This document shows, in pieces, positions 1-64,000 of a DNA stretch of 64,000 bases. The stretch spans positions 1 through 64,000 of the forward strand of contig JACMJZ010000024.1 in NCBI GenBank assembly GCA_014380365.1, written 5' to 3'. A model generated the notes under the pieces. The model saw nothing but the letters and a program-made list of their open reading frames with translations, ran no database searches and had not been told where the DNA came from. The DNA is from Pyrinomonadaceae bacterium (GTDB taxonomy: Bacteria; Acidobacteriota; Blastocatellia; Pyrinomonadales; Pyrinomonadaceae). A program made the position numbers and the translations under genes. Each line of letters starts with the position of its first letter. Positions within the stretch are counted from its first letter, which is position 1.

Positions 1-225
1 ACCAAGAGCGGTTACAACTTCACCATTCCCGATATCGTTGCTCCCGCTGCTGGCGTACAAGCGCAGTTCTGGGCGCAAGCCGATCCGCAGACGGATGCAG
101 GCGCTTCACAGTCTGGCACGCGTCACTTCTGTCTCACCGAAGACGGTGTGATGAGAGGTGCAGCCGCCGTGGCCCCAGTCGCAGACAGAGCCGCTTGTGG
201 TCTCATCCTCGCGCTGGGCAACTAA
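1..225 (+). CDS. Type IV pilin-like protein, C-terminal part (5' end outside window)
   Basis: The reading frame is open from the first base and stops at 223-225. The 74 visible residues match the C-terminal part of the next gene closely (54 of 74 identical by eye, no gaps), so this is the tail of a second, upstream pilin-like gene. The N-terminal prepilin signal and hydrophobic helix lie outside the window. What is seen is the globular domain, with conserved runs such as ADPQTDAGASQSGTR and two cysteines. By analogy with its neighbour it would be a type IV pilus or pseudopilus subunit. Role beyond that cannot be judged. Confidence 0.8.
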   Translation, partial: TKSGYNFTIPDIVAPAAGVQAQFWAQADPQTDAGASQSGTRHFCLTEDGVMRGAAAVAPVADRAACGLILALGN

Positions 226-254
226 AACGTGTCTCACGTTACTTTGACCTAAAA

Positions 255-285
255 GGGGATGGAAAAGTTTTCCATCCTCTTTTTA
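255..285 (+). terminator. Rho-independent terminator/attenuator between the two pilin genes
   Basis: A perfect dyad (GGATGGAAAA, one G, TTTTCCATCC, 257-277) is followed by CTCTTTTTATT. It lies between the stop of the first pilin gene and the ribosome-binding site of the second, so it could end or attenuate read-through and set different levels of the two subunits. Confidence 0.7.
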
Positions 286-298
286 TTAGGTGGTTCAG

Positions 299-781
299 AT
301 GAAGAAAACAAATCAAACCGGATTCTCCCTGATCGAGCTTTTGATTGTTGTCGCGATCATCGGCATCATCGCCGCCATCGCGATTCCCAATCTTCTCGCT
401 TCGCGGCGCGCCGCCAATGAAGGCTCGGCACAGTCGTCCCTGCGGACCATCTACAGTTGCGAGATGACTTACCAGTCATCAACCGGGCTGGGCAATTTCG
501 GAACCATTGCCGCTTTGCGAGGCGATTTTCTAACCGATGAAGTCCTGGGCTCCGGCACTAAGAGCGGTTACAACTTTACCGTTCCAGAGATCATCGCTAC
601 GGCGCCAGGTGTTCAGGCACAGTTCTTTGCACAGGCAGATCCTCAGACTGACGCAGGGGCGTCACAGTCCGGCACGCGGCAGTTTTGCGTTGCCGAAAAC
701 GGTGTGATTAGAGGGGAAGCCGGCGTCACCCCCGTGGCTGACAGAGCCGCTTGCGACGCGCTCGATCCAGCTGGAAACTAA
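299..781 (+). CDS. Type IV pilin-like protein with class III signal peptide
   Basis: 160-residue prepilin-like protein. The N-terminus has a short basic leader (MKKTNQTG) followed directly by FSLIELLIVVAIIGIIAAIA, the classic class III signal: cleavage by the prepilin peptidase would fall after the Gly, giving a mature protein starting with Phe and a Glu at position 5. The start is taken at ATG 299 because AGGTGG (288-293) sits five bases upstream; an in-frame GTG at 290 overlaps that site. The C-terminal domain is short, with three cysteines. It is nearly a duplicate of the preceding gene, so the pair arose by tandem duplication. It could be a major pilin, a minor pilin or a type II secretion pseudopilin; no assembly genes are in the window. 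Confidence 0.88.
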   Translation: MKKTNQTGFSLIELLIVVAIIGIIAAIAIPNLLASRRAANEGSAQSSLRTIYSCEMTYQSSTGLGNFGTIAALRGDFLTDEVLGSGTKSGYNFTVPEIIATAPGVQAQFFAQADPQTDAGASQSGTRQFCVAENGVIRGEAGVTPVADRAACDALDPAGN

Positions 782-802
782 TGCAAGCCGGCGACAAGCA
801 GA

Positions 803-870
803 AGCCCGACTGTCAGGGAGGGCTCAACCGAGCCGCAGACAGCCCTTGCTAACGCGCGGGCGTCCGCTTC
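803..870. repeat. Dispersed repeat, GCCCGACCGTCAGGGAGGGC family (copy 1)
   Basis: The core at 803-824 is followed by a second conserved block at 841-868 (AGCCCTTGCTAACGCGCGGG...). The same two blocks in the same order occur at 49617-49712, and core-only copies lie at 12730, 42138 and 63326-63394. The gap between the pilin gene and the ABC permease otherwise holds only a terminator. Confidence 0.75.
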
Positions 871-908
871 GACTTTACTGAGCCAACGGTCACCAGGAAT
901 TCATGTTT

Positions 909-952
909 ACGGAGTCCGAGTTAAATCTCTGGCTCCGTAATTTCCTTTTTAT
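909..952 (+). terminator. Terminator upstream of the ABC permease gene
   Basis: ACGGAG (910-915) pairs with CTCCGT (933-938) across an A/T-rich loop and is followed by a T-rich run (941-951). Probably ends transcription from the pilin genes. Confidence 0.6.
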
Positions 953-997
953 ATATAGCTGCTGACACAGAATCTGCGCGCGTGTATATTCAAGAGT

Positions 998-1777
998 ATG
1001 TTGGGCCGTATCCGAGCCATTGCTGCTAATGCGTTCCGCGAAGCCGTGCGCGATCGCGTGCTCTACAACCTGGTTTTTTTTGTACTGCTACTTACCGCCG
1101 CGGCAGTTTTTCTGGGAGAACTATCGGGAGGGCAGGAACGGAAAATCATCGTCGACCTTGGTTTGAGCGCGATGTTGCTGTTTGGAGTATTCATCGCCAT
1201 CTTCGTCGGCATCGGACTCGTCTACAAAGAGATCGAGCGGCGTACAGTTTATGCCATCTTCGCGAAGCCGGTGGGTCGCGGCGAGTTCCTGGTAGGAAAG
1301 TATTTTGGTCTATGTCTGACGCTGCTGGTTAATGTTGTGGCGATGGGCGCGGGCATTTCGCTAGCGCTGTTGTATGTAAGACGGGGATGGGATCCACTGG
1401 CCCTGCAAATCTGGCCGGCGATTCTGCTCATCTACTTTGAGTTGACCATACTAACGGGCGTGGCGCTCTTCTTCTCGTCCTTTTCTTCCCCGGCCTTGTC
1501 CGCGCTGCTCACTTTCTTCGTCTTCATCATCGGACATTTCAGTGCGGACCTTAAGACTCTGGCAACATCCCTGGGAAGCACGGCCGCACGGTTGTTCTTT
1601 CGGACCATCTACTACGCACTTCCAAATCTCGCAACCTACAGTTTCATCACCCCGGCCGCTCATGGCCAGATGCCGTCTAGTGCGAGCATGGTGGCGGCTC
1701 TCCTTTACGCTCTGGCCTACGTGGTTGTGATCCTGGCTGCTGCCACACTTATATTCAACCGCCGAAACTTCAAGTGA
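998..1777 (+). CDS. ABC-2 type transporter permease
   Basis: 259-residue integral membrane protein with about six hydrophobic segments (roughly residues 25-43, 56-78, 104-127, 138-160, 165-183 and 230-252). The N-terminal AANAFREAVRDRVLY motif is typical of ABC-2 export permeases of the NatB/gliding-export type. It would form the channel for the ATPase encoded two genes downstream. Its TGA overlaps the GTG start of the next gene by four bases, so the genes are translationally coupled. The substrate is unknown. Confident as to class, not as to cargo. Confidence 0.85.
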   Translation: MLGRIRAIAANAFREAVRDRVLYNLVFFVLLLTAAAVFLGELSGGQERKIIVDLGLSAMLLFGVFIAIFVGIGLVYKEIERRTVYAIFAKPVGRGEFLVGKYFGLCLTLLVNVVAMGAGISLALLYVRRGWDPLALQIWPAILLIYFELTILTGVALFFSSFSSPALSALLTFFVFIIGHFSADLKTLATSLGSTAARLFFRTIYYALPNLATYSFITPAAHGQMPSSASMVAALLYALAYVVVILAAATLIFNRRNFK

Positions 1778-2715
1778 AAACTACGAGCGAAAACTCCAGG
1801 AGACCGGCCACCGGCCAGTACGGATCGACGTTGCCTTTGGTTCTAATACTCATCGTCGGCGTGGCCAGCGTCGTCTATCTCTCGCGGTGGATTGATTCTT
1901 ATCGACCGGCAACTAACCCAGGCTCGGAAGCAGAGAAGTTGTATCTATCAGGCAACACTGTGCGGCGACTCAGCCTGGGATTCAACGGGCTGGTGGCAGA
2001 CTGGTACTGGATGCGCTCGCTGCAGTATGTGGGTCACAAGATCGTCAACCTCCCGGACGACGCTCAATTGGATAATCTGGGCCAACTGAATTTGACGTTG
2101 CTGGCGCCGTTACTGGACGCGGCGACTACCCTCGATCCTCAGTTCATGGAGCCATACCAGTATGCAGCCGTGGTCCTGGCTGATGTTGATCCGGGACAGG
2201 CGATTGAGATCATGAAAAAAGGTATCGCCGCCAATCCGTCGCGCTGGCGGCTTTACCAGCACCTTGGTTACATCTATTGGAAGCAGAAAGATTTTCAAGC
2301 GGCCGGCGAAACCTACAGCAAAGGTGCAACGATACCCGGCGCTCCTCGCTGGATGGAAGCCATGAAAGCAAAGATGATTGCCGAAGGCGGAAGTCGCGAC
2401 GTAGCGCGTGAGATCTACCGGAGCATGTTTGAACAAGCTGAGGACGATGAGGTGAAAGAGATGGCCCGTCGCCGTCTGCTCCAGCTTGATTCTCTCGATC
2501 AACGTGAAGGGCTCAGCCAAGTCTTATCACTCTACGCGACGAAAGCGGGTCGTTGTCCGTCGTCCTGGCGAGAGATTGGACCGGCCCTGCGCGCTTTGCG
2601 TTTTCCGGTCGACTTTGCCGGAGCACCGCTGGATCCCTCCGGGGCCCCGTATGTTCTGGTCAAGTCTGGTTGTGACATTGATCTCGGCCCCGGCTCGGAA
2701 GTACCGCGCAAATAA
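1774..2715 (+). CDS. Membrane-anchored TPR protein of an ABC export cluster
   Basis: 313 residues starting at a GTG that overlaps the permease stop (GTGA). One membrane anchor is visible near the N-terminus (about residues 20-37, LPLVLILIVGVASVVYLS), followed by a conserved-looking stretch (LSGNTVRRLSLGFNGLVADWYW) and tetratricopeptide-like helical repeats around residues 110-235. It probably faces the periplasm and serves as a scaffold or assembly partner for the transporter formed by its two neighbours. I do not recognise a named family; the position between permease and ATPase is the main clue. Confidence 0.75.
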   Translation: MKTTSENSRRPATGQYGSTLPLVLILIVGVASVVYLSRWIDSYRPATNPGSEAEKLYLSGNTVRRLSLGFNGLVADWYWMRSLQYVGHKIVNLPDDAQLDNLGQLNLTLLAPLLDAATTLDPQFMEPYQYAAVVLADVDPGQAIEIMKKGIAANPSRWRLYQHLGYIYWKQKDFQAAGETYSKGATIPGAPRWMEAMKAKMIAEGGSRDVAREIYRSMFEQAEDDEVKEMARRRLLQLDSLDQREGLSQVLSLYATKAGRCPSSWREIGPALRALRFPVDFAGAPLDPSGAPYVLVKSGCDIDLGPGSEVPRK

Positions 2716-2740
2716 ACCCAAGCTGCCTGGTAAACGCATC

Positions 2741-3712
2741 ATGAACGCTATCGTTGAAATAGAAAACTTGACCAAAGATTACGACGTCGGGTTCTGGCGG
2801 AAACGTAAAGTTCGTGCGCTCGACGGACTTTCGCTGAGGGTTCACAAGGGTGAAATTTTTGGCTTCCTCGGCGCAAACGGCGCGGGAAAAACCACGACGT
2901 TGAAGTTGCTGATGCGTTTAATCTTTCCCACCTCGGGAACCGCGCGCATCCTCGATTGCGACATTGCAGACGTCTCGATGCACGCGCGGATTGGTTACCT
3001 GCCGGAGAATCCCTATTTTTACGATTACCTCACCGCGCTTGAGTTTCTCAACTTCTGCGGTGACATCTGTGGCATTCCGAAAGCCGAGCGCGTCAGGAGG
3101 GCAAGGCAATTGTTGACCCGCGTGGGCCTGAATGAAACCAGGTGGAACACGCAGTTGAGAAAATTTTCCAAGGGAATGTTGCAGCGTGTGGGGTTGGCTC
3201 AGGCGTTGATTAACGATCCCGAAATAGTATTCCTGGATGAGCCAATGAGCGGACTCGACCCCATCGGAAGGCGGGAGGTACGCGATCTCATTGCGGCGTT
3301 GCGGCAGGAGGGCAAGACTGTCTTTATGTGTTCACACATCCTATCGGACATCGAAGTACTGTGTGATCGCGTGGCAATTCTCAAGAATGGACGCCTCGCG
3401 CAGGTAGGCGCGCTCGCGGAACTGCGCCAACAGTCGCAGGGTCAAAATCTAATTGAAGTTGTAGTTAGCGCAACCGACGCCGCCGGTCTCCAGCGCCATT
3501 TATTGGAACCAGATAAGTTCACACTGAATTCAACTCCGGCCGGATTGAGAATTGAAGTGGCCGAGGAAAAAGACGTCGATATCGTCATCGCCGCTTTGCG
3601 AAAAACAGGTGGAAAACTAGTCTCCGTCCAGCCCGTCAGGCAATCGCTTGAGGAATTGTTTCTTGAAGTGGAGCCCGCGAACGAGGGCAAACGGTCGGGC
3701 GACCTTACTTAA
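2741..3712 (+). CDS. ABC transporter ATP-binding protein (ABC-2 export type)
   Basis: 323-residue ATPase. Walker A is GANGAGKTT at residues 44-52, the ABC signature FSKGMLQRV is at 142-150, Walker B with the catalytic Glu is IVFLDEP at 162-168, and the switch His lies in CSHILSD. After the NBD come about 90 residues ending SVQPVRQSLEELFLEVE, typical of export ATPases of the NatA/CcmA type. The frame is open further upstream, but similarity begins at MNAIVEIENLTKDYDV, so ATG 2741 is used. It pairs with the permease at 998-1777. Its end overlaps the convergent gene at 3705 by eight bases. Confidence 0.93.
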   Translation: MNAIVEIENLTKDYDVGFWRKRKVRALDGLSLRVHKGEIFGFLGANGAGKTTTLKLLMRLIFPTSGTARILDCDIADVSMHARIGYLPENPYFYDYLTALEFLNFCGDICGIPKAERVRRARQLLTRVGLNETRWNTQLRKFSKGMLQRVGLAQALINDPEIVFLDEPMSGLDPIGRREVRDLIAALRQEGKTVFMCSHILSDIEVLCDRVAILKNGRLAQVGALAELRQQSQGQNLIEVVVSATDAAGLQRHLLEPDKFTLNSTPAGLRIEVAEEKDVDIVIAALRKTGGKLVSVQPVRQSLEELFLEVEPANEGKRSGDLT

Positions 3713-4208
3713 AAATAAACCCGGTGACTTCCACCTTGATGTTGGCGCGGTCGTCCTGGTCAGTCATCCCTTCCAGCATTATTCGAACGGCTACCGTTCT
3801 GTTGTTCTCAAGGTCGGGTTGAGTGGTTGGAATCACGACAACCGTTTTCTGGTTGACAGGTTGACCTTGATGGTTCACCACCATGCCTTTGACTTCCAAG
3901 CCCGTGAGAGTGCGGCCTGTGAAGTTGCGAACATTGGTATGAATGTTCATCACAATGTCCCCCAGTGCTCGCTTGGCCTCAGTAGCCTCCGGTTCGTCGA
4001 CCACAATCTTCGACTGATACTGGGTGAACTCCGGCGAGCCTGAACGAACGGCCCCCGCCAGTTCGGGATCAACCCGGACCGAGCTGCTCGCTCGCATGAG
4101 GACATAAAAAAAGATCGCGATGACAATTGCCGCTACGACGGCCACAATAATAATTACCTTGCGTCGCGAACTGTTCTCGTCCGGAATTTGTCGTTCGAGC
4201 GTAGACAT
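3705..4208 (-). CDS. Single-pass membrane protein with extracytoplasmic beta domain
   Basis: 167 residues: a short basic cytoplasmic N-terminus, one membrane helix (about residues 17-40, KVIIIVAVVAAIVIAIFFYVL) and an exported domain of about 120 residues. The domain contains NFTGRTLTGLEVKGMVVNHQG, which resembles FxLyD or DUF2393-type beta domains that bind cell-envelope partners. No catalytic motif is seen. It is transcribed toward the ABC ATPase, with the two 3' ends overlapping. Function not assigned. Confidence 0.7.
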   Translation of the reverse strand: MSTLERQIPDENSSRRKVIIIVAVVAAIVIAIFFYVLMRASSSVRVDPELAGAVRSGSPEFTQYQSKIVVDEPEATEAKRALGDIVMNIHTNVRNFTGRTLTGLEVKGMVVNHQGQPVNQKTVVVIPTTQPDLENNRTVAVRIMLEGMTDQDDRANIKVEVTGFIFK

Positions 4209-4390
4209 AAGCTTTTCGCTGTTTGAATTCTAGTTCCGTCGTGGATGTATATGCAATCTTGTTCGCAGCCTGGACGAAGGACGGTCTGTCTCTGTATTCG
4301 TTCATCCCTTAGACATCGGGATCCCAGATATGTTTCCGGATAATTCACGAATTGCCGGCGACCAGTTTCCAAACTCCGCGCTAGCAGAGA

Positions 4391-4780
4391 TTAGTTTTTA
4401 CGCGAGAGCAGCCGACTGACCACTTCCTCGAGCTCAGAGTAATCAATTGGTTTCGTGACATAGGCATCGCATCCGGCGGCTAGCGCTTCGCTATGGAAAT
4501 CGGCAGTGTCGTGGGCGGAAACTGCGATGATAGGCACTTTGTCCAGGCCGGGCAGCACGCGTATTCGTCGGGTAGCGGCCAGACCATCCAGAAACGGCAG
4601 ACTCAAATCCATCAGGATTATTTGAGGCTGTAGGCGCGAAGCTGCCTCGACTGCCTCCTTCCCGTTGGTCGCCTCCACCACCCTGTAGCCACTGAGTTCC
4701 AACAGTCTTCGCATCATTTGGCGGTTGTCTTCGGTATCCTCCACGAGCAAGACCGTAGCCGCGCCCACCTGGCTAACCAT
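4391..4780 (-). CDS. Single-domain response regulator (CheY/DivK-like)
   Basis: 129 residues made up only of a receiver domain: acidic pair in LLVEDTEDN, phospho-acceptor Asp at about 58 (ILMDLSLP), the switch Ser in AVSAHD and the Lys in VTKPID. No output domain, so it acts by protein contact or in a phosphorelay. The frame is open back to a TTG at 4861, but ATG 4780 has AAGGA upstream and begins just before the domain. It is divergent from the two-component genes at 5028-7182 and may work with them. Confidence 0.9.
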   Translation of the reverse strand: MVSQVGAATVLLVEDTEDNRQMMRRLLELSGYRVVEATNGKEAVEAASRLQPQIILMDLSLPFLDGLAATRRIRVLPGLDKVPIIAVSAHDTADFHSEALAAGCDAYVTKPIDYSELEEVVSRLLSRKN

Positions 4781-5027
4781 TGGTGCACATCCTTTTTCCG
4801 GGACAGAATCTACAGAGTCTATTGTCGAGTTCAACTTTGGAATGCCCCCAAAATCTGTCAACTGGCTGTATCACTAGAATACGCAAGCCTTTTTTGCTAA
4901 GATCGCGCACTGAAATACGACAGGTGAAATTCCACGTGTCCGAGTTTAATCAGTACACTTCGCTGGCTGCATCGCCGTTCCCCCAAGGCTGGCCCGAGGA
5001 TGTTAGAGCAGGTTGCCGCGGAACGAA

Positions 5028-5732
5028 ATGAAGCCGTTATTAGCAGAATCCGAAGACAAACATGCGCTGGAGACCCTCGGACGGGCCTCGGTCCAGATAG
5101 TCCACGATCTTAAGAATCAGCTAAATGGTCTCAAACTCTATGCCACGTTTCTCCGGAAGCGAATGGAGAAGACTGAGCGGGCCGAAGACGAACTGGATAC
5201 GATTAGAAAACTCATCGCCGGACTGGACCGAACCGCTGAGGATCTCTCGATGATCTCGGAATATGGTCATCCGGTTCACATTCACACCCAGCCGGTAATT
5301 GATTTGCAGTTGATGCTGGCGGGAGTGGCGGCAAACGTGAATGCCCGACTTACTAATAGCCCGAGAACGACTGGAGCCTTGGCGGGTCCAATCGTCATCG
5401 TTTCTGAACCTGGGCCACTTAATGGTGAATTCGATTCCGCCGCCCTGGAACATGCTTTGAAGGCGATCACGATTGGGGCGTTAAAGATGATGAACAACAA
5501 AGCCAGAGAGGGAGCCCTCAACGTTCAGCTTAGAGTCGAACAAAATGCGACTGGGCGTGACGGTCTGATTGAGTGGGAGGTAACGGATACTATCGACGCC
5601 GATATTTTTCACTCGTTTGCCGGTAGTGAGGCGATACGAATGTCGCTGGCAGCAAGGGTCGTGGAGGCACATGGTGGCTCAGCGGAATGCGGTGGCGACA
5701 CATTGCGTGTTCGCCTTCCGCTGGCGAAGTAG
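5028..5732 (+). CDS. Histidine-kinase-like protein with degenerate ATPase domain
   Basis: 234 residues. An H-box-like helix near the N-terminus (VQIVHDLKNQLNGLKLY, His about residue 26) is followed by a second helix, as in a dimerisation/phosphotransfer domain. The C-terminus ends in VVEAHGGSAECGGDTLRVRLPL, which matches the last G-box region of HATPase domains. Between them the N-box Asn and the DxG motif are not recognisable (ALKAITIGALKMMNN; VTDTIDAD). It may be a phosphotransfer protein or pseudokinase rather than an active kinase. It lies 58 bases before a sigma54-type response regulator, its likely partner. Start ATG 5028; a TTG at 5013 is also in frame. Confidence 0.75.
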   Translation: MKPLLAESEDKHALETLGRASVQIVHDLKNQLNGLKLYATFLRKRMEKTERAEDELDTIRKLIAGLDRTAEDLSMISEYGHPVHIHTQPVIDLQLMLAGVAANVNARLTNSPRTTGALAGPIVIVSEPGPLNGEFDSAALEHALKAITIGALKMMNNKAREGALNVQLRVEQNATGRDGLIEWEVTDTIDADIFHSFAGSEAIRMSLAARVVEAHGGSAECGGDTLRVRLPLAK

Positions 5733-5776
5733 GATTGTTAACGAGCATCGGAAGGTAACTAACCAGGGAAGGTCGA

Positions 5777-5787
5777 GGGGAGGAGAG
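5777..5787 (+). promoter_or_regulatory. Strong ribosome-binding site deciding a GTG start
   Basis: GGGGAGGAGAG sits three to eight bases before GTG 5791 and favours that start for the sigma54 activator over the open frame extending upstream into the kinase-like gene. Confidence 0.7.
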
Positions 5788-5790
5788 TTA

Positions 5791-7182
5791 GTGGAGAAAA
5801 AAGACGTAAGAATTCTGGTGGTCGATGATGAGCCGATGATGGCAGACTCTTTAAAAAAGAACCTGCTCGAAGAAGGTTACTCAGTCGACACTGCGGCTAC
5901 CGGGGCGGAGGCGATCGAATTATTTGACCAGGGCGGGCACCATTTAGCGATCTGCGATCTGCAACTGCCTGACATGGATGGTCTCGAAGTCATGCGCCAC
6001 ATGAAGGACGCACGAGCACTCACCGAAGTGATTGTTCTCACCGGGCATGCGACCGTCGCGAGGGCAGTGGAGGCGACCCGAGCCGGCGCGTTTGATTTCG
6101 TGGAGAAAGACAATTTTGAATTTGAAACATTGCAGCGTCGTATTGAGAACGCGCTCAAGCAGCGCGCGTTGGTAACTGAAAACGCCAACATGCGGCGACA
6201 GCTCTCCACCCGTTCTGAATACTTCAACATCATCGGGTCAGCGAAATCGATGCAGACGATTTACGAAACGATCGAGTCCGTAGCGAAGTCGGATGCCAAC
6301 GTGCTGATAGTTGGCGAGTCGGGCACTGGAAAAGAACTCATCGCCAACGCCATTCATTACCAATCACTGCGTTCGAAAAAACCCTTCATCAAAGTTAACT
6401 GCGCCGCCCTGCCAAAAGAGCTGATTGAATCCGAGTTGTTTGGACATACCAAAGGCGCATTTACCGGCGCCCATGCCGACAAGGAAGGCCTGGTGCAACA
6501 CGCTGCCGGCGGCTCGCTAATGCTGGATGAAATCGCGGAGATGCCAGTTGAACTCCAGCCCAAGCTCCTGCGCGTGTTGCAGGAACGGAGTTATCGCAAA
6601 ATTGGGTCGGAAAAAACTTACGCAGTCGACTTTCGTCTCATCTCATCAACCAATCGCCCGCCTGCCGACGCGATTCGTGACGGACTGCTGCGCGACGATC
6701 TCTTCTATCGCATCTCCACGATTACTATCCACGTTCCGCCTCTGCGCGATCGGAGTGAAGATATCCAACTCCTGACCGAGCATTTCCTGCACATGTATGC
6801 ACAGAAATACGATCGGCAAATTGGCGGCGTCTCGCAGGCCGCTTACCAGCGACTATTTGGACACCCGTGGCCCGGCAACGTGCGCGAACTGCAAAACGTC
6901 CTCGAACGAGCCGTACTGCTCGCCAAAGGAAGCCGTATCGAGCCGGTGGATCTACCGTTTGACAACGGCACGCTGCCCGAAGGTAACCCAGCCGCCGTAG
7001 GTTGGGACGTGCCGCCGAACATGACGCTCGAGGACATCGAACGACTTGTGATAGAGAAAACGCTCCAGCGCACCAGCGGCAACAAACAAGCCGCGGCGAA
7101 TCTTCTGGGAATCTATCGCCCGCGACTTTACAGCAAGATTAGGAAGTACAATATCGACGTCGCGGCACTCGTGTCGGCCTGA
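5791..7182 (+). CDS. Sigma54-dependent response regulator (NtrC family)
   Basis: 463 residues in three parts: receiver domain (residues 5-120, acceptor Asp about 56 in ICDLQLPD), AAA+ sigma54-interaction domain (Walker A GESGTGKE, the sigma54-contact loop GAFTGA, Walker B GGSLMLDEIAE) and a C-terminal Fis-type helix-turn-helix (GNKQAAANLLGIYRPRLYSKIRKY). It would activate sigma54 promoters after phosphorylation, probably in a system with the kinase-like gene just upstream. Related regulators include PilR, and pilin genes lie 5 kb away, but no target is shown. The GTG start is set by an adjacent strong ribosome-binding site. Confidence 0.95.
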   Translation: MEKKDVRILVVDDEPMMADSLKKNLLEEGYSVDTAATGAEAIELFDQGGHHLAICDLQLPDMDGLEVMRHMKDARALTEVIVLTGHATVARAVEATRAGAFDFVEKDNFEFETLQRRIENALKQRALVTENANMRRQLSTRSEYFNIIGSAKSMQTIYETIESVAKSDANVLIVGESGTGKELIANAIHYQSLRSKKPFIKVNCAALPKELIESELFGHTKGAFTGAHADKEGLVQHAAGGSLMLDEIAEMPVELQPKLLRVLQERSYRKIGSEKTYAVDFRLISSTNRPPADAIRDGLLRDDLFYRISTITIHVPPLRDRSEDIQLLTEHFLHMYAQKYDRQIGGVSQAAYQRLFGHPWPGNVRELQNVLERAVLLAKGSRIEPVDLPFDNGTLPEGNPAAVGWDVPPNMTLEDIERLVIEKTLQRTSGNKQAAANLLGIYRPRLYSKIRKYNIDVAALVSA

Positions 7183-7197
7183 TTTCAGAGCTTAACG

Positions 7198-7230
7198 CTG
7201 GGAGCGCAGGCATCCTGCCTGCACTCCTCC
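7198..7230. repeat. Dispersed repeat, GGGAGCGCAGGCATCC family (single arm)
   Basis: CTGGGAGCGCAGGCATCCTG plus CCTGCACTCC lies just before the acyltransferase start. Further copies lie at 23722-23842 (two arms), 29452-29500 and 39797-39825. Confidence 0.7.
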
Positions 7231-7243
7231 ATTCATCAGCTTG

Positions 7244-8491
7244 ATGAAATTAGTCAAGAGCCAATTCCAACCTGAAGGCCGTTTGCAGAGTATTGACGCA
7301 CTTCGCGGCGTGGCCGCACTGGGCGTGGTGCTTTACCACGCGGTAATGCAAACGACGAACGCGGTGCCGGATAACCTCTTCCGCTGGCCCGTGAAGCTCA
7401 TTCAGTATCTTAGTTCCTTCGGCTACATCGGCGTCTTTCTCTTCTTTGTTATCTCCGGATTCTGTATCCACTTGCAGTGGGCGAAGGCTCGCGCTAACGG
7501 AAAGCCTCATCAGATTAATTTTGGATCGTTCTGGAAGCGGCGAATCCGACGGCTCTATCCGCCATACCTGTTTGCCCTGGCGCTCTTTTTCCTGATGGCG
7601 GCGCTTTCGGTCGGAATCGACGTCACGCATTTTTTCGTCTACGACGTGGTGATGCATCTGTTGATGCTTCACAATCTTGATCCTCAAACCTGCTACAGCA
7701 TCAACGGAGTGTTCTGGACCCTGGCAGTTGAGGAGCAGCTCTACCTCGCCTATTTTCTTCTGCTTTTTCTGCGCACGCGATGGGGTTGGGGTCCGACGTT
7801 GGCCATCTGTGCAGCCGCGCGCGTGCTCTGGTTCCTATTTAGTCATGCAGTCTGGGTCACTGCCGGAGTCGGCGTTCCGGTCCCTGAAGCGGCAGCCTCA
7901 CACTGGTTTACCTGGGCGTTGGGCGCGCTCGCCGTGGAAGCGGTCTACGGCTTAGTGAAACTGCCAAAATGGTGTCGAAACTTATGGATAGGAGGCGCCG
8001 CGATTGTCCTCGCGTCGGCTACGTCAGTTCTGCTGCCGGTTACGCAGAAGGACACGCTGCCTCACGATCTGGCCTGGCTGCTGATGCATCCAGCCTGGGG
8101 ACTGGGTTTCTTCATCGTGGTGAATCGAGCAGTGCAAGCCGAACACGGCTGGGCCAAACAATTGCGCCAGCCACGCATCATCCCCAGGCTTGTTTCAGTT
8201 GCGGCGACGATTGGAGTCTTTTCTTACTCACTCTACCTGACCCACGAGCTGGTCATCATGCAATCGTGGTGGTTCGTGCTTCAAGGATTGCCGCCTATCC
8301 TGAATACGTTGCTGATTGTCGTGCCCGCCACGGTCGCGTTTGCCTGGCTGTTCTTTCAGTTCTGTGAAAAGCCATTCATGAGGAAGGTCGAGCGGCAGGC
8401 AACCGAAGAACGTCGAACGGATGCGATTCGCGGGGAAGTACCTACTCCAGTGTTCGTTCAAACTCTACCGGCTGTCGCTGATGAAGCGTGA
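7244..8491 (+). CDS. Acyltransferase 3 family membrane protein (OafA/YrhL-like)
   Basis: 415-residue polytopic membrane protein. The family signatures are clear: RLQSIDALRGVAALGVVLYH at the N-terminus with the conserved Arg and His, then GFCIHL, KRRIRRLYPPY and VFWTLAVEEQLYL. About ten membrane segments follow. Such enzymes transfer acetyl or other acyl groups to surface polysaccharides or lipids at the inner membrane. The C-terminus ends in a hydrophilic tail after CEKPFMRK. Start ATG 7244 (a TTG is directly before). No glycan cluster is nearby, so the acceptor is unknown. Confidence 0.9.
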   Translation: MKLVKSQFQPEGRLQSIDALRGVAALGVVLYHAVMQTTNAVPDNLFRWPVKLIQYLSSFGYIGVFLFFVISGFCIHLQWAKARANGKPHQINFGSFWKRRIRRLYPPYLFALALFFLMAALSVGIDVTHFFVYDVVMHLLMLHNLDPQTCYSINGVFWTLAVEEQLYLAYFLLLFLRTRWGWGPTLAICAAARVLWFLFSHAVWVTAGVGVPVPEAAASHWFTWALGALAVEAVYGLVKLPKWCRNLWIGGAAIVLASATSVLLPVTQKDTLPHDLAWLLMHPAWGLGFFIVVNRAVQAEHGWAKQLRQPRIIPRLVSVAATIGVFSYSLYLTHELVIMQSWWFVLQGLPPILNTLLIVVPATVAFAWLFFQFCEKPFMRKVERQATEERRTDAIRGEVPTPVFVQTLPAVADEA

Positions 8492-8494
8492 ACC

Positions 8495-8607
8495 TTGCAG
8501 AACCGCGAGCCGTAGCGAGCGGATGCTGGAAACTTGACTCGTTTGTGTGTTCTTTCGAATTGGATTTAGTGGTTGCATCCGCCTCGCTAACGCTCGCGGT
8601 TCTGCAA
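8495..8607. repeat. 33-bp imperfect inverted repeat between convergent genes
   Basis: The left arm (8495-8526, beginning TTGCAGAACCGCGAGC) is almost the reverse complement of the right arm (8575-8607, ending CTCGCGGTTCTGCAA), with about 48 bases between. It lies between the stops of the acyltransferase gene and queD and could act as a two-way terminator, though no T-run follows. Confidence 0.7.
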
Positions 8608-8627
8608 TGGGCGAAGCAGCGGGACGA

Positions 8628-9008
8628 TTAGATCACTTCGAACGTGGCGACGCTGGTCGGCGTCTCAAAACAGCGGACCTTGAAAATCTGCACTCGGTCG
8701 TCGCCCACCTTCGCCGCGACCCGCTCCAGAATATACTTCGCGAGATTCTCCGCCGAAGGCTGCAATTCTACAAAAGGCTCCAACTCATTAATGTTTCTAT
8801 GGTCGAGGTATTGAACCACTTCATCCGCCGCGGCTTTTAACTCAACAAAGTCCACGAGCAATCCGATGTTGTCGAGTTCCCTGCCGCGCGCAAAGATCTC
8901 GATGCGGTAGTTGTGGCCGTGCAGGTTCTCACACTTTCCCTTATAGCCGCGCAGCTGGTGCGCGCTGGAAAAGTTGCGCTCGATCATGACTTCAAATTGT
9001 CCCGGCAT
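8628..9008 (-). CDS. queD: 6-carboxytetrahydropterin synthase (QueD/PTPS family)
   Basis: 126 residues, usual length for QueD. The zinc ligands are visible (His in FSSAHQL and both His of LHGHNY), as is the downstream LLVDFVELK motif and the catalytic-type YLDHRNIN. Family members convert dihydroneopterin triphosphate to 6-carboxytetrahydropterin in queuosine synthesis, or act in tetrahydrobiopterin synthesis. No other queuosine gene is in the window. It lies three bases downstream of mbtH, in what appears to be one transcript. Confidence 0.9.
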   Translation of the reverse strand: MPGQFEVMIERNFSSAHQLRGYKGKCENLHGHNYRIEIFARGRELDNIGLLVDFVELKAAADEVVQYLDHRNINELEPFVELQPSAENLAKYILERVAAKVGDDRVQIFKVRCFETPTSVATFEVI

Positions 9009-9011
9009 TCT

Positions 9012-9251
9012 TTATTCGTCCCCACCTGAACCCTTCCCGGCCGCCTCTTCCATTTTCTTGCGCAAGCTGAGCGGGCGCATGTCGGTCCAGACCTCTTTGA
9101 TATACGCCAGGCACTCCTCCTTCGGGCCGGTCTTGCCCGCATCATTCCAGCCAAGCGCATTCTCGCGGTCGGCCGGCCATATCGAATACTGCTCTTCGTG
9201 GTTTACTACGACCTTGTAGATCGTGTTGTCTTCGTGTTCATCTCGGTTCAT
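9012..9251 (-). CDS. MbtH-like protein
   Basis: 79 residues carrying the full MbtH signature: [10 protein letters not shown], then [18 protein letters not shown] and [12 protein letters not shown], including the conserved Trp residues. Family members bind adenylation domains of non-ribosomal peptide synthetases and help them fold and work. No such synthetase is in the 64-kb window, so this copy is an orphan beside queD. The start at 9251 is chosen because GAGGAGGAA lies directly upstream; a GTG seven codons earlier overlaps that site. The C-terminal tail is acidic and Gly-rich. Confidence 0.92.
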
Positions 9252-9373
9252 AACTTCCTCCTCGGTCCGCACCGCCTGCGGTAGCGGGCGGGCCCTCTAT
9301 CAAGATAACAAAGCTTCAACGCTCACCTAGTTGCCCGCCTGCTACCTCAACTAACGTCGGGGGTCTGACTAAC

Positions 9374-11341
9374 TTATCGCGCAACTGCTTCGCGCTTCTC
9401 AAACATGCGCGCAAGGTCACCAATATCGCTCGTAACGTGACACTGCGGCAAGCTCTTCAAAAACAACCGGCCATAACTCTTGGTCTTCAGACGCGGATCA
9501 AGCACCGCCAGCACACCGCGATCAGTTGTGCTGCGAATCAGCCGGCCCAGTCCTTGTTTCAAACTAATGATTGCCTGCGGCACGCTGTATTCAAAGAAAC
9601 TCGATCCGCCTTCGTCTTCGATGTAACGCTGGCGCGCGGCTACTATCGGATCAGTGGGCACTGCAAACGGCAACTTATCAATGATCACGCACGACAACTG
9701 TTCGCCGCGCACGTCAACTCCCTGCCAAAAACTCGAAGTGGCAAACAGCACCGCATTAGGAGTTTGGCGAAACTTCTCCAGCAGCCTTCCCTTCGCCGCG
9801 CTGCCTTGCAGGAAACATGGATATTCAATCTCGGGCATGGCCAGATCATAAAGTGACTGCATCCCGGCGAGGCTTGTCGACAGCACAAACGCGCGTCCTT
9901 CCGTTGCATTCACAATCTTGATTACTTCAAGCGCTGCCGCGCCGGCCCATTCGCGCGAACGCGGATCGGGCATCTTTGGCGGCAAATACAAAAGCGCCTG
10001 GCTCTGATAGTCGAAGCTTGATTCAGCAATCAGGTCCGACGCCGAGTTCAGACCCAGACGCTCGCGGATAAAGGAAAAGTTGCCAGCGCTGGAGAGCGTG
10101 GCTGAGGTAAGCACCACGGTATCAACTTTGTCGAACAGCTTGTCCTCCAGCAGTCCCGAAACGTCGATAGGTGACGCACGAAGAAACAGTCCGCGTCCGC
10201 GTCGCTCCGTCCAGTAAACGAACTTCTTGTCCGCGCCAGTGACGATGAACTGTAAATCGAATTTCGTTTGACGAATTCGCCGCACCAGGTTTTCCACCTC
10301 GGGCGGTTTTTCCTTGAGCGCGTCCAGCGTTGTCTCCAACCTCCCCAGCGCGCCATCGAGAGCGATGTAGAGTTCCCCGAGCGGCGTAGATTGCAGGTCG
10401 CCGTCCTCGTCTCGTTTCGCAAAGGCGTTGGGAATTATCGGGTAGCGTCCTTCTTCCCCTCGCCCTTCGCGAAAGCCCATCCAGAAGTTGTCGGCAAAGC
10501 GCATCACGCGCGCGGACGTCTTGGTTATCTCACGATCGGCTTCGGCTTCTTCGTATGGAGTCGCGCCCACGTCACGAATGAGGTCGTCGATCTGGTAATT
10601 CGAAACTTGCATACCGAAATACTCGGAGGCCACGTCTTCTATCAGGTGGGCTTCGTCGAGTATCACCGCGGTGTAGTCAGGCAGCACGCTGCCGAAGTTG
10701 CTGTTTCTGAGCGCGAGGTCGGCAAAAAACAGATGGTGATTGACAACTACGATGTCGGCGTCCAGAGCGCGTTCGCGCATGCGGGTGATGAAGCACGTGT
10801 CGAAGTCGGTGCATTTCTGGCCCAGACAAGTTTCCGGTCGCGCGTCGATGTGACGCCAGAAGGATAGCGACTCAGGCAAGTTTGACAGTTCCGCACGGTC
10901 GCCCGTCGTGGAGGCTTTGGCCCAATGGATCACGTCATCGAAATAATCAACTTCCTCAAGTCCTTCGATCACAGGAGAACTTTCGGCGCGTCCCAGCCGA
11001 TGAAGACAGACGTAGTTGTTCCTTCCCTTCATGTAGGCGGCTTTGAAACCCTTCGGCAGCACGCTCTGAAGAAAAGGAATGTCCTTCTCCATTAACTGCT
11101 CCTGGAGGTTCTTCGTGCCCGTGGAGATGATGACGCGCCCGCGCCCGCCGAGTGCGGCAGCAACCGCGGGAACTAAATAGGCGAGCGTTTTGCCTGTCCC
11201 CGTCCCCGCTTCGACAATCAAATGCTTGCGCTCTTCAAACGCACGCATCACCGCCCGCGCCATATCAACCTGGCCGGGACGATGTTCGTACTCGGGATGC
11301 GCCTGGGCGATTAACCCGTCAGGCCCGAAGATTTCCTGCAT
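9374..11341 (-). CDS. DinG/YoaA-type ATP-dependent DNA helicase (XPD-like)
   Basis: 655 residues. Superfamily 2 motifs are visible: Walker A VEAGTGTGKTLAYL near residue 45, a DEAH box (ILDEAHLIEDVA) and the C-terminal motif VI region QGLGRLIRS. Cysteines in NYVCLHR, ETCLGQKC and DTCF fit the iron-sulphur cluster of the XPD/DinG group. Such helicases unwind forked or R-loop DNA during repair. It lies 51 bases downstream of glyA on the same strand and may be read through. No nuclease domain is present. Confidence 0.92.
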   Translation of the reverse strand: MQEIFGPDGLIAQAHPEYEHRPGQVDMARAVMRAFEERKHLIVEAGTGTGKTLAYLVPAVAAALGGRGRVIISTGTKNLQEQLMEKDIPFLQSVLPKGFKAAYMKGRNNYVCLHRLGRAESSPVIEGLEEVDYFDDVIHWAKASTTGDRAELSNLPESLSFWRHIDARPETCLGQKCTDFDTCFITRMRERALDADIVVVNHHLFFADLALRNSNFGSVLPDYTAVILDEAHLIEDVASEYFGMQVSNYQIDDLIRDVGATPYEEAEADREITKTSARVMRFADNFWMGFREGRGEEGRYPIIPNAFAKRDEDGDLQSTPLGELYIALDGALGRLETTLDALKEKPPEVENLVRRIRQTKFDLQFIVTGADKKFVYWTERRGRGLFLRASPIDVSGLLEDKLFDKVDTVVLTSATLSSAGNFSFIRERLGLNSASDLIAESSFDYQSQALLYLPPKMPDPRSREWAGAAALEVIKIVNATEGRAFVLSTSLAGMQSLYDLAMPEIEYPCFLQGSAAKGRLLEKFRQTPNAVLFATSSFWQGVDVRGEQLSCVIIDKLPFAVPTDPIVAARQRYIEDEGGSSFFEYSVPQAIISLKQGLGRLIRSTTDRGVLAVLDPRLKTKSYGRLFLKSLPQCHVTSDIGDLARMFEKREAVAR

Positions 11342-11392
11342 AAAGAAAACTACTTAGTCACTTGGATTGGCCGCAGGGGAACTACAAGGGAG

Positions 11393-12691
11393 TCACGCGC
11401 CCATTGCGTCAGGTCGATGGACTCGCTTCATTCGCTTTGCGTACAGCGGAAAACGGCCGGACAAATCAGCGACGCCTTGCCGCACTTTGGCGCGCACCTC
11501 TTCCGATTCTGGTGCGTGAATGATCTCGGCGATTAGCCTGCCGATCTCTTGCATCTCCGGTTCCTTCATTCCACGCGTTGTGACGGCGGGTGTGCCGATG
11601 CGCAGGCCCGAGGCGACGAAAGGTTTGTTCTGATCGAAGGGAATCGTGTTCTTGTTAACCGTGATGTCGGCCGCTTCGAGCGCCTTCTCAGCGACTTTGC
11701 CGGTGACTCCATTGCCATCCATCCAAACGTCAACCAGCATAAGATGATTGTCAGTGCCACCTGAAACCAACCGGAGTCCCTGCGTCTGCAGCTCGGTCGC
11801 AAGAGCTTTTGCATTGGCCAGAATCTGCCGTTGGTATTCTTTGAAGTCATCGCGCAACGCCTCGCCAAACGCTACGGCCTTCGCCGCAATGATGTGCACA
11901 AGCGGGCCACCTTGCACGCCCGGAAACACCTTTCGATCGATTTCTTTCGCATGTTCTTCCTTACAAAGAATCAGGCCGCCGCGTGGGCCGCGAAGGGTTT
12001 TGTGCGTGGTCGTCGTGACGTAATCCGCATGCGGCACCGGAGAAGGATGCAGTCCGGCAGCAACGGGGCCGGCGATGTGTGCGATGTCGGCAAACATGCG
12101 CGCCCCCACACTTTGGGCGATCTCGCCGATGCGTTGGAAATCGATAATCCGTGGATAGGCCGACGCGCCGCAAACCAGCAGCTTCGGCTTGTGTTCGTCG
12201 GCTATTCGCTGCAACTCGTCGTAATCAATCTGTTCAGTTTCGCGCGAGACCCCGTAGTCAGCGACTTTGTAGCTGATGCCGGAAAAGTTCATCGGATGGC
12301 CGTGTGTGAGATGGCCGCCGTGAGAAAGGTTCATGCCCAGAATCTGATCGCCATACTGAATTGCCGCCAGATAGACCGCAGTGTTGGCTTGCGCACCACT
12401 GTGTGGCTGCACGTTGGCGTGCTCCGCGCCGAAGATTTCCTTCGCTCGATCAATTGCTGTTTGTTCCACGACGTCGGTCCACTCGCAACCACCGTAGTAG
12501 CGCTTTTTCGGATAGCCCTCGGCGTATTTGTTTGTGAAGACAGAGCCGGCGGCTTCGAGTACAGCCTCGCTGACGAAGTTTTCGCTCGCGATTAGCTCGA
12601 GGCCGTTTGCCTGGCGCGCGACTTCATTGTCGATGGCTTCGGCGATTACTGGGTCAACTTCGGCGAGTGATGCGTTTCTTGAATCTGTCAT
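11393..12691 (-). CDS. glyA: Serine hydroxymethyltransferase
   Basis: 432 residues, full length for bacterial SHMT. The pyridoxal-phosphate Lys is in [14 protein letters not shown]; other hallmarks are [10 protein letters not shown] near the N-terminus, [12 protein letters not shown], and [13 protein letters not shown]. The enzyme interconverts serine and glycine and loads tetrahydrofolate with one-carbon units in the cytoplasm. It follows rpiB on the same strand, an order known from other bacteria, with a heptamer repeat array between. No glycine riboswitch was recognised upstream. Confidence 0.97.
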
Positions 12692-12729
12692 TTAACCCGG
12701 TCCTTTGAACTTTCGTGTGATGAATATGA

Positions 12730-12752
12730 CGCCCTCCCTCACGGTCGGGCTA
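12730..12752. repeat. Dispersed repeat, GCCCGACCGTCAGGGAGGGC family (copy 2, reversed)
   Basis: GCCCTCCCTCACGGTCGGGC is the reverse complement of the family core with one change. It directly precedes the heptamer array. Confidence 0.75.
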
Positions 12753-12770
12753 CTGCCCCGTGCTCCTGAC

Positions 12771-12896
12771 TGCTCACTGCCCGCTGCTCACTGCCCGCTG
12801 CTCACTGCTCACTGCCCGCTGCTCACTGCCCACTGCTCACTGCTCACTGCTCACTGCCCGCTGCCCGCTGCCCACTGCTCACTGCTCACTGCTTCT
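12771..12896. repeat. Heptamer tandem array (TGCTCAC/TGCCCGC units)
   Basis: Seventeen consecutive 7-bp units (12771-12889), each TGCTCAC, TGCCCGC or TGCCCAC, then a partial TGCTTCT. A degenerate start (TGCTCCTGAC) precedes it. The array occupies the gap between rpiB and glyA, and the rpiB stop codon lies inside the first units read on the minus strand. Confidence 0.95.
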
Positions 12897-13317
12897 CTAT
12901 CTTGTTCACCCGGTCTTCGTGGCGACCGGCGTCAAAGTCTGAACTGAACCAGGCCCGCACGATGGCTGGAATCTGCCCGGCGGGCGTTGTGCGCGCGCCG
13001 ATCGCCAAGACATTGGCGTTGTTATGTTGCCGCGCCAGCCGCGCGGTTTCTTCCGACCACGCAACTGCGGCCCGAACGCCGACAACTTTGTTCGCCGCGA
13101 TGGCCATCCCGGTGCCCGAACCGCAAACCAACACGCCCTGATCAACACGCCCTTGGGCCACCTCGTCCGCAACTTTGCGCGCGTAATCCGGGTAATCCAC
13201 TGACTCCTCAGAGTCCGGTCCCAGATCGGCAACCTCCACGCCCAGTTCCTGCAGCAGCGGTTTTAGACGTTCCTTTTCGGCAAACCCGGCATGATCGCTC
13301 GCAAGGGCAATTTTCAT
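12886..13317 (-). CDS. rpiB: Ribose-5-phosphate isomerase B (canonical copy)
   Basis: 143 residues, standard length. It shows ASDHAGF at the N-terminus, VDYPDYA, the catalytic Cys in LVCGSGTGMAIAANK, and RQHNNANVLAIG. The enzyme interconverts ribose 5-phosphate and ribulose 5-phosphate. It is upstream of glyA on the same strand. The last codons (KIEKQ and stop) run into the heptamer array. A second, longer paralogue with a different active site is at 36236-37027, so this copy is the likely housekeeping enzyme. Confidence 0.95.
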   Translation of the reverse strand: MKIALASDHAGFAEKERLKPLLQELGVEVADLGPDSEESVDYPDYARKVADEVAQGRVDQGVLVCGSGTGMAIAANKVVGVRAAVAWSEETARLARQHNNANVLAIGARTTPAGQIPAIVRAWFSSDFDAGRHEDRVNKIEKQ

Positions 13318-13394
13318 CTTGGATCTCCGTCAGAACTGTAAGAAATGCGGAAATGCATGGTACATCAGGCCAACTTGGCTCGCAACGCGAAGGA

Positions 13395-13530
13395 TTTTCC
13401 AGTACTGGTGCATTTTGAAAGCGGAAACAGTTCTTCTTTGCGGAACTCTGCGTCCGGCTTTGCGATCTTTGCGGTTTTTCTTCGTCTTAACCGGCAAAGG
13501 ACGCAAAGGGGCCACAAAAGAACGCAAACG
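13395..13530. repeat. CTTTGCGG-type dispersed repeat, partial copy
   Basis: CAGTACTGGTGCATTTTG followed by CTTTGCGG-rich sequence and then CGCAAAGG-rich sequence. It resembles the left end and interior of the element at 54313-54456 but lacks the right terminal repeat. Confidence 0.6.
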
Positions 13531-13540
13531 AAACAACCTT

Positions 13541-13792
13541 TCAACGCCATCTCCGGGTCTCTCAACGCCATCTCCGGGTCTCCCAACGCTGTCTCTGGAC
13601 CTTTCAACAATATCCCTGCATCTTTCAGCACCAACTCCGGGGCTTTCAACGGTAGCTCGGGGCTTTTCAAAGCCAGCTCCGAGGACTTCGATGAGGTCTC
13701 CGGCTCCTTCAAGCGAGTACCGTGGACCTGCAGCGGCAACGTTCGGATTCTCAGAAACGGTTCCCAGTCTTTCAACCGCACCTCCGGGACCT
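13541..13792. repeat. Array of twelve degenerate 21-bp repeats
   Basis: Twelve units of exactly 21 bases, mostly starting TTTCAACGCC and ending TCCGGG(T/A)C, drift in sequence from left to right. The period is strict, with no indels. On either strand one frame reads as a heptapeptide repeat (plus: FNAISGS-like; minus: LKDPEMA-like), but no start with a ribosome-binding site was found, so it is listed as a repeat. With the partial element before it, this accounts for the 13318-13840 gap. Confidence 0.85.
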
Positions 13793-13840
13793 TAAATCGC
13801 GGCTACCGGTGGTGAAGGAATGTTCAGGTACAATCACCGC

Positions 13841-14488
13841 ATGGCAAAGTTCCTTGATGTAGAAGCGTGGGCACGCCGGGATCTGTTTGAGTTCTTTATC
13901 GGCTTCGACAAGCCTTACTTCAACATCTGCACGAATGTCGACGTCACGAGTTTGCTTGAGTTGCTTCGCCGTCGACCTGGCACGAGTGTGACCCTTGCCT
14001 ATCATTACTTTGCGCTTCGCGTGGCAAACGAGATCGAACCGTTCCGGTATCGGCTGAGGAAAGGCAAAGTGCTGGTACACGATGTCATTCACGGGGGCAC
14101 GACCGTACTGCAACCAAACGAGAGTTTCACGTTCGCCTATTTTGATTTTGACGAAGATTTCGAAAAGTTCATGCTCAATGCACAGCGCTCGGTCGACATC
14201 GTCAAGAAAGGCGAAAGCCCCTTCGACCCTAGAGCCGACGACGCCGCAATTCACTTTACCGCGCTGCCCTGGGTGGCGTTCACGAGTTTCTCGCACGCGC
14301 GGAATTGGAAGACTGAAGATTCGGTGCCGAAGATAGCCTTCGGGAAGTTCATCAAGGAATCTGATCGCGTGCTGCTGCCGATTTCCGTCGAAGTACATCA
14401 TGCATTGGTGGACGGCGTGCATGTGGGCCGGTTTATTAATCGTTTGGAAGAGGCGCTGGCGAAGCCCAAAGCTTACCTTGGGTCGTAG
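13841..14488 (+). CDS. Chloramphenicol O-acetyltransferase homologue (type A fold)
   Basis: 215 residues, the size of classical CAT. The catalytic His motif is HHALVDGVHVGRF (family consensus HHxxxDGxH), and the Ser that binds substrate is in PWVAFTSFSHA. The N-terminal region (FLDVEAWARRDLFEFF, then CTNVDVTSLLELL) also fits the family. Members acetylate chloramphenicol using acetyl-CoA in the cytoplasm; environmental homologues may act on other hydroxyl compounds. An in-frame ATG at 13820, preceded by GGTGGTG, is an alternative start. There are no mobile-element signs next to it, only repeats, so it looks chromosomal and intrinsic. Confidence 0.9.
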   Translation: MAKFLDVEAWARRDLFEFFIGFDKPYFNICTNVDVTSLLELLRRRPGTSVTLAYHYFALRVANEIEPFRYRLRKGKVLVHDVIHGGTTVLQPNESFTFAYFDFDEDFEKFMLNAQRSVDIVKKGESPFDPRADDAAIHFTALPWVAFTSFSHARNWKTEDSVPKIAFGKFIKESDRVLLPISVEVHHALVDGVHVGRFINRLEEALAKPKAYLGS

Positions 14489-14495
14489 GCCGGTA

Positions 14496-14562
14496 GTTCA
14501 GAGTACAACCTTTAGGTTGCCCGGTTACGCATGCAGCAAGCTAAAGCTTGTACTCTGAACCC
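14496..14562. repeat. TTCAGAGTACAA-family inverted repeat
   Basis: GTTCAGAGTACAACCTTTAG (left) and CTAAAGCTTGTACTCTGAAC (right) form a near-perfect dyad of about 20 bases with about 25 between. Related copies lie at 26213, 26912, 27930 and 31082-31174. Confidence 0.85.
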
Positions 14563-14649
14563 ATGATCGTCCGCTGTTTGCCATTAGCTTTTCGCTGGGC
14601 GAGAATGCTTGCCAGTAGTTCATTCTTAAAAAGTTAACAGAACAATCTA

Positions 14650-16506
14650 ATGCGCTGGTCACAAAACTTCATTCCCACACTTCGCGAGGATCCTGCTGAC
14701 GCAGAGGTCATTTCCCACAAGCTTCTGCTGCGCGCAGGCCTGATTCGCCAGCTCGGCTCGGGCATCTATTCTTACTTGCCGATGGCTCAGCGGATAGCCT
14801 TGAAGATCATGCAGATTCTTCGCGAAGAGATGAACCGCATCGGCGGCCAGGAGTTTTATTTGCCCGCCCTGCATCCGGCGGAGATTTGGAAGGAATCCGG
14901 CCGCTGGGATGCGATCGGGGCAGACATGTTTCGCCTCAAGGACCGCAAAGATGCGGACATGTGCCTGGGAATGACGCATGAAGAGATCTTTACCGCCATC
15001 GCGCGTCACGAGCTCCGCTCCTACAAACAACTGCCGCAGGTCTGGTATCAGATTCAGGTCAAGTTTCGCGACGAGCCACGCCCCAAGTCGGGACTAATGC
15101 GACTGCGCACGTTCATCATGAAGGATGCGTACTCCTTTGATGTTGATGCGGCCGGCCTTGACCGTTCATTTGAGGATCAACGTGAGGCATACAAGCGGAT
15201 CTTTGGGCGTTGTGGAATTCAATTCGCAATCGTCGAAGCGTCGTCCGGAGCAATGGGAGGCTCGGCCTCAAATGAGTTTGTGGCCAGGACTGATGCGGGC
15301 GAAGACCTGATCGCAACCTGCTCGGCTTGTGGTTACGCCGCTAACCTTGAAAAGGCCACTTCGCGGTTGGGTCTGATAAAAGATCTCGTGGGACCAGATG
15401 CGCCTGAAGAGTTCCCTACTCCAGGCGTTCGAACGATTGAGGACTTGATCAAATTTCCTGGCGGCGCTAAAGCCGAGAATCAGATTAAGACCTTGGTTTA
15501 TATGGTTACTGTTCAGCGAATGAAGATGGAACTCGGCAGTCGTGACGACCACATCTTAGAGACCCCCGCGATTGTTCTGCTTCGAGGAGACGACCACCTT
15601 CAAGAAACCAAACTCCTGGATGCTTTGGTTAGGATGGGATCGTTCGCTATCGGAGTGAGGCCTGCACGAGCCGAAGAGATCCGGGCCCTGTTTGGAGCAA
15701 ATGCCGGCAGTTTGGGTGCAGTAAAAATCAATAGGTCAAACGAGTTAATTCAAAAGATCCGACGAGAAATAGCAGAGTTTCCTAACACTAGTGATTACAT
15801 CCTGGACACGGTCGATCTGATAGTGGTAGCCGATCAAACCCTCCGAGGTCGTCGCAACATGACAACGGGAGCTAACAAAGACGACCATCACCTTCGGGGC
15901 GTCGATGTCGAGCGCGACATTCACATAGATCGCTGGGCTGACCTGCGGGGGGTTAACGCCGGCGAAAGTTGTCCGCGCTGCGAATCCGGCACGCTTGACG
16001 TTTACAAAGCCATGGAGATTGGCCACATCTTCAAACTCGGCACTAAGTATTCCGAATCGATGGGCGCGACTGTCTTGACGCCGGATGGAAAGCCGACACC
16101 TATCGTGATGGGCAGTTACGGCATCGGTGTTGAGCGCATCATCACCGCCGCCATCGAACAGAACCACGACGAGAATGGCATCATCTGGCCCAAGTCGATC
16201 TCGCCATTCGATTGCATCGTCACCGTCACCAACATGAAGGACGCGGCGTTACGGGAGACGGGCGACAAGGCTTACAAAGACTTGCAGCGAGCGGGACTCG
16301 ACGTGTTGCTCGACGATCGCGACGAGCGCGCCGGAGTGAAGTTTAAAGATGCCGATCTGATCGGTATCCCTTATCGCATCACCATCGGTAAGAAAGTAGC
16401 GGATGGCGTAGTCGAACTTTTTGATAGAAAGACTAAGACGAGCGAAGAGGTGAAACTGAGCGAGATCGTTTCGCGTGTCCAGAGCCTCGCGCTCGCTGGT
16501 TTGTAA
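14650..16506 (+). CDS. proS: Prolyl-tRNA synthetase (bacterial type)
   Basis: 618 residues. Class II motifs are clear: [17 protein letters not shown] (motif 1 region), [25 protein letters not shown] (motif 2) and [10 protein letters not shown] (motif 3). An editing-type insertion domain lies between motifs 2 and 3 (residues about 225-400), and an anticodon-binding domain is at the C-terminus. It charges tRNA-Pro and clears misacylated Ala-tRNA-Pro. It is somewhat longer than the usual 570 residues because of linkers around the insertion. It lies in its own unit before the protease gene. Confidence 0.97.
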
Positions 16507-16559
16507 AGCTCGCCTGGCATCCTCGGTGCTCGCTGTTGAGCACGAGTAGTATTGAACTG

Positions 16560-17987
16560 ATGAAATTCCTTTGGCTATTACCGATTCTCTTCCTGGCCGC
16601 TGCATCAAACGCCGCTTCGCAAGACCTACTACCGGAGTTGGTCAAGAGAATCAAGCCCTCAGCCGTAGCGATCGAGACGTTTGACGCACGCGGTGAAAGG
16701 CTTACGCGGGGAAGCGGCTTCTTCATTGGTTCGGACCGCGTGGTCACCAACCGCCACGTGATTGATAACGCGCACCGCGCAGAAGTTCATTCTCATGATG
16801 GACGTATCTATCCGGTTAAGGGAGTGGTGGCGGTCGATGCGGAGGGCGACGTCGCCATCCTGCGAGTTGATGCGCCGCCCAATCAGGTCCGTCCACTTTC
16901 GCTAGATCGAACCTCTCCGCAAGAGGGCGAAAGCGTAGTCGTCATCGGAAATCCCTTCGGCCTGGAAGGAAGTGTGACGAACGGAATTGTGTCAGCCGTA
17001 AGGGACATACCGACATTTGGGCGAATCATTCAGATCACGGCACCCATCTCTCCCGGCTCGAGCGGCAGCCCCGTAGTTAACATGCAGGGACAGGTGATCG
17101 GCGTGGCCACGCTTCAGATCACCGGCGGGCAAAGCATCAATTTCGCGATCCCTTCAGAACGTATCTCACAACTTCAAAGCGGCGCAGTCGTTTCCCTTTC
17201 AGATCTGGTGGTGGCCTCAGGCAAGAACAAACGCGCGAAAGCGGTGCAGTATTTTCGCGACGGACTTAGTTTTCTTTCCAAAGACGATTGCGAGAAGGCG
17301 CTGCCCTATTTCGAAAAGGCCGTCGAGTCTGATAGCAACTATGCGGAGGCCTGGACCCAGGCCGGGTTCTGCAAGGAGAAGTTGGGCCGTCACAGCGAGG
17401 CCATCGAAGCGTCGAAGAAGGCTGTCAATCTCCGCCCATCCGCCGAGTCGTATTTCAATATCGGCCTGGCAAACTACTACTTGAAGCAGTATCGCGAGGC
17501 CGTTGAAAATTATCGTCAGGCGATTCGCCTCGATCCTTACAACGCCGCCGACGCCTATTATGCTCTGGGGTTGGCTTATCGCGATTGGGGACGCGCTGAC
17601 GACGAGATTCAAGCGTACAAGCAGGCGATTCGCTTGAAGCCCGATTACACCAGCGCTTATGAACGGCTGGGTTCAAGATACCTCCGTTCAAAAAAATACT
17701 CTGAGGCGATTGAGACTTTCAAACACCTCACCACGCTCAAGCCGGGCGACGCGAATGTGCCAAACAATATGGGCGAGGCCTATTTTGAAATGGGTCTGAT
17801 GTCTGATGCGGTCGAGTCCTTCAAGCAGGCGATTCAACTCAAGCCTGACTTGGGAAGAGCTTATTTCAATCTTGGCAAGTCGTTTCTGGCGATGAAGAAT
17901 CGCGACGCGGCGGTGGAACAATACAACATCCTGCAAAACCTCGATCCGGATTGGGCGGAGAAGTTGAATAACTTGATCAACCCTTAG
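16560..17987 (+). CDS. Secreted trypsin-like (HtrA-type) protease with TPR domain
   Basis: 475 residues. A signal peptide (MKFLWLLPILFLAAASNAAS) is followed by a chymotrypsin-fold domain with His in TNRHVI, Asp in GDVAILRV and Ser in SPGSSGSPVV. From about residue 225 to the end there are six or so tetratricopeptide repeats (for example YFNIGLANYYLKQYREAVENYRQAIRLDP split over two units). No PDZ domain is seen, unlike DegP; the TPRs may instead recruit substrates. Likely periplasmic quality control. ATG 16560 is chosen because it begins the signal peptide. Confidence 0.9.
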   Translation: MKFLWLLPILFLAAASNAASQDLLPELVKRIKPSAVAIETFDARGERLTRGSGFFIGSDRVVTNRHVIDNAHRAEVHSHDGRIYPVKGVVAVDAEGDVAILRVDAPPNQVRPLSLDRTSPQEGESVVVIGNPFGLEGSVTNGIVSAVRDIPTFGRIIQITAPISPGSSGSPVVNMQGQVIGVATLQITGGQSINFAIPSERISQLQSGAVVSLSDLVVASGKNKRAKAVQYFRDGLSFLSKDDCEKALPYFEKAVESDSNYAEAWTQAGFCKEKLGRHSEAIEASKKAVNLRPSAESYFNIGLANYYLKQYREAVENYRQAIRLDPYNAADAYYALGLAYRDWGRADDEIQAYKQAIRLKPDYTSAYERLGSRYLRSKKYSEAIETFKHLTTLKPGDANVPNNMGEAYFEMGLMSDAVESFKQAIQLKPDLGRAYFNLGKSFLAMKNRDAAVEQYNILQNLDPDWAEKLNNLINP

Positions 17988-17991
17988 ATCA

Positions 17992-18101
17992 GGAGCAGAC
18001 CGCAGGGGCAGTCGGCAGGTAACCAACAAAGCCGCATAACCCAACCCGCTGCCTTTGTGCTCTTAGTCCTGCTCCTGCCGACTGCTCCTGCCGACTGCTC
18101 C
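17992..18101. repeat. 13-bp tandem repeat and inverted partner at convergent gene ends
   Basis: CTGCTCCTGCCGA occurs twice plus a partial copy (18069-18101), and a near-complement (AGGAGCAGACCG... GGCAGTCGGCAGG) lies at 17992-18018. The tandem part falls inside the last codons of larB. Confidence 0.7.
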
Positions 18102-18860
18102 TTCTTCCCCCGGCCACTTCCGATTGATCAAGCTTGCGACGAATCCCGCGCCGAAGCCGTTGTCAATATTCACCACCGTCACGTTCGATGCGCATGAGTT
18201 GAGCATTCCCAGCAGCGCCGCGACGCCGCCAAACGATGCCCCATAGCCGACACTCGTAGGCACTGCAATCACCGGCACGCTCACTAATCCACCGACTACC
18301 GAAGGTAACGCGCCTTCCATACCGGCGGCGACAATCGCAACGCGCGCACTTTGAAGGAGCGAACGTTCCGACAGCACGCGGTGGATTCCGGCGACGCCAA
18401 CGTCCCAGACGCGCTTGACCCGATTCCCCATCGCCTCAGCAGTCAACGCCGCTTCCTCCGCCACTGGAATATCACTCGTGCCCGCCGTAACCACGACGAT
18501 CTCGCCGACGCCGCGTTCGGTACGATCTCTTTGAATCCTTATTAAACGCGCCGACTCGTGCCACTCAGCTTCGGTCACAACGTTTCGCACTTCGCCAAAC
18601 GTTGCTTCGTCAGTTCGCGTGACGATTACATTAGGAGCGTGCTGGATCAATCGCTCGACTATGCCCACGACCTGTTCACGCGTCTTGCCGGCGCCAAACA
18701 CTACTTCCGGAAAGCCCTGGCGGGACGAACGCGAATGATCCACCCGCGCGTAGCCGATGTCCTCGTAGTGAAGATCTTTGATTCGCCTGGCTGCTTCGGG
18801 CGCATCCAGCTCGCCAGACCGATAGGCCGCCAACAGTTTTTCGATCTCCAGCAAATTCAT
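18063..18860 (-). CDS. larB: LarB-like carboxylase (PurE-related, AIR carboxylase domain)
   Basis: 265 residues. The C-terminal half has the PurE-like fold with [49 protein letters not shown] and NIDNGFGA, all hallmarks of LarB, which carboxylates and activates nicotinic acid adenine dinucleotide for the nickel-pincer cofactor. larC and larE are not in the window. The start is ATG 18860 ([10 protein letters not shown]), where similarity begins. The last dozen residues ([11 protein letters not shown]) are encoded by a 13-bp repeat and look non-native. It is divergent from ubiX. Confidence 0.88.
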
Positions 18861-19013
18861 AGTTAAACGATAATCTCCAAGGTGGCCCGGCATTCTAACA
18901 CTCCTCATGACTTGAGGCGGCAAAGCCGCAACCCGAAAATGTGCGCACTCCCAGCCGAAGGGCGCTCGCTTGCGCCGCAACCAAGCGCCAAGTAAGATCG
19001 GCTAAGCTTAACA

Positions 19014-19652
19014 ATGGAATTTACAGTAGCAATCACCGGGGCCTCGGGAGCGATTTACGCGCAGCGCACGCTCTTCCACATGGCTGCCAGCGGCGTGGTT
19101 GAGCGGATTAATCTGATCGTGTCAGACGCGGCACGCACGGTTGCGCGAGTCGAACTTGGTGTGGATTTCGGCACGGATAATGGATGGATCAACGAATGGC
19201 TGGGTCTGCCGCGCGGTTCGCGAATGGTTCACCTGCATCGCCTCGACAATATCGCGGCAAAGCCCTCGTCTGGTTCTCATCCGCAGGAAGGGATGGTTAT
19301 CGTTCCCTGCTCGATGGGCACCCTGGGAGCAATCGCTTCCGGAGCCGGAACCAACCTGATTCACCGTGCGGCGGATGTAACGCTGAAGGAGGGTCGCAGG
19401 CTCGTCCTCGTCCCGCGCGAAACCCCTTATAACGCGATCCATCTGGAAAACATGCTGCGACTGTCACGCGCGGGCGCGCATATCATTCCGGCTAGTCCCG
19501 GTTTTTACCATCGTCCGCAAAGCATTGAAGCCCTGGTTGACCACTTCGTATTCCGCGTTTTGGATCATTTGGGGATTCCACATTCGCCGACGACACAGTG
19601 GAGAGGACTTAAGGAACAGTCGGGCGAACTGGTAAACGCGAAGGAAGATTAG
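19014..19652 (+). CDS. ubiX: Flavin prenyltransferase UbiX
   Basis: 212 residues. FTVAITGASGAIYAQR begins the Rossmann-like fold; PCSMGTLGAIASGAGTNLIHRAADVTLKE and LVPRETPYNAIHLENML are strong UbiX signatures. It makes prenylated FMN, the cofactor of UbiD-type decarboxylases. Placed before ubiA and mqnE, it probably serves menaquinone synthesis by the futalosine route, whose late step needs a decarboxylase. An insertion-like stretch (GTDNGWINEWLG) follows the N-terminal third. Confidence 0.93.
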   Translation: MEFTVAITGASGAIYAQRTLFHMAASGVVERINLIVSDAARTVARVELGVDFGTDNGWINEWLGLPRGSRMVHLHRLDNIAAKPSSGSHPQEGMVIVPCSMGTLGAIASGAGTNLIHRAADVTLKEGRRLVLVPRETPYNAIHLENMLRLSRAGAHIIPASPGFYHRPQSIEALVDHFVFRVLDHLGIPHSPTTQWRGLKEQSGELVNAKED

Positions 19653-19679
19653 GCCGATACGCGTGTGTGCTCAAGAAGA

Positions 19680-19702
19680 AGACAGGCAAGAATACCTGTC
19701 CC
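19680..19702. repeat. AGGACAGGCAnnAATnCCTGTCC-type repeat
   Basis: GACAGGCAAGAATACCTGTC lies between ubiX and ubiA. Related sequences are at 59135-59155 and as two arms at 60056-60135. Confidence 0.6.
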
Positions 19703-19724
19703 ACGGTTAGGAAATCCACGATCG

Positions 19725-20600
19725 ATGCCAACCCTCGTCAGAAACGTTCGCACTACCCTTGAAATGATCAAGATTGAGCACACGCTCTTCGCGTTGCCAT
19801 TCGCATTTCTGGGAGCGGTGCTGGCGGCCAATGGATTGCCGTCGCTGCGGCAAGCCTTCTGGATTACGGTCGCAATGGTTGGCGCGCGGTCAACTGCGAT
19901 GGCCTTCAATCGAATAGTGGATCGAGAATACGACGCGGCCAATCCACGCACCTCCACGCGCGCGCTGCCCGCCGGGCTTTTATCGGTTGCCTTTGTTTGG
20001 GCTTTCACCGGTGTCTCAGCAATCTTGTTTCTCGTCGCGGCGGCTATGCTGAATCGCCTGACGCTGATGCTGGCGCCGGTCGCGCTGGCCAGTCTGTTGT
20101 TATATTCGTTTTCTAAACGCTGGACGTTGATGTCGCATGTGTTGTTGGGCTGGTGTCTGTCAATAGCGCCGACCGGAGCTTGGATTGCCGTGCGCGGCGC
20201 GCTCGATAGTCCAGTGCCGCTCCTGCTTTCTCTCGTCGTACTATTGTGGACCGCGGGCTTTGATGTCTTGTACGCCTGCCAGGATTACGACTTCGATCTA
20301 CGCACCGGGCTCCATTCGATTCCACGGCGTTTTGGCATCAGGCATTCTTTGCTTATTGCCCGCTTGTTTCACGTCGGCACCTTTGTGGCGTTGCTTGCTT
20401 TATACTGGATTACCCAGCTCGGGATGTTTGCGCTGATAGGCGTGGCGGCAACGGCTGCTCTGCTCATCTACCAACACCGGCTGGTGCGCGCTGACGATTT
20501 GAGCAAGCTCAACGCGGCTTTTTTTACAACGAACGCTTTTGTGAGCGTGATTCTATTCTTAACATTTGGCGGAGCTGCCCTCCTCAGGACTCGTCTATGA
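19725..20600 (+). CDS. UbiA-family prenyltransferase (MqnP-like)
   Basis: 291-residue polytopic membrane protein with about eight helices. The two Asp-rich motifs that bind prenyl diphosphate through magnesium are seen: [17 protein letters not shown] and [16 protein letters not shown]. It would attach the polyprenyl chain to the naphthoate head group at the inner membrane. Position between ubiX and mqnE points to the futalosine pathway (MqnP role) rather than ubiquinone. ATG 19725 is used; the frame is open further upstream through a dispersed repeat. Its end overlaps mqnE by four bases. Confidence 0.9.
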
Positions 20601-21724
20601 ATTTTTCCCATGACTCGAAACTAAACGCTGTCGCCGATAAGGTTGAGCGCGGCGAGCGGCTCTCTTTTGAAGACGGTGTCGCGCTCTACACAACCGACGA
20701 CCTGCCCGGCCTAGGGAAACTCGCCGATAGCGTCAGGCGCCGGAGGCATGGCAGGACTACATACTTTAATGTGAACCGTCATCTGAATCCCACCAATGTC
20801 TGTTACGCCGATTGCAAGTTTTGCGGATTTTATCGCACGCCGCGTCAGCCGGATGCCTACACGCACAACATTGATGACAGCCTGAAGGTCGCCGGCGAGG
20901 CGGTGAAGGAAGGCGCGACTGAGCTCCACATCACGGGTGGACTGAACACGAAACTGCCTTTCAGTTATTTCACCGATTTGCTGTCAGGGCTGAAACAACA
21001 TTACCCGCAGCTCCATTTGAAAGCTTTTACGATGGTGGAGTTTGACCACTTCGCGCATTTCTACAAAATGAGCGACGAAGAGGTGATTCAACAGTTGATT
21101 GCCGCGGGGCTGGATTCATGTCCTGGTGGCGGCGCGGAGATATTTCGAGAGCCGACGCGTTCAATGATCTGTGCGCACAAGTGTGATGCCGACCGTTGGC
21201 TGGAACTGTCCGGCAAGGTCCACGCAGCCGGGCTCAAGACAAATGCGACGATGCTTTATGGACACATTGAGTCGATCGAGGATCGCGTTGACCATCTCCT
21301 GCGTTTGCGCGCTCAGCAGGACCTCTCGCACGGCTTTCAGTGTCTTATTCCGCTGGCCTTTTATCCGGAGAAGACGCAACTAGCCCATTTGCCCGGGCCC
21401 TCAGGCGTCGATTCGCTGAAGACCATGGCCGTGTCTCGACTGTTGCTCGACAACTTCGATCACATCAAAGCCTACTGGGTGATGCTCGGAAAACACTTGG
21501 CGCAAGTTGCGCTACATTTTGGCGCAAACGACATTGACGGAACGATAACTGAAGGTGGGGAACTCTCCGAAAGTTATTCCATCGAAGCGAACAACGAAGT
21601 AAGGATGTCGCGGAGTGATCTGGTAGCGCTGATCGAAGACTCCGGATTCGAAGCCGTGGAGCGCGATACAGTCTACAACCCAATTGCGCGCGAAGGTGCG
21701 CCGAGCAATGTTAGCCTGGTTTAG
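20597..21724 (+). CDS. mqnE: Aminofutalosine synthase (radical SAM)
   Basis: 375 residues. The radical-SAM cluster motif is [17 protein letters not shown] (CxxxCxxC). [36 protein letters not shown] and [11 protein letters not shown]...[12 protein letters not shown] are typical of MqnE and separate it from MqnC. It joins 3-enolpyruvyl-benzoate-type substrate with SAM to give aminofutalosine. ATG overlaps the ubiA stop (ATGA), so the two are co-translated. mqnA, mqnB and mqnC are not in the window. Confidence 0.95.
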
Positions 21725-21755
21725 TTTGCGGTTCCGATGGTTCCAATCTGATCTC

Positions 21756-21850
21756 AGTCTCTGTGCGTGCTCTGTGTTCTCTGTGGTGAGCAAACGTTAA
21801 TAAAGCTTCACCACAGAGACACAGAGAACACAGAGCACGCACAGAGAAAT
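21756..21850. repeat. CACAGAG/CTCTGTG inverted repeat
   Basis: The left arm (21759-21790, TCTCTGTGCGTGCTCTGTGT...) and right arm (21808-21847, ...ACAGAGCACGCACAGAGA) are near-perfect complements separated by about 17 bases. It lies in the gap between mqnE and the mqnD-like gene on the same strand, so it is transcribed within the possible operon. Confidence 0.9.
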
Positions 21851-21909
21851 CTGAAATGAGGACACTTACCTTTCCGAACAAAGATCTATCAGCACTCGAC
21901 TAGATATTT

Positions 21910-22758
21910 ATGCCCACACTTTCTGAGACTCGCACAATTTCAGTCGCCCATTCACCAGATTCTGACGATGCCTTTATGTTTTACGGGCTCGCCACCAACA
22001 AGCTCGACACTGGTAGTCTGAGCTTCACCCACGTTCTTAAAGACATTCAAACACTTAATGAGGAAGCGTTCCGCGGAACTTACGATGTCACTGCCGTCAG
22101 TTTCCATGCCTATGCTTATATCGCCGACAAATACATCCTGCTGCCTCATGGCGCTTCGATTGGCGATAACTATGGACCGATTCTGGTTTCACGCGAGGCG
22201 TCAAAAGGCAAAGATATATCGAGTCTGAAGATTGCCATCCCGGGAACTTTGACAAGCGCATTTCTTGCGCTCAGAATTTTCAATCCAAGTTTTGAATACG
22301 AAGTCGTGCCCTTCGACAAGATAATTGACGCCGTGCAAAGCGGACGCTGCGATGCCGGATTGCTAATTCACGAGGGCCAGCTTTTTTACGAGTCGTTGGG
22401 GCTGCATAAGATTTTAGACTTGGGTGAATGGTGGCATGAGAAGACTGGCCTGCCTCTGCCAATGGGCGGAAATGTAATACGACGTGAACTCGGTCCGGAG
22501 ATAGTTGGCGAGGTTTCCGATTGCCTGCGCAGGAGCATAAGTTATTCGCTCGCTAATCGAGAAGATGCGCTCGAGTATGCAATGCAGTTTGCCCGTGACA
22601 TGGACCCTGAGCTTGCGGATCGATTCGTCGCCATGTGGGTTAACGACCTGACTCTCGATTATACGGAGCGAGGACGCGAAGCTGTGCGACGTCTTCTTGA
22701 CGAAGGCTTCGAAAAGGGCATCATTCCTCACCGAGTGCCGGTGGAGTTTGCGACGTAG
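21910..22758 (+). CDS. MqnA/MqnD-family menaquinone biosynthesis protein (MqnD-like)
   Basis: 282 residues with a periplasmic-binding-protein-like fold but no signal peptide. [16 protein letters not shown] at the start, [22 protein letters not shown]-like [25 protein letters not shown] and [11 protein letters not shown] fit the MqnA/MqnD superfamily; the HEGQL motif is typical of MqnD, 1,4-dihydroxy-6-naphthoate synthase. Downstream position after ubiX, ubiA and mqnE supports this. MqnA cannot be wholly excluded from motifs alone. Confidence 0.85.
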
Positions 22759-22838
22759 CGGGAACTCTGAAGGGCAACATCCGTTTCCTTCGAAGCATCT
22801 GAGGTTGAGTCTATTCAGTTGTCTTGTTGAGGTCCTTC

Positions 22839-23711
22839 ATGAGAGGCATTACCCGCTTGATCAGTAGAACTCTGGAAAAAGCCCCAAAATCCGGCTTGGG
22901 ACTCGTGGTAGTCGTTTTCATTCTCGTCGTGATGGCGGCTCCCGTCTTTGCCCAGGGAAACGCCATGAGCGCCGGGACGCTTTCCCAGTCCGAGATCGAC
23001 CGTATGATCAGCGCGTTCACTGCCAAGGAAGCTGAGTTTCGCAAGGCGCTGCTCGAGTACTCATTCAAGCGCGATGCGCTGGTGCAAAGCATGGGAATGG
23101 GTGGCCAGGTAACCGGGGAATACCATCGCGAGTCGACCTTCACTTTTGATGATCAGGGAGTCCGTTACGAGAAGATAACCAAGTTTCCCATGCCTTCGTT
23201 CCAATCCATCACTCAGGAGGACCTGGACGACCTTGGGGGAGTGTCGCCATTTGCTTTGGAGCCGGAAAAGGCCGGACAGTACAATTTCAAGTACGTCGGC
23301 AAAGAGAAGATCGACGAGCTAGACCTTCACGTTTTTGACGTCACGCCGAAAGTCATACCAAACCCCAAGAAAAGCAAAGAGCGACTTTTTCTGGGCCGCA
23401 TCTGGGTGGACGAGGTGGATAAGCAGATTGTGAAGACGCGCGGCAAGGGAGTTCCGGAAACCAAGGAGAACAAGTTTCCGACGGTCGAAACCTATCGCGA
23501 ACACATCGATGGACGCTACTGGTTTCCCACGTATCTGTACGCTGACGAGGAATTGCTTTTCGACAACGGTGCCACGCTACATGTGCGGATGAGAGTTAAG
23601 TACACCGATTTTCAAATCGCCCGGGCGAAAGTAAAAATCATCGAGATTGACGATCCGGATGCACCGAAGAAAAACGCAAAGCCGCCGGCGACAACTCCCA
23701 AGAAACCATAA
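22839..23711 (+). CDS. Exported protein of unknown function (LolA-like beta fold possible)
   Basis: 290 residues. After a basic N-terminus there is a hydrophobic export signal (GLGLVVVVFILVVMAAPVFAQ), then a helical region and a beta-rich domain with motifs such as YKYVGKEKIDELDLHVFDVTPK-like NFKYVGKEKIDELDLHVF, RLFLGRIWVDEVDKQIVKTRG and YWFPTYLYADEEL. The latter resemble outer-membrane lipoprotein-sorting or lipid-binding folds. The C-terminus is Pro/Lys-rich. ATG 22839 is chosen with GAGG eight bases upstream. No partner gene gives a clue. Confidence 0.7.
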   Translation: MRGITRLISRTLEKAPKSGLGLVVVVFILVVMAAPVFAQGNAMSAGTLSQSEIDRMISAFTAKEAEFRKALLEYSFKRDALVQSMGMGGQVTGEYHRESTFTFDDQGVRYEKITKFPMPSFQSITQEDLDDLGGVSPFALEPEKAGQYNFKYVGKEKIDELDLHVFDVTPKVIPNPKKSKERLFLGRIWVDEVDKQIVKTRGKGVPETKENKFPTVETYREHIDGRYWFPTYLYADEELLFDNGATLHVRMRVKYTDFQIARAKVKIIEIDDPDAPKKNAKPPATTPKKP

Positions 23712-23721
23712 CCAACGCCAA

Positions 23722-23842
23722 GCTGGGAGCGCAGGCATCCTGCAATGAGGCGGGCCATGCCCGCCGAAAATTCTTTATCGATTGGGATAGTTCGCGCCTT
23801 GCGGCGCTCATTGCAGGCAGGATGCCTGCGCTCCCAGCTTTG
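23722..23842. repeat. GGGAGCGCAGGCATCC-family inverted repeat
   Basis: The left arm (23725-23752) reads GCTGGGAGCGCAGGCATCCT and the right arm (23811-23841) ends GGATGCCTGCGCTCCCAGC, with about 60 bases between containing GGCGGGCCATGCCCGCC. It fills the gap between the convergent exported-protein gene and plsC. Confidence 0.9.
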
Positions 23843-23860
23843 CGGCTCTTAGTCTGCATC

Positions 23861-24580
23861 TCAGGCGTCCAGTTTGTTCCCAACCAGCACATGTACCTGG
23901 TCAACCAGTCGCTTCACGTCGTCGTCACTGGAAACGCCGATCGTTGAAACGGGCGGCAGCATAACCATCTCGATTGTTCCTGGCCGCGCTTCACCGGTTC
24001 CCTTACCCATCAGGTAGTCGGTATTTTTGATCGCAACGGGCACAATGGGCACGCCTGCCTGTGCCGCCATGTAAAACGCGCCTTTCTTAAAAGGCAGAAA
24101 TTCTCCAGGCTTCGCCCGGGTACCCTCCGCAAACACTCCAAACGATCGGCCGGAGCGAATCCGCGCAGTTGCGGCCTCCACAGTTTGCAATGCACTCTCC
24201 CGATTGGAACGATCAATCGCCATGATGTTCACGTAGCCCATGCCATAACCCAGGATCGGGATCTTGAGGAGTTCCTTTTTCCCCAGCAAGCCCAGTCGCC
24301 GGCCCGTGTAGGCGAAGAGGGTGGCCGTGTCCAGATAAGATCGGTGGTTGGCTATGAAAACATAGGTTTGATTAGGATCAATGTGCTCCCGGCCGCTCAC
24401 GTGCACTTTCATACCGCTCAGGCGTAGCCAGTTGCGAGCGCCAAAAAGTGCCCATGGGTAAACTAACTCATGTTTTCTTAGGAGCCACGCCACCATGAGC
24501 ACGGGCGGAGCAATGATAAGTAGGAGCGCACCCGCGACGAAAAGCGACCACCAATAGTGTAGGCGACGAAAGATTCGCAT
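23861..24580 (-). CDS. plsC: 1-acyl-sn-glycerol-3-phosphate acyltransferase
   Basis: 239 residues with an N-terminal membrane helix. The catalytic motif is NHRSYLD (HxxxxD), followed by the substrate motif FAEGTRAKPGEFLPFKKGAF (EGTR) and VPIVPVAI. The enzyme acylates lysophosphatidic acid at the sn-2 position on the inner face of the inner membrane. It stands alone on the minus strand. Paralogues with other acceptors exist, so the exact substrate is inferred. Confidence 0.93.
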   Translation of the reverse strand: MRIFRRLHYWWSLFVAGALLLIIAPPVLMVAWLLRKHELVYPWALFGARNWLRLSGMKVHVSGREHIDPNQTYVFIANHRSYLDTATLFAYTGRRLGLLGKKELLKIPILGYGMGYVNIMAIDRSNRESALQTVEAATARIRSGRSFGVFAEGTRAKPGEFLPFKKGAFYMAAQAGVPIVPVAIKNTDYLMGKGTGEARPGTIEMVMLPPVSTIGVSSDDDVKRLVDQVHVLVGNKLDA

Positions 24581-24866
24581 TAACGACCAGGCATCTGTCC
24601 GCCCTTTACTTTCTCTTGAGCGGTTTGGGACGAATTAAAGGGCTGGATAATCTCACAATTTCCTCGTCGCCGCGACACCGCTGGTGTTTCAGCTTGCTGA
24701 AATCCGGCTTGCCGAGCTATCTTGCAGGCGCTGGTTCTTTCCTCTGCCTTTTCCCCGGGGCGTGCATCTCTTCCAACATACGTGCATCAAACCTGGGCGG
24801 ACACGCGTTTCCAGTTAATTAACGTTCGGATTTAACGGCGATTGCTGACTGAATAAGGACCTTGCC

Positions 24867-26204
24867 ATGAAGAGAATCTCGTCTTACTTCTTGCTCCTCT
24901 CGTTGCTTGTTGCCTGCGCTGTGATCCCCAAAGCGCAGACGCGGCAGCGTCGGGTTGGTCAAAACGCGCCGCCAGCTTCCGGCCCACCCAGATCGTCAAG
25001 CCCGTCCAGCCGCACAAACTCGCCGACTCCGTCGCGACCCCCTGTGCTCGGCGGAACGGTCAGGCCTGCCGGCGAGCGCCCGAGTACTGGTACTGTGGCC
25101 ACGGATACCGGCCCCGAAGAAGTTGACGCCGGAGACGTGATTAAGGTGGCCACTACCCTCGTCACACTCCCGGTCAGTGTCATGGATCGCGACGGCAAGT
25201 ACATTCCCAATCTGCGAAAGGAAGACTTTCGACTCTGGGAGGACGGGATGGAACAAACGGTGGCCTTCTTCTCCGCCGTCGACAAACCTTTCTCGGTGGT
25301 GCTGATGCTCGACACCAGCGGGTCCACGCGCTTTCGGATTGAAGAGATTCAAGACGCCGCGAGTGCTTTCGTAAATCAGCTGCGCAGCGACGACCGCGTT
25401 ATGGTCGTTTCGTTTGATGAGAGCATTAACGTGCTGGCGGACTTTACCAGCGACCGCTCGCGACTGCACCAAGCGATCAGGCGGACTCGCACCGGCGGCG
25501 GTACGCGACTTTACGACGCAGTGGATCTGGTGATAAACCAACACCTCGGTCGCGTTTCCGGTCGCAAAGCGGTTGTCCTATTCACGGACGGTGTGGATAC
25601 GACCAGCAAGCACGCTTCGTATGTCAGTAATCTTCGTGATGCAGAGGAATTGGATGCACTCGTTTATCCGGTGCAGTATGACACCTATTCGAGTACGCGT
25701 TCCGGCGGTTCAACGTGGCCTCCTCCCACCGGAGGATCAACAAGCTCGACGGCCGAGGTAGTGGTCGACATACTCGGGTCGATTTTTGGTAACAAACGGC
25801 GAGGCTCCTCTGGCGGGGGCAGCTCCGGCGGCGGCTCAGGCGGAACTGGAACGACCCGGACCGAGTATGACCTGGCGAGTCGTTACCTTCGGGACATTGC
25901 CGAGCGAACTGGGGCGCGAACGTATGAGGCTGACTCAACGCAGAGCATGTCGTCGGCGTTCAGCAATATCGCAGATGAGCTAAGACGGCAATATAGTCTG
26001 GGCTATTATCCAAAGACTCGCGCTCAAGCTGGACAGCGTCGGCACATAAAGGTCCGCGTTAATCAACCCAATTTGGCCGTTCGCACGCGCGACACCTATG
26101 TCTTCAATCCGACTACGCCCGCAGACACGGCATCGCAAAGAAACGCCCCAGTGTTGCAAAGAAAATTGGCGGAGTGGGACTCAGCCAGAGGCGTGTGGCG
26201 ATAA
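24867..26204 (+). CDS. VWFA-related acidobacterial domain protein (secreted)
   Basis: 445 residues. A signal peptide (MKRISSYFLLLSLLVACAVIPKAQ) is followed by a Pro/Ser/Arg-rich linker, then DVIKVATTLVTLPVSVMDRDGKYI and a von Willebrand A domain with an intact metal site (LMLDTSGST). A Gly/Ser-rich loop (about residues 312-332) interrupts the domain. The end has RRQYSLGYYPKTRA, found also in the paralogue at 42172-43395. Such proteins are numerous in Acidobacteriota; their role is unknown, probably adhesion or protein contact in the periplasm or outside. The 286-base gap upstream holds a small hairpin (TTTCAGCTTGCTGAAA) and nothing else I can name. Confidence 0.88.
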   Translation: MKRISSYFLLLSLLVACAVIPKAQTRQRRVGQNAPPASGPPRSSSPSSRTNSPTPSRPPVLGGTVRPAGERPSTGTVATDTGPEEVDAGDVIKVATTLVTLPVSVMDRDGKYIPNLRKEDFRLWEDGMEQTVAFFSAVDKPFSVVLMLDTSGSTRFRIEEIQDAASAFVNQLRSDDRVMVVSFDESINVLADFTSDRSRLHQAIRRTRTGGGTRLYDAVDLVINQHLGRVSGRKAVVLFTDGVDTTSKHASYVSNLRDAEELDALVYPVQYDTYSSTRSGGSTWPPPTGGSTSSTAEVVVDILGSIFGNKRRGSSGGGSSGGGSGGTGTTRTEYDLASRYLRDIAERTGARTYEADSTQSMSSAFSNIADELRRQYSLGYYPKTRAQAGQRRHIKVRVNQPNLAVRTRDTYVFNPTTPADTASQRNAPVLQRKLAEWDSARGVWR

Positions 26205-26212
26205 GTCAGGAA

Positions 26213-26237
26213 GTTTAGAGTACAACGTTTACGTTGC
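26213..26237. repeat. TTTAGAGTACAA-family repeat arm
   Basis: GTTTAGAGTACAACGTTTAC. An opposed arm (TTTTATACTCTGAACTG, 26912-26928) lies on the other side of the following membrane-protein gene, so the two arms bracket it. Confidence 0.6.
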
Positions 26238-26283
26238 TCTTGGGGACCAAGCGAGGTTGCCCTTGTCATCCAAACCGCAATGG

Positions 26284-26889
26284 TCAAAAAGGTTCGCTTG
26301 AAGCCGCTCGCGGGTGAGATTCAACCGGCCAGACCAATTTCAAAATTGACGCGAGCACCCAAATTAAAGCACCCACAATCAGAGTTAAGACTAACCAGAA
26401 TTTCCAGTAAGCGCTAAACGATTGTTCCCAGCCTCCCTGAATGTTTTGGGAGACATTGATGTTCATGGGAACGGGCGTGATGAGGCGCGAGAGAAGTTGC
26501 ATCACGAAGTACCAGGCAAACGCATAGACCCACGCGCGTCCATCCATTCTGACTCGGCGCAACACCAGCATCCCAACCGTGAATCCGCCCAGATGTGCAA
26601 GCGTCGAAGAAAGAACTCCAAACAACTGACGCAAGCTTGCCTGCCCGGCCAACAGGATTCCCCAGGTTGGGACGACGTAGATAAACCACACTGCCACGCC
26701 CGGAACCATCCAGATCGCAGCCACCCTGATTAAGATTGGTTTTTCCAAAAACAGTCCAACTGCGAGCAGGAGGTTTCCGATGTTGCACATCCACAGCGTG
26801 TGTCCGAATTCATCGATGTGCCAGTAGTGAGTGGCCTGGGCGAGAAAGAAAGCGAGCGGCAGAAACCCCAGCAGACGGAACCGTGTCAT
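26284..26889 (-). CDS. Polytopic membrane protein of unknown function
   Basis: 201 residues with about six hydrophobic segments (starting LLGFLPLAFFLAQA and ending LVLTLIVGALIWVLASILKLV). HYWHIDEFGHTLWMCNIGNLLLAVG near the N-terminus contains clustered His, Glu and Cys within or next to a membrane segment, which might bind metal, but no family is recognised. It is a single gene on the minus strand, flanked on both sides by opposed arms of the TTCAGAGTACAA repeat family. The start is taken at ATG 26889 (MTRFRLLGF). Confidence 0.7.
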   Translation of the reverse strand: MTRFRLLGFLPLAFFLAQATHYWHIDEFGHTLWMCNIGNLLLAVGLFLEKPILIRVAAIWMVPGVAVWFIYVVPTWGILLAGQASLRQLFGVLSSTLAHLGGFTVGMLVLRRVRMDGRAWVYAFAWYFVMQLLSRLITPVPMNINVSQNIQGGWEQSFSAYWKFWLVLTLIVGALIWVLASILKLVWPVESHPRAASSEPF

Positions 26890-27018
26890 CGATGGCGTAT
26901 GGGCGTCCAAATTTTATACTCTGAACTGAATGATGTTTTTTATTTTTCTCGTGTTCGCGGAACCTCGATTGGTCGTTTAGAATAGCATCCCTCTAAGGCA
27001 AGCCGACCCTTTAATATT

Positions 27019-27903
27019 ATGCCAACGCCGACGCTTGATGACTTACTCAGTAAGTCGATACCAGAACTAAGGGAAACGTTTTTGGATCGGCGCCGGGCCG
27101 TACCTAAAGGTTTGCTTGAAGCGTTGGAAGTGGACACACGCCAGGGCGCTCACCAACTAGCCAAACGAATTCGCTCCCGTTATCGCAACAATCGCTCCGA
27201 AGGTCAGCGCCTGCACACGCTCCTGCGCTTTGAAATCGAGCTTTGGGCTCAGGGATACTCGCTGATTGCCGGGGTTGATGAGGCGGGTATGGCGCCCCTG
27301 GCCGGGCCCGTGGTGGCGGGCGCCGTGATCCTCCCGCAGAACTACAAGCTCCGCGGCTTAAACGATTCCAAGAAGATTCTCGACCATGAAACCCGCGAAG
27401 AGTTAGCCGTGCAGATCAAGAGCGACGCCGTTTGCTGGGCGGTGGGCTTTGCTGAAGTGGAAGAGATTGATCAGATAAACATCTATCACGCCGGCCTGCT
27501 GGCAATGCGGCGCGCCGTTGAAGGGCTCAGCTGCCTTCCGGATTTTGTCCTCGTTGATGCGCGCCGAATTCCCCATTGCCCGTCTCCGCAGCGCGGGATC
27601 ATTCGCGGCGACGCACTATCCGCCTCGATTGCTGCTGCCTCGATCATCGCCAAGACCACTCGCGACGCGCACATGCTTGAAATGGACGCTCTCTATTCCG
27701 GGTATGGTTTGGCGTCACATAAAGGTTATCCAACACCTGAGCATTGCCGCCTGCTCAAGAAACTCGGCGCACTACCCATTCACCGGCGCAGCTTCGGCAG
27801 GGTACGAGAAGTGTTGGGTCTAGATCCGGTGCAAACAGAGCTTTTCGATCAGCCAACTGATGAGGCGGCGCCGGCTGAAATCGCCATAGCGCAGAGTCAG
27901 TAG
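27019..27903 (+). CDS. rnhB: Ribonuclease HII with N-terminal extension and altered GRG motif
   Basis: 294 residues, longer than the usual 200-220. About 80 residues of charged, helical sequence (SIPELRETFLDRRR...) precede the catalytic domain. The acidic residues are in place: GVDEAG (Asp87, Glu88), FVLVDAR and the later DALYSGYG region. The enzyme cuts RNA at ribonucleotide-DNA junctions. The normally conserved GRG after DEA reads GMA here (residues 90-92). Stands alone between repeats. Confidence 0.93.
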   Translation: MPTPTLDDLLSKSIPELRETFLDRRRAVPKGLLEALEVDTRQGAHQLAKRIRSRYRNNRSEGQRLHTLLRFEIELWAQGYSLIAGVDEAGMAPLAGPVVAGAVILPQNYKLRGLNDSKKILDHETREELAVQIKSDAVCWAVGFAEVEEIDQINIYHAGLLAMRRAVEGLSCLPDFVLVDARRIPHCPSPQRGIIRGDALSASIAAASIIAKTTRDAHMLEMDALYSGYGLASHKGYPTPEHCRLLKKLGALPIHRRSFGRVREVLGLDPVQTELFDQPTDEAAPAEIAIAQSQ

Positions 27904-27927
27904 GCAGCTGAATTAACAGGCAAGCAG

Positions 27928-28000
27928 TTCAGAGTACAAACTTTAGTTTGGTTTTGCCGCACATCAGGACAATCTAAAGATTGAAGGCTGAAGTACTTGA
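27928..28000. repeat. TTCAGAGTACAA-family repeat, degenerate
   Basis: CAGTTCAGAGTACAAACTTT with a weak right arm (AAAGATTGAAGGCTGAAGTAC). Lies between rnhB and the phosphoesterase gene. Confidence 0.6.
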
Positions 28001-28086
28001 ACAGTGTCAACCAAGAGCTTTGGCACGTTACTTAAAGAATCACATCAACTCTGATTGAATAACTTAAACGTCAACATCGCGCGCTT

Positions 28087-28755
28087 ATGGCTTCCCTAAC
28101 TGAGTACAAGAAGAAACGTCGTTTCAACAAGACGCCTGAGCCCGGTCCAGAGAAGAAAAGCACCAAAACCGGCCGCATCTTCGTTATTCAGAAGCACCGG
28201 GCCTCAGCGCTTCATTACGATTTCCGGCTCGAGGCCGACGGCGTTCTGAAGTCCTGGGCGGTTCCCAAAGGCCCGTCCCTCGATCCGACCGTGAAGCGTT
28301 TGGCAATGCAGGTCGAGGACCATCCGGTGGACTACGCTGACTTCGAAGGCGTAATCCCGGAAGGTGAGTATGGTGGCGGAACAGTGATGGTCTGGGACTT
28401 CGGAACCTATGAACCCGAGAACACGGATGACGTGAGCGCTGCCATTCGCAAAGGCGAGTTAAAGTTTTCCTTGAACGGCGAGAAACTAAAGGGCTCGTGG
28501 GTACTAGTGCGAACCAAAGATCGGCAATGGCTGCTCTTGAAGCATCGCGACTACTACACCACCGAGGAGGAGGTCACCGAGATCGCGCCAGCGTCAATTC
28601 TCACCCGCCGCACTTTAGCTGAGATTGCGGAAGACGAAGGTGGCGACATCAAAAAGGCCGCTACCGGTGATCCGAAGAAAATCCCTCGGCGGACGGGCGT
28701 CAAGCGCCGGAAGAAAGGGAGCAAGAAGAAGGTTTGGCACAGCAAGGGCAGCTAA
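28087..28755 (+). CDS. Stand-alone LigD-type 3'-phosphoesterase domain protein
   Basis: 222 residues. RIFVIQKHRASALHYDFRLEADGVLKSWAVPKGPSLDP, DHPVDYADFEGVIPEGEYGGGTVMVWD and LKGSWVLVRT are the signature blocks of the phosphoesterase domain of bacterial NHEJ ligase D, with the metal-binding His, Asp and Arg present. It trims 3' ends before ligation. The N-terminus and C-terminus are short and basic (KKKRRF; KRRKKGSKKK), which would favour DNA binding. In LigD this domain is fused to polymerase and ligase domains; here it is separate, with the polymerase domain 0.8 kb away. Confidence 0.93.
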   Translation: MASLTEYKKKRRFNKTPEPGPEKKSTKTGRIFVIQKHRASALHYDFRLEADGVLKSWAVPKGPSLDPTVKRLAMQVEDHPVDYADFEGVIPEGEYGGGTVMVWDFGTYEPENTDDVSAAIRKGELKFSLNGEKLKGSWVLVRTKDRQWLLLKHRDYYTTEEEVTEIAPASILTRRTLAEIAEDEGGDIKKAATGDPKKIPRRTGVKRRKKGSKKKVWHSKGS

Positions 28756-28781
28756 AGTTTTGCCTTAATGATACCCATCCG

Positions 28782-28867
28782 CAGATTACACAGATTACGC
28801 AGATTCAAATCAAACGCACCCAGGTTGAGTTACCCTTTTTTGTCTGCATAATCTGTGTAATCTTGCG
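28782..28867. repeat. CGCAGATTACACAGATTACG inverted repeat
   Basis: CGCAGATTACACAGATTACG (28782-28801) and TAATCTGTGTAATCTTGCGG (28850-28867) are opposed arms. A partial copy (CCGCAGATTAAGCCGATTAC) is at about 43548-43567. Confidence 0.8.
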
Positions 28868-28876
28868 GACAGCTCT

Positions 28877-29440
28877 TCACCCAGCCAATAGACCTTCATA
28901 CGACAACCTTCCTTCGACGATTCGCGCCGCCGAAGTGTAGGGATGGATTTCGGTCTTCTCCGCACTGAGGATGTGAATAACCTCGAAGCCTTTCGCCTTA
29001 AGGAAGTCTGCTATCAAGCTGCGGTGACATCGCCACCAAAGCGCCTCGGCACACATCACCGCCGTTGGTTTCGCCCGCGCCAAGCGGAGCAGTTCGTCAA
29101 TTCCCTTTTGAAACTCGGCGCTATCCAAGTGATCGGCGTAGGCGCGGAAGGATGCGTTTTGCCAGGCGGTGTTCTTTGAATCTGGGGATGGTCGCCGCCT
29201 GCCGCCCAGTTCCGGCAAATGTGAATAATGGATTCCTTCAGACTGGAGATTCAGCGCGAGGTCGCTACGGTTGAAATGCGGATACCGACGGGAGCCAGGA
29301 AAACTCCTGACGTCAACCAACGAACCGATTTGATGTGCGATCAGGATCTGATTGAACTCTTCGGCGGAGCGTGTCGAATGGCCGACTGTCCAAACGCGCG
29401 ATGATGCGCCCTCACCTGACACTTGAGATTGTTCAGTCAT
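28877..29440 (-). CDS. DUF488 family protein
   Basis: 187 residues. VWTVGHSTRSAEEF, LVDVRSFPGSRRYPHFN and CAEALWWRCHRSLIAD are the DUF488 signature blocks. The biochemical role is unknown; the conserved Cys-rich motif and Arg residues suggest a nuclease- or transferase-like activity on nucleic acids. It lies between the two LigD-derived genes, a link that hints at DNA end repair. The start at 29440 (MTEQSQ) avoids an upstream segment encoded by a dispersed repeat. Confidence 0.88.
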   Translation of the reverse strand: MTEQSQVSGEGASSRVWTVGHSTRSAEEFNQILIAHQIGSLVDVRSFPGSRRYPHFNRSDLALNLQSEGIHYSHLPELGGRRRPSPDSKNTAWQNASFRAYADHLDSAEFQKGIDELLRLARAKPTAVMCAEALWWRCHRSLIADFLKAKGFEVIHILSAEKTEIHPYTSAARIVEGRLSYEGLLAG

Positions 29441-29451
29441 TGCAGTGAAGC

Positions 29452-29500
29452 TGGGAGCGCAGAAGCTGGGAGTGCAGGCAGCCTGCCTGCGCTCCCAGCT
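29452..29500. repeat. GGGAGCGCAGGC-family compact palindrome
   Basis: GCTGGGAGCGCAG, then GCTGGGAGTGCAGGCAGCCT and GCCTGCGCTCCCAGC. Lies at the start of the DUF488 gene. Confidence 0.75.
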
Positions 29501-29598
29501 AAAGTTCTCTCTCAACTGTCTACTCGCCGACCTTTCAGGTTCTACCTCAATCTACGTCGCGCGTTCCTGATGACGACCCGGGCTGCTAATGCATTACC

Positions 29599-30618
29599 TT
29601 AAAGATAAACTTCAAGTTTGAACCGCCCACGTTTCGCCAGCAGTGGCTTCCATAAGTCTCCAAGCTTTCGAACTCGGGCGGGAACATTCTTCATCGTGAA
29701 GTCATCGATGCTGAGACCGCGCTCAAGTTCCGACCATTCCACCGGCGTTGATACGCTGGGCTTCAATCGCGGACGAATTGAGTAGATGGATGCCAGGGTG
29801 CGCCCCCAGGCGTTCTGGTTGTAGTCAACCAATACCCTGCCCTTCGGCCGTTTCGCCACCACGTAAATCGCGGTTACCAGCCTTGGCGCCTGTGATGCCA
29901 GCGCATGAGCAAACTCCTTTGCGAAACCCCAGACCTGCTTTTGCGTCGGCCCGCGTTCAATTGGAACGTAAACATGAATTCCTTTCGAACCGGTGGTTTT
30001 CGCGTAGGACGGCATCTTCAGAGCATCGAGCCCCTGGCGGAGTAATAGCGCGGTTTCAATCACCTTCTCGAAGCTTGCGCCGGGCACTGGGTCGAGGTCG
30101 AAGTGCAGGTAGTCTGGCCGATCGACATCGTCACAGCGCGCATACCACTGGTTCAGGTCGATGCAGCCCAGGTTAATGACCCAAAGCAGGGACGCGAGAT
30201 CCTGCACCATCGGAAAGTCGATGACGTTTCCTGACGAATGCTCGATATGGCAGAGCTCGACCCATTCCGGCCGAGGCGAGGGCGCGCGCTTCATAAAGAA
30301 GAAGTCCCCTGCGGCGCCATTGGGATAACGCTTCATAACCATCGCGCGGTCCGTCAGATGAGGCAGCAATACCGGAGCGACATCGGCGTAATACTGAAGC
30401 AGGTCGCGTTTGGTGACTCCCAGCTCGGGCCAGAATGCCTTCCCGAGGTTGGTGAGCTTTACGACCTTCCCTTCCACTTCAAGTTCGAGCCCGGTTTTGT
30501 TCTTGGGGATCTTTAGCTTTGGAAGCGCTGCCTTACCTTTCGGACGCGGGGTGGCAGAGCGCTCAACTCTGGCGGGGTGATAATCTCGACTGGGCTGTTT
30601 GACTGGCATAGTTCTCAT
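29599..30618 (-). CDS. LigD-type polymerase domain protein (NHEJ primase-polymerase)
   Basis: 339 residues. After a basic N-terminus of about 45 residues comes the archaeo-eukaryotic primase fold with the catalytic pair in HFDLDPVPGA, the metal ligand and nucleotide site in KTTGSKGIHVYVPI, WVINLGCIDLNQWYARC, and VLVDYNQNAWGRTLASIYSIR. It adds ribonucleotides or deoxynucleotides at break ends during non-homologous end joining. No ligase domain or Ku gene is in the window. Start is ATG 30618 with AGG upstream; 30609 is also possible. Confidence 0.93.
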   Translation of the reverse strand: MRTMPVKQPSRDYHPARVERSATPRPKGKAALPKLKIPKNKTGLELEVEGKVVKLTNLGKAFWPELGVTKRDLLQYYADVAPVLLPHLTDRAMVMKRYPNGAAGDFFFMKRAPSPRPEWVELCHIEHSSGNVIDFPMVQDLASLLWVINLGCIDLNQWYARCDDVDRPDYLHFDLDPVPGASFEKVIETALLLRQGLDALKMPSYAKTTGSKGIHVYVPIERGPTQKQVWGFAKEFAHALASQAPRLVTAIYVVAKRPKGRVLVDYNQNAWGRTLASIYSIRPRLKPSVSTPVEWSELERGLSIDDFTMKNVPARVRKLGDLWKPLLAKRGRFKLEVYL

Positions 30619-30789
30619 CAAACCTAACCTAAAGAATTACGTTAGCCCTACCGCCTTCAGCCGGCTCCTGTTTTGCAAAACCCGCTTTAAGGCGGTACTC
30701 GAAACTGGCCAGCACGGTGCGGTCGTTGGTGCACACCCTAAAGTTTTACATTAGGGAATAGGGGCTGATTACAAGGGGATGGATTCTAA

Positions 30790-31056
30790 CTAGGCGTCAC
30801 CGATCGAAGTTTCGGAGTCGACTGCCTCAGCTTCTTTTTCAATCGCTTGCAAGGCTTTCATCAACATCGCGCGGTGCGCCGGCTGCACTGCCCTTTCCAA
30901 CTGCTCTTCAACTCGCGAGCGCGATAACTTTAGGGACTCCAGTCGCCGCTGGCGAACTCGATCTGCGGAAGGGATTCTGGGCGCCAGTTTCTCCGAAGCA
31001 CGCTGATTCGCTTCTTCGACTTGTTCTTCAAAAGATTTGCCCCAGCCAATTGCCAT
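30790..31056 (-). CDS. Small charged helical protein
   Basis: 88 residues, almost all predicted helix and highly charged (SADRVRQRRLESLKLSRSRVEEQLERAV and HRAMLMKALQAIEKEAE, each under a coiled-coil pattern). No family is recognised. It follows the LigD polymerase gene upstream on the same strand by 170 bases. Codon use looks like its neighbours, so it is probably real. Confidence 0.6.
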   Translation of the reverse strand: MAIGWGKSFEEQVEEANQRASEKLAPRIPSADRVRQRRLESLKLSRSRVEEQLERAVQPAHRAMLMKALQAIEKEAEAVDSETSIGDA

Positions 31057-31081
31057 AATGAATGCCGCGATTTCTGCAGGA

Positions 31082-31174
31082 GTTCAGAGTACAAGCTTTA
31101 GCTTGCGTCTTGGGCAAACGAGCAACCTGAACGCTAACACCCCGCGCGGGGACCCCGGCGTTTTACTCTGAACT
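31082..31174. repeat. TTCAGAGTACAA-family inverted repeat
   Basis: GTTCAGAGTACAAGCTTTAG on the left and GTTTTACTCTGAAC on the right, with CCCCGCGCGGGG-like sequence between. It lies between the small helical gene and glgC. Confidence 0.75.
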
Positions 31175-31225
31175 TCGGGCCTCAGTCCAACAGCACCGCA
31201 AACCAACAGGCGCGTTACGCTTAAG

Positions 31226-32521
31226 CTAAACCACCGTCCCGTTCTTAACCACCGCATTCTTTGGAACGATGATGATCCCGTCGCGAATGTGATATGACCC
31301 GTCTGGGCCGTCTGCTTCCCTCACCCGGGCCTCGTTTATGAGCCTCACTCCGCTACCAATGCGCGCGTTCTTATCGATGATGGCGCGATTGATAACTGTG
31401 CCTTCTCCGATGCCGACCCGCGGCAAGCCCGTAACGAGATCGTCGCGCATCTCTTCGAAGGTTTGATAGTAGTCAGCGCCCATAAGGAATGAGGAGTCGA
31501 TGACCACATTCTTGGAAATCCTGCTTCTCAGGCCAACTACGGAATTGGTTATCGCGGCGCCGGTGATTATGCAACCGTCGCTCACGATTGAATCGTGAAT
31601 CTGCGACTCCTCGATTTTCGAAGGCGGTAAATAACGCGCTCGCGTAAAGACCGGAGCTTCGGCGTCGAACAAATTAAACTTGGGAATCTTCGACGTGAGA
31701 TCGAGGTTAGCGCGATAGAAGGCGCTGATCGTTCCGATGTCTTCCCAGTAACCGTTAAATAAGAACGCCTGCACGTTCCCGCTTTTGATCGCGCTGGGAA
31801 TTATCTCACGACCGAAGTCGTGGTCGGTCGGATCATCTCTTAACAGTTGCTCCAGTCGATCGTATTTGAAAACGTAGATTCCCATCGAGGCCAGGAACGG
31901 GCGGGCCGCCGCCTCCACCGCGTTTAAGCCAAGCTGTGTCGTGTCAACGCGCATCGACTGCAGTTCGTCGCCCTTCGGTTTCTCTTTGAACTCAACGATG
32001 CGCCCACTCGCGTCCGCTTTAAGTAAACCAAAATCAGTGGCCGCCGCTTCGTCGCACGGAGTGACGGAGACGGTCACATCCGCATCGCTGTCCCAGTGCC
32101 GCGCGAGAAATTGGCGGTAGTCCATCGTGTAGAGATGATCGCCTGAGAGGATGAGCAGCGTATCAATTCCCCAATCGGCAATGTGCGGCAAAACCTGACG
32201 CACAGCGTCGGCGGTTCCCTGAAACCACTGCGGACTTTCGGGCGTCTGTTCGGCGGCCAGTATGTCGACAAAACCTGCGGAAAACTGAGAAAAGCGGTAG
32301 GTTTGCGCTATGTGCCGGTTCAGCGAAGCCGAATTGTATTGCGTCAAAACAAACATCTTGAAGACGTCGGAGTTGATGCAATTCGAAATGGCGATATCGA
32401 CGAGCCGGTATTTTCCGCCAAGCGGCACTGCGGGTTTCGACCGCTGTTGCGTGAGCGGAAAAAGGCGGGTTCCCGCGCCACCGCCGAGGATCACTGCAAG
32501 CAGGTTTCGTTTTGCTGGCAT
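31226..32521 (-). CDS. glgC: Glucose-1-phosphate adenylyltransferase
   Basis: 431 residues. The nucleotidyltransferase motif [22 protein letters not shown], the substrate motif [25 protein letters not shown] and LILSGDHLY identify ADP-glucose pyrophosphorylase. The C-terminal third is a left-handed beta helix ([23 protein letters not shown]). It makes ADP-glucose for glycogen. glgA and glgB are not in the window. Confidence 0.95.
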
Positions 32522-32637
32522 GGGTTATCTACGCGAAATTTGAAGTCTTGAAGGTCAACACGAGGATAGACGGAAAACCTCGAAAGTTTCAAGGTGCACG
32601 AGCAGAAAGAGCTATAGACGGAATAGAGATCAGAAGC

Positions 32638-33651
32638 TCAAACGGACTGACGGAGTGACTCAGAAGAAAAGAAAAGCATGGCATCGTGCGATGTCATGGA
32701 CTCGCGTTCTAATAGCTCTATAGGTACATCTCTTTTCCATTCTTGCAAGAGTTCACGTACAGTTTCTTCTAGCCGCACGGCAAGTTTATGCTTCCCAGAC
32801 TTATAGCGAATTGAAATCTTGGTGAGCTCGGCTGGGCGGGTTTTCTCCCACATGCCGGTTGAAACACGATATCCCTGTTTTGTCAGGGCACTCAATAGCT
32901 CGGCACCAAGATGGAGACTTTCACCAACTGCGGCGGGGTGACGGATTACCATCACTGAATACTGCGAGTTTTCCAAGAAATTCGCTCTTTGATCTGAAGA
33001 CTCGGATTTTAACGCCGCAATCCGGGCGTCATAGAGCCGTAACGCTTCCTTGCTCTCTCGCGATTCCGAAGCCGCAGTTTTGACAACTTCACTGAGCTCA
33101 TCCAGCCGCTTCGCTAGTTGACTAAGCTGGAGCTCTGATGAGGCAACGGCATGTGCCCCTTCAGCGGCGATACGCCCGTCAAGTTCTTTGAAGCGATCAT
33201 CGACGCGGGTTGCCGTTTCTGAGAGTTGGGCAACCGTTTCACGGTACTTGTCGGCATCGGCACGCACGTCTTTCGTTACCTCTCGTGTATGATCTGCCGC
33301 TGCTTCAGCCTGTGCTGCTGCCCGTGTGGCCTCCTTCAATTCCGATGAGATCATCTCTCGAACGAGGGCCCGAACGCCAAAGAAACCGATCAAGAAAGTT
33401 AAGATCGCAAAAATCCAGAATCGTGTTTGTGCCCACTCAAGGAGCTCTTTTTGCAAGTCACGTTGTAGGCGAAGCTTGTCGTATTCGAAACGCTCAACGC
33501 TATTTAGTCCTATGGGTGAGGGGCTACTCATAGCGGGCGGACTGGCGCCGGGGGTGGGGGCCACGGATGATTGTTGGCCCGCCGTTCGGCGTTCCGCGAA
33601 GATAAAACAAGCCATTGCAATCATCATCAGGAGTAAGGTAAGGCGCTTCAT
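32638..33651 (-). CDS. Membrane-anchored coiled-coil protein of unknown function
   Basis: 337 residues. A signal-like N-terminus (MKRLTLLLMMIAMACFIFA) is followed by a Pro/Ser-rich stretch, a membrane helix (about residues 80-96, FWIFAILTFLIGFFGVRAL), a long coiled coil (about 100-220; many Glu/Ala/Lys heptads) and a C-terminal globular part with TGMWEKTRPAELTKISIRYKSGK. Possibly a periplasmic or cytoplasmic spacer of an envelope complex. No family recognised. Its neighbours on the same strand are deoC upstream and glgC downstream. Confidence 0.7.
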   Translation of the reverse strand: MKRLTLLLMMIAMACFIFAERRTAGQQSSVAPTPGASPPAMSSPSPIGLNSVERFEYDKLRLQRDLQKELLEWAQTRFWIFAILTFLIGFFGVRALVREMISSELKEATRAAAQAEAAADHTREVTKDVRADADKYRETVAQLSETATRVDDRFKELDGRIAAEGAHAVASSELQLSQLAKRLDELSEVVKTAASESRESKEALRLYDARIAALKSESSDQRANFLENSQYSVMVIRHPAAVGESLHLGAELLSALTKQGYRVSTGMWEKTRPAELTKISIRYKSGKHKLAVRLEETVRELLQEWKRDVPIELLERESMTSHDAMLFFSSESLRQSV

Positions 33652-33728
33652 AGGTAAGGAAAGTCATTAATGGGTGCTCGCGCAGCCGGTAGTGTCCTGC
33701 TAGCTCCGTTCCCTCGAGCGCTAAAAGT

Positions 33729-34661
33729 TCAGTAAGAACTCGAACCGCTGGCCGACGGAGTTGCGCCGGCTGCTTCCTGCGCAATCTTGACGCCGACGCT
33801 GGCCCCAATGCGCGTGGCGCCGGCCTGGACCAACGCGCGGGCATCGTCGAGACCCTTTACGCCGCCCGATGCTTTTACCCCGAGGCCGGCACCGACAGTA
33901 CGTCGCATCAAGGCGATATCAGCTACCGTCGCACCACCCTTGGCGAAGCCTGTTGAGGTCTTTACGAAGTCAGCGCCCGCGTTCTTCGCGGCTAGGCAAG
34001 CGCGAACCTTTTCGTCGTCGTTTAAGAGCGCAGTCTCGATGATCACTTTACAGGTGACGTTGTACTCGTGAGCCACCTCGACCACCGCTCGGATGTCGTG
34101 CTCCACGAGGCAATCGTCGCCGCTTCGTAGCGCGCCTACATTTATCACCATGTCCACCTCGCGAGCGCCATCAAAAATCGAGCGACGAGCTTCGTAGGCC
34201 TTCACGTCTGAAAGCGTTGCGCCGAGAGGAAACCCGATTACAGTGCAGACCGGGACGCCGGTGCCCTGGAGATTACAAGCAGCGGCACGCACCCAGGTTG
34301 GGTTCACGCAAACCGATGCAAAGCGATAACGGGCCGCTTCTTCACACAACTTTTTAATGTCCTCGTCAGTGGCCTCGGGTTTTAATAAGGTATGGTCAAT
34401 CAGGCTGGCCCAGTCGCCGGCGGAAGAAGTTTGACCCAGAACCAGACCGATGCGCGCGGCGCCGGCGTCTACGATGCGATGCATCCGCTCAGGACAGCGG
34501 TTGAAGCACTCCGAGGTGCATCCACACATCCCCGCCTGATGATCCCCATCACCATCGCCACCATTCAGGCGGTGGACGATGGCGTCAGTGATTTGTTCGA
34601 TTAAAGATTCGAGTTCGCCATTCTGGGAACCGATGCGCGAACCGTTGTGCGAGTTTGCCAT
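33729..34661 (-). CDS. deoC: Deoxyribose-phosphate aldolase with N-terminal encapsulation-like tag
   Basis: 310 residues, about 85 longer than the usual enzyme. The aldolase barrel begins near residue 84 and has the key residues: Asp170 (EVDMVINVG), Schiff-base Lys234 (FVKTSTG) and Lys263 (GVKASGG). It splits 2-deoxyribose 5-phosphate into acetaldehyde and glyceraldehyde 3-phosphate. The extension contains an amphipathic helix ([16 protein letters not shown], residues 17-32), a Gly/Asp linker and a cysteine cluster (Cys46, 48, 52, 56). Helix plus linker is the pattern of microcompartment cargo tags. A tagged rpiB paralogue lies 1.6 kb upstream on the same strand. Confidence 0.93.
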
Positions 34662-34709
34662 TTGAAGAACTTCCAGAAGCCATCAAAGCGGAGTTGGCTT
34701 ACCGCGATT

Positions 34710-36167
34710 CTAGCACGTGTTGCAGGTCCTGCCTTGTCGTGGGTCGCAGCGAAGTCCTAGCGAAGCCTCGCGAAGTTCTTTCCCTTCTTCAAGCTGCCAA
34801 AGCAACGCTGTATCGTTGCGCGCGCCAGTGGCCATGGTGCGGCCGTCGGGACTAAATGACACCGGGTACCTTGCCTCGCTCAACGTCGCCAACAATTCTC
34901 CCGTCTGGGCGTTCCAAAGTATGACTCCCTTATCGTTTGTCGTGGCTAGAATGGTCCCCGTCGGATTGAAGATCACGGAGACTGACTTGTGGCCGGTTGG
35001 CGGCAGGGCCAACTTCATTTCACCAGTTTCCACGTTCCATATCTTCGCGGCAGATTGTTTCTCGCGGGACGCGGTCGCCAGCCATTTCCCATCTGGACTG
35101 AAAGTAGCGTCCGTGGTTTCGCTTCCCTTCATTTTGAAGCGCAGATCTCCGGTTTTGGTATCCCAGAGCCGGGTGTCACCGAAAAAGAACGTCGCGAGGT
35201 TTTTACCATCGGGACTAAACTCGAAGTTCTTCATGAGGTATTCCAGATAACCCTTCGGCGCAACCTGACCTCGTAGCAGACCTGTTTCCACATCCCAGAG
35301 TTTCATGCCGCCTTGCTGCTCGACAGTTAACAACGCAGTGCTATCAGGGCTAAAGGACGCTCGATAGATGCGCTCGCTGTTACCGATGGTCATCTTCAAC
35401 CTGCCCGTGGCCGCATCCCAAATTTTCGCCGACTTATCGCCGTTGATTGTGAAAATCCAATTCCCGTCTGCGCTGTATCCGGTTTGCAAAGCCAGAAAGT
35501 GGCGCGAACCACCGAGGAACATGGCTGCCATCACGTCTTTGACGCCACTGTCTCGCGTGTCATGATTGAGCGTCATTCGCTCTTTTCCGGTCGGAACTTC
35601 CGACACCGCCACCACGTCGTCCTCGCGCTCGGAAAGTACCAGGAGACCATCCGGACTGAACACCACTGGGCCAAACTCTTCCTCAAAACTGAAGCCCGAC
35701 TTCAACTTGGTTTCCAGGTCACGTTTGCGTCCGGGCAAAGTGGCCTTTAGTTCCCATCTCGCCACGTCCCAAAGCCTCACGCTTTTGTCGACGTAATCGC
35801 GCGTCGCGGCAATTCCTCCGTCCCGGCTAAATGCAAAACCGCTGACCCTCTCTTTGTCGCCTTGCAAGGTCGCCCTTAAATCACCCCTAGTGGTGTCCCA
35901 AACTTTTATGGAACCCTTGACGCCGCTCATCGCGACGAGGCGGCCATCGGGACTAAAGGTGACTAATGCCTTGCGCCCCATAAATCGCGATGGACCTTTG
36001 TAGTCGGGAAGCTTGGCGATCAGGCGGACAGGCATCTTGTCTGGCGCCTGAACTGGGGCAGATGTTTTTGTTTGCGCAAGCGGCGTCGCACTCGCGAGGA
36101 CCGAATAAATAGCTATCGCAATCAGGAGGCGCGATAGGGCAGAACAACTTCTCATCTGGTAAATCAT
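34710..36167 (-). CDS. Secreted WD40-repeat (beta-propeller) protein
   Basis: 485 residues. An export signal (SRLLIAIAIYSVLASATPLAQ) is followed by at least eight WD40-like blades, each with FSPDG and a W-D pair (IKVWDTTRGDLRATL, VRLWDVARWELKATL, AKIWDAATGRLKMTI, MKLWDVETGLLRGQV, TRLWDTKTGDLRFKM, AKIWNVETGEMKLAL). Likely a periplasmic scaffold; no catalytic site. The C-terminus (RCDPRQGRTCNTC) is short and odd. It sits between the tagged deoC and rpiB genes, so it may be co-transcribed with them. Start is uncertain among ATGs at 36167 and 36155. Confidence 0.85.
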   Translation of the reverse strand: MIYQMRSCSALSRLLIAIAIYSVLASATPLAQTKTSAPVQAPDKMPVRLIAKLPDYKGPSRFMGRKALVTFSPDGRLVAMSGVKGSIKVWDTTRGDLRATLQGDKERVSGFAFSRDGGIAATRDYVDKSVRLWDVARWELKATLPGRKRDLETKLKSGFSFEEEFGPVVFSPDGLLVLSEREDDVVAVSEVPTGKERMTLNHDTRDSGVKDVMAAMFLGGSRHFLALQTGYSADGNWIFTINGDKSAKIWDAATGRLKMTIGNSERIYRASFSPDSTALLTVEQQGGMKLWDVETGLLRGQVAPKGYLEYLMKNFEFSPDGKNLATFFFGDTRLWDTKTGDLRFKMKGSETTDATFSPDGKWLATASREKQSAAKIWNVETGEMKLALPPTGHKSVSVIFNPTGTILATTNDKGVILWNAQTGELLATLSEARYPVSFSPDGRTMATGARNDTALLWQLEEGKELREASLGLRCDPRQGRTCNTC

Positions 36168-36235
36168 CGTCCTTTTTGTTTGAACTTCTCCACCGCTCGA
36201 AAAGGTTAGCTGCATGAACACAATGTTATGGAGGA

Positions 36236-37027
36236 CTAGCGGAGATATTGTCGCTCGACTGCTTTGATCTTTTCTACGCGTTTCCGGTGGCGCTCTTCGC
36301 TAATCTCCGTGGACAGCCAGGCGCGCACAATCTCGCGCATTTCCGAAGTTGTTATGGTTCCGCTGCCCAGCGTCAACACATTTGCATCGTTATGCTCGCG
36401 GGAGTTGCGCGCAAGTTTTACGGAATAGCAGGCGGCGGCGCGGACGCCGGGAACCTTATTCGCCGTCATGGCGCTACCGACCCCGGCGCCATCGATCATG
36501 ATCCCGACATCCGACGCGCCTTCCGCGACGCTGTTCGCCACTGCGTAGGCAAAGTCGGGATAATCAACCGCCTCTTCTGAGTTCGTCCCAAAATCATGGA
36601 CCTGATGGCCCAGCTCATTTAGCAGAGACTTCAACTCTTCCTTCATTTTGAAACCGCCATGGTCGGCGCCGACGGCGATCATCTTTGACGCCTGCGAACC
36701 ACGCCTCGGCACGCGGCGCACAATCTCAATTCCCTTCTCGCTCACAATGTCCGCCGCCAGCGGCGTTAAGCGCGCGCCTTCGGCAATGCGAAGGACTGCG
36801 CCACGCTCGAGATCGCGAACATCATCTTCGGTGATAACAGTCTTGGACGATTCGTCACGCGTCGTCGCGCCTTCGGTCGTAGTGTTGGGACTCTTCGGCG
36901 CGGTATCGATGAAACGGCTTGCGGTGTCACCTGAGCTTGCGCCCGCGTTCGCCTCGTCAGGGAGGGCCTTGTCGAGCACGTCCCTCACTAAAGCTCTGAT
37001 GCGATCGCGTGTTGAATTATCGTTCAT
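36236..37027 (-). CDS. RpiB-family sugar-phosphate isomerase with N-terminal microcompartment-like tag
   Basis: 263 residues; the RpiB domain occupies about residues 115-263 (VGADHGGFKMKEEL, VDYPDFA, SREHNDANVLTLGSG). The catalytic Cys of canonical RpiB is replaced by Asp179 (IMIDGAGVGSAMTANK). The N-terminus carries an amphipathic helix (RDRIRALVRDVLDKAL, residues 7-22), a Ser/Thr/Pro-rich linker (28-62) and a small motif, LTPLAADIVSEKGIEIV (88-104), of a kind common in microcompartment-associated proteins. It is probably a cargo isomerase acting on a pentose phosphate beside DeoC. Start ATG 37027; upstream codons come from an inverted repeat. Confidence 0.9.
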   Translation of the reverse strand: MNDNSTRDRIRALVRDVLDKALPDEANAGASSGDTASRFIDTAPKSPNTTTEGATTRDESSKTVITEDDVRDLERGAVLRIAEGARLTPLAADIVSEKGIEIVRRVPRRGSQASKMIAVGADHGGFKMKEELKSLLNELGHQVHDFGTNSEEAVDYPDFAYAVANSVAEGASDVGIMIDGAGVGSAMTANKVPGVRAAACYSVKLARNSREHNDANVLTLGSGTITTSEMREIVRAWLSTEISEERHRKRVEKIKAVERQYLR

Positions 37028-37034
37028 GTGAAAA

Positions 37035-37102
37035 TGTCCGACAAACTTCAGTTTGTCGTTAATCTTAGAAATACTCGACGACAAACTGAAGTTTGTCGGA
37101 CA
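37035..37102. repeat. Perfect inverted repeat upstream of the tagged rpiB
   Basis: TGTCCGACAAACTTCAGTTT (left) and AAACTGAAGTTTGTCGGACA (right) with about 26 bases between. Each arm contains a smaller dyad (ACAAACTTCAGTTTGT). It separates the metallophosphatase gene from rpiB on the same strand and could reduce read-through. Confidence 0.9.
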
Positions 37103-37107
37103 AAAGA

Positions 37108-38106
37108 CTACGTTAACGACACGTCGCGCAAGTCAATCAAACGTCCGGCAGACTCAGTCACTTTCCCGTCGCGCAATTTCAAATCAACGCGGCCCAGGTA
37201 GATGCCGCTCTTCCCGACCTGAAAGATTACTGTGTTTCCACCCGATGGCTGTTTCGCCACCACCGGTTTGGTCATGAACGTATGCGTGTGACCGCCGGCA
37301 ATAAAGTCGATCCCATCAACTTGCGCCGCCACTTGTGAATCGCCGATTTCGCCTTCCTTAGGATTCGGGTAATAACCCAGGTGCGTCATCCCAACCACGA
37401 GCTGGCAGCGTTCCTGCCCGCGCAACAACTTCACGACGCCACGGGCCATATGCACAGGATCCAAATGCTTCACCCCTTTGAAATTGTCTGGCGTAATCAA
37501 ATTGTTTGGACTGATGCCTAAACCGAAGAGTCCGACGCGCACGCCCCCCAACACACGAACAACGTAAGGCTTTACCATGCTCTCCAGCGGCGTACCGCGA
37601 AAATCGTAGTTACTCGAAACGAAATCAAAGTTTGCGAACTTCATCGCGGCCGCCAGGGCGTCTACGCCGTTGTCAAAATCATGGTTGCCCAAAGTCACCA
37701 CGTCATACCCAATCATTGACATTGACTTGTACTCGACTTCGCCCTTGTAGAAATTGTAGTAGGGCGTGCCTTGAAATACGTCACCGCCGTCAACGAGCAG
37801 TGTGTTCGGATTTTCTTTGCGGATGCGTTTGACGAGAGTTGCGCGACGCGCCACACCGCCCTTGCCGGGGTATTGCTTGTCGTTATCAGGCAACGGATCG
37901 ATCTGCGAGTGGGTGTCGTTGGTATGCAGGATCGTAATTAACGTTTCGCCGGGCGCAACTTTCAAAAGCGGTTCAGCGAGAGACGCCATCGCCGAAAGTG
38001 CCGGACTGGTCGAAAACAGTTCGAGGGCCGACGGTGGAAAGGCGACCGCGGCGCCGCCGACAATCGACGCCTTTAGAAATCGTCTCCTATCAATCCCCTT
38101 AGTCAT
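37108..38106 (-). CDS. Tat-exported metallophosphatase (5'-nucleotidase N-domain)
   Basis: 332 residues. A twin-arginine signal (DRRRFLKASIVGGAAVAF) is followed by the calcineurin-like phosphoesterase domain with metal ligands in LHTNDTHSQ, LLVDGGDVFQG, TLGNHDFDNG and GGHTHTF. This is the catalytic half of periplasmic 5'-nucleotidases, which release nucleosides from nucleotides. The second half is encoded by the gene just upstream, overlapping by eight bases. ATG 38106 is taken as the start because it directly precedes the Tat motif. Confidence 0.92.
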   Translation of the reverse strand: MTKGIDRRRFLKASIVGGAAVAFPPSALELFSTSPALSAMASLAEPLLKVAPGETLITILHTNDTHSQIDPLPDNDKQYPGKGGVARRATLVKRIRKENPNTLLVDGGDVFQGTPYYNFYKGEVEYKSMSMIGYDVVTLGNHDFDNGVDALAAAMKFANFDFVSSNYDFRGTPLESMVKPYVVRVLGGVRVGLFGLGISPNNLITPDNFKGVKHLDPVHMARGVVKLLRGQERCQLVVGMTHLGYYPNPKEGEIGDSQVAAQVDGIDFIAGGHTHTFMTKPVVAKQPSGGNTVIFQVGKSGIYLGRVDLKLRDGKVTESAGRLIDLRDVSLT

Positions 38107-38974
38107 TGGGCGTCTCCTCAGCAGCTCCCGGGGTTTCTTTGTTGAGAGCGAAACGGCCGTCGAAAGCGGATTTGATTTCACGCCCGGCCGCAGTTTCCGC
38201 TTTCACATAATCGGTGATGGCGTCGCGCATCGTGAGTCCCAGGGGCCGAATATTCTTTGCCTGCTTCAGTACCGCGCCATAGTCGCCGCCGGCGACGTTG
38301 AGCAGATAATCGATACTAACCACCGTATAGACTGCCGCCGGATCGATCTCCTTTTCCATGCCGTCGATCACAAGCAGAACCTTTTCAATCTCAGGTTTTT
38401 TTTCAGCATTGAGGCGATACTTAATGCGTGCTCCTGACTGAGCGTCCCGCCGCGTCAGGACTATTTTCAGCAGATCCAAAACCTGCGATCCCGTCAGGTC
38501 GAAGGCCACCAGAGCATTCTCAAAAGGCAGCAGTTCAAAAACGTCTCGGAGACGCAGGTCACCACTGGCGATAATGTTCTTGCGCAGTCCGCCGCCGTTA
38601 GTGACCGTCAAAACGATCGGCTTGCCAAGTTTCCTGCTCGACTCGGCACGCAATCCGTCGGTGACGAAATTACCAAGCGACCCTGCGCCGGTGCCGCCTT
38701 TCCGCAAGTCACCCGTCAATCTGCCGATCACGAGGTCGAGTGCCCGAACCTTCGGACTATAAGCCGCGAGCATCTTTTCAAACGCCGGGTCATCCGGGAT
38801 GGTGGCATCGACACCGACCTCAGTCACTCGCGCATGGATGTCAGTAGCTGCTGGAGATGGGGACGCAGACGGTTTCTGTGTCGCCGCAGTCTGAGCAAAC
38901 GCCGCGTGGCCGCCGCCGGCGATGATACAAAGCAACAGCGCCAAACGAAGTAGCGCGAGTTTGGGTGGTGACAC
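38099..38974 (-). CDS. 5'-nucleotidase C-terminal domain protein, secreted
   Basis: 291 residues. A signal peptide (LALLLCIIAGGGHAAFAQ) and a Ser/Pro linker lead to the 5'-nucleotidase C-domain: GSLGNFVTDGLRAES, TVTNGGGLRKNIIASGDLRLRDVFELLPFENALV and YTVVSIDYLLNVAGGDYG. In most bacteria this substrate-binding domain is fused C-terminally to the metallophosphatase; here it is a separate gene placed before it. The two exported parts probably assemble into one enzyme in the periplasm. Confidence 0.9.
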   Translation of the reverse strand: MSPPKLALLRLALLLCIIAGGGHAAFAQTAATQKPSASPSPAATDIHARVTEVGVDATIPDDPAFEKMLAAYSPKVRALDLVIGRLTGDLRKGGTGAGSLGNFVTDGLRAESSRKLGKPIVLTVTNGGGLRKNIIASGDLRLRDVFELLPFENALVAFDLTGSQVLDLLKIVLTRRDAQSGARIKYRLNAEKKPEIEKVLLVIDGMEKEIDPAAVYTVVSIDYLLNVAGGDYGAVLKQAKNIRPLGLTMRDAITDYVKAETAAGREIKSAFDGRFALNKETPGAAEETPND

Positions 38975-39187
38975 CGATGTACGTCCTTTTTGAAGGCCTA
39001 AAATTCCTGGCAGTGATTAACTATGCCCGGCCACGCGGACAAATAAAACAGTCTGCAACTTCACTGACGCCGTGACCTGCATTGACCTGTGCGGAGAGCT
39101 TCAATAGTATGTCGCAGCATACGGCAGATTCGCAACCGGGATTTCCGCAAACTATTTCCATCACATCTTTCGTTGCATGAGGAGACT

Positions 39188-39763
39188 ATGAACTTGGCCA
39201 CTTCGTCCGCACAAATACCTTCAGAATTCAGTAATCCTAATCTCGAGATTCTGCTTTCAGAGGAACAACTTCAAACCAGGATCAAGGAACTCGGCGCCGA
39301 AATCACGCGCGACTACGCCGGGCTCAATCCGTTACTGATTGGCGTGCTGAAGGGCGCGTGCTTCTTTTTGAGCGATCTGTTGCGCGCCATCGACACGCGC
39401 TTGAGCATCGAGTTCATGGCCATCTCGAGTTATGGATCGTCCACGCGCACGTCCGGTGAAGTGCGCATCATGAAAGACCTCGATGTTCCGATTGAAGGCA
39501 GACACATCCTGGTGGTCGAAGATATCGTGGACACCGGCCTGACGCTCAGCTACCTGCTGGCAAACCTGGAATCACGCGGCGCGGCGAGCGTCAAACTCGC
39601 GGCGCTCCTCGATAAATATGAGCGGCGGGAAAAGGAAGTGAAAATAGACTATCTCGGGTTCCCGATTCCCGACCACTTCGTTGTCGGCTACGGATTAGAC
39701 TACGCCGAACGCTACCGCAACCTTCCCTTCATCGCGAACTTAAAAAACCCTGAACAAGGATAA
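39188..39763 (+). CDS. hpt: Hypoxanthine phosphoribosyltransferase
   Basis: 191 residues. The PRPP motif is VVEDIVDTGLTLSYLL, with LLIGVLKGACFFLSDLLR and IEFMAISSYGSSTRTSGEV upstream, and YGLDYAERYRNLPFI at the end. It salvages hypoxanthine and guanine to nucleotides. ATG 39188 is preceded by GAGGAG. The gene is divergent from the 5'-nucleotidase genes and fits a nucleoside salvage neighbourhood. Confidence 0.95.
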   Translation: MNLATSSAQIPSEFSNPNLEILLSEEQLQTRIKELGAEITRDYAGLNPLLIGVLKGACFFLSDLLRAIDTRLSIEFMAISSYGSSTRTSGEVRIMKDLDVPIEGRHILVVEDIVDTGLTLSYLLANLESRGAASVKLAALLDKYERREKEVKIDYLGFPIPDHFVVGYGLDYAERYRNLPFIANLKNPEQG

Positions 39764-39796
39764 GGACTGCTCGCCGCCGGCAGTCACGTGATTTGC

Positions 39797-39825
39797 TGGG
39801 AGCGCAGGCATCCTGCCTGCAATGA
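39797..39825. repeat. GGGAGCGCAGGCATCC-family repeat arm
   Basis: CTGGGAGCGCAGGCATCCTG then CCTGCAATGAG, between hpt and the metallo-beta-lactamase-fold gene. Confidence 0.7.
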
Positions 39826-39867
39826 GCGCACAGCGCGAACATCCGCCTTACACTCATGGAGTCTTCA

Positions 39868-40770
39868 ATGAAAAAGCACCTCTTGATTCTAGCGCTCACC
39901 ACTTTAGTCGGCTTTACATCCACTCAAGCTCAGGATTTTTCGAAAGTTGAGATCAAGGTTCACAAGGTCGCCGGCAATATCTATATGTTGGAAGGCGCAG
40001 GGGGGAACATCGGTGTTTCAGTCGGCCCCGACGGAATCCTGATCGTCGACGATCAGTACGCTCCGCTGGCAGACAAGATCAAAGCCGCGCTGAAAACGTT
40101 GGGCGAAGGCAAGCTGAAGTTTATTCTGAACACGCATTGGCACGGCGACCACACCGGTGGCAATGCTGTCTTTGGACCTGACGCTCCCATCATCGCGCAC
40201 ACCAACGTCCGCAAACGACTAGCCGAAGGGCTTGATCTTCCCAATAGGAAAACGAAGCCGGCGCCGAAAGAGGCGTTGCCGGTGATCACTTTTGACCACT
40301 CGCTTTCCGTGCACTTCAACGGCGAAGACATTCGCGTGATTCACGTTTCGCCCGGTCACACTGACGGCGACAGCGTCATCTACTTTCCCGGCGCAAACGT
40401 CGTCCATATGGGCGATCAGTTTTTCGTCGATCGTTTTCCTTTTGTGGATCTGGCCAGCGGCGGCGACGTCGAGGGCTACACGAAAAATGTGAGTGACGTC
40501 CTGACAAAGCTTCCAGCCGGCGCCAAGATCATCCCCGGTCACGGTCCGCTCTCAGCCGCCGAGGACCTGAAACGGTTCCATAATATGCTGGTGGTTACTA
40601 CCGACATTGTGCGGAAGAAAATCGCCGCGGGTAAGACGCTGGCTCAGATCAAGACTGACGGACTACCAGAGGAATGGAAAACGTGGGGCACCGGCTTCAT
40701 CAAACAGGATCCGTGGCTGGAAACGATCTTCACCAGCCTGACGAGAAAGCCAAAGCCTAACCCGGGCTGA
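39868..40770 (+). CDS. Secreted MBL-fold metallo-hydrolase
   Basis: 300 residues. A signal peptide (MKKHLLILALTTLVGFTSTQAQ) is followed by the metallo-beta-lactamase fold with zinc ligands in NTHWHGDHTGGN, HVSPGHTDGDSV and IIPGHGPLS. The pattern resembles periplasmic B-type hydrolases such as SoxH/quinoprotein-relay proteins rather than clinical beta-lactamases; the substrate is not known. An ATG four codons upstream (39856) is an alternative start. Confidence 0.9.
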   Translation: MKKHLLILALTTLVGFTSTQAQDFSKVEIKVHKVAGNIYMLEGAGGNIGVSVGPDGILIVDDQYAPLADKIKAALKTLGEGKLKFILNTHWHGDHTGGNAVFGPDAPIIAHTNVRKRLAEGLDLPNRKTKPAPKEALPVITFDHSLSVHFNGEDIRVIHVSPGHTDGDSVIYFPGANVVHMGDQFFVDRFPFVDLASGGDVEGYTKNVSDVLTKLPAGAKIIPGHGPLSAAEDLKRFHNMLVVTTDIVRKKIAAGKTLAQIKTDGLPEEWKTWGTGFIKQDPWLETIFTSLTRKPKPNPG

Positions 40771-40832
40771 AAACAAACACGATCCACGAACCCACATTAA
40801 ACCGCACGAAAAGAAGCCGTAATTCGAGTTAT

Positions 40833-42080
40833 TCAGTGTGATTCGTGGATCGCCTTACTGCTTCTACTCGCTTCCGATCGCGCACTTTCAGCCTGGAGAA
40901 TCTCCGACAAGAAACTGTCACCCTCGGTTAACTTCAAACCGAAATTCTCAGCCACGGTCTGCCCAATGTCGGCGAGCGAGCCGCGCGTGCCGAGGTTAAC
41001 ACCCGCGCGTGCGTTCTTTCCGTAGACAAGCAGCGGCGCGTACTCGCGCGTGTGGTCGCTGCCGGGAAATGTAGGATCGTTTCCGTGATCGGCGGTAAGG
41101 ATCATCAGGTCCCCTTCCCACATGGCGGCTTCGATTGCCGGCAGACTCGCGTCAAAGTGTTCGAGAGCTCGCGCGTAGCCCTCAGTGTCGCGACGGTGCC
41201 CGTAGAGCATGTCGAAGTCGACCAGATTCGAGAAGATTAAGCCTCGAGTGTCCTGCACGAGAGCATGAATCGTTTGGTCAATCGTTTGCTGATTGTTCTT
41301 GGCCTTCAAATCCTCAGTAACGCCGAGCGAGTCGTAGATTGATGCAATCTTGCCGATGCAAACTACGTCGAGGTCTGCATCCTGCAACGCCGGCAACAGG
41401 TTTGCGCGCGGCGGCTGAACGGCGTAGTCGTGACGGTTCTCGGTGCGAAAGTAATTTCCCGGTTCACCCAGGAAAGGTCGCGCGATGACGCGTCCAACCT
41501 TATGCTCACCATCAAGTATGCGCCGCGCGGTTTCGCAAATCTCATAAAGCCGTTCGAGCGGAATAGTCTCTTCGTGAGCCGCTATCTGAAAAACTGAATC
41601 CGCCGACGTGTAGACAATTGGCTTGCCGGTTGTGACGTGTTCCGCGCCCAGGTCCTTGATGATTTCGGTTCCCGAGGCAGCAAAGTTTCCCAGCACGCCG
41701 GGAATTTTTGTCTCGCTAATAAAGCGATCCAGAATCGACTGGGGGAAGCCGTCTGGGTAAGTTGGGAACGCTTGCTGGAGAACTATTCCGGCCATCTCCC
41801 AATGGCCTGTGGTGGTGTCCTTGCCGTTTGATTTCAAAGTGCAACGTCCATAAGAACCCTCCGGTTGAGCCAACGGCGGAACATTCTGGAGCTGCCTTAT
41901 GTTGCCGAGGCCGTAGCGTTGGAGGTTTGGCAGATTAACGGCGCGCGACTCGAGGATGTGCCCGAGCGTGTCGGAACCGGCGTCGCCCCAGTCGGGTGCA
42001 TCAGGCATCTCGCCGATGCCGGCGCCGTCGAGAACGATCAGGACGATTCGATTAAAGGAACCATGATTTGGTGTGGGCAT
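40833..42080 (-). CDS. deoB: Phosphopentomutase
   Basis: 415 residues. LIVLDGAGIGEMPDA, the phosphorylated Thr region in KDTTTGHWEMAG, and the metal site in LTADHGNDPTFPGSDHTREY identify DeoB of the alkaline-phosphatase superfamily. It interconverts (deoxy)ribose 1-phosphate and 5-phosphate, feeding DeoC. It lies 4 kb from the deoC-rpiB pair on the same strand, with hpt and a hydrolase gene between. The C-terminus has about 20 extra charged residues. Confidence 0.96.
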   Translation of the reverse strand: MPTPNHGSFNRIVLIVLDGAGIGEMPDAPDWGDAGSDTLGHILESRAVNLPNLQRYGLGNIRQLQNVPPLAQPEGSYGRCTLKSNGKDTTTGHWEMAGIVLQQAFPTYPDGFPQSILDRFISETKIPGVLGNFAASGTEIIKDLGAEHVTTGKPIVYTSADSVFQIAAHEETIPLERLYEICETARRILDGEHKVGRVIARPFLGEPGNYFRTENRHDYAVQPPRANLLPALQDADLDVVCIGKIASIYDSLGVTEDLKAKNNQQTIDQTIHALVQDTRGLIFSNLVDFDMLYGHRRDTEGYARALEHFDASLPAIEAAMWEGDLMILTADHGNDPTFPGSDHTREYAPLLVYGKNARAGVNLGTRGSLADIGQTVAENFGLKLTEGDSFLSEILQAESARSEASRSSKAIHESH

Positions 42081-42137
42081 GATGTTGGATGACTTATCCG
42101 GTCGCTACCGCTCCCGGTTCTGATCTGAGTCTCATTG

Positions 42138-42160
42138 AGCCCTCCCTTACGGTCGGGCTT
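42138..42160. repeat. Dispersed repeat, GCCCGACCGTCAGGGAGGGC family (copy 3, reversed)
   Basis: GCCCTCCCTTACGGTCGGGC, followed by CTGCTTACTGCTTACTG, a short heptamer-like run similar in style to the array at 12771. Confidence 0.75.
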
Positions 42161-42171
42161 CTGCTTACTGC

Positions 42172-43395
42172 TTACTGTCCCTTTGGTGCGTAGTAGCCTT
42201 CGCGAGCGCGCACTTGTGGTTTCTCCGGTACTCCCTGAACTTCGACGCGGATTGTGCGAAACTTTCCGTCGCGCGCTTTGTTGTCGGGATAATAACCCAA
42301 ACTGTATTGCGTGCCGATCTCGGTAGCGACTTTGGCGAAAGCCGCACGAGCATCCTGTAGCGTAGCGGCGAGAAAGTTGTTGCCGCCGGTGGCTTTTGCT
42401 AGTTCGTTCATTTCGCGGCGGGCAAGATTGTAGAGGTCCCGGCTGACCTGCATTCTCTCGAACGAGCCCATCGCGCAAAAATCCACATAATCCTCACGCT
42501 TAGCTCGCGGAAAGAAAACGCGGCGGTATCGCTCCAACTGTTTCGGGGAGAGTATGACGGCGCCATCGTCGCCACAATCTCTCAGCAGACGTTCCTCCAC
42601 GAAGTCCTCGGTGTTGACCTGAATGAAGTAAGCCGCGACGCCTCCGCGAGTCAACTTCAGTCGGACAGTCTGAAAATCCGAATCGCTCGCGGAGTCCACG
42701 CCATCCGTCAGCGCAACCAGCGCGCGCCGTCCACGCATTGCCGCCACCGGCGGTTCCAGAAAAATTTCATCCGCAATTCGCTCAAGGCCGTCGTAGAAGG
42801 GTGTCCCATTACTCGAACCTAATCTTTCGATTGCCTGACGCAGTTCATTGCGATCGCCGGTAAGCTTTGTAAGCACTTCAGGCGTGGCAATCGCGGACCC
42901 TCCCCGCCGCACGGCATTAAAACCAACGATGGCCACGCGATCGCCGGGCCGGAGTCCATCGACAAACGCATTCGCAGCGTGGCGAATCAGCGCCACATCG
43001 GCGCGTGTCGAGCCCGAGGTGTCCAGGAGCAGCGCAATTTCGAACGGGGTCTCGGTGGTCGCAAAATCTGTGATCTTTTGTTGTCGACCGTTTTCAAAAA
43101 GCAGAAAGTTTTCCGTTCGTAATCCTGCCAGTGGCCGACCGGAGCTGTTGGTGACCACGGCTGGAACTGAGACGAGCTGCGTGTCTACGCGCACCACATC
43201 GCCTTCGTCAATTTCAGCAGTCGAGGAATTCGACCCTGTGATTTCTTTTGCCGGGCCGCTGTCGGGCGTTGTCACTCTGCGTGGTCGCTGCTGTTGAGCA
43301 GGTTCCTGCGCGCCCAGCGGCACACCAAAATGCGCGCAGAGAATTATGCTAAACAATACCGAACCTAATGGGGCCAGTCTGCGGATGAATTGCAT
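42172..43395 (-). CDS. VWFA-related acidobacterial domain protein (secreted)
   Basis: 407 residues. A signal peptide (LAPLGSVLFSIILCAHFGVPLGAQ) is followed by VDTQLVSVPAVVTNSSGRPLAGL, a VWA domain with metal site LLLDTSGST and a C-terminal segment with TQYSLGYYPDNKARDG. It shares this layout with the protein at 24867-26204, without that protein's Gly-rich loop. Function unknown. It is downstream-most on the minus strand before the tRNA genes; the 294-base gap beyond its start holds a repeat fragment and a tRNA promoter. Confidence 0.88.
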   Translation of the reverse strand: MQFIRRLAPLGSVLFSIILCAHFGVPLGAQEPAQQQRPRRVTTPDSGPAKEITGSNSSTAEIDEGDVVRVDTQLVSVPAVVTNSSGRPLAGLRTENFLLFENGRQQKITDFATTETPFEIALLLDTSGSTRADVALIRHAANAFVDGLRPGDRVAIVGFNAVRRGGSAIATPEVLTKLTGDRNELRQAIERLGSSNGTPFYDGLERIADEIFLEPPVAAMRGRRALVALTDGVDSASDSDFQTVRLKLTRGGVAAYFIQVNTEDFVEERLLRDCGDDGAVILSPKQLERYRRVFFPRAKREDYVDFCAMGSFERMQVSRDLYNLARREMNELAKATGGNNFLAATLQDARAAFAKVATEIGTQYSLGYYPDNKARDGKFRTIRVEVQGVPEKPQVRAREGYYAPKGQ

Positions 43396-43610
43396 CGATT
43401 TAGTCGTCGACGATTTAAGAGATTAATGGGGAGCCCGATGAGCAGTCGTAACACCGAAACTATAACTGGGAAAACCCGAGACTGCAAAACTATGACGGCG
43501 AACCCGCGTCGCCTGAGAACCGTGAGCGATATGGGATGAAGGTTCTCCGCAGATTAAGCCGATTACACCGATTTCTCAGAGCAGGCCCTCGCTCTATCAG
43601 AATGCTCTCC

Positions 43611-43639
43611 TTGACACCCTCGCTACCTTCTCTTAGCAT
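43611..43639 (+). promoter_or_regulatory. Probable sigma70 promoter of the tRNA pair
   Basis: TTGACA (43611-43616), a 17-base spacer and TAGCAT (43634-43639). A start near 43646 would leave a leader of about 45 bases before tRNA-Val. Confidence 0.5.
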
Positions 43640-43689
43640 GACCACTCGTCACTGTTAGAGCGACGATGATCTTTGGATTTGGTTATATC

Positions 43690-43764
43690 GGGCACGTATG
43701 TCAATGGTAGACGGCTTCCCTTACAAGGAAGAGGTTGGGGGTTCGAGTCCCTCCGCGCCCACCA
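43690..43764 (+). tRNA. tRNA-Val (anticodon TAC)
   Basis: A complete cloverleaf folds: acceptor GGGCACG/CGCGCCC with one A-C mismatch at the fifth pair, D stem TGTC/GACG, anticodon stem CTTCC/GGAAG with loop CTTACAA (anticodon TAC), and T arm with TTCGAGT. CCA is encoded (43762-43764). Confidence 0.95.
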
Positions 43765-43810
43765 GTGAATGCAGATGTTAGATTCTAGATGCATCTGGTT
43801 GTAGGTTCTC

Positions 43811-43894
<84 letters not shown>

Positions 43895-43911
43895 TTTTGT
43901 GGTGCAAGAAA

Positions 43912-43946
43912 AGGTACAGAGTTAATTTGCTCTGTACCTATTTTTG
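43912..43946 (+). terminator. Terminator of the tRNA transcript
   Basis: AGGTACAGAG (43912-43921) pairs perfectly with CTCTGTACCT (43930-43939) over an 8-base loop, then ATTTTTG. It ends just 37 bases before the SET-domain gene, so that gene must have its own promoter or rely on read-through. Confidence 0.85.
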
Positions 43947-43982
43947 TACCCCAAACCTGCTAGTTTTTGAGACGACTTATCA

Positions 43983-44396
43983 ATGACAATCGCCAGGGGC
44001 AAATACAAGCTTGCCATTAAGCGGACCGAATACGGATTAGGTCTGTTTACTTTGGAACCCATTCCGAAGGGAAAACGCATCATCGAATACACCGGTCCCT
44101 TTGTCTCAAACGAATACGTCGAAAAGAGACCGAACGGCAAGTATTTCTTTGGGGTTAATTCGAAGTGGACTATCGACGGCACGCCTCGCAGCAACACAGC
44201 TCGGTATATCAACCACTCTTGTCGTCCCAATGCTGAAGCAATCATTACCGGACGCCGAGTGTGGATATGGTCGAAACGGGCGATCAAAGCCGGTGAAGAA
44301 CTTTCATACGACTACGGCAAAGATTATTTTGATATTCATATGGGACCAAATGGATGCAAATGTGAAAAGTGTCGAGGTGGAAAAAAGAAGCGTTGA
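43983..44396 (+). CDS. SET-domain protein (putative protein lysine methyltransferase)
   Basis: 137 residues, essentially a bare SET domain. GLGLFTLEPIPKGKRIIEYTGP is the N-terminal SAM-site region, NTARYINHSCRPNA and GEELSYDYGKDYF are the pseudoknot and catalytic Tyr motifs, and CKCEKC is a short post-SET cysteine motif. SET enzymes methylate lysines on proteins; the bacterial target is unknown. It begins 92 bases after tRNA-Asp, with a terminator between, a position that suits an acquired gene. The Lys-rich C-terminus and slightly lower G+C than its neighbours fit this but do not prove it. Confidence 0.92.
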   Translation: MTIARGKYKLAIKRTEYGLGLFTLEPIPKGKRIIEYTGPFVSNEYVEKRPNGKYFFGVNSKWTIDGTPRSNTARYINHSCRPNAEAIITGRRVWIWSKRAIKAGEELSYDYGKDYFDIHMGPNGCKCEKCRGGKKKR

Positions 44397-44591
44397 CTCT
44401 TCCCCTACGTCGAGTTAATCCCAGATTGGTTGTGAAATCGGTAGGGTGGACTTGTTGCTCTGTGCAAGAATGAGCGGCAAGGACGAAAGACTATCCACTA
44501 GTTAACACGAAGTAACGCCAAGTTAGGACGTCAAGCTCGGGAGGTTAGTGTTGTTTCGTGGATCGCATTTTTCAGCTACTGATAGTGCAGC

Positions 44592-45803
44592 ATGATCTCT
44601 GTTGATGAAGCCATCCGGATTGTCCAGGCGCATAGCCGACCGCTTCCAACCGAAAGCGTGGGGTTAACTCACGCGCGCAACCGATTCCTCGCAGAAGATG
44701 TGACCGCTGATTCGGATCTGCCCCCGTTTGATCGTTCGCAGATGGACGGTTATGCAATCCGTGCCGCTGACGTCAGCCACGTTCGGGTGAGTTTGCGAAT
44801 CGTCGGCGAATCCGCGGCGGGTCGCGGCTGGCATCAGCAAATGCAAGCTGGCGAAGCGGTGCGAATCATGACCGGCGCACCCGTTCCCGAAGGCGCCGAT
44901 AGCGTGCAGCAGGTAGAGCTAACGCGCGAGTTGGAAGGCGGAAACGCGGTCGAGGTTCTGCAACCGGTTGTTCAGGGACGATCGATCGTCACGCGCGGCA
45001 GCGAAATCAAAGCAGGTCAGATTATTTTGCGCGCTGGAGAAACTATCGGCGCAGGGGCGATGGCGGTCCTTGCTTCTTTCGGCTACGCACGCGTCAAGGT
45101 GGGACGACGCCCGCGCGTTTCAGTAGTTGCGACAGGGAGCGAGCTGGTGGGCGTCGCCGATAAGCCCGGGCAGGATCAAATACGTGATTCGAATAATTAT
45201 TCCATCCGAGCGTATGCCGAAAGCGCAGGCGCGCAGGTCGAGCAACTGCCGCTTGCCGGCGACGACACGGAACTACTCAAACGCCAGTTTGCCGAAGCCG
45301 CAACGCGCAGCGATATCGTAATTAGTTCCGGCGGTGTTTCCGTCGGTGTCTACGACTTTACGAAGGCGGCTTTGAAAGAACTCGGAGCGGAGATCTTCTT
45401 CGAACGGGTTGCGCTACGCCCCGGCAAGCCGATAGTCTTCGCGCGACTTCCCAATGGAACGCTTGTTTTCGGTCTACCTGGAAATCCAGTCTCCGTTTCA
45501 GTCACCTTTAATCTTTTCGCTCGCACTACGATTCTGGCAATGCAGGGAGCGCAGGCGACTGAGTTGCAGAAGGAAACGGCAGCTCTGACTAAAGACTTAA
45601 AAGGAACGCAGGACCGCGAGAGCTACCTGCCCGCCGAATTGAGCACGAGCAGTGACGGCAGACTGTTGGCGTCGCCATTGAAGTGGGGCGGCTCATCGGA
45701 TTTCATCGCATTTGCGCATGCCACCGCTCTAATCATCGTGCCGAAGGGTAGCGAGCGTTTGGAGGCCGGAGCGACCGTGCAGGTGATGCGTCTTCCTGCG
45801 TGA
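44592..45803 (+). CDS. moeA: Molybdopterin molybdenumtransferase
   Basis: 403 residues. RNRFLAEDVTADSDLPPFDRSQMDGYAI, MTGAPVPEGADSVQQVE, SVVATGSEL and FGLPGNPVSV are MoeA signatures across all four domains. It inserts molybdate into adenylated molybdopterin in the cytoplasm. moaC lies 2.2 kb downstream on the same strand, so cofactor synthesis genes are loosely grouped here. Confidence 0.96.
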   Translation: MISVDEAIRIVQAHSRPLPTESVGLTHARNRFLAEDVTADSDLPPFDRSQMDGYAIRAADVSHVRVSLRIVGESAAGRGWHQQMQAGEAVRIMTGAPVPEGADSVQQVELTRELEGGNAVEVLQPVVQGRSIVTRGSEIKAGQIILRAGETIGAGAMAVLASFGYARVKVGRRPRVSVVATGSELVGVADKPGQDQIRDSNNYSIRAYAESAGAQVEQLPLAGDDTELLKRQFAEAATRSDIVISSGGVSVGVYDFTKAALKELGAEIFFERVALRPGKPIVFARLPNGTLVFGLPGNPVSVSVTFNLFARTTILAMQGAQATELQKETAALTKDLKGTQDRESYLPAELSTSSDGRLLASPLKWGGSSDFIAFAHATALIIVPKGSERLEAGATVQVMRLPA

Positions 45804-45834
45804 ACCCGCCGATTACAGTGTCTTACGATGCAGC

Positions 45835-45970
45835 ACCTAAGCCTTTCTGCTTTGCGGCCCTTTGCGAGTCCTTCGCGTCCCTTGCGGTTTTGCTTTCTTC
45901 CGGCTTTCAACCAAGAACCAAAGAGCCGTGAACCGCAAAGAACGCAGAGGTTTCGCAGAGACACGCGAAG
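45835..45970. repeat. CTTTGCGG/CCGCAAAG dispersed repeat
   Basis: CTTTGCGGCCCTTTGCGAGT on the left and ACCGCAAAGAACGCAGAGG on the right are opposed. Related sequence lies at 13395 and 54313. The element fills the moeA-methyltransferase gap. Confidence 0.7.
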
Positions 45971-46023
45971 AGTGATTGATAACGGAAAATGACGAATTCA
46001 CGTTAACGGTCGGAAACCATCGA

Positions 46024-46884
46024 ATGATTGAGACTGATCGCCAGAGCTGGGGCGCGGACGCACATGAGCGGAAGGTGGAAAATCTCTATGGCGGCGGCAT
46101 AGAGAACTACCTGGGTCATCACGATGGTTATCTGAACTTCGGGCTCTGGGAAGACGGCATCACTGATTACGTCAAGGCAGCGGAAAATCTGGTGCAGCGA
46201 ATGGGCACGCTTCTCGGGCTTGATCACGGCAGCAAACTACTCGACGTCGCACCCGGGATGGGCACGCAGGACATTTATTTATCCCGGAACTTTTCGCCAC
46301 TCTCAATCGACGGGCTCGACGTAACCTGGGGACACGTTGAGCACGGCAGGCGTCGCGCCCGCGAAGCACACCTGGAAGATCGCGTGCGGTTTAGCCATGG
46401 GACGGCCACCGAGATTCCCTTCCCTGACCAAACGTTTACACACGTGTTAAGTATCGAGGGGCCCGAGCACTTTGATACGAGGGAAAAGTTTTTGCAGGAG
46501 GCTCGACGCGTGTTACAACCCGGCGGCGTTATTGCGATGGCTGATTTTATTATGAAGAGACGCCCGCGTAATTTGGTCGAGAAGATCGTCGCGGAAGCAG
46601 CGCGCAGTCTATGGAAAGTCCCCCGCGCGAACGTGTACCCGGCGGACGTCTATGCCGAGAAGATGCATGGCGCCGGTTTTGAAAACGTTACTATCGAGGA
46701 GCTGGGGGCGTTAGTCATTCCGGGCTACTATTTCGAACAGATGAAGCCGGAAACAATCAAAGCGATAACCCGAATCCGCGGTGTCATGTTAGCCCGGCTG
46801 AGTCTGCTGCTGGATGTTGCCGTCTATCGCGGCTTCACCATGGGATTGTTGGAGTATGTTCTCGTGCGAGGCGAACGAAGCTAA
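46024..46884 (+). CDS. SAM-dependent methyltransferase (class I)
   Basis: 286 residues. The SAM loop is LLDVAPGMGTQDI, followed by VTWGHVEHGRRRA (acidic residue after strand 2), the motif for post-I AT EIPFPDQTFTHVLSIE and VLQPGGVIAMADF. The N-terminal YLGHHDGYLNFGLWEDG resembles sterol/tocopherol-type small-molecule methyltransferases. The substrate is not known. An in-frame TTG at 45976 would add 16 residues, but ATG 46024 is preferred. It converges on the plasmalogen desaturase gene. Confidence 0.88.
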   Translation: MIETDRQSWGADAHERKVENLYGGGIENYLGHHDGYLNFGLWEDGITDYVKAAENLVQRMGTLLGLDHGSKLLDVAPGMGTQDIYLSRNFSPLSIDGLDVTWGHVEHGRRRAREAHLEDRVRFSHGTATEIPFPDQTFTHVLSIEGPEHFDTREKFLQEARRVLQPGGVIAMADFIMKRRPRNLVEKIVAEAARSLWKVPRANVYPADVYAEKMHGAGFENVTIEELGALVIPGYYFEQMKPETIKAITRIRGVMLARLSLLLDVAVYRGFTMGLLEYVLVRGERS

Positions 46885-46904
46885 GACGAGCTCGACTCGG
46901 TTTC

Positions 46905-46989
46905 GGTAACGCAAACTGTTAGCTTGCGCTTGGCCAGACAGTTGGGCAGCGATGGCCAACGGCACACAAACCAACAGTTTGCGTTAACG
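46905..46989. repeat. Inverted repeat at convergent gene ends
   Basis: GGTAACGCAAACTGTTAG (left) and CAACAGTTTGCGTTAACG (right), with GGCCAGAC... and GATGGCCAAC forming an inner dyad. The stop codon of the desaturase gene lies in the right arm. Confidence 0.8.
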
Positions 46990-47847
46990 AGCCGACGCTG
47001 CACTCTGCGGCTTCCGAAGTTCATTGACCTTCGCGGTGTGAATGCCCAGTAAAGCCAACGCGCCCTCAAGCCCGCGAAAGAATTTGATCCCGTCCAAAAG
47101 CGAATTAAGCCAGCCGTTGGTGATGCAGTAATGCGTTTCGAATGGCTTGGTATGATGCAGCTCATGATGCGCGGGTTCTAACACCAGGCGAAGGCGCTGC
47201 AACGGCCGGGCAAAAGCAGGAGGGTTTTCCGAATGCGCCCATTTGTGAAACTGGTTCGTCGCCGCTGTTGCTAAAGTCATCAGCGAGACGCAGAGGATCA
47301 AAAACGCCAGCCAGCTCGAAACATCCCTGCCCCACATCAGGTAAAGACAAAACAACAACAATGGAGCAGCCATCAGGCAGACATTTCCGATGGTTGCGGC
47401 GAAAGGGTGCGTGGTGATATCTCTCGGGTAGATATGATGAAGGCGAAACGGTTTCACAAAGTTCGGGCCCAGAACCGGCATGTCTTCCGAACCATAAGTA
47501 TCGGCAGCCCAGTGGACCATGCCTGATACAAAATCACCGGCCAGAAGAGCGATGGGAATGGCGAGAACGACCAGCCAGATCATTTCCTGCTCATAAAGGC
47601 GATTGAGCGACAGGTAAAGATTCGGGAGAAACAAAACGGGAAACAGCGACAGCATCAAATATTCCAAAAAGGAGTGGAATGCCGATTCATGTTTCTGGAC
47701 GCCGCTGTAACCGGTCCGGGGATTCGCAGTCACGTCGTCGGCGTGCGCATTTGCAGCAGCATCCTCGGTCTCTGCCAGGGGGCGCGAAGTCAAATCCCAC
47801 TGAGCAGGCGCGCTAAACGAGCCTCTGTTTTCTACAATTCCTGACAT
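46984..47847 (-). CDS. CarF/PEDS1 (Kua/TMEM189) family plasmanylethanolamine desaturase
   Basis: 287 residues. Three or four membrane helices and the His-rich motifs of the family are present: [37 protein letters not shown] and [20 protein letters not shown]. The family (human PEDS1, Myxococcus CarF) makes the vinyl-ether bond of plasmalogens. No ether-lipid gene is in the window, but the conservation of all His clusters argues for an active enzyme. The N-terminal 50 residues are low-complexity and poorly conserved. Confidence 0.92.
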
Positions 47848-47993
47848 TGAGCTTTCAGATAGTTTGTCTTGTATCTCTCGTAATACGACGCCGCCCGCTG
47901 GTTGGATTTCAGGAGTTAGGGTTTATAGTAGGATTATTCTGCCAGTCCACCGGAAACGCAATAGTGAAACGGACGGCCGCCCACTACTGTTCC

Positions 47994-48470
47994 ATGAATC
48001 AGCTTTCACACATTGATGACCAGGGTAACGTAAGGATGGTGGATACGAGCGACAAGGCTGTGACCACGCGCGTGGCGACTGCCTCTGCCCGGGTCCTGAT
48101 GTCAGCGGATACTGTCGCCGCGATCCAGGGACACAGAACGCCGAAAGGCGATCCTCTGGAAGCCGCGCGTCTGGCCGGCATCATGGCTGCTAAACGGACC
48201 GCGGATCTGATTCCCCTTTGCCATCCACTGCCGCTTACGCACGTGGATGTGCAGGCCACAATTCAGGACTACGGCGTCTATCTCGAATCGACCGTTTCCA
48301 CTAATGCCCAGACAGGAGTCGAGATGGAAGCGCTGACGGCGGTATCAGTCGCAGCCTTGACGATTTACGACATGTGCAAAGCGCTCGACAAGGGAATCGT
48401 TATTTCCGAGGTGCGTTTGGAACGTAAGACGGGCGGGAAATCAGGCGACTACATCAGGACCGCCCCGTGA
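47994..48470 (+). CDS. moaC: Cyclic pyranopterin monophosphate synthase
   Basis: 158 residues. [30 protein letters not shown] and [27 protein letters not shown] are MoaC signatures with the active-site His, Glu, Asp and Lys. It completes the first step of molybdopterin synthesis after MoaA. ATG 47994 is used; the frame is open much further upstream but similarity begins at MNQLSHID. Divergent from the desaturase gene. Confidence 0.95.
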
Positions 48471-48512
48471 CTCTTGTCAGAACCGCCTGCGTTTGCGGCA
48501 GTTGAAACCAAC

Positions 48513-48604
48513 TGTAGGGGCGTCCCTCCGTGGGCGCCCCATCCTTTCGCTAGCGAGATTGGCGGCAGGATTCTCTGGGGCGCCCACAGAGGGACGCCCC
48601 TACA
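48513..48604. repeat. GGGGCGTCCCTC-type inverted repeat
   Basis: TGTAGGGGCGTCCCTCCGTG and ACAGAGGGACGCCCCTACA are near-perfect complements, each extended by GGGCGCCCC; about 45 bases lie between. Single locus in this window. Confidence 0.9.
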
Positions 48605-48698
48605 AATTAGTTCACAGGCCCCCGGCGCGAAAGACGGAACATCAACTATTTTTCCGGCGTTTAGTGGAGTGTAAGTAAAGGGTCGAACGGAGACTGAA

Positions 48699-49568
48699 AT
48701 GAAATTTCGCAATTCCCGTATTTCCTATGACGCTCGCCCGCAAGCAAAGCTCTTACTTGCAGCGGCGGCTATTTCCGTTGTGCTCTGGTTTATTCCATTT
48801 GCTGAAATCCTTACGTATCCCTTTCGTATCTTCGTCACGTTTATCCATGAAGGCGGACATGCCATCGCCGCCCTGCTGACAGGCAATTCAGTCGACAGCC
48901 TGAGCGTCGCCGCAAACGCCAGCGGCGAAACGTATACAACACAGGGCGGCTTGCTCTCGCAGATGTTCGTGTCCAGCGCCGGCTACATCGGCTCCATGGC
49001 TTATGGAGCCCTGCTATTGATCTTGATTCGGAAGAGTATTGCAGCGCGCGCGGTACTGATCGGATCGGCAGGAATAGTCCTGGCGTTGACGCTCATCTAC
49101 GGCGTCTTCAAGCCCGTGGTTTCGGGCGCAACCTGGTCCGGGATTCCGTTTACGCTGCTCGCGGGGGCGGGGTTAACGGTAGGCTTGATCGCGGTGGCAA
49201 GATTCGCTAGTGCACGCGTGGCGTCATTCTTTGTCAGCTTTCTCGCCGTTCAGCTCGTGCTTAACGCCCTGCTGGATCTGAAAACGGTCTTCTTCCTTTC
49301 GTCACCTTTTGCGCCGGCGGTTCCCACGGACGCGATGAACATGGCTAACGCCACTGGCATTCCCGCCATCTTCTGGGCCGTAACGTGGATTTCGTTATCG
49401 TTGGGAATCTTATGGCTGGCGATGCGCGCCTACGTTGCGGGCCGGAAACAAAAGTCTCTTCCTGGCATAACTCTGAATGATCCGCTCGGCTCTTTTAGTC
49501 TGCCGGAGCTACCTTCAATCGCATCCTCGAAAACCAGAGTATCGGACAGTAGTCCTATTTCCAGGTGA
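48699..49568 (+). CDS. M50B-like membrane metalloprotease family protein
   Basis: 289 residues with about seven membrane segments. The metal motif is FIHEGGHAIAA (HExxH in the third helix), and VLNALLDLKTVFFLSS carries a possible third ligand Asp (ND/LDLKT motif). M50B-like proteins are annotated as intramembrane peptidases, but their substrates are unknown. The C-terminal tail is cytoplasmic and Ser/Pro-rich. It is a single gene flanked by repeats. Confidence 0.8.
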   Translation: MKFRNSRISYDARPQAKLLLAAAAISVVLWFIPFAEILTYPFRIFVTFIHEGGHAIAALLTGNSVDSLSVAANASGETYTTQGGLLSQMFVSSAGYIGSMAYGALLLILIRKSIAARAVLIGSAGIVLALTLIYGVFKPVVSGATWSGIPFTLLAGAGLTVGLIAVARFASARVASFFVSFLAVQLVLNALLDLKTVFFLSSPFAPAVPTDAMNMANATGIPAIFWAVTWISLSLGILWLAMRAYVAGRKQKSLPGITLNDPLGSFSLPELPSIASSKTRVSDSSPISR

Positions 49569-49616
49569 CCGACATCCCTTTGGCTCTAGCAAGATTGCGC
49601 GGCGGCCCTAACCAAG

Positions 49617-49712
49617 CAGAAGCCCGACCGTCAGGGAGGGCTCAGCAATTCTCGAAAGATGGATCTTGCAAGGAATCGAAGGCAGGGAGCCCTTGCTTAC
49701 GCGCGGGCTTCC
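49617..49712. repeat. Dispersed repeat, GCCCGACCGTCAGGGAGGGC family (copy 4, two-block form)
   Basis: The core (49621-49641) and the second block (AGCCCTTGCTTACGCGCGGG, 49689-49708) lie about 50 bases apart, the same layout as 803-870. The element lies between convergent genes. Confidence 0.8.
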
Positions 49713-49723
49713 GCTTGGCTTTC

Positions 49724-52552
49724 CTAAAACTTGTAACGGTAGCGTATCGTCACACCGCGTCCGGCACCGTCCACACCCCAACTAATCCCGCGGTACGACT
49801 TGTCAGCAATGTTTTCGAAATCGACGACCACTTCCGAGCGGTCACCAAAGCGCATTGCGCCGCGCAATCCGACTAACCCATAACCAGGCACGGCGTTAAA
49901 AAGCGGCACATTGCTATTATTGTCGATGACAGTCACACCGTTGATAGTGGCGCCGATTGGCAGCAACCGGTTTTGCAACTGCGCCAAAGTCTCACCGGTT
50001 GAGATCAAGACGGCTGTGCTGCTGGCAGATCCGCAGCCGGTCGGCCCCGGTGTCGTTAGTCCACGCACGCAAGCTCCGCGACGAAAGAAGTTTTGAATGG
50101 TTTCACGCGAACGCGCCGCTCCGGTGCGCCGGTCCGCGAGGTCGAGCGACGAGAGTCGTCTTTGGCGGCCGGCGAGTGTCGAATAGGCTTCGATGTAAAA
50201 ACTTGAGCGAGGCTGGTAACGCAAGCTGACAAAACCTGTAGCCGGCGGGATGCCGCCTTCGACATTCGGAGGCAGACCGTTAAGCAGACTGTGCGCCCGG
50301 ATGTAGGTGAAGTTGCCGTTTGCTATGAACTGTTCGCTAAGGCGGGCGGCGGTGTTGAACTCGACGCCGTTGAAACGCGCGTCGTCGAAGTTTACCCGAA
50401 CCAGCACCGGACTCGTCGGAGCCAATCCAACCGACACCCAACCCCTGCTGTCTTGCGCGATGATTGGTTCACTACCGAGAAGTTTGCCGACGGCCCCCGG
50501 CGGCAGGATTAATGCCTGATCCGAATAAACATTGGTTAGTTTGTTCGTGAAGCCGGTTAGCTCCGCTGAAAACCGCTTGTTGGAAAATCGAAAGCTAAGA
50601 TCGAAGCTGTCGCTCGTTTCAGGGCCGAGGCGCGTCACGGGAATGCCGGAGGACACTGCATCATTGCCGGCCGTAGTGCCGACAAATCCACCAAGACCGA
50701 TGGCCGTCGCGGCGTCGATTTCAAAGCCGGTGCCGACAAGACCAATGATGCCGAGGTCCGTGGTGTTCGGCGCACGAAAGCCGCGCGCGTATTTTGCGGC
50801 GATGTCGAAGCCACGGCCCAGGTTTAGCACTGCGCCAATGCGTCCCGAGAATGCGGCAAAGCGCGCGCTGTCATCGGGAAACAGCGGCAATCCATTCGGG
50901 CCGATAGGTGCGTTCGACGCTTTTGATTTGTACGACGCAACGCTGTAGCGCACCGCCCCGCTCAATCGCAGACGTTCGGGAATCACGGTAAACGCATCCT
51001 GAGCAAAAAAGCCGAAGGAGAGATACTGCGCGCCATTAGGAATGCGCGGACGCGAGGGCGTAACCACCCGCGTGCTCGGATTTGTGCTGAATGCCGGCGC
51101 GGTAATCTTGTCGCGGTAGACGTCAGCGCCGAACAGGAATGTGTTGCGCGTGCCCAGTTGCTTGTCGAGGTAGAAGTTTAAGCCGAACACGTTGGTCCGC
51201 TCGCGCTGGTTGGTTATCGTTCCCAACGGATTTCCCTGCCCGCCCTGATTAACCCGCTCCTCGCGCTGCCCGTTGTAAGAAAAGGTGAACGCGCCATTGT
51301 CGAATATGCTCAGGTGCTGCTTGAAAACGCGCGCGTAAAACAAATCGGTCATCAGGTTGCGCAGGTCGGCAATGAGGTTTCCGTCGCCACCCAGGAGTTG
51401 ATCATAACGTCGGCCGCCGTCCTGTTGATTGCGGGAATAACTCAGGAGCAACTGTGTGGTGTCGTCGAAGTTGTAATTGGCACGAAGCAGTCCGCCATAT
51501 TGCGTGAACGCCGTGTCCGCCAAACGCCCGCCAAAAATATCAGACGGAAGACCGAGCAGCCGCGTCACCGCAGAATGAGAATCAATTCCGCCTGCGGGAC
51601 GTAGCCGGTTGATGCGCCGCGCGTTTGCATTGAACAAGACGCCGTAACGCTTCGTGCCATACGTGAACAGTTGGTTGCCGCCCATGCCGTTAGTTGCCGA
51701 GGAATAAAAGGCACTCGACTTACCATGAAATTCGCCTTCAACATCACCGTAGACGGGCGATTGGGAGATGAAGTTAACTACGCCCCCGAGCACGTCGGAA
51801 CCGTATTGCGAACTCTGCGGCCCGCGCAAGACCTCGACCGTCTCCAGACTGCTCGGTTCGATCAGACTGAAAAACGTGCCGACGCCGCCGCGTTGCGCGC
51901 TCGTCGTGTAGCGGACGCCGTCAACGAAGACCGCGACGTTTCTCCCGGTCAACCCGCGTACAAAAACTGCGCTTAATGAAGGGCTCGTGCGTTGCAGATT
52001 CACCCCCGGCTCCTCGTCGACCACCTGGGCGACGGTTTCCGTGGCCCGATCCAAAATTTCCTTTTCGCTAATAACGTTGACTGGTTGGGCCACGGTGCGC
52101 GCATCGGCGGCTTGTCCAGCTTCCGCGGTTACGGTGACCTCTTCGCTGAGCGCGTTGACCTCCAGCACCACGTTCAACTCTTTGGTGGAGCCCGTCGTTA
52201 GTTGGACTGCGGTGCGGTAGCCACTGAAGCCTGTACGCGTAACTTTCAGCTCGTAGCTTCCGGGAGCGATGTGATCCAGAGTGAACTTTCCGCTGGCGTC
52301 GGTGAGAACTGCGCGCAGCACCGCCTGCTGCGAATGAATCAGCGCCACTTCAGCGCCGGCAACGTTTGCCTGGCTCGCGTCTTTTACAGTGCCCACAATT
52401 CTGGCGTGCGGGCTTTGCTGTACGTAAGTGGTGGCTGGCTGGCCCATGGCGAATGTCGCCGTCAGCTGAATTACGCCGAGGCAGGTCAATGCAAACGAGG
52501 TCAAAACTCGGGAAGCGTTACCAGCCAATCCTAGTGTGTGCATCGTCGCCAT
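49724..52552 (-). CDS. TonB-dependent outer-membrane receptor with carboxypeptidase-regulatory domain
   Basis: 942 residues. A signal peptide is followed by a beta-sandwich domain (ARIVGTVKDASQANVAGAEVAL ... GSYELKVTRTGFSGY), a plug domain (PVNVISEKEILDRATETVAQVVDEEPGVNLQR ... ETVEVLRGPQSSQYGSDVLGGVVNFIS) and a 22-strand barrel ending in YRYKF with the terminal aromatic residue. It imports an unknown ligand such as a siderophore, cobalamin or glycan using TonB. No dedicated periplasmic binding gene is adjacent. Start among TTG 52564, ATG 52552 and ATG 52543 is uncertain. Confidence 0.93.
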   Translation of the reverse strand: MATMHTLGLAGNASRVLTSFALTCLGVIQLTATFAMGQPATTYVQQSPHARIVGTVKDASQANVAGAEVALIHSQQAVLRAVLTDASGKFTLDHIAPGSYELKVTRTGFSGYRTAVQLTTGSTKELNVVLEVNALSEEVTVTAEAGQAADARTVAQPVNVISEKEILDRATETVAQVVDEEPGVNLQRTSPSLSAVFVRGLTGRNVAVFVDGVRYTTSAQRGGVGTFFSLIEPSSLETVEVLRGPQSSQYGSDVLGGVVNFISQSPVYGDVEGEFHGKSSAFYSSATNGMGGNQLFTYGTKRYGVLFNANARRINRLRPAGGIDSHSAVTRLLGLPSDIFGGRLADTAFTQYGGLLRANYNFDDTTQLLLSYSRNQQDGGRRYDQLLGGDGNLIADLRNLMTDLFYARVFKQHLSIFDNGAFTFSYNGQREERVNQGGQGNPLGTITNQRERTNVFGLNFYLDKQLGTRNTFLFGADVYRDKITAPAFSTNPSTRVVTPSRPRIPNGAQYLSFGFFAQDAFTVIPERLRLSGAVRYSVASYKSKASNAPIGPNGLPLFPDDSARFAAFSGRIGAVLNLGRGFDIAAKYARGFRAPNTTDLGIIGLVGTGFEIDAATAIGLGGFVGTTAGNDAVSSGIPVTRLGPETSDSFDLSFRFSNKRFSAELTGFTNKLTNVYSDQALILPPGAVGKLLGSEPIIAQDSRGWVSVGLAPTSPVLVRVNFDDARFNGVEFNTAARLSEQFIANGNFTYIRAHSLLNGLPPNVEGGIPPATGFVSLRYQPRSSFYIEAYSTLAGRQRRLSSLDLADRRTGAARSRETIQNFFRRGACVRGLTTPGPTGCGSASSTAVLISTGETLAQLQNRLLPIGATINGVTVIDNNSNVPLFNAVPGYGLVGLRGAMRFGDRSEVVVDFENIADKSYRGISWGVDGAGRGVTIRYRYKF

Positions 52553-52708
52553 GTTTCGGTTCAAGAATGCTCTGCAAACGAAAAAACCATGCTGCCTGAA
52601 AGCGGTTGAGGAAAACTTGAGCGCAATTCCGGCGGCGGTGGTTCATTTGAGATTACACTGCGACGATGACTACTACTAGCTCTCGTAGGTGAAACTTAAT
52701 TTGTCAGG

Positions 52709-52785
52709 TGTTTAGAGTGCCGACTTCGGTCGGGTCCTTCACACGACCATAGGACCTGGCTAAAGTCGGGACTCTAAACGCCTGT
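52709..52785. repeat. TTTAGAGT-type inverted repeat
   Basis: TTTAGAGTGCCGACTTCGGT (left) and CTAAAGTCGGGACTCTAAA (right), with GGTCC/GGACC inside. It lies between the peptidase and the TonB receptor, which are on the same strand. Confidence 0.8.
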
Positions 52786-52805
52786 TTCCCGATGTTGGAT
52801 TGGAC

Positions 52806-53804
52806 TTAGGAGAGGATGTAAACCGCGCGTTCGATGACCGCGTGGATCGCAGGCAGTACTTGAAACTTGCTTGCCAGGGCGACGAGCAAGAGGGCTAGAG
52901 CAGCCGGGATCAGCTTCGTGAGTTGCGCAATCAGCCCCGTGACATTGCTCTGCTTCTGCTGATTGTCCGCCAGGTTTACCAACCGACGAACGCGGGCCTT
53001 GAACCCCTGGGTGCCTTCCTCGCCGGCAAGGAATGCGACCGCCGGCATAGTCGGCCGAGCGCCAGCGGGAATCAGGCGCCCGATTTTGACGAGGGCCGAA
53101 GCAAGGTCGAGGCCGATCCTGCGATTGCGTCGCACAGCAAATTCATCGGCCGCAGCTTCCGACGCATCCAGCCATGCTCTGTCCAGACCCCGTCCAACCG
53201 GAATGAGCAGCAGATCGCCACAAGCGCAGGCCACAGTTCTCTTCAGGTTGTCGTGAGCCCGAAGGTGACCATTTTCATGCTCGAGGGCGGCGGTGAGTTC
53301 AGCCGGCGTCAGAGATTGGAAAATCAGCCTGGCGATAAATAGTCGCGGGCGAAAAGCACCCACCACAGCTATCAATGGAAACGGGTGCTCAACCTGATAG
53401 GCAGGAACGGTGACCGTAGGAATTTGTATCGGCTCTGCCATGCGTAACCACGCGGCTGTAAGTCGGTCCGTGGCGCGCCATCTGGCAATTCCCCGCACAA
53501 TCGCCGCCGCGATGACGATCAGGGACAAGGTTGCCAGGAGCGCCAGCTTTGCGCTTACGTCTTCATGGCCAACTCGCGGCTCATACCTCAAATACGCCGG
53601 GGCGAATAGAAAAACCACAGCGCCGATACTCAAAGCTACGGGAAGCGTTCTCAGCAGGAAGAGAGCCTGGGCTGAGCGCTGGGCCGACCAACGGTTGACA
53701 CGCCCTCCAAAAATCTTCCAGAGCAACACTGCTATGAGCGAGGCGGCATTATTCAAAACTAGTAACGCCACCAGCAGGACAGTAAGTCCGAGGACAAAAA
53801 ACAT
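52806..53804 (-). CDS. BlaR1/MecR1-type M56 membrane peptidase
   Basis: 332 residues. N-terminal membrane helices, then the M56 zinc site EHENGHLRAHDNLKR (HExxH) and the third ligand in ASEAAADEFAVRR, and a last membrane helix (LIPAALALLLVALASKF). No penicillin-binding sensor domain follows, so it does not sense beta-lactams like BlaR1. It probably cleaves or controls the BlaI-type repressor encoded four bases upstream, in response to an unknown envelope signal. Confidence 0.9.
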   Translation of the reverse strand: MFFVLGLTVLLVALLVLNNAASLIAVLLWKIFGGRVNRWSAQRSAQALFLLRTLPVALSIGAVVFLFAPAYLRYEPRVGHEDVSAKLALLATLSLIVIAAAIVRGIARWRATDRLTAAWLRMAEPIQIPTVTVPAYQVEHPFPLIAVVGAFRPRLFIARLIFQSLTPAELTAALEHENGHLRAHDNLKRTVACACGDLLLIPVGRGLDRAWLDASEAAADEFAVRRNRRIGLDLASALVKIGRLIPAGARPTMPAVAFLAGEEGTQGFKARVRRLVNLADNQQKQSNVTGLIAQLTKLIPAALALLLVALASKFQVLPAIHAVIERAVYILS

Positions 53805-53808
53805 TGCT

Positions 53809-54252
53809 TTAATCTCTCTGCTTCAGCTCTTGCCGTTTCATCTGAATGAGCCGATCAAGCTCGTCAAGCGATTCCAGGTCGCGTTCACTTACGGCATCCA
53901 CGATGCAAGCGAGGACGGGCTGCACGGCCTCTGCGCCGCGTCCCAGCAGCCCGTCGATAACGTCTTCCCTTATGCCCCGATCAAATTCTTCGGGTGACAC
54001 GGCCGGCAAATACACAAACGCGCGTCCATCCTTCCGGCGGGTGAGTAGCTTTTTCTTGAACAGGCGGTCCAGGGTCGTCATGAGCGTGGTATAGGCAACG
54101 CTCTTTCCAAACGAAAGATATACGTCTCGGACGCTAACTTCGCTCTGCCTCCAGGCTTCGTTCAGGACCTGACGCTCAAGTTTACCGAGCGCCAACGACG
54201 CTACTTCGCGTGGGCGTTTGAATCCACGTAATGTGAATTGTGGGGAAGGCAT
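53809..54252 (-). CDS. BlaI/MecI-type transcriptional repressor
   Basis: 147 residues. The winged-helix domain (LGKLERQVLNEAWRQSEVSVRDVYLSFGKSVAYTTLMTTLDRLFKKKLLTRRKDGRAFVYLP) matches BlaI, followed by a dimerisation helix region. It likely represses its own operon with the M56 peptidase gene, and is relieved by proteolysis. The start is ATG 54252. A promoter places transcription start at or next to that ATG, so the message is probably leaderless. The C-terminal stop is four bases before the peptidase start. Confidence 0.93.
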   Translation of the reverse strand: MPSPQFTLRGFKRPREVASLALGKLERQVLNEAWRQSEVSVRDVYLSFGKSVAYTTLMTTLDRLFKKKLLTRRKDGRAFVYLPAVSPEEFDRGIREDVIDGLLGRGAEAVQPVLACIVDAVSERDLESLDELDRLIQMKRQELKQRD

Positions 54253-54258
54253 GGCCGC

Positions 54259-54288
54259 AATATAAGAGCCGCGTCTGACTACTGTCAA
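54259..54288 (-). promoter_or_regulatory. Promoter and possible operator of the blaI-type operon
   Basis: On the minus strand: TTGACA (54288-54283), an 18-base spacer and TATATT (54264-54259), then GCGGCC and the ATG. The dyad TGACTACTGTCA (54276-54287) overlaps the -35 box and is a candidate self-binding site. Confidence 0.65.
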
Positions 54289-54312
54289 TGGTTTCTCCAA
54301 CCCCCGCCGAAC

Positions 54313-54456
54313 GGTACTGGTGCAGTTTGGGAATTGGACTACATCCCTTTGCGTAACTTTGCGTCTTACTTCGCGACCTTTGCGGTCCTCTTGCATATTT
54401 ACCGCAAAGGTCGCAAAGAACTCGCAAAGGGCCGCAAAGCAATTTGCACCAGTACC
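54313..54456. repeat. MITE-like element with perfect 12-bp terminal inverted repeats
   Basis: A 144-base element bounded by GGTACTGGTGCA (54313-54324) and TGCACCAGTACC (54445-54456). The inside is itself an inverted repeat (GCGACCTTTGCGGT and ACCGCAAAGGTCGC). No coding capacity. A partial copy with the same left end lies at 13395-13530. It sits between the blaI promoter and uvrA. Confidence 0.8.
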
Positions 54457-54559
54457 CGCCGGTGGCTGCATTTCGCATCCGTGCCGAATCGCGATATTAT
54501 TTGAAGTTTCGGAAAGGGCCGCGGATTCTATCTATTGGGTGCGGCTTATTGTTTGAGCT

Positions 54560-57487
<2,928 letters not shown>

Positions 57488-57568
57488 GAGATTCAAGCTG
57501 GTGACAAAACGCATTATTTTCTGAACGCGCTCAGCCAGCCTCCCAACGAACAGACCCACATCCCAAGC

Positions 57569-57758
57569 GCCAACGGCGCGAAATGTAATAGCCTGGGGCA
57601 GCGCCCCAGGTTTGCCGCATGCAATGAAAGACTAGCTCTGAAGGAGCGAAATGAGATGAATCGCTTCTTTCTATTCCGCGCCTTCAGCGCTTGATTGTTC
57701 TTATTCCTTGTCCTGGGGCGCTGCCCCAGGCTATTACATTTCGCGCCTTTGGCGCTTT
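57569..57758. repeat. Large inverted repeat downstream of uvrA
   Basis: GCGCGAAATGTAATAGCCTG and GGCTATTACATTTCGCGCC are complements at the ends, and each arm has CTGGGGCAGCGCCCCAGG. About 110 bases lie between. It fills most of the 309-base gap between uvrA and the SGNH hydrolase gene; no gene was found there. Confidence 0.9.
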
Positions 57759-57796
57759 TCGGAAGATCGAATCAATAACAGCGTTACAATCCGATA

Positions 57797-58963
57797 ATGA
57801 CTGCACCTGGGGAAAAATCGCCCGCCATCGACTTACCCAATCGTAGGCAGATTCCTTTCAAACGTCGACTCGCGTACGCCGCAGTTATCTATCTCGGTTT
57901 TCTCCTACTGCTGGCGGCAATTGAACTCGGAACGCGTCTCACGATGGCGCATGTTTCGAGTCTCGATCTGTTCGTCGTCACTTCACAACAGAAGGCACAG
58001 GTCGCCGACGCCAAGCATTCAGGAATCTTCGAGGGCGATCCGTTGTTGCTCTGGCGACTGAAACCTAATCTTGATCGCGCGGTTTGGGACTACACAGTGC
58101 TTTCAACGAACCGGCAGCACCTGCGTTCAGAGCGCGCCGACCAACATTTGTCGTCGAAAACACCGGGGACGATTCGTATTGTTTGTCTTGGCGATTCTGT
58201 GACGTTTGGTTTTCGCGTGCCGGTTGTCTGGCCCGACAAGCCAACAGAATACGATCCAAACTGGTTGCCATATCCGATGCTGCTCGAAAAGGAGTTGCGC
58301 GCCGCCAATCCCGGGCGAACGATTGAAGTCATTACAATGGCGGTTCCCGCCTACACGAGTCACCAGGGACTCGCGTGGTTGCGCCGCGATATCAACAAGT
58401 TCGATCCAGATCTGTTGACCATCAGCTTCGGTTGGAACGATGCGAGCTTCAGCGACGTTCCAGACCGCGAAGTGATCAGGACCAATACCTCGGCGGTCGG
58501 CGTGCGCTGGTTGGTGGATCACAGCCAGGCTTTTGCGCATGCAACCCGGTGGCTGCGATCGACGGGGTCAGTTAAACCCGGCTCGCGGTTACGACCAGGG
58601 CCTCGGGTTAGCCAACAGGAGTACGTCGATAACATGCTGGCAATGGTTCAGCTCGCTCAAACACGAAGCATCGGAACGATCGTGATCGCTGCGCCCTACC
58701 GTGACATTGTGGCTACCGCGCCGGAGGGAGCCCTGATCCAACCCTACCGCGAATCTTTGCGAACAGTTCTCCAGCAAAAGCGCGTGCCGTTTCTGGAAAT
58801 TCTGGAGTTAACGGAAAAGGCCTACCCTGCAAATGAAGGATGGTTTGGCGAACGAATACATCCCAATCACATGGGTCACCGCCTGATGGCTTCCGAGTTG
58901 CTGAAGGTGATGAGTTCCACGGGAGAACTGGGAGATTTGAAGATACCCGCGCTGACGCCCTAG
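57797..58963 (+). CDS. SGNH/GDSL hydrolase with N-terminal membrane anchor
   Basis: 388 residues. One membrane helix (AAVIYLGFLLLLAAIEL) is followed by an extracytoplasmic SGNH domain: IVCLGDSVTFG (nucleophile Ser in GDS), the Gly of block II near VPAYTSHQG, SFGWNDAS (Asn, block III) and RIHPNHMGHRLMA (catalytic Asp/His region, His present). Such enzymes are esterases or O-acetyltransferase partners acting on glycans or lipids. No neighbouring gene indicates the substrate. Confidence 0.88.
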   Translation: MTAPGEKSPAIDLPNRRQIPFKRRLAYAAVIYLGFLLLLAAIELGTRLTMAHVSSLDLFVVTSQQKAQVADAKHSGIFEGDPLLLWRLKPNLDRAVWDYTVLSTNRQHLRSERADQHLSSKTPGTIRIVCLGDSVTFGFRVPVVWPDKPTEYDPNWLPYPMLLEKELRAANPGRTIEVITMAVPAYTSHQGLAWLRRDINKFDPDLLTISFGWNDASFSDVPDREVIRTNTSAVGVRWLVDHSQAFAHATRWLRSTGSVKPGSRLRPGPRVSQQEYVDNMLAMVQLAQTRSIGTIVIAAPYRDIVATAPEGALIQPYRESLRTVLQQKRVPFLEILELTEKAYPANEGWFGERIHPNHMGHRLMASELLKVMSSTGELGDLKIPALTP

Positions 58964-59127
58964 CAGCGTTAGCTGTACTGGACAGGTAAGACGCCGGTCG
59001 ATTTCCATTTGTCATTTCTCCGTTTCCATTTCTCATTGAAAGCACCGCGCTGCGAATCAAATGGCAAAATGACTTCCGATCTCTAGCTGGGCCCGCCCGC
59101 TACCCCGACGAGTCGGGGTTCTGACAA

Positions 59128-59155
59128 ATGCCACAGGGAGCAATGCCTGTCCTAC
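59128..59155. repeat. GGAGCAATGCCTGTCCTAC repeat, with GGGCCCGCCCGCTACC nearby
   Basis: Relates to the AGGACAGGCA family at 60056-60135. The GGGCCCGCCCGCTACC sequence at about 59090-59105 also occurs, reversed, at 9281-9298. These account for most of the gap before yqeY. Confidence 0.5.
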
Positions 59156-59190
59156 CTCGACGCGGTATAGTGTAAGCGGAGGAAAGATTA

Positions 59191-59640
59191 ATGAGTCTTA
59201 AACAGCAAATCGTTTCGGAGCTGACTGCTTCAATGAAGGCGCAAGATGCACCGCGCACATCAACGCTGCGAATGGTTAAGGCCGCAATGATGAATCGCGA
59301 GATTGAAAAAGGCGGCGAGCTTGACGACGAGGAGATGATGAAGCTGCTGCGATCGATGGTCAAACAAAGGCACGATTCGGTCGAGCAGTTTGAAAAAGGC
59401 GGTCGCCAAAATCTTGCCGACAAGGAGAAGGCTGAAATTGAAATAATCGAAGCTTATTTGCCGCAGGCAGCCTCGCGCGAAGAGATCGAAGCCGCGGTTG
59501 CCACGGCCATCTCAGAGTGTGGCGCCAGCTCAATAAAGGACATGGGCAAGGTGATGAAGGCGACACAGGCCGCCCTGGCAGGCAAAAATGCCGACGGTAG
59601 AGCGGTAAGTGAAATTGTAAAGGCGAAGCTCGGCGGCTAA
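59191..59640 (+). CDS. GatB/YqeY domain protein
   Basis: 149 residues, typical length. SLKQQIVSELTASMKAQDAPRTSTLRMVKAAMMNREIEKGGEL and ADKEKAEIEIIEAYLPQAASREEIEAAV are YqeY signatures; the C-terminal domain matches the tail of amidotransferase subunit GatB. The free-standing protein binds tRNA-like structures, but its role in the cell is not settled. It stands alone on the plus strand, with a strong hairpin at its end. Confidence 0.93.
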   Translation: MSLKQQIVSELTASMKAQDAPRTSTLRMVKAAMMNREIEKGGELDDEEMMKLLRSMVKQRHDSVEQFEKGGRQNLADKEKAEIEIIEAYLPQAASREEIEAAVATAISECGASSIKDMGKVMKATQAALAGKNADGRAVSEIVKAKLGG

Positions 59641-59650
59641 CTGCTCGCGC

Positions 59651-59678
59651 AGTCCGGCAAACCTGAGTTTGCCGGACT
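59651..59678. terminator. Hairpin between convergent genes
   Basis: AGTCCGGCAAAC, loop CTGA, GTTTGCCGGACT: a perfect 12-bp stem between yqeY and the convergent small secreted-protein gene. No T-run, so probably a two-way terminator or stabiliser. Confidence 0.65.
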
Positions 59679-59690
59679 CGAAGTGCCAGT

Positions 59691-60020
59691 CTATTTGTAA
59701 GTGATGATGATCGTCGGCTGATGGTCCTTGTCAAAGTTGTTATTGGACAACTGACCGCCCGCACTGTCCTTAACCACAACTCGTACAATGTGCTTGCCGT
59801 CCGCACCGAGGCGTTTGTATTTGCCAGTCGTAAGATCAGGGACGCCAAAACAATCTTTCTTGTGATTCTTGCCACACTGGGCCTCGATTGAGCCGCCCTT
59901 GATAATAATATCGTCGTCGCCGGGCGCAGGGCCAATTTGCCGATTGACGAGGGCAAAGGTGCCGAGGGCCATTACACAAATGGTCGCGATAGCAATTATC
60001 AGTAAACGTAAGTGACGCAT
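59691..60020 (-). CDS. Small secreted protein of unknown function
   Basis: 109 residues. A hydrophobic export signal (LRLLIIAIATICVMALGTFALV) is followed by a short domain with CGKNHKKDCFG (two Cys, likely one disulfide) and a beta-rich C-terminus ending PTIIITYK. No family is recognised. It follows the large kinase gene on the same strand and could be its partner or target, but nothing shows this. Confidence 0.65.
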   Translation of the reverse strand: MRHLRLLIIAIATICVMALGTFALVNRQIGPAPGDDDIIIKGGSIEAQCGKNHKKDCFGVPDLTTGKYKRLGADGKHIVRVVVKDSAGGQLSNNNFDKDHQPTIIITYK

Positions 60021-60055
60021 TGTTTCTCTCCTTATTCCTGGGGATGGAAATCTAC

Positions 60056-60135
60056 GGTAGGACAGACATTCTTGTCTGGCCCGTTTCTGTCCCGTTTCAA
60101 TTAAACAGGACAGGCAGGAATGCCCGTCCTACACG
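60056..60135. repeat. AGGACAGGCA-family inverted repeat
   Basis: GGTAGGACAGACATTCTTGT on the left and GACAGGCAGGAATGCCCGTC on the right, opposed. It separates the kinase gene from the small secreted-protein gene; the end of the kinase gene overlaps it by a few bases. Confidence 0.7.
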
Positions 60136-63100
60136 GAACCGGTAAGCTGCTCAAGTTGTTTTCGAAATCGCTGGATGTCCGGGCGACTGACGTACGAATT
60201 GTAGTTTTCACTACCCCAGCGCTGCTCGAGTTTTGAAAGCGTGTCTTTTGCTCGCATAGCATACGCTCGGGCCGTGCTTTTGTCGCCTAACTTATCGCTA
60301 GCCTGCGCCGCAATCAACAAGGCCTGCCATTCGGATGCGGGCTGATCCAGTCGGGCGAATACTTCCTGCGCCTGCAAAGCGTTGCTTGCTGCGGCCTTGG
60401 AATCGCCGGCGAGGGCCAGCGCGGCGGCGAAGGTTAATTGCGCTCTGGCCAGCTCAAATGGATCGTTAAGCTGCCTGGCCAGGTCAATTGCTTCGGCGGT
60501 CACTTGCTTGCCGCGCGGTTTGGCACCGCTGTACGACTCGGACAGTCCAATCACGATCCTAGCGCCCGTCGCGACATTCTTAAACTCCTCTCCCGCAAGT
60601 TTGTCCACTTCCTCAGCCTCGATTCGGGCATTCGAAAACTTCTCCTGGCTTAGGGCAATTTCGGCGAGGGTAAGTTTGACTTCAACGGAGAGCCGCTTTA
60701 ACTCGCCGCCAGGCTTGTTGGCGATGGCGGTCGCCTGGTCGAGAAGGGCGCGGGCCTCATCGAATCTACCCAACTTACCCAGCACGTCACCGCGGCTTCC
60801 CAGGTTGTAGCCCATGCTGCGTTGGATTCCCTGCGCGCTGTAAATGACATACGCCTTATTCAAATGATCGAGGGCCTCGGTAAACTTCTCCTCACGAGCC
60901 AGGGCCGAGCCGCGCCCGGCATGCGCCAGCGCAAGCAGCGATTGATCGTTGAGCTCCTGGGCAAGGCGCAAGAGTTCGTTCTGACTCTTGTCTACCGCCG
61001 CGTAATCCCCCTTTTGCAGGTTGGCGCGAGCAAGCAGTGCCAGGCACGAGAAGGCCTCCGATCGGAACCCGCCCTGCTGATAAAAAACGAGCGCAGGTTC
61101 GACATACTGCACTACTTCGTCAGGCTTATTTTGCTGTTGACGCAAGGTTCCGAGTGAAACGCGCGCCCGCGCTTCATTACGCCGGGCTTTAGACCTCTGC
61201 GCCAACTCCAGCGCTTGAGTAAGATATTTTTCTGCCTGATCGGGCTGGCCGCGAATAAGCAAGGAGTTACCCATATCCACCAACGCCTGAGCGCCAAGAT
61301 TCTCCATGCCATTTTTCTGCGCGAGGTCTACCGCTTCCTGGGCGTATTCGGTTGAGCGAGATGTTTCGCCGTCATCAAAAGCGACGCTGCACAACTGCAA
61401 AAGCGTCTTGATGGTTTGTGACTTATTGTCGTTTGCCTTTGCCAACGTCAGGGCTTGGTCCAACTGTCCCTTAGCCTCAGCAAGTTGGTTTCGCTTATTG
61501 AAGAGTGCTCCTCGTTGGAACGCTACTTCCGCGCGACCTTCGATGTTTCCCAGCGCCTGGTAGATAGATTCCGCCTTGGCAAAGGATGGCAGAGCCTTTG
61601 TAAGGTCCCCTTGCTTCCCGTAAACAATGCCCAAATGCAGATACGCTGCCGCATATTGTGAGTTTTGATTAGCAGCTCCTTCGAAACTCCGAATCGCCCC
61701 CTCCAGGTCATTGGTGCTTTCATATGCACGACCCAAATCCAGTAGGACGTACGCTTTGTCACCGGCTGCTGATTCCATTGAAATCTGGTTGTAAAGCTCG
61801 ATTGATTTGGCAAAATCGTGACGGGCGGTGGCGGTAATCGCGTCGATGTAAAGTGAGTCGAGCCTTGGTAGCGCAGCCCGGTCAGCTCCAGTGACGCGTA
61901 GCAATTCGTCCTTGGCCTTGTCAATGTAATCCAGATTAACCAGCGCCTCAGCCAAACGCGCATGCGCCAGGATATAGCCATCATCTGCCGCAATGGCTTT
62001 CTCGAGTGCCTGACTGGCTTGGTAGTAGGCGCCATCGCGCAGAGCGGCAGTGCCAATCTCGTACCATCGCTGCGCTTCGGCTTTTGGCACATACGGCGAG
62101 GGTCTCGCGAATCGGAGCACGACTACCACACCCACGATCAGAATCGCAAGCCCAATCAGAATGTAGGAAATAGGGATGCGCGGTCGTTGCAGAATTTGAG
62201 AAAGGTTGTGGAGCGTTTTGCTGTGACCCGTCATTGCTGACGGCAAGGTGCGCCTGATCAGTGTCTGACCGGATGCTTCCTCCAACCGCTCCTTGACTGC
62301 GTCGAGGTCGGCAATCAACTCCCTGGCAGTCTGGTAACGTTTGCCGGGTTTCTTAGAGAGTGCTTTAAGCGTAATGAAATCGAGTTGCGGCGGCACCGTC
62401 GGGTTGATTTTGGATGGGGCGGCAGGTTCAACATGAAGCACATTTGCCGCGATCTCTATGAAGCTGTTGCCGGCGAATGGAGTGCGACCTGTGATTGCTT
62501 CGTAAAGCAGCGTTCCCAACGAAAACAGATCGCTGCGCCCGTCAATCGCGCTCCCGGTTGCCTGTTCAGGCGACAAGTAGGCCGGAGTGCCCAGCACAAC
62601 TCCACTGCGGGTTTCCGTAGATAGAAGGGTCTGCGCTTCCGGCTCTGAACTGAGCCCGTGATCCTTGGTGAGCTGCTTGGCAAGTCCAAAATCAAGCACC
62701 TTTATCTGCCCGCGATCGTCGATCATTATGTTTGAAGGCTTGATATCACGGTGGACTACTCCGCGCGCGTGCGCTTCGACCAGCGCTTCAGCAACTTCAG
62801 TAACAATCTCGACCGCTCGCGAAAGAACCAGTTCGCCCTTCGCCATCAGCTCGGTGAGGGTCCGCCCGCGCGCTAGTTCCATAACCAGAAACGGCCGGCC
62901 TTCGTTGGTCTCGCCGTAGTCAAACAGGGTCGCGATGTTTCGATGACTGAGTTCGGAAACCGCGCGAGCCTCGCGCAGAAAGCGAGCGCGATAATCATGA
63001 GAGTCCGAGTTCACCGAGGGAAACTTGATTGCTACGCGCCGGCCAAGATGTGTGTCTTCGGCAAGGTACACCGTGCCCATGCCACCCTCACCGAGTGGTT

Positions 63101-63137
63101 CAAGAATCCTGTAATGAGAAACCGTTTGCCCGATCAT
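60129..63137 (-). CDS. Serine/threonine protein kinase with C-terminal TPR sensor region
   Basis: 1002 residues. The PknB-type kinase domain (residues 1-275) has GEGGMGTVY, the catalytic Lys in VAIKF, HRDIKPSNI and DFGLAK, all intact. A membrane helix follows (about 330-350, ISYILIGLAILIVGVVVVL), then about 640 residues of tetratricopeptide repeats, at least ten, probably outside the cytoplasm. This layout is common in Acidobacteriota and suggests a receptor that couples external protein binding to phosphorylation. The last residues are encoded by a dispersed repeat. Confidence 0.95.
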   Translation of the reverse strand: MIGQTVSHYRILEPLGEGGMGTVYLAEDTHLGRRVAIKFPSVNSDSHDYRARFLREARAVSELSHRNIATLFDYGETNEGRPFLVMELARGRTLTELMAKGELVLSRAVEIVTEVAEALVEAHARGVVHRDIKPSNIMIDDRGQIKVLDFGLAKQLTKDHGLSSEPEAQTLLSTETRSGVVLGTPAYLSPEQATGSAIDGRSDLFSLGTLLYEAITGRTPFAGNSFIEIAANVLHVEPAAPSKINPTVPPQLDFITLKALSKKPGKRYQTARELIADLDAVKERLEEASGQTLIRRTLPSAMTGHSKTLHNLSQILQRPRIPISYILIGLAILIVGVVVVLRFARPSPYVPKAEAQRWYEIGTAALRDGAYYQASQALEKAIAADDGYILAHARLAEALVNLDYIDKAKDELLRVTGADRAALPRLDSLYIDAITATARHDFAKSIELYNQISMESAAGDKAYVLLDLGRAYESTNDLEGAIRSFEGAANQNSQYAAAYLHLGIVYGKQGDLTKALPSFAKAESIYQALGNIEGRAEVAFQRGALFNKRNQLAEAKGQLDQALTLAKANDNKSQTIKTLLQLCSVAFDDGETSRSTEYAQEAVDLAQKNGMENLGAQALVDMGNSLLIRGQPDQAEKYLTQALELAQRSKARRNEARARVSLGTLRQQQNKPDEVVQYVEPALVFYQQGGFRSEAFSCLALLARANLQKGDYAAVDKSQNELLRLAQELNDQSLLALAHAGRGSALAREEKFTEALDHLNKAYVIYSAQGIQRSMGYNLGSRGDVLGKLGRFDEARALLDQATAIANKPGGELKRLSVEVKLTLAEIALSQEKFSNARIEAEEVDKLAGEEFKNVATGARIVIGLSESYSGAKPRGKQVTAEAIDLARQLNDPFELARAQLTFAAALALAGDSKAAASNALQAQEVFARLDQPASEWQALLIAAQASDKLGDKSTARAYAMRAKDTLSKLEQRWGSENYNSYVSRPDIQRFRKQLEQLTGSV

Positions 63138-63325
63138 TGGCGGATTGCTGCAACAAGAGTTGCGCGGTCGCCCCTTGGTAAAATGGCGGGAGCCTAAAGT
63201 TCAGTAAGCCTGACACCAGAGGCTTAAGAGTTACGCGCGAATATTACTCTACACGTCCGGCCTTTTCAATCGTCTCGGCTGGCAGGAAGTTGAGTAAAAG
63301 CGTGTTGCTAATCTCCGGGGCACTA

Positions 63326-63394
63326 GCCCGACCGTCAGGGAGGGCTCCAAGTTGAATTAATGAAGCCCTCCCTGACGGTCGGGCTAGTGCCCCA
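63326..63394. repeat. Dispersed repeat, GCCCGACCGTCAGGGAGGGC family (copy 5, perfect dyad)
   Basis: ACTAGCCCGACCGTCAGGGA and TCCCTGACGGTCGGGCTAGT are exact complements with about 24 bases between. It lies in the 358-base gap between the kinase gene and the last gene; a CGTCTCTTGACGGACGTTGC stretch (63448-63467) with a TTGACG box is the only other feature seen there. Confidence 0.9.
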
Positions 63395-63495
63395 CATGGG
63401 TGACGCAAGAAAGCTGCGCGCCGCGTCTGGGCAAACGAAAAGGTGCGACGTCTCTTGACGGACGTTGCACCTTTCGTTTCACCCAAGCGTGAACC

Positions 63496-64000
63496 CTACG
63501 GAACTACATCGAGCGCGATTAGCTGGCGGCCAGAGATGACAAATTTCTCAGGCAGCAACTCCATCTCATAAACGGCGGACAGCGCGGTTGGCGTGTAGCC
63601 TCCCGAACTTCTGTCGCTGTTTAGCGTAGCGACCACGGAGGGCGGCAGGTTTGGCAGTTCGCTGGTGCCGATCACCGCGCCCGGCGTGATGCGAAAGAGC
63701 TTCACATAAAGTCGATCGCTCTTCTTGATCTTGTTAATTGCGCCGACCAGTTGGCCCAAATCCTGCGGCACGAAAGCCCTGGCGGCCGAGCCCTCCTGAA
63801 GTGCGCCGCCGTCGCCGACGAAAACCAGCAGTTGGCCCGGCGTTGCGTCTTCGGGAATCCGCACCGGAATACGCTGTACAAACTGCTTACCTGATTCCGT
63901 TCGCACGTAAGCCTGTACCTCAATCGTCTCGCCGCGCCGAGCTTCAGTCTTGTTTAGAGCAATGCGTTCGAGCGTTGCGGCATACTTGGTGTCGGTGGAA
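63496..64000 (-). CDS. C-terminal part of a probable SpoIVB (S55)-type secreted protein (5' end outside window)
   Basis: The frame is open to the window edge, giving the last 167 or so residues. LERIALNKTEARRGETIEVQAYVRTESG, PVRIPEDATPGQLLVFVGDGGAL and YTPTALSAVYEMELLPEKFVISGRQLIALDV resemble the C-terminal beta-rich region of Acidobacteriota proteins that carry an N-terminal SpoIVB peptidase S55 domain. The peptidase part is not visible, so the call rests on this tail only. Transcribed away from the window edge. Confidence 0.55.
   Translation of the reverse strand, partial: STDTKYAATLERIALNKTEARRGETIEVQAYVRTESGKQFVQRIPVRIPEDATPGQLLVFVGDGGALQEGSAARAFVPQDLGQLVGAINKIKKSDRLYVKLFRITPGAVIGTSELPNLPPSVVATLNSDRSSGGYTPTALSAVYEMELLPEKFVISGRQLIALDVVP

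Follow-up and report, generated by a model that had tools for sequence, protein, structure and literature searches.

The stretch of DNA analysed here (the window) comprises 64,000 nucleotides of a Pyrinomonadaceae contig. Between moeA and moaC it holds two convergent genes, the travelling METHYLTRANSFERASE, which encodes a SAM-dependent methyltransferase, and an open reading frame with an ATG start and a TAA stop for a 287-aa lipid desaturase (Table 1). The preliminary description had placed the latter at exactly these coordinates and gave no strand, which we find to be minus. The desaturase scores 166.4 bits (E 8.6e-49) against PF10520 (Lipid_desat; gathering cut-off 26.4), and a profile search of the genome that carries the window (G000; 4.98 Mb, 34 contigs, 95% complete) returned it, on contig C33, as the single PF10520 copy. 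The open reading frame is not a chance one, since its frame alone among the six has a positive coding score and homologues occur in 11 other genomes of the family. G+C content (0.536) and GC3 (0.611) lie slightly under those of the neighbouring genes; horizontal transfer was considered on the grounds of odd base composition and no such oddity was found. A tblastn search of a plasmid collection returned no match. Where the 3′ ends of the two genes converge there is a terminator-like inverted repeat, the second arm of which runs into the final codons of the desaturase gene; the short core of the repeat is not widespread, the 9-mer being present in 8 of 203 loci. No singlet-oxygen or carotenoid gene was recognised among the neighbouring genes scanned. 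The source had been taken for a probable acidobacterium, in agreement with the nearest relatives, which are metagenome-assembled genomes (MAGs) labelled Chloracidobacterium, Blastocatellia and Pyrinomonadaceae, and with two Acido-Lenti-1 RNAs found in the window.

Table 1. Features of the locus and of the corresponding slot in related genomes. Coordinates refer to the window unless a locus is named.
Feature	Coordinates	Strand	Basis or remark
moeA, left border of slot	44592..45803	+	profile match, slot comparison
SAM-dependent methyltransferase, class I	45976..46884	+	302 aa; Methyltransf_11 61.1 bits; candidate partner gene
Inverted repeat, terminator-like	46903..46990		24-nt arms, 88% complementary, 40-nt spacer
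PF10520 nine-histidine lipid desaturase, putative CarF/PEDS1-type	46984..47847	-	287 aa; profile, residues, tree, AlphaFold model
H147 codon, ninth histidine	47407..47409	-	murine PEDS1 H131 / CarF H113
moaC (conserved ATG), right border of slot	47994..48470	+	profile match, slot comparison
Ferritin-like slot gene, G493	L169 2690-3544	-	moeA locus
Ferritin-like slot gene, G482	L170 2825-3637	-	moeA locus
Ferritin-like slot gene, G491	L171 2809-3636	-	moeA locus
Ferritin-like slot gene, G492	L173 1098-1937	-	moeA locus

All histidine clusters of the family had been said to be present, and the residues bear this out in full. Read by hand against published residue numbers (PMC8960569, PMC7149458), with spacing equal or at most two residues off, H112, D116, F134, H137, H138, H201, H205, H228, H231 and H232 of the desaturase correspond to H96, D100, F118, H121, H122, H187, H191, H215, H218 and H219 of murine PEDS1, and H147 to the ninth histidine (H131 of murine PEDS1, H113 of CarF). 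By published numbering, the protein is thus like animal PEDS1 (TMEM189) in its eight histidines, Asp, Phe, ninth histidine and equal or near-equal spacing. In the mouse enzyme the eight histidines, Asp100 and Phe118 were shown to be essential or important (PMC8960569, excerpt), and the eight histidines are common to all homologues (PMC9131029, excerpt). The ninth is found in homologues from metazoa, myxobacteria and Leptospira, and those of them that were tested complement an M. xanthus ΔcarF mutant, whereas plant and alphaproteobacterial homologues are without it and those tested fail to complement (PMC9131029, excerpt); its mutation cuts murine activity strongly, though not fully (PMC7149458, excerpt).

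These residues bear on a reading in which the protein is a PF10520 acyl-lipid desaturase of other regiospecificity, acting on an ester-linked acyl chain and giving no plasmalogen. Plant FAD4 belongs to PF10520 and makes a delta-3 trans bond in the acyl chain of PG (PMC9131029, excerpt), and the window protein shares with it the domain and the eight histidines. FAD4-type proteins, however, are without the ninth histidine and usually have Arg there (same excerpt), a position at which the desaturase has His; we regard a FAD4-like activity as unlikely, though well worth keeping in view. Across 90 PF10520 proteins (11 from acidobacterial genomes, the window included, and 79 of 80 scanned loci, L039 having failed the pattern; at least one genome, L003/L050, enters twice) His occupies this position in 83, the exceptions being R in L002, Q in L007, N in L008 and L009, A in L010, S in L037 and C in L102. 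A fragment (L011 of G367, 22 bits) was dropped ahead of this count, and the patterns used to scan for relatives did not draw on the ninth-histidine residue. All 12 copies in the window's family, the window's own among them, have the ninth histidine, and other phyla, Planctomycetota, Actinomycetota and Spirochaetota among them, also yielded nine-histidine relatives. Two observations weaken the residue as a marker sufficient for plasmalogen synthesis: L037 has Ser, yet its genome carries an AGPS-motif gene, and the nine-histidine proteins of G167, G405 and G410 come from genomes in which neither a full-length ElbD nor an AGPS-motif protein was found.

On NCBIfam model NF045946, the CarF equivalog, the desaturase reaches 183 bits, below the cut-off of 500 that is NCBI's naming threshold, whereas M. 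xanthus CarF, scored over 253 aa, reaches 531. Because of that shortfall we do not file it as a CarF equivalog; on its sequence it is filed as a nine-histidine PF10520 desaturase that would work like CarF/PEDS1. In a maximum-likelihood tree of 56 rows, which do not include L. interrogans CarF, animal PEDS1 or FAD4, the window protein belongs to a six-row acidobacterial set (100/93) inside eight acidobacterial rows (97/90), and these nest in a 15-row clade (100/100) along with Leptospirales/Spirochaetia (L046, L068, L031), a planctomycetotal row (L033), a deltaproteobacterial MAG (L047), L037 and L005, the last from the window's own family. M. xanthus CarF (L074) belongs elsewhere, to a group of 8 rows (98/98). 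An unstarred group (88/94) that includes M. xanthus CarF also takes in the L002/L102 pair, which is without the ninth histidine. On the tree the residue at this position must change three times, and for two of these changes starred branches leave no alternative. We know of no verified enzyme inside the 15-row clade, the tested L. interrogans protein not being among the rows; searches aimed at Leptospira found PF10520 in 14 of 30 genomes of the order and 19 of 48 of the class, copies that were left out of the analyses.

Since the equivalog cut-off is missed and the clade is a different and well-supported one, the activity of the protein is something that we infer. Its likeness to M. xanthus CarF lies in the PF10520 domain, in all nine required histidines with Asp and Phe, in 45% identity over desaturase residues 91-257 and in a genome with colinear elbBCDE genes; the two differ in clade and in model score. 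The designation as a CarF/PEDS1-type desaturase therefore stands on the domain, the ninth histidine and the ether-lipid genes, but not as an equivalog assignment, and the position outside the verified CarF clade, far under the cut-off, would also fit a FAD4-like enzyme.

An AlphaFold model of the desaturase (mean pLDDT 86.2, pTM 0.81, 38 sequences) has as its top solved structure the yeast Scs7p hydroxylase, a membrane di-metal enzyme, at Z 9.1 (190 aligned, rmsd 4.9), well over the next unrelated entry at Z 4.4, in a range (below about 13 for helical models) where the aligner may be reporting a common arrangement only. Foldseek returned nothing at E ≤ 0.001 (best 0.036). For both reasons the predicted fold and its distant Scs7p match are taken as supporting evidence only. 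Stearoyl-CoA desaturase was absent among the structure matches listed for the model, and a sequence search of solved structures with the desaturase gave no match at E up to 1.

A search for ether-lipid genes, which the preliminary description had proposed, turned up an elbBCDE-like operon in the host genome, on contig C20 and thus on a different contig from the desaturase gene. Its four genes stand in a row on one strand and encode a HAD protein (220 aa), a LarA-type isomerase, a 1470-aa protein with FAR, AMP-binding, PP-binding and acyltransferase domains and a NAD epimerase. The row is colinear with four successive genes of M. xanthus AM003 (L118), whose make-up is that described for elbB-C-D-E; identities are 45, 59, 47 and 46%. 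Homologues of elbB, C, D and E thus follow in the same order as in the M. xanthus elb operon, and ElbD has the FAR-ACS-ACP-acyltransferase arrangement. The ElbC homologue (L023 6914-8653) scores 784 bits on NF052592, over the cut-off (740) for the NPN-dependent LarAH14/15/16 isomerase family. This match suggests that the elb pathway includes an isomerisation of the hydroxyacid type, the protein itself being listed as of "unknown function" (PMC9131029, excerpt).

M. xanthus has an AGPS-motif gene in addition, whereas no AGPS-motif protein was found in G000. Two FAD-oxidase_C proteins of this genome (L013, L014) were considered for the role and rejected: they carry EHGVG/EHGIG, and L014 is closer to lactate and 2-hydroxyglutarate dehydrogenases than to AGPS. 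Given the elbBCDE-like operon and no recognisable AGPS, the genes of a predicted alkyl-ether precursor route are present, with ElbD in place of the FAR1, GNPAT and AGPS of the animal pathway (PMC9131029, excerpt). ElbD was found in all 10 desaturase-bearing genomes of the family that were tested, full length in eight, split over two contigs in one (G402) and partial in one (G401); these are 10 of the 12 such genomes (G484 and G490 lie outside), eight of them reached through named loci matched by identical neighbourhoods. Among 31 genomes searched, 13 have a full-length ElbD (G000, G025, six other Acidobacteriota, Myxococcus, Hyalangium, Archangium, Lujinxingia and G172) and 16 do not show one among the matches listed, best first.

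Proteins with the HHHGxG motif of AGPS occur in G396 (M. xanthus), G397, G172, G376, G407 and G409, and a variant motif in G411. From 12 genomes, 30 of the 34 FAD-oxidase matches listed were read, giving 8 HHHG proteins, 14 with other HG-type motifs and 8 without a pattern match; a further check of AGPS identity was made on L161 only. G376, another acidobacterium, encodes on contig C184 an AGPS (E 2e-168 to 4bby, presumably the guinea-pig enzyme) about 2.7 kb from a PF10520 gene, a pair (L198 12754-13386 and 16039-17832) that involves a different nine-histidine protein. This pairing of a nine-histidine relative with another ether-lipid enzyme speaks for the plasmalogen reading.

The precursor genes reach well beyond the desaturase. 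In a sample of 396 genomes of the phylum, which was probed for ElbC alone among the operon's products, 42 genomes have a match to the ElbC-type protein (E ≤ 1e-20) and 10 a PF10520 hit above cut-off. ElbC occurs in all 28 sampled genomes of the family (partial in G395; no member of the family is among the non-matching rows listed, nearest kin first), two of which, G000 and G025, have the desaturase. Over 119 genomes of the family, some of them incomplete, PF10520 is found in 12: nine of the 16 of the window's genus, two of another genus and one of a third. On these sequence counts, the ether-lipid marker is constant across the family and the desaturase optional. The published record fits: alkyl glycerol ethers, iso-branched fatty acids, iso-diabolic acid, PE and PC are described for Pyrinomonas (PMC4644332, excerpt) and complete elb operons have been reported from a number of subdivision-4 genomes (PMC10087280, excerpt). 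In Pontiella, ElbD homologues are present and no ether lipids were detected (PMC11868695, excerpt); in sponge metagenomes, elbD clusters were assigned to Acidobacteriota and carF is named only for Myxococcus lipids (PMC9426513, excerpt).

It had been proposed that the desaturase gene predicts ether lipids in its host. With ElbC in 28 of 28 genomes against the desaturase in 12 of 119, and ethers already known from Pyrinomonas, what the gene would predict is the vinyl ether, not ether lipids as such; by the same token, elb genes that are family-wide in the sample give weak specific support to a plasmalogen reading. They would nonetheless supply the substrate of a PEDS1-type enzyme throughout the family, a point against FAD4-like activity. 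The patchy distribution, together with an empty slot in a congener (G197, below), could instead mean a gene that is decayed or idle and has no present function. That is scarcely credible for an intact open reading frame with all catalytic residues, a coding score that is highest in the frame of the gene and a G+C content near that of its neighbours, the more so as the catalytic residues are kept between copies only 43-62% identical.

The position of the gene is fixed within the genus. In all nine desaturase-bearing genomes it lies between moeA and moaC (in the case of G486 and G488, it is the corresponding named loci, L028 and L027, that show moaC clearly). For the seven genomes of the genus without a desaturase, moeA was retrieved in five and none came from G481 and G487. 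One of the five, G197, has an empty slot, with moeA and moaC 65 bp apart; in the other four (G482, G491, G492, G493) the slot holds a gene of 271-285 aa oriented as the desaturase is. Its product is ferritin-like, at 20-21 bits on FA_desaturase_2, just short of the cut-off of 22.7. A model built on 4 sequences has a pLDDT of 61.7, and stearoyl-ACP desaturase, R2lox and ferritins tie as its closest structures; with such low confidence and a three-way tie we keep to the term ferritin-like diiron protein, one that resembles acyl-ACP desaturases. A moeA tree unites these four genomes in a single clade (100/99) and sets G197, the one with the empty slot, beside G483 (99/94; only a third of the G483 moeA was used), which has both methyltransferase and desaturase genes. 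The arrangement in G197 is consistent with joint loss of the two, and one deletion could also explain it. Elsewhere the moeA slot is variable in general, as a different methyltransferase lies beside moeA in G075 and G383, of other genera.

The swap hints at a linked lipid-modifying role of the slot genes. It also feeds the FAD4-like alternative, for if the slot served acyl desaturation, a gene in the same orientation for a product that resembles soluble acyl-ACP desaturases is what four congeners might be expected to hold.

The methyltransferase is 302 aa long from the listed TTG start, with homology beginning at about residue 17. Of the 12 family genomes that carry the desaturase, 5 have the two genes side by side, in two gene contexts: the moeA-moaC slot (G000, G480, G483) and another (G498, G500). 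In G498 the two genes share a strand with 18 bp between them, and in G500 the methyltransferase is broken into two ORFs; the other seven genomes showed no match to it in the stretch examined, nor did the M. xanthus CarF locus (L074). Across the 396 genomes of the phylum, it is matched in nine at E up to 1e-20 and in only three (G000, G172, G346) at E < 1e-80; PF10520 lies on other contigs in G172 and is absent from G346. Its relatives in the PDB are small-molecule enzymes such as MitM and glucose O-methyltransferase. Further methyltransferase genes beside a desaturase lie at L202 8141-9073, L024 5742-6611 and L025 5875-6735.

Taken on its residues, kinship and genomic background, the desaturase is probably an O2-dependent delta-1′ desaturase of ElbD-derived ether phospholipids. 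It would be an integral-membrane di-iron enzyme that introduces the vinyl-ether bond, so converting sn-1 alkyl-ether phospholipids of the plasmanyl type to their plasmenyl counterparts, the plasmalogens. By analogy with M. xanthus, ElbD (fatty acyl reductase, acyl-CoA synthetase, ACP and acyltransferase domains) would make the alkyl-ether precursor with ElbB, ElbC and ElbE; a headgroup, most likely ethanolamine, would then be attached; and the desaturase would finally take two hydrogens from C1′-C2′ of the O-alkyl chain with O2 and an electron donor. The desaturase would be an optional last step on a family-wide ether-lipid pathway, whose chains are probably iso-branched, and the host is predicted to make plasmalogens with oxygen.

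The same chemistry might be directed at another substrate, namely membrane-spanning glycerol ethers of iso-diabolic acid or ethers with other headgroups, and not at ordinary plasmanyl-PE. Membrane-spanning iso-diabolic acid and glyceryl ethers are described for Pyrinomonas (PMC4644332, excerpt), vinyl-ether membrane-spanning lipids exist in Bacillota (PMC13274423, excerpt), and the clade of the desaturase is apart from that of M. xanthus CarF; even so, we judge this distinctly improbable next to action on ElbD-derived ether phospholipids as set out above. As a bolder extension, we speculate, with considerable doubt, that Pyrinomonadaceae have an aerobic, AGPS-free plasmalogen pathway in which the methyltransferase is a dedicated second enzyme that tailors the plasmalogen or its ether precursor and, in congeners without the desaturase, the ferritin-like diiron protein of the slot is a non-homologous replacement, a soluble enzyme that would form the same double bond or one equivalent to it.

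Beyond myxobacteria, true CarF homologues had been reported only in Leptospira, an alphaproteobacterial homologue being inactive, according to a 2022 review (PMC9131029, excerpt). Among the titles and abstract openings listed for the open-access literature, subscription papers being mostly outside its scope, we saw no report of CarF/PEDS1-type desaturases in Acidobacteriota. A subset of this unexpected phylum has the nine-histidine desaturase together with the precursor genes, and on sequence grounds the function is likely. Should the enzyme prove active, aerobic plasmalogen synthesis would extend well beyond its accepted range, a result relevant to the idea that the animal pathway came from myxobacteria. 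A genus with or without the desaturase in one fixed slot, on a steady ether-lipid background, also offers a natural test of the role of the vinyl ether.

Elsewhere in the window, the two Acido-Lenti-1 RNAs (RF01687; 57566-57610, minus strand, and 57712-57756, plus strand) lie in opposite orientation just beyond the end of an ORF that we take, by eye, to be uvrA-like. Upstream of moeA, positions 43983-44396 encode a small stand-alone bacterial SET-domain protein of 137 aa. An ORF at 13345-13815 with a degenerate AISGS/NAVSG-type repeat is probably low-complexity sequence and no gene. The gene row at 18063-22758, read by eye as UbiX-, UbiA-, MqnE- and MqnD-like, presumably represents the futalosine route to menaquinone.
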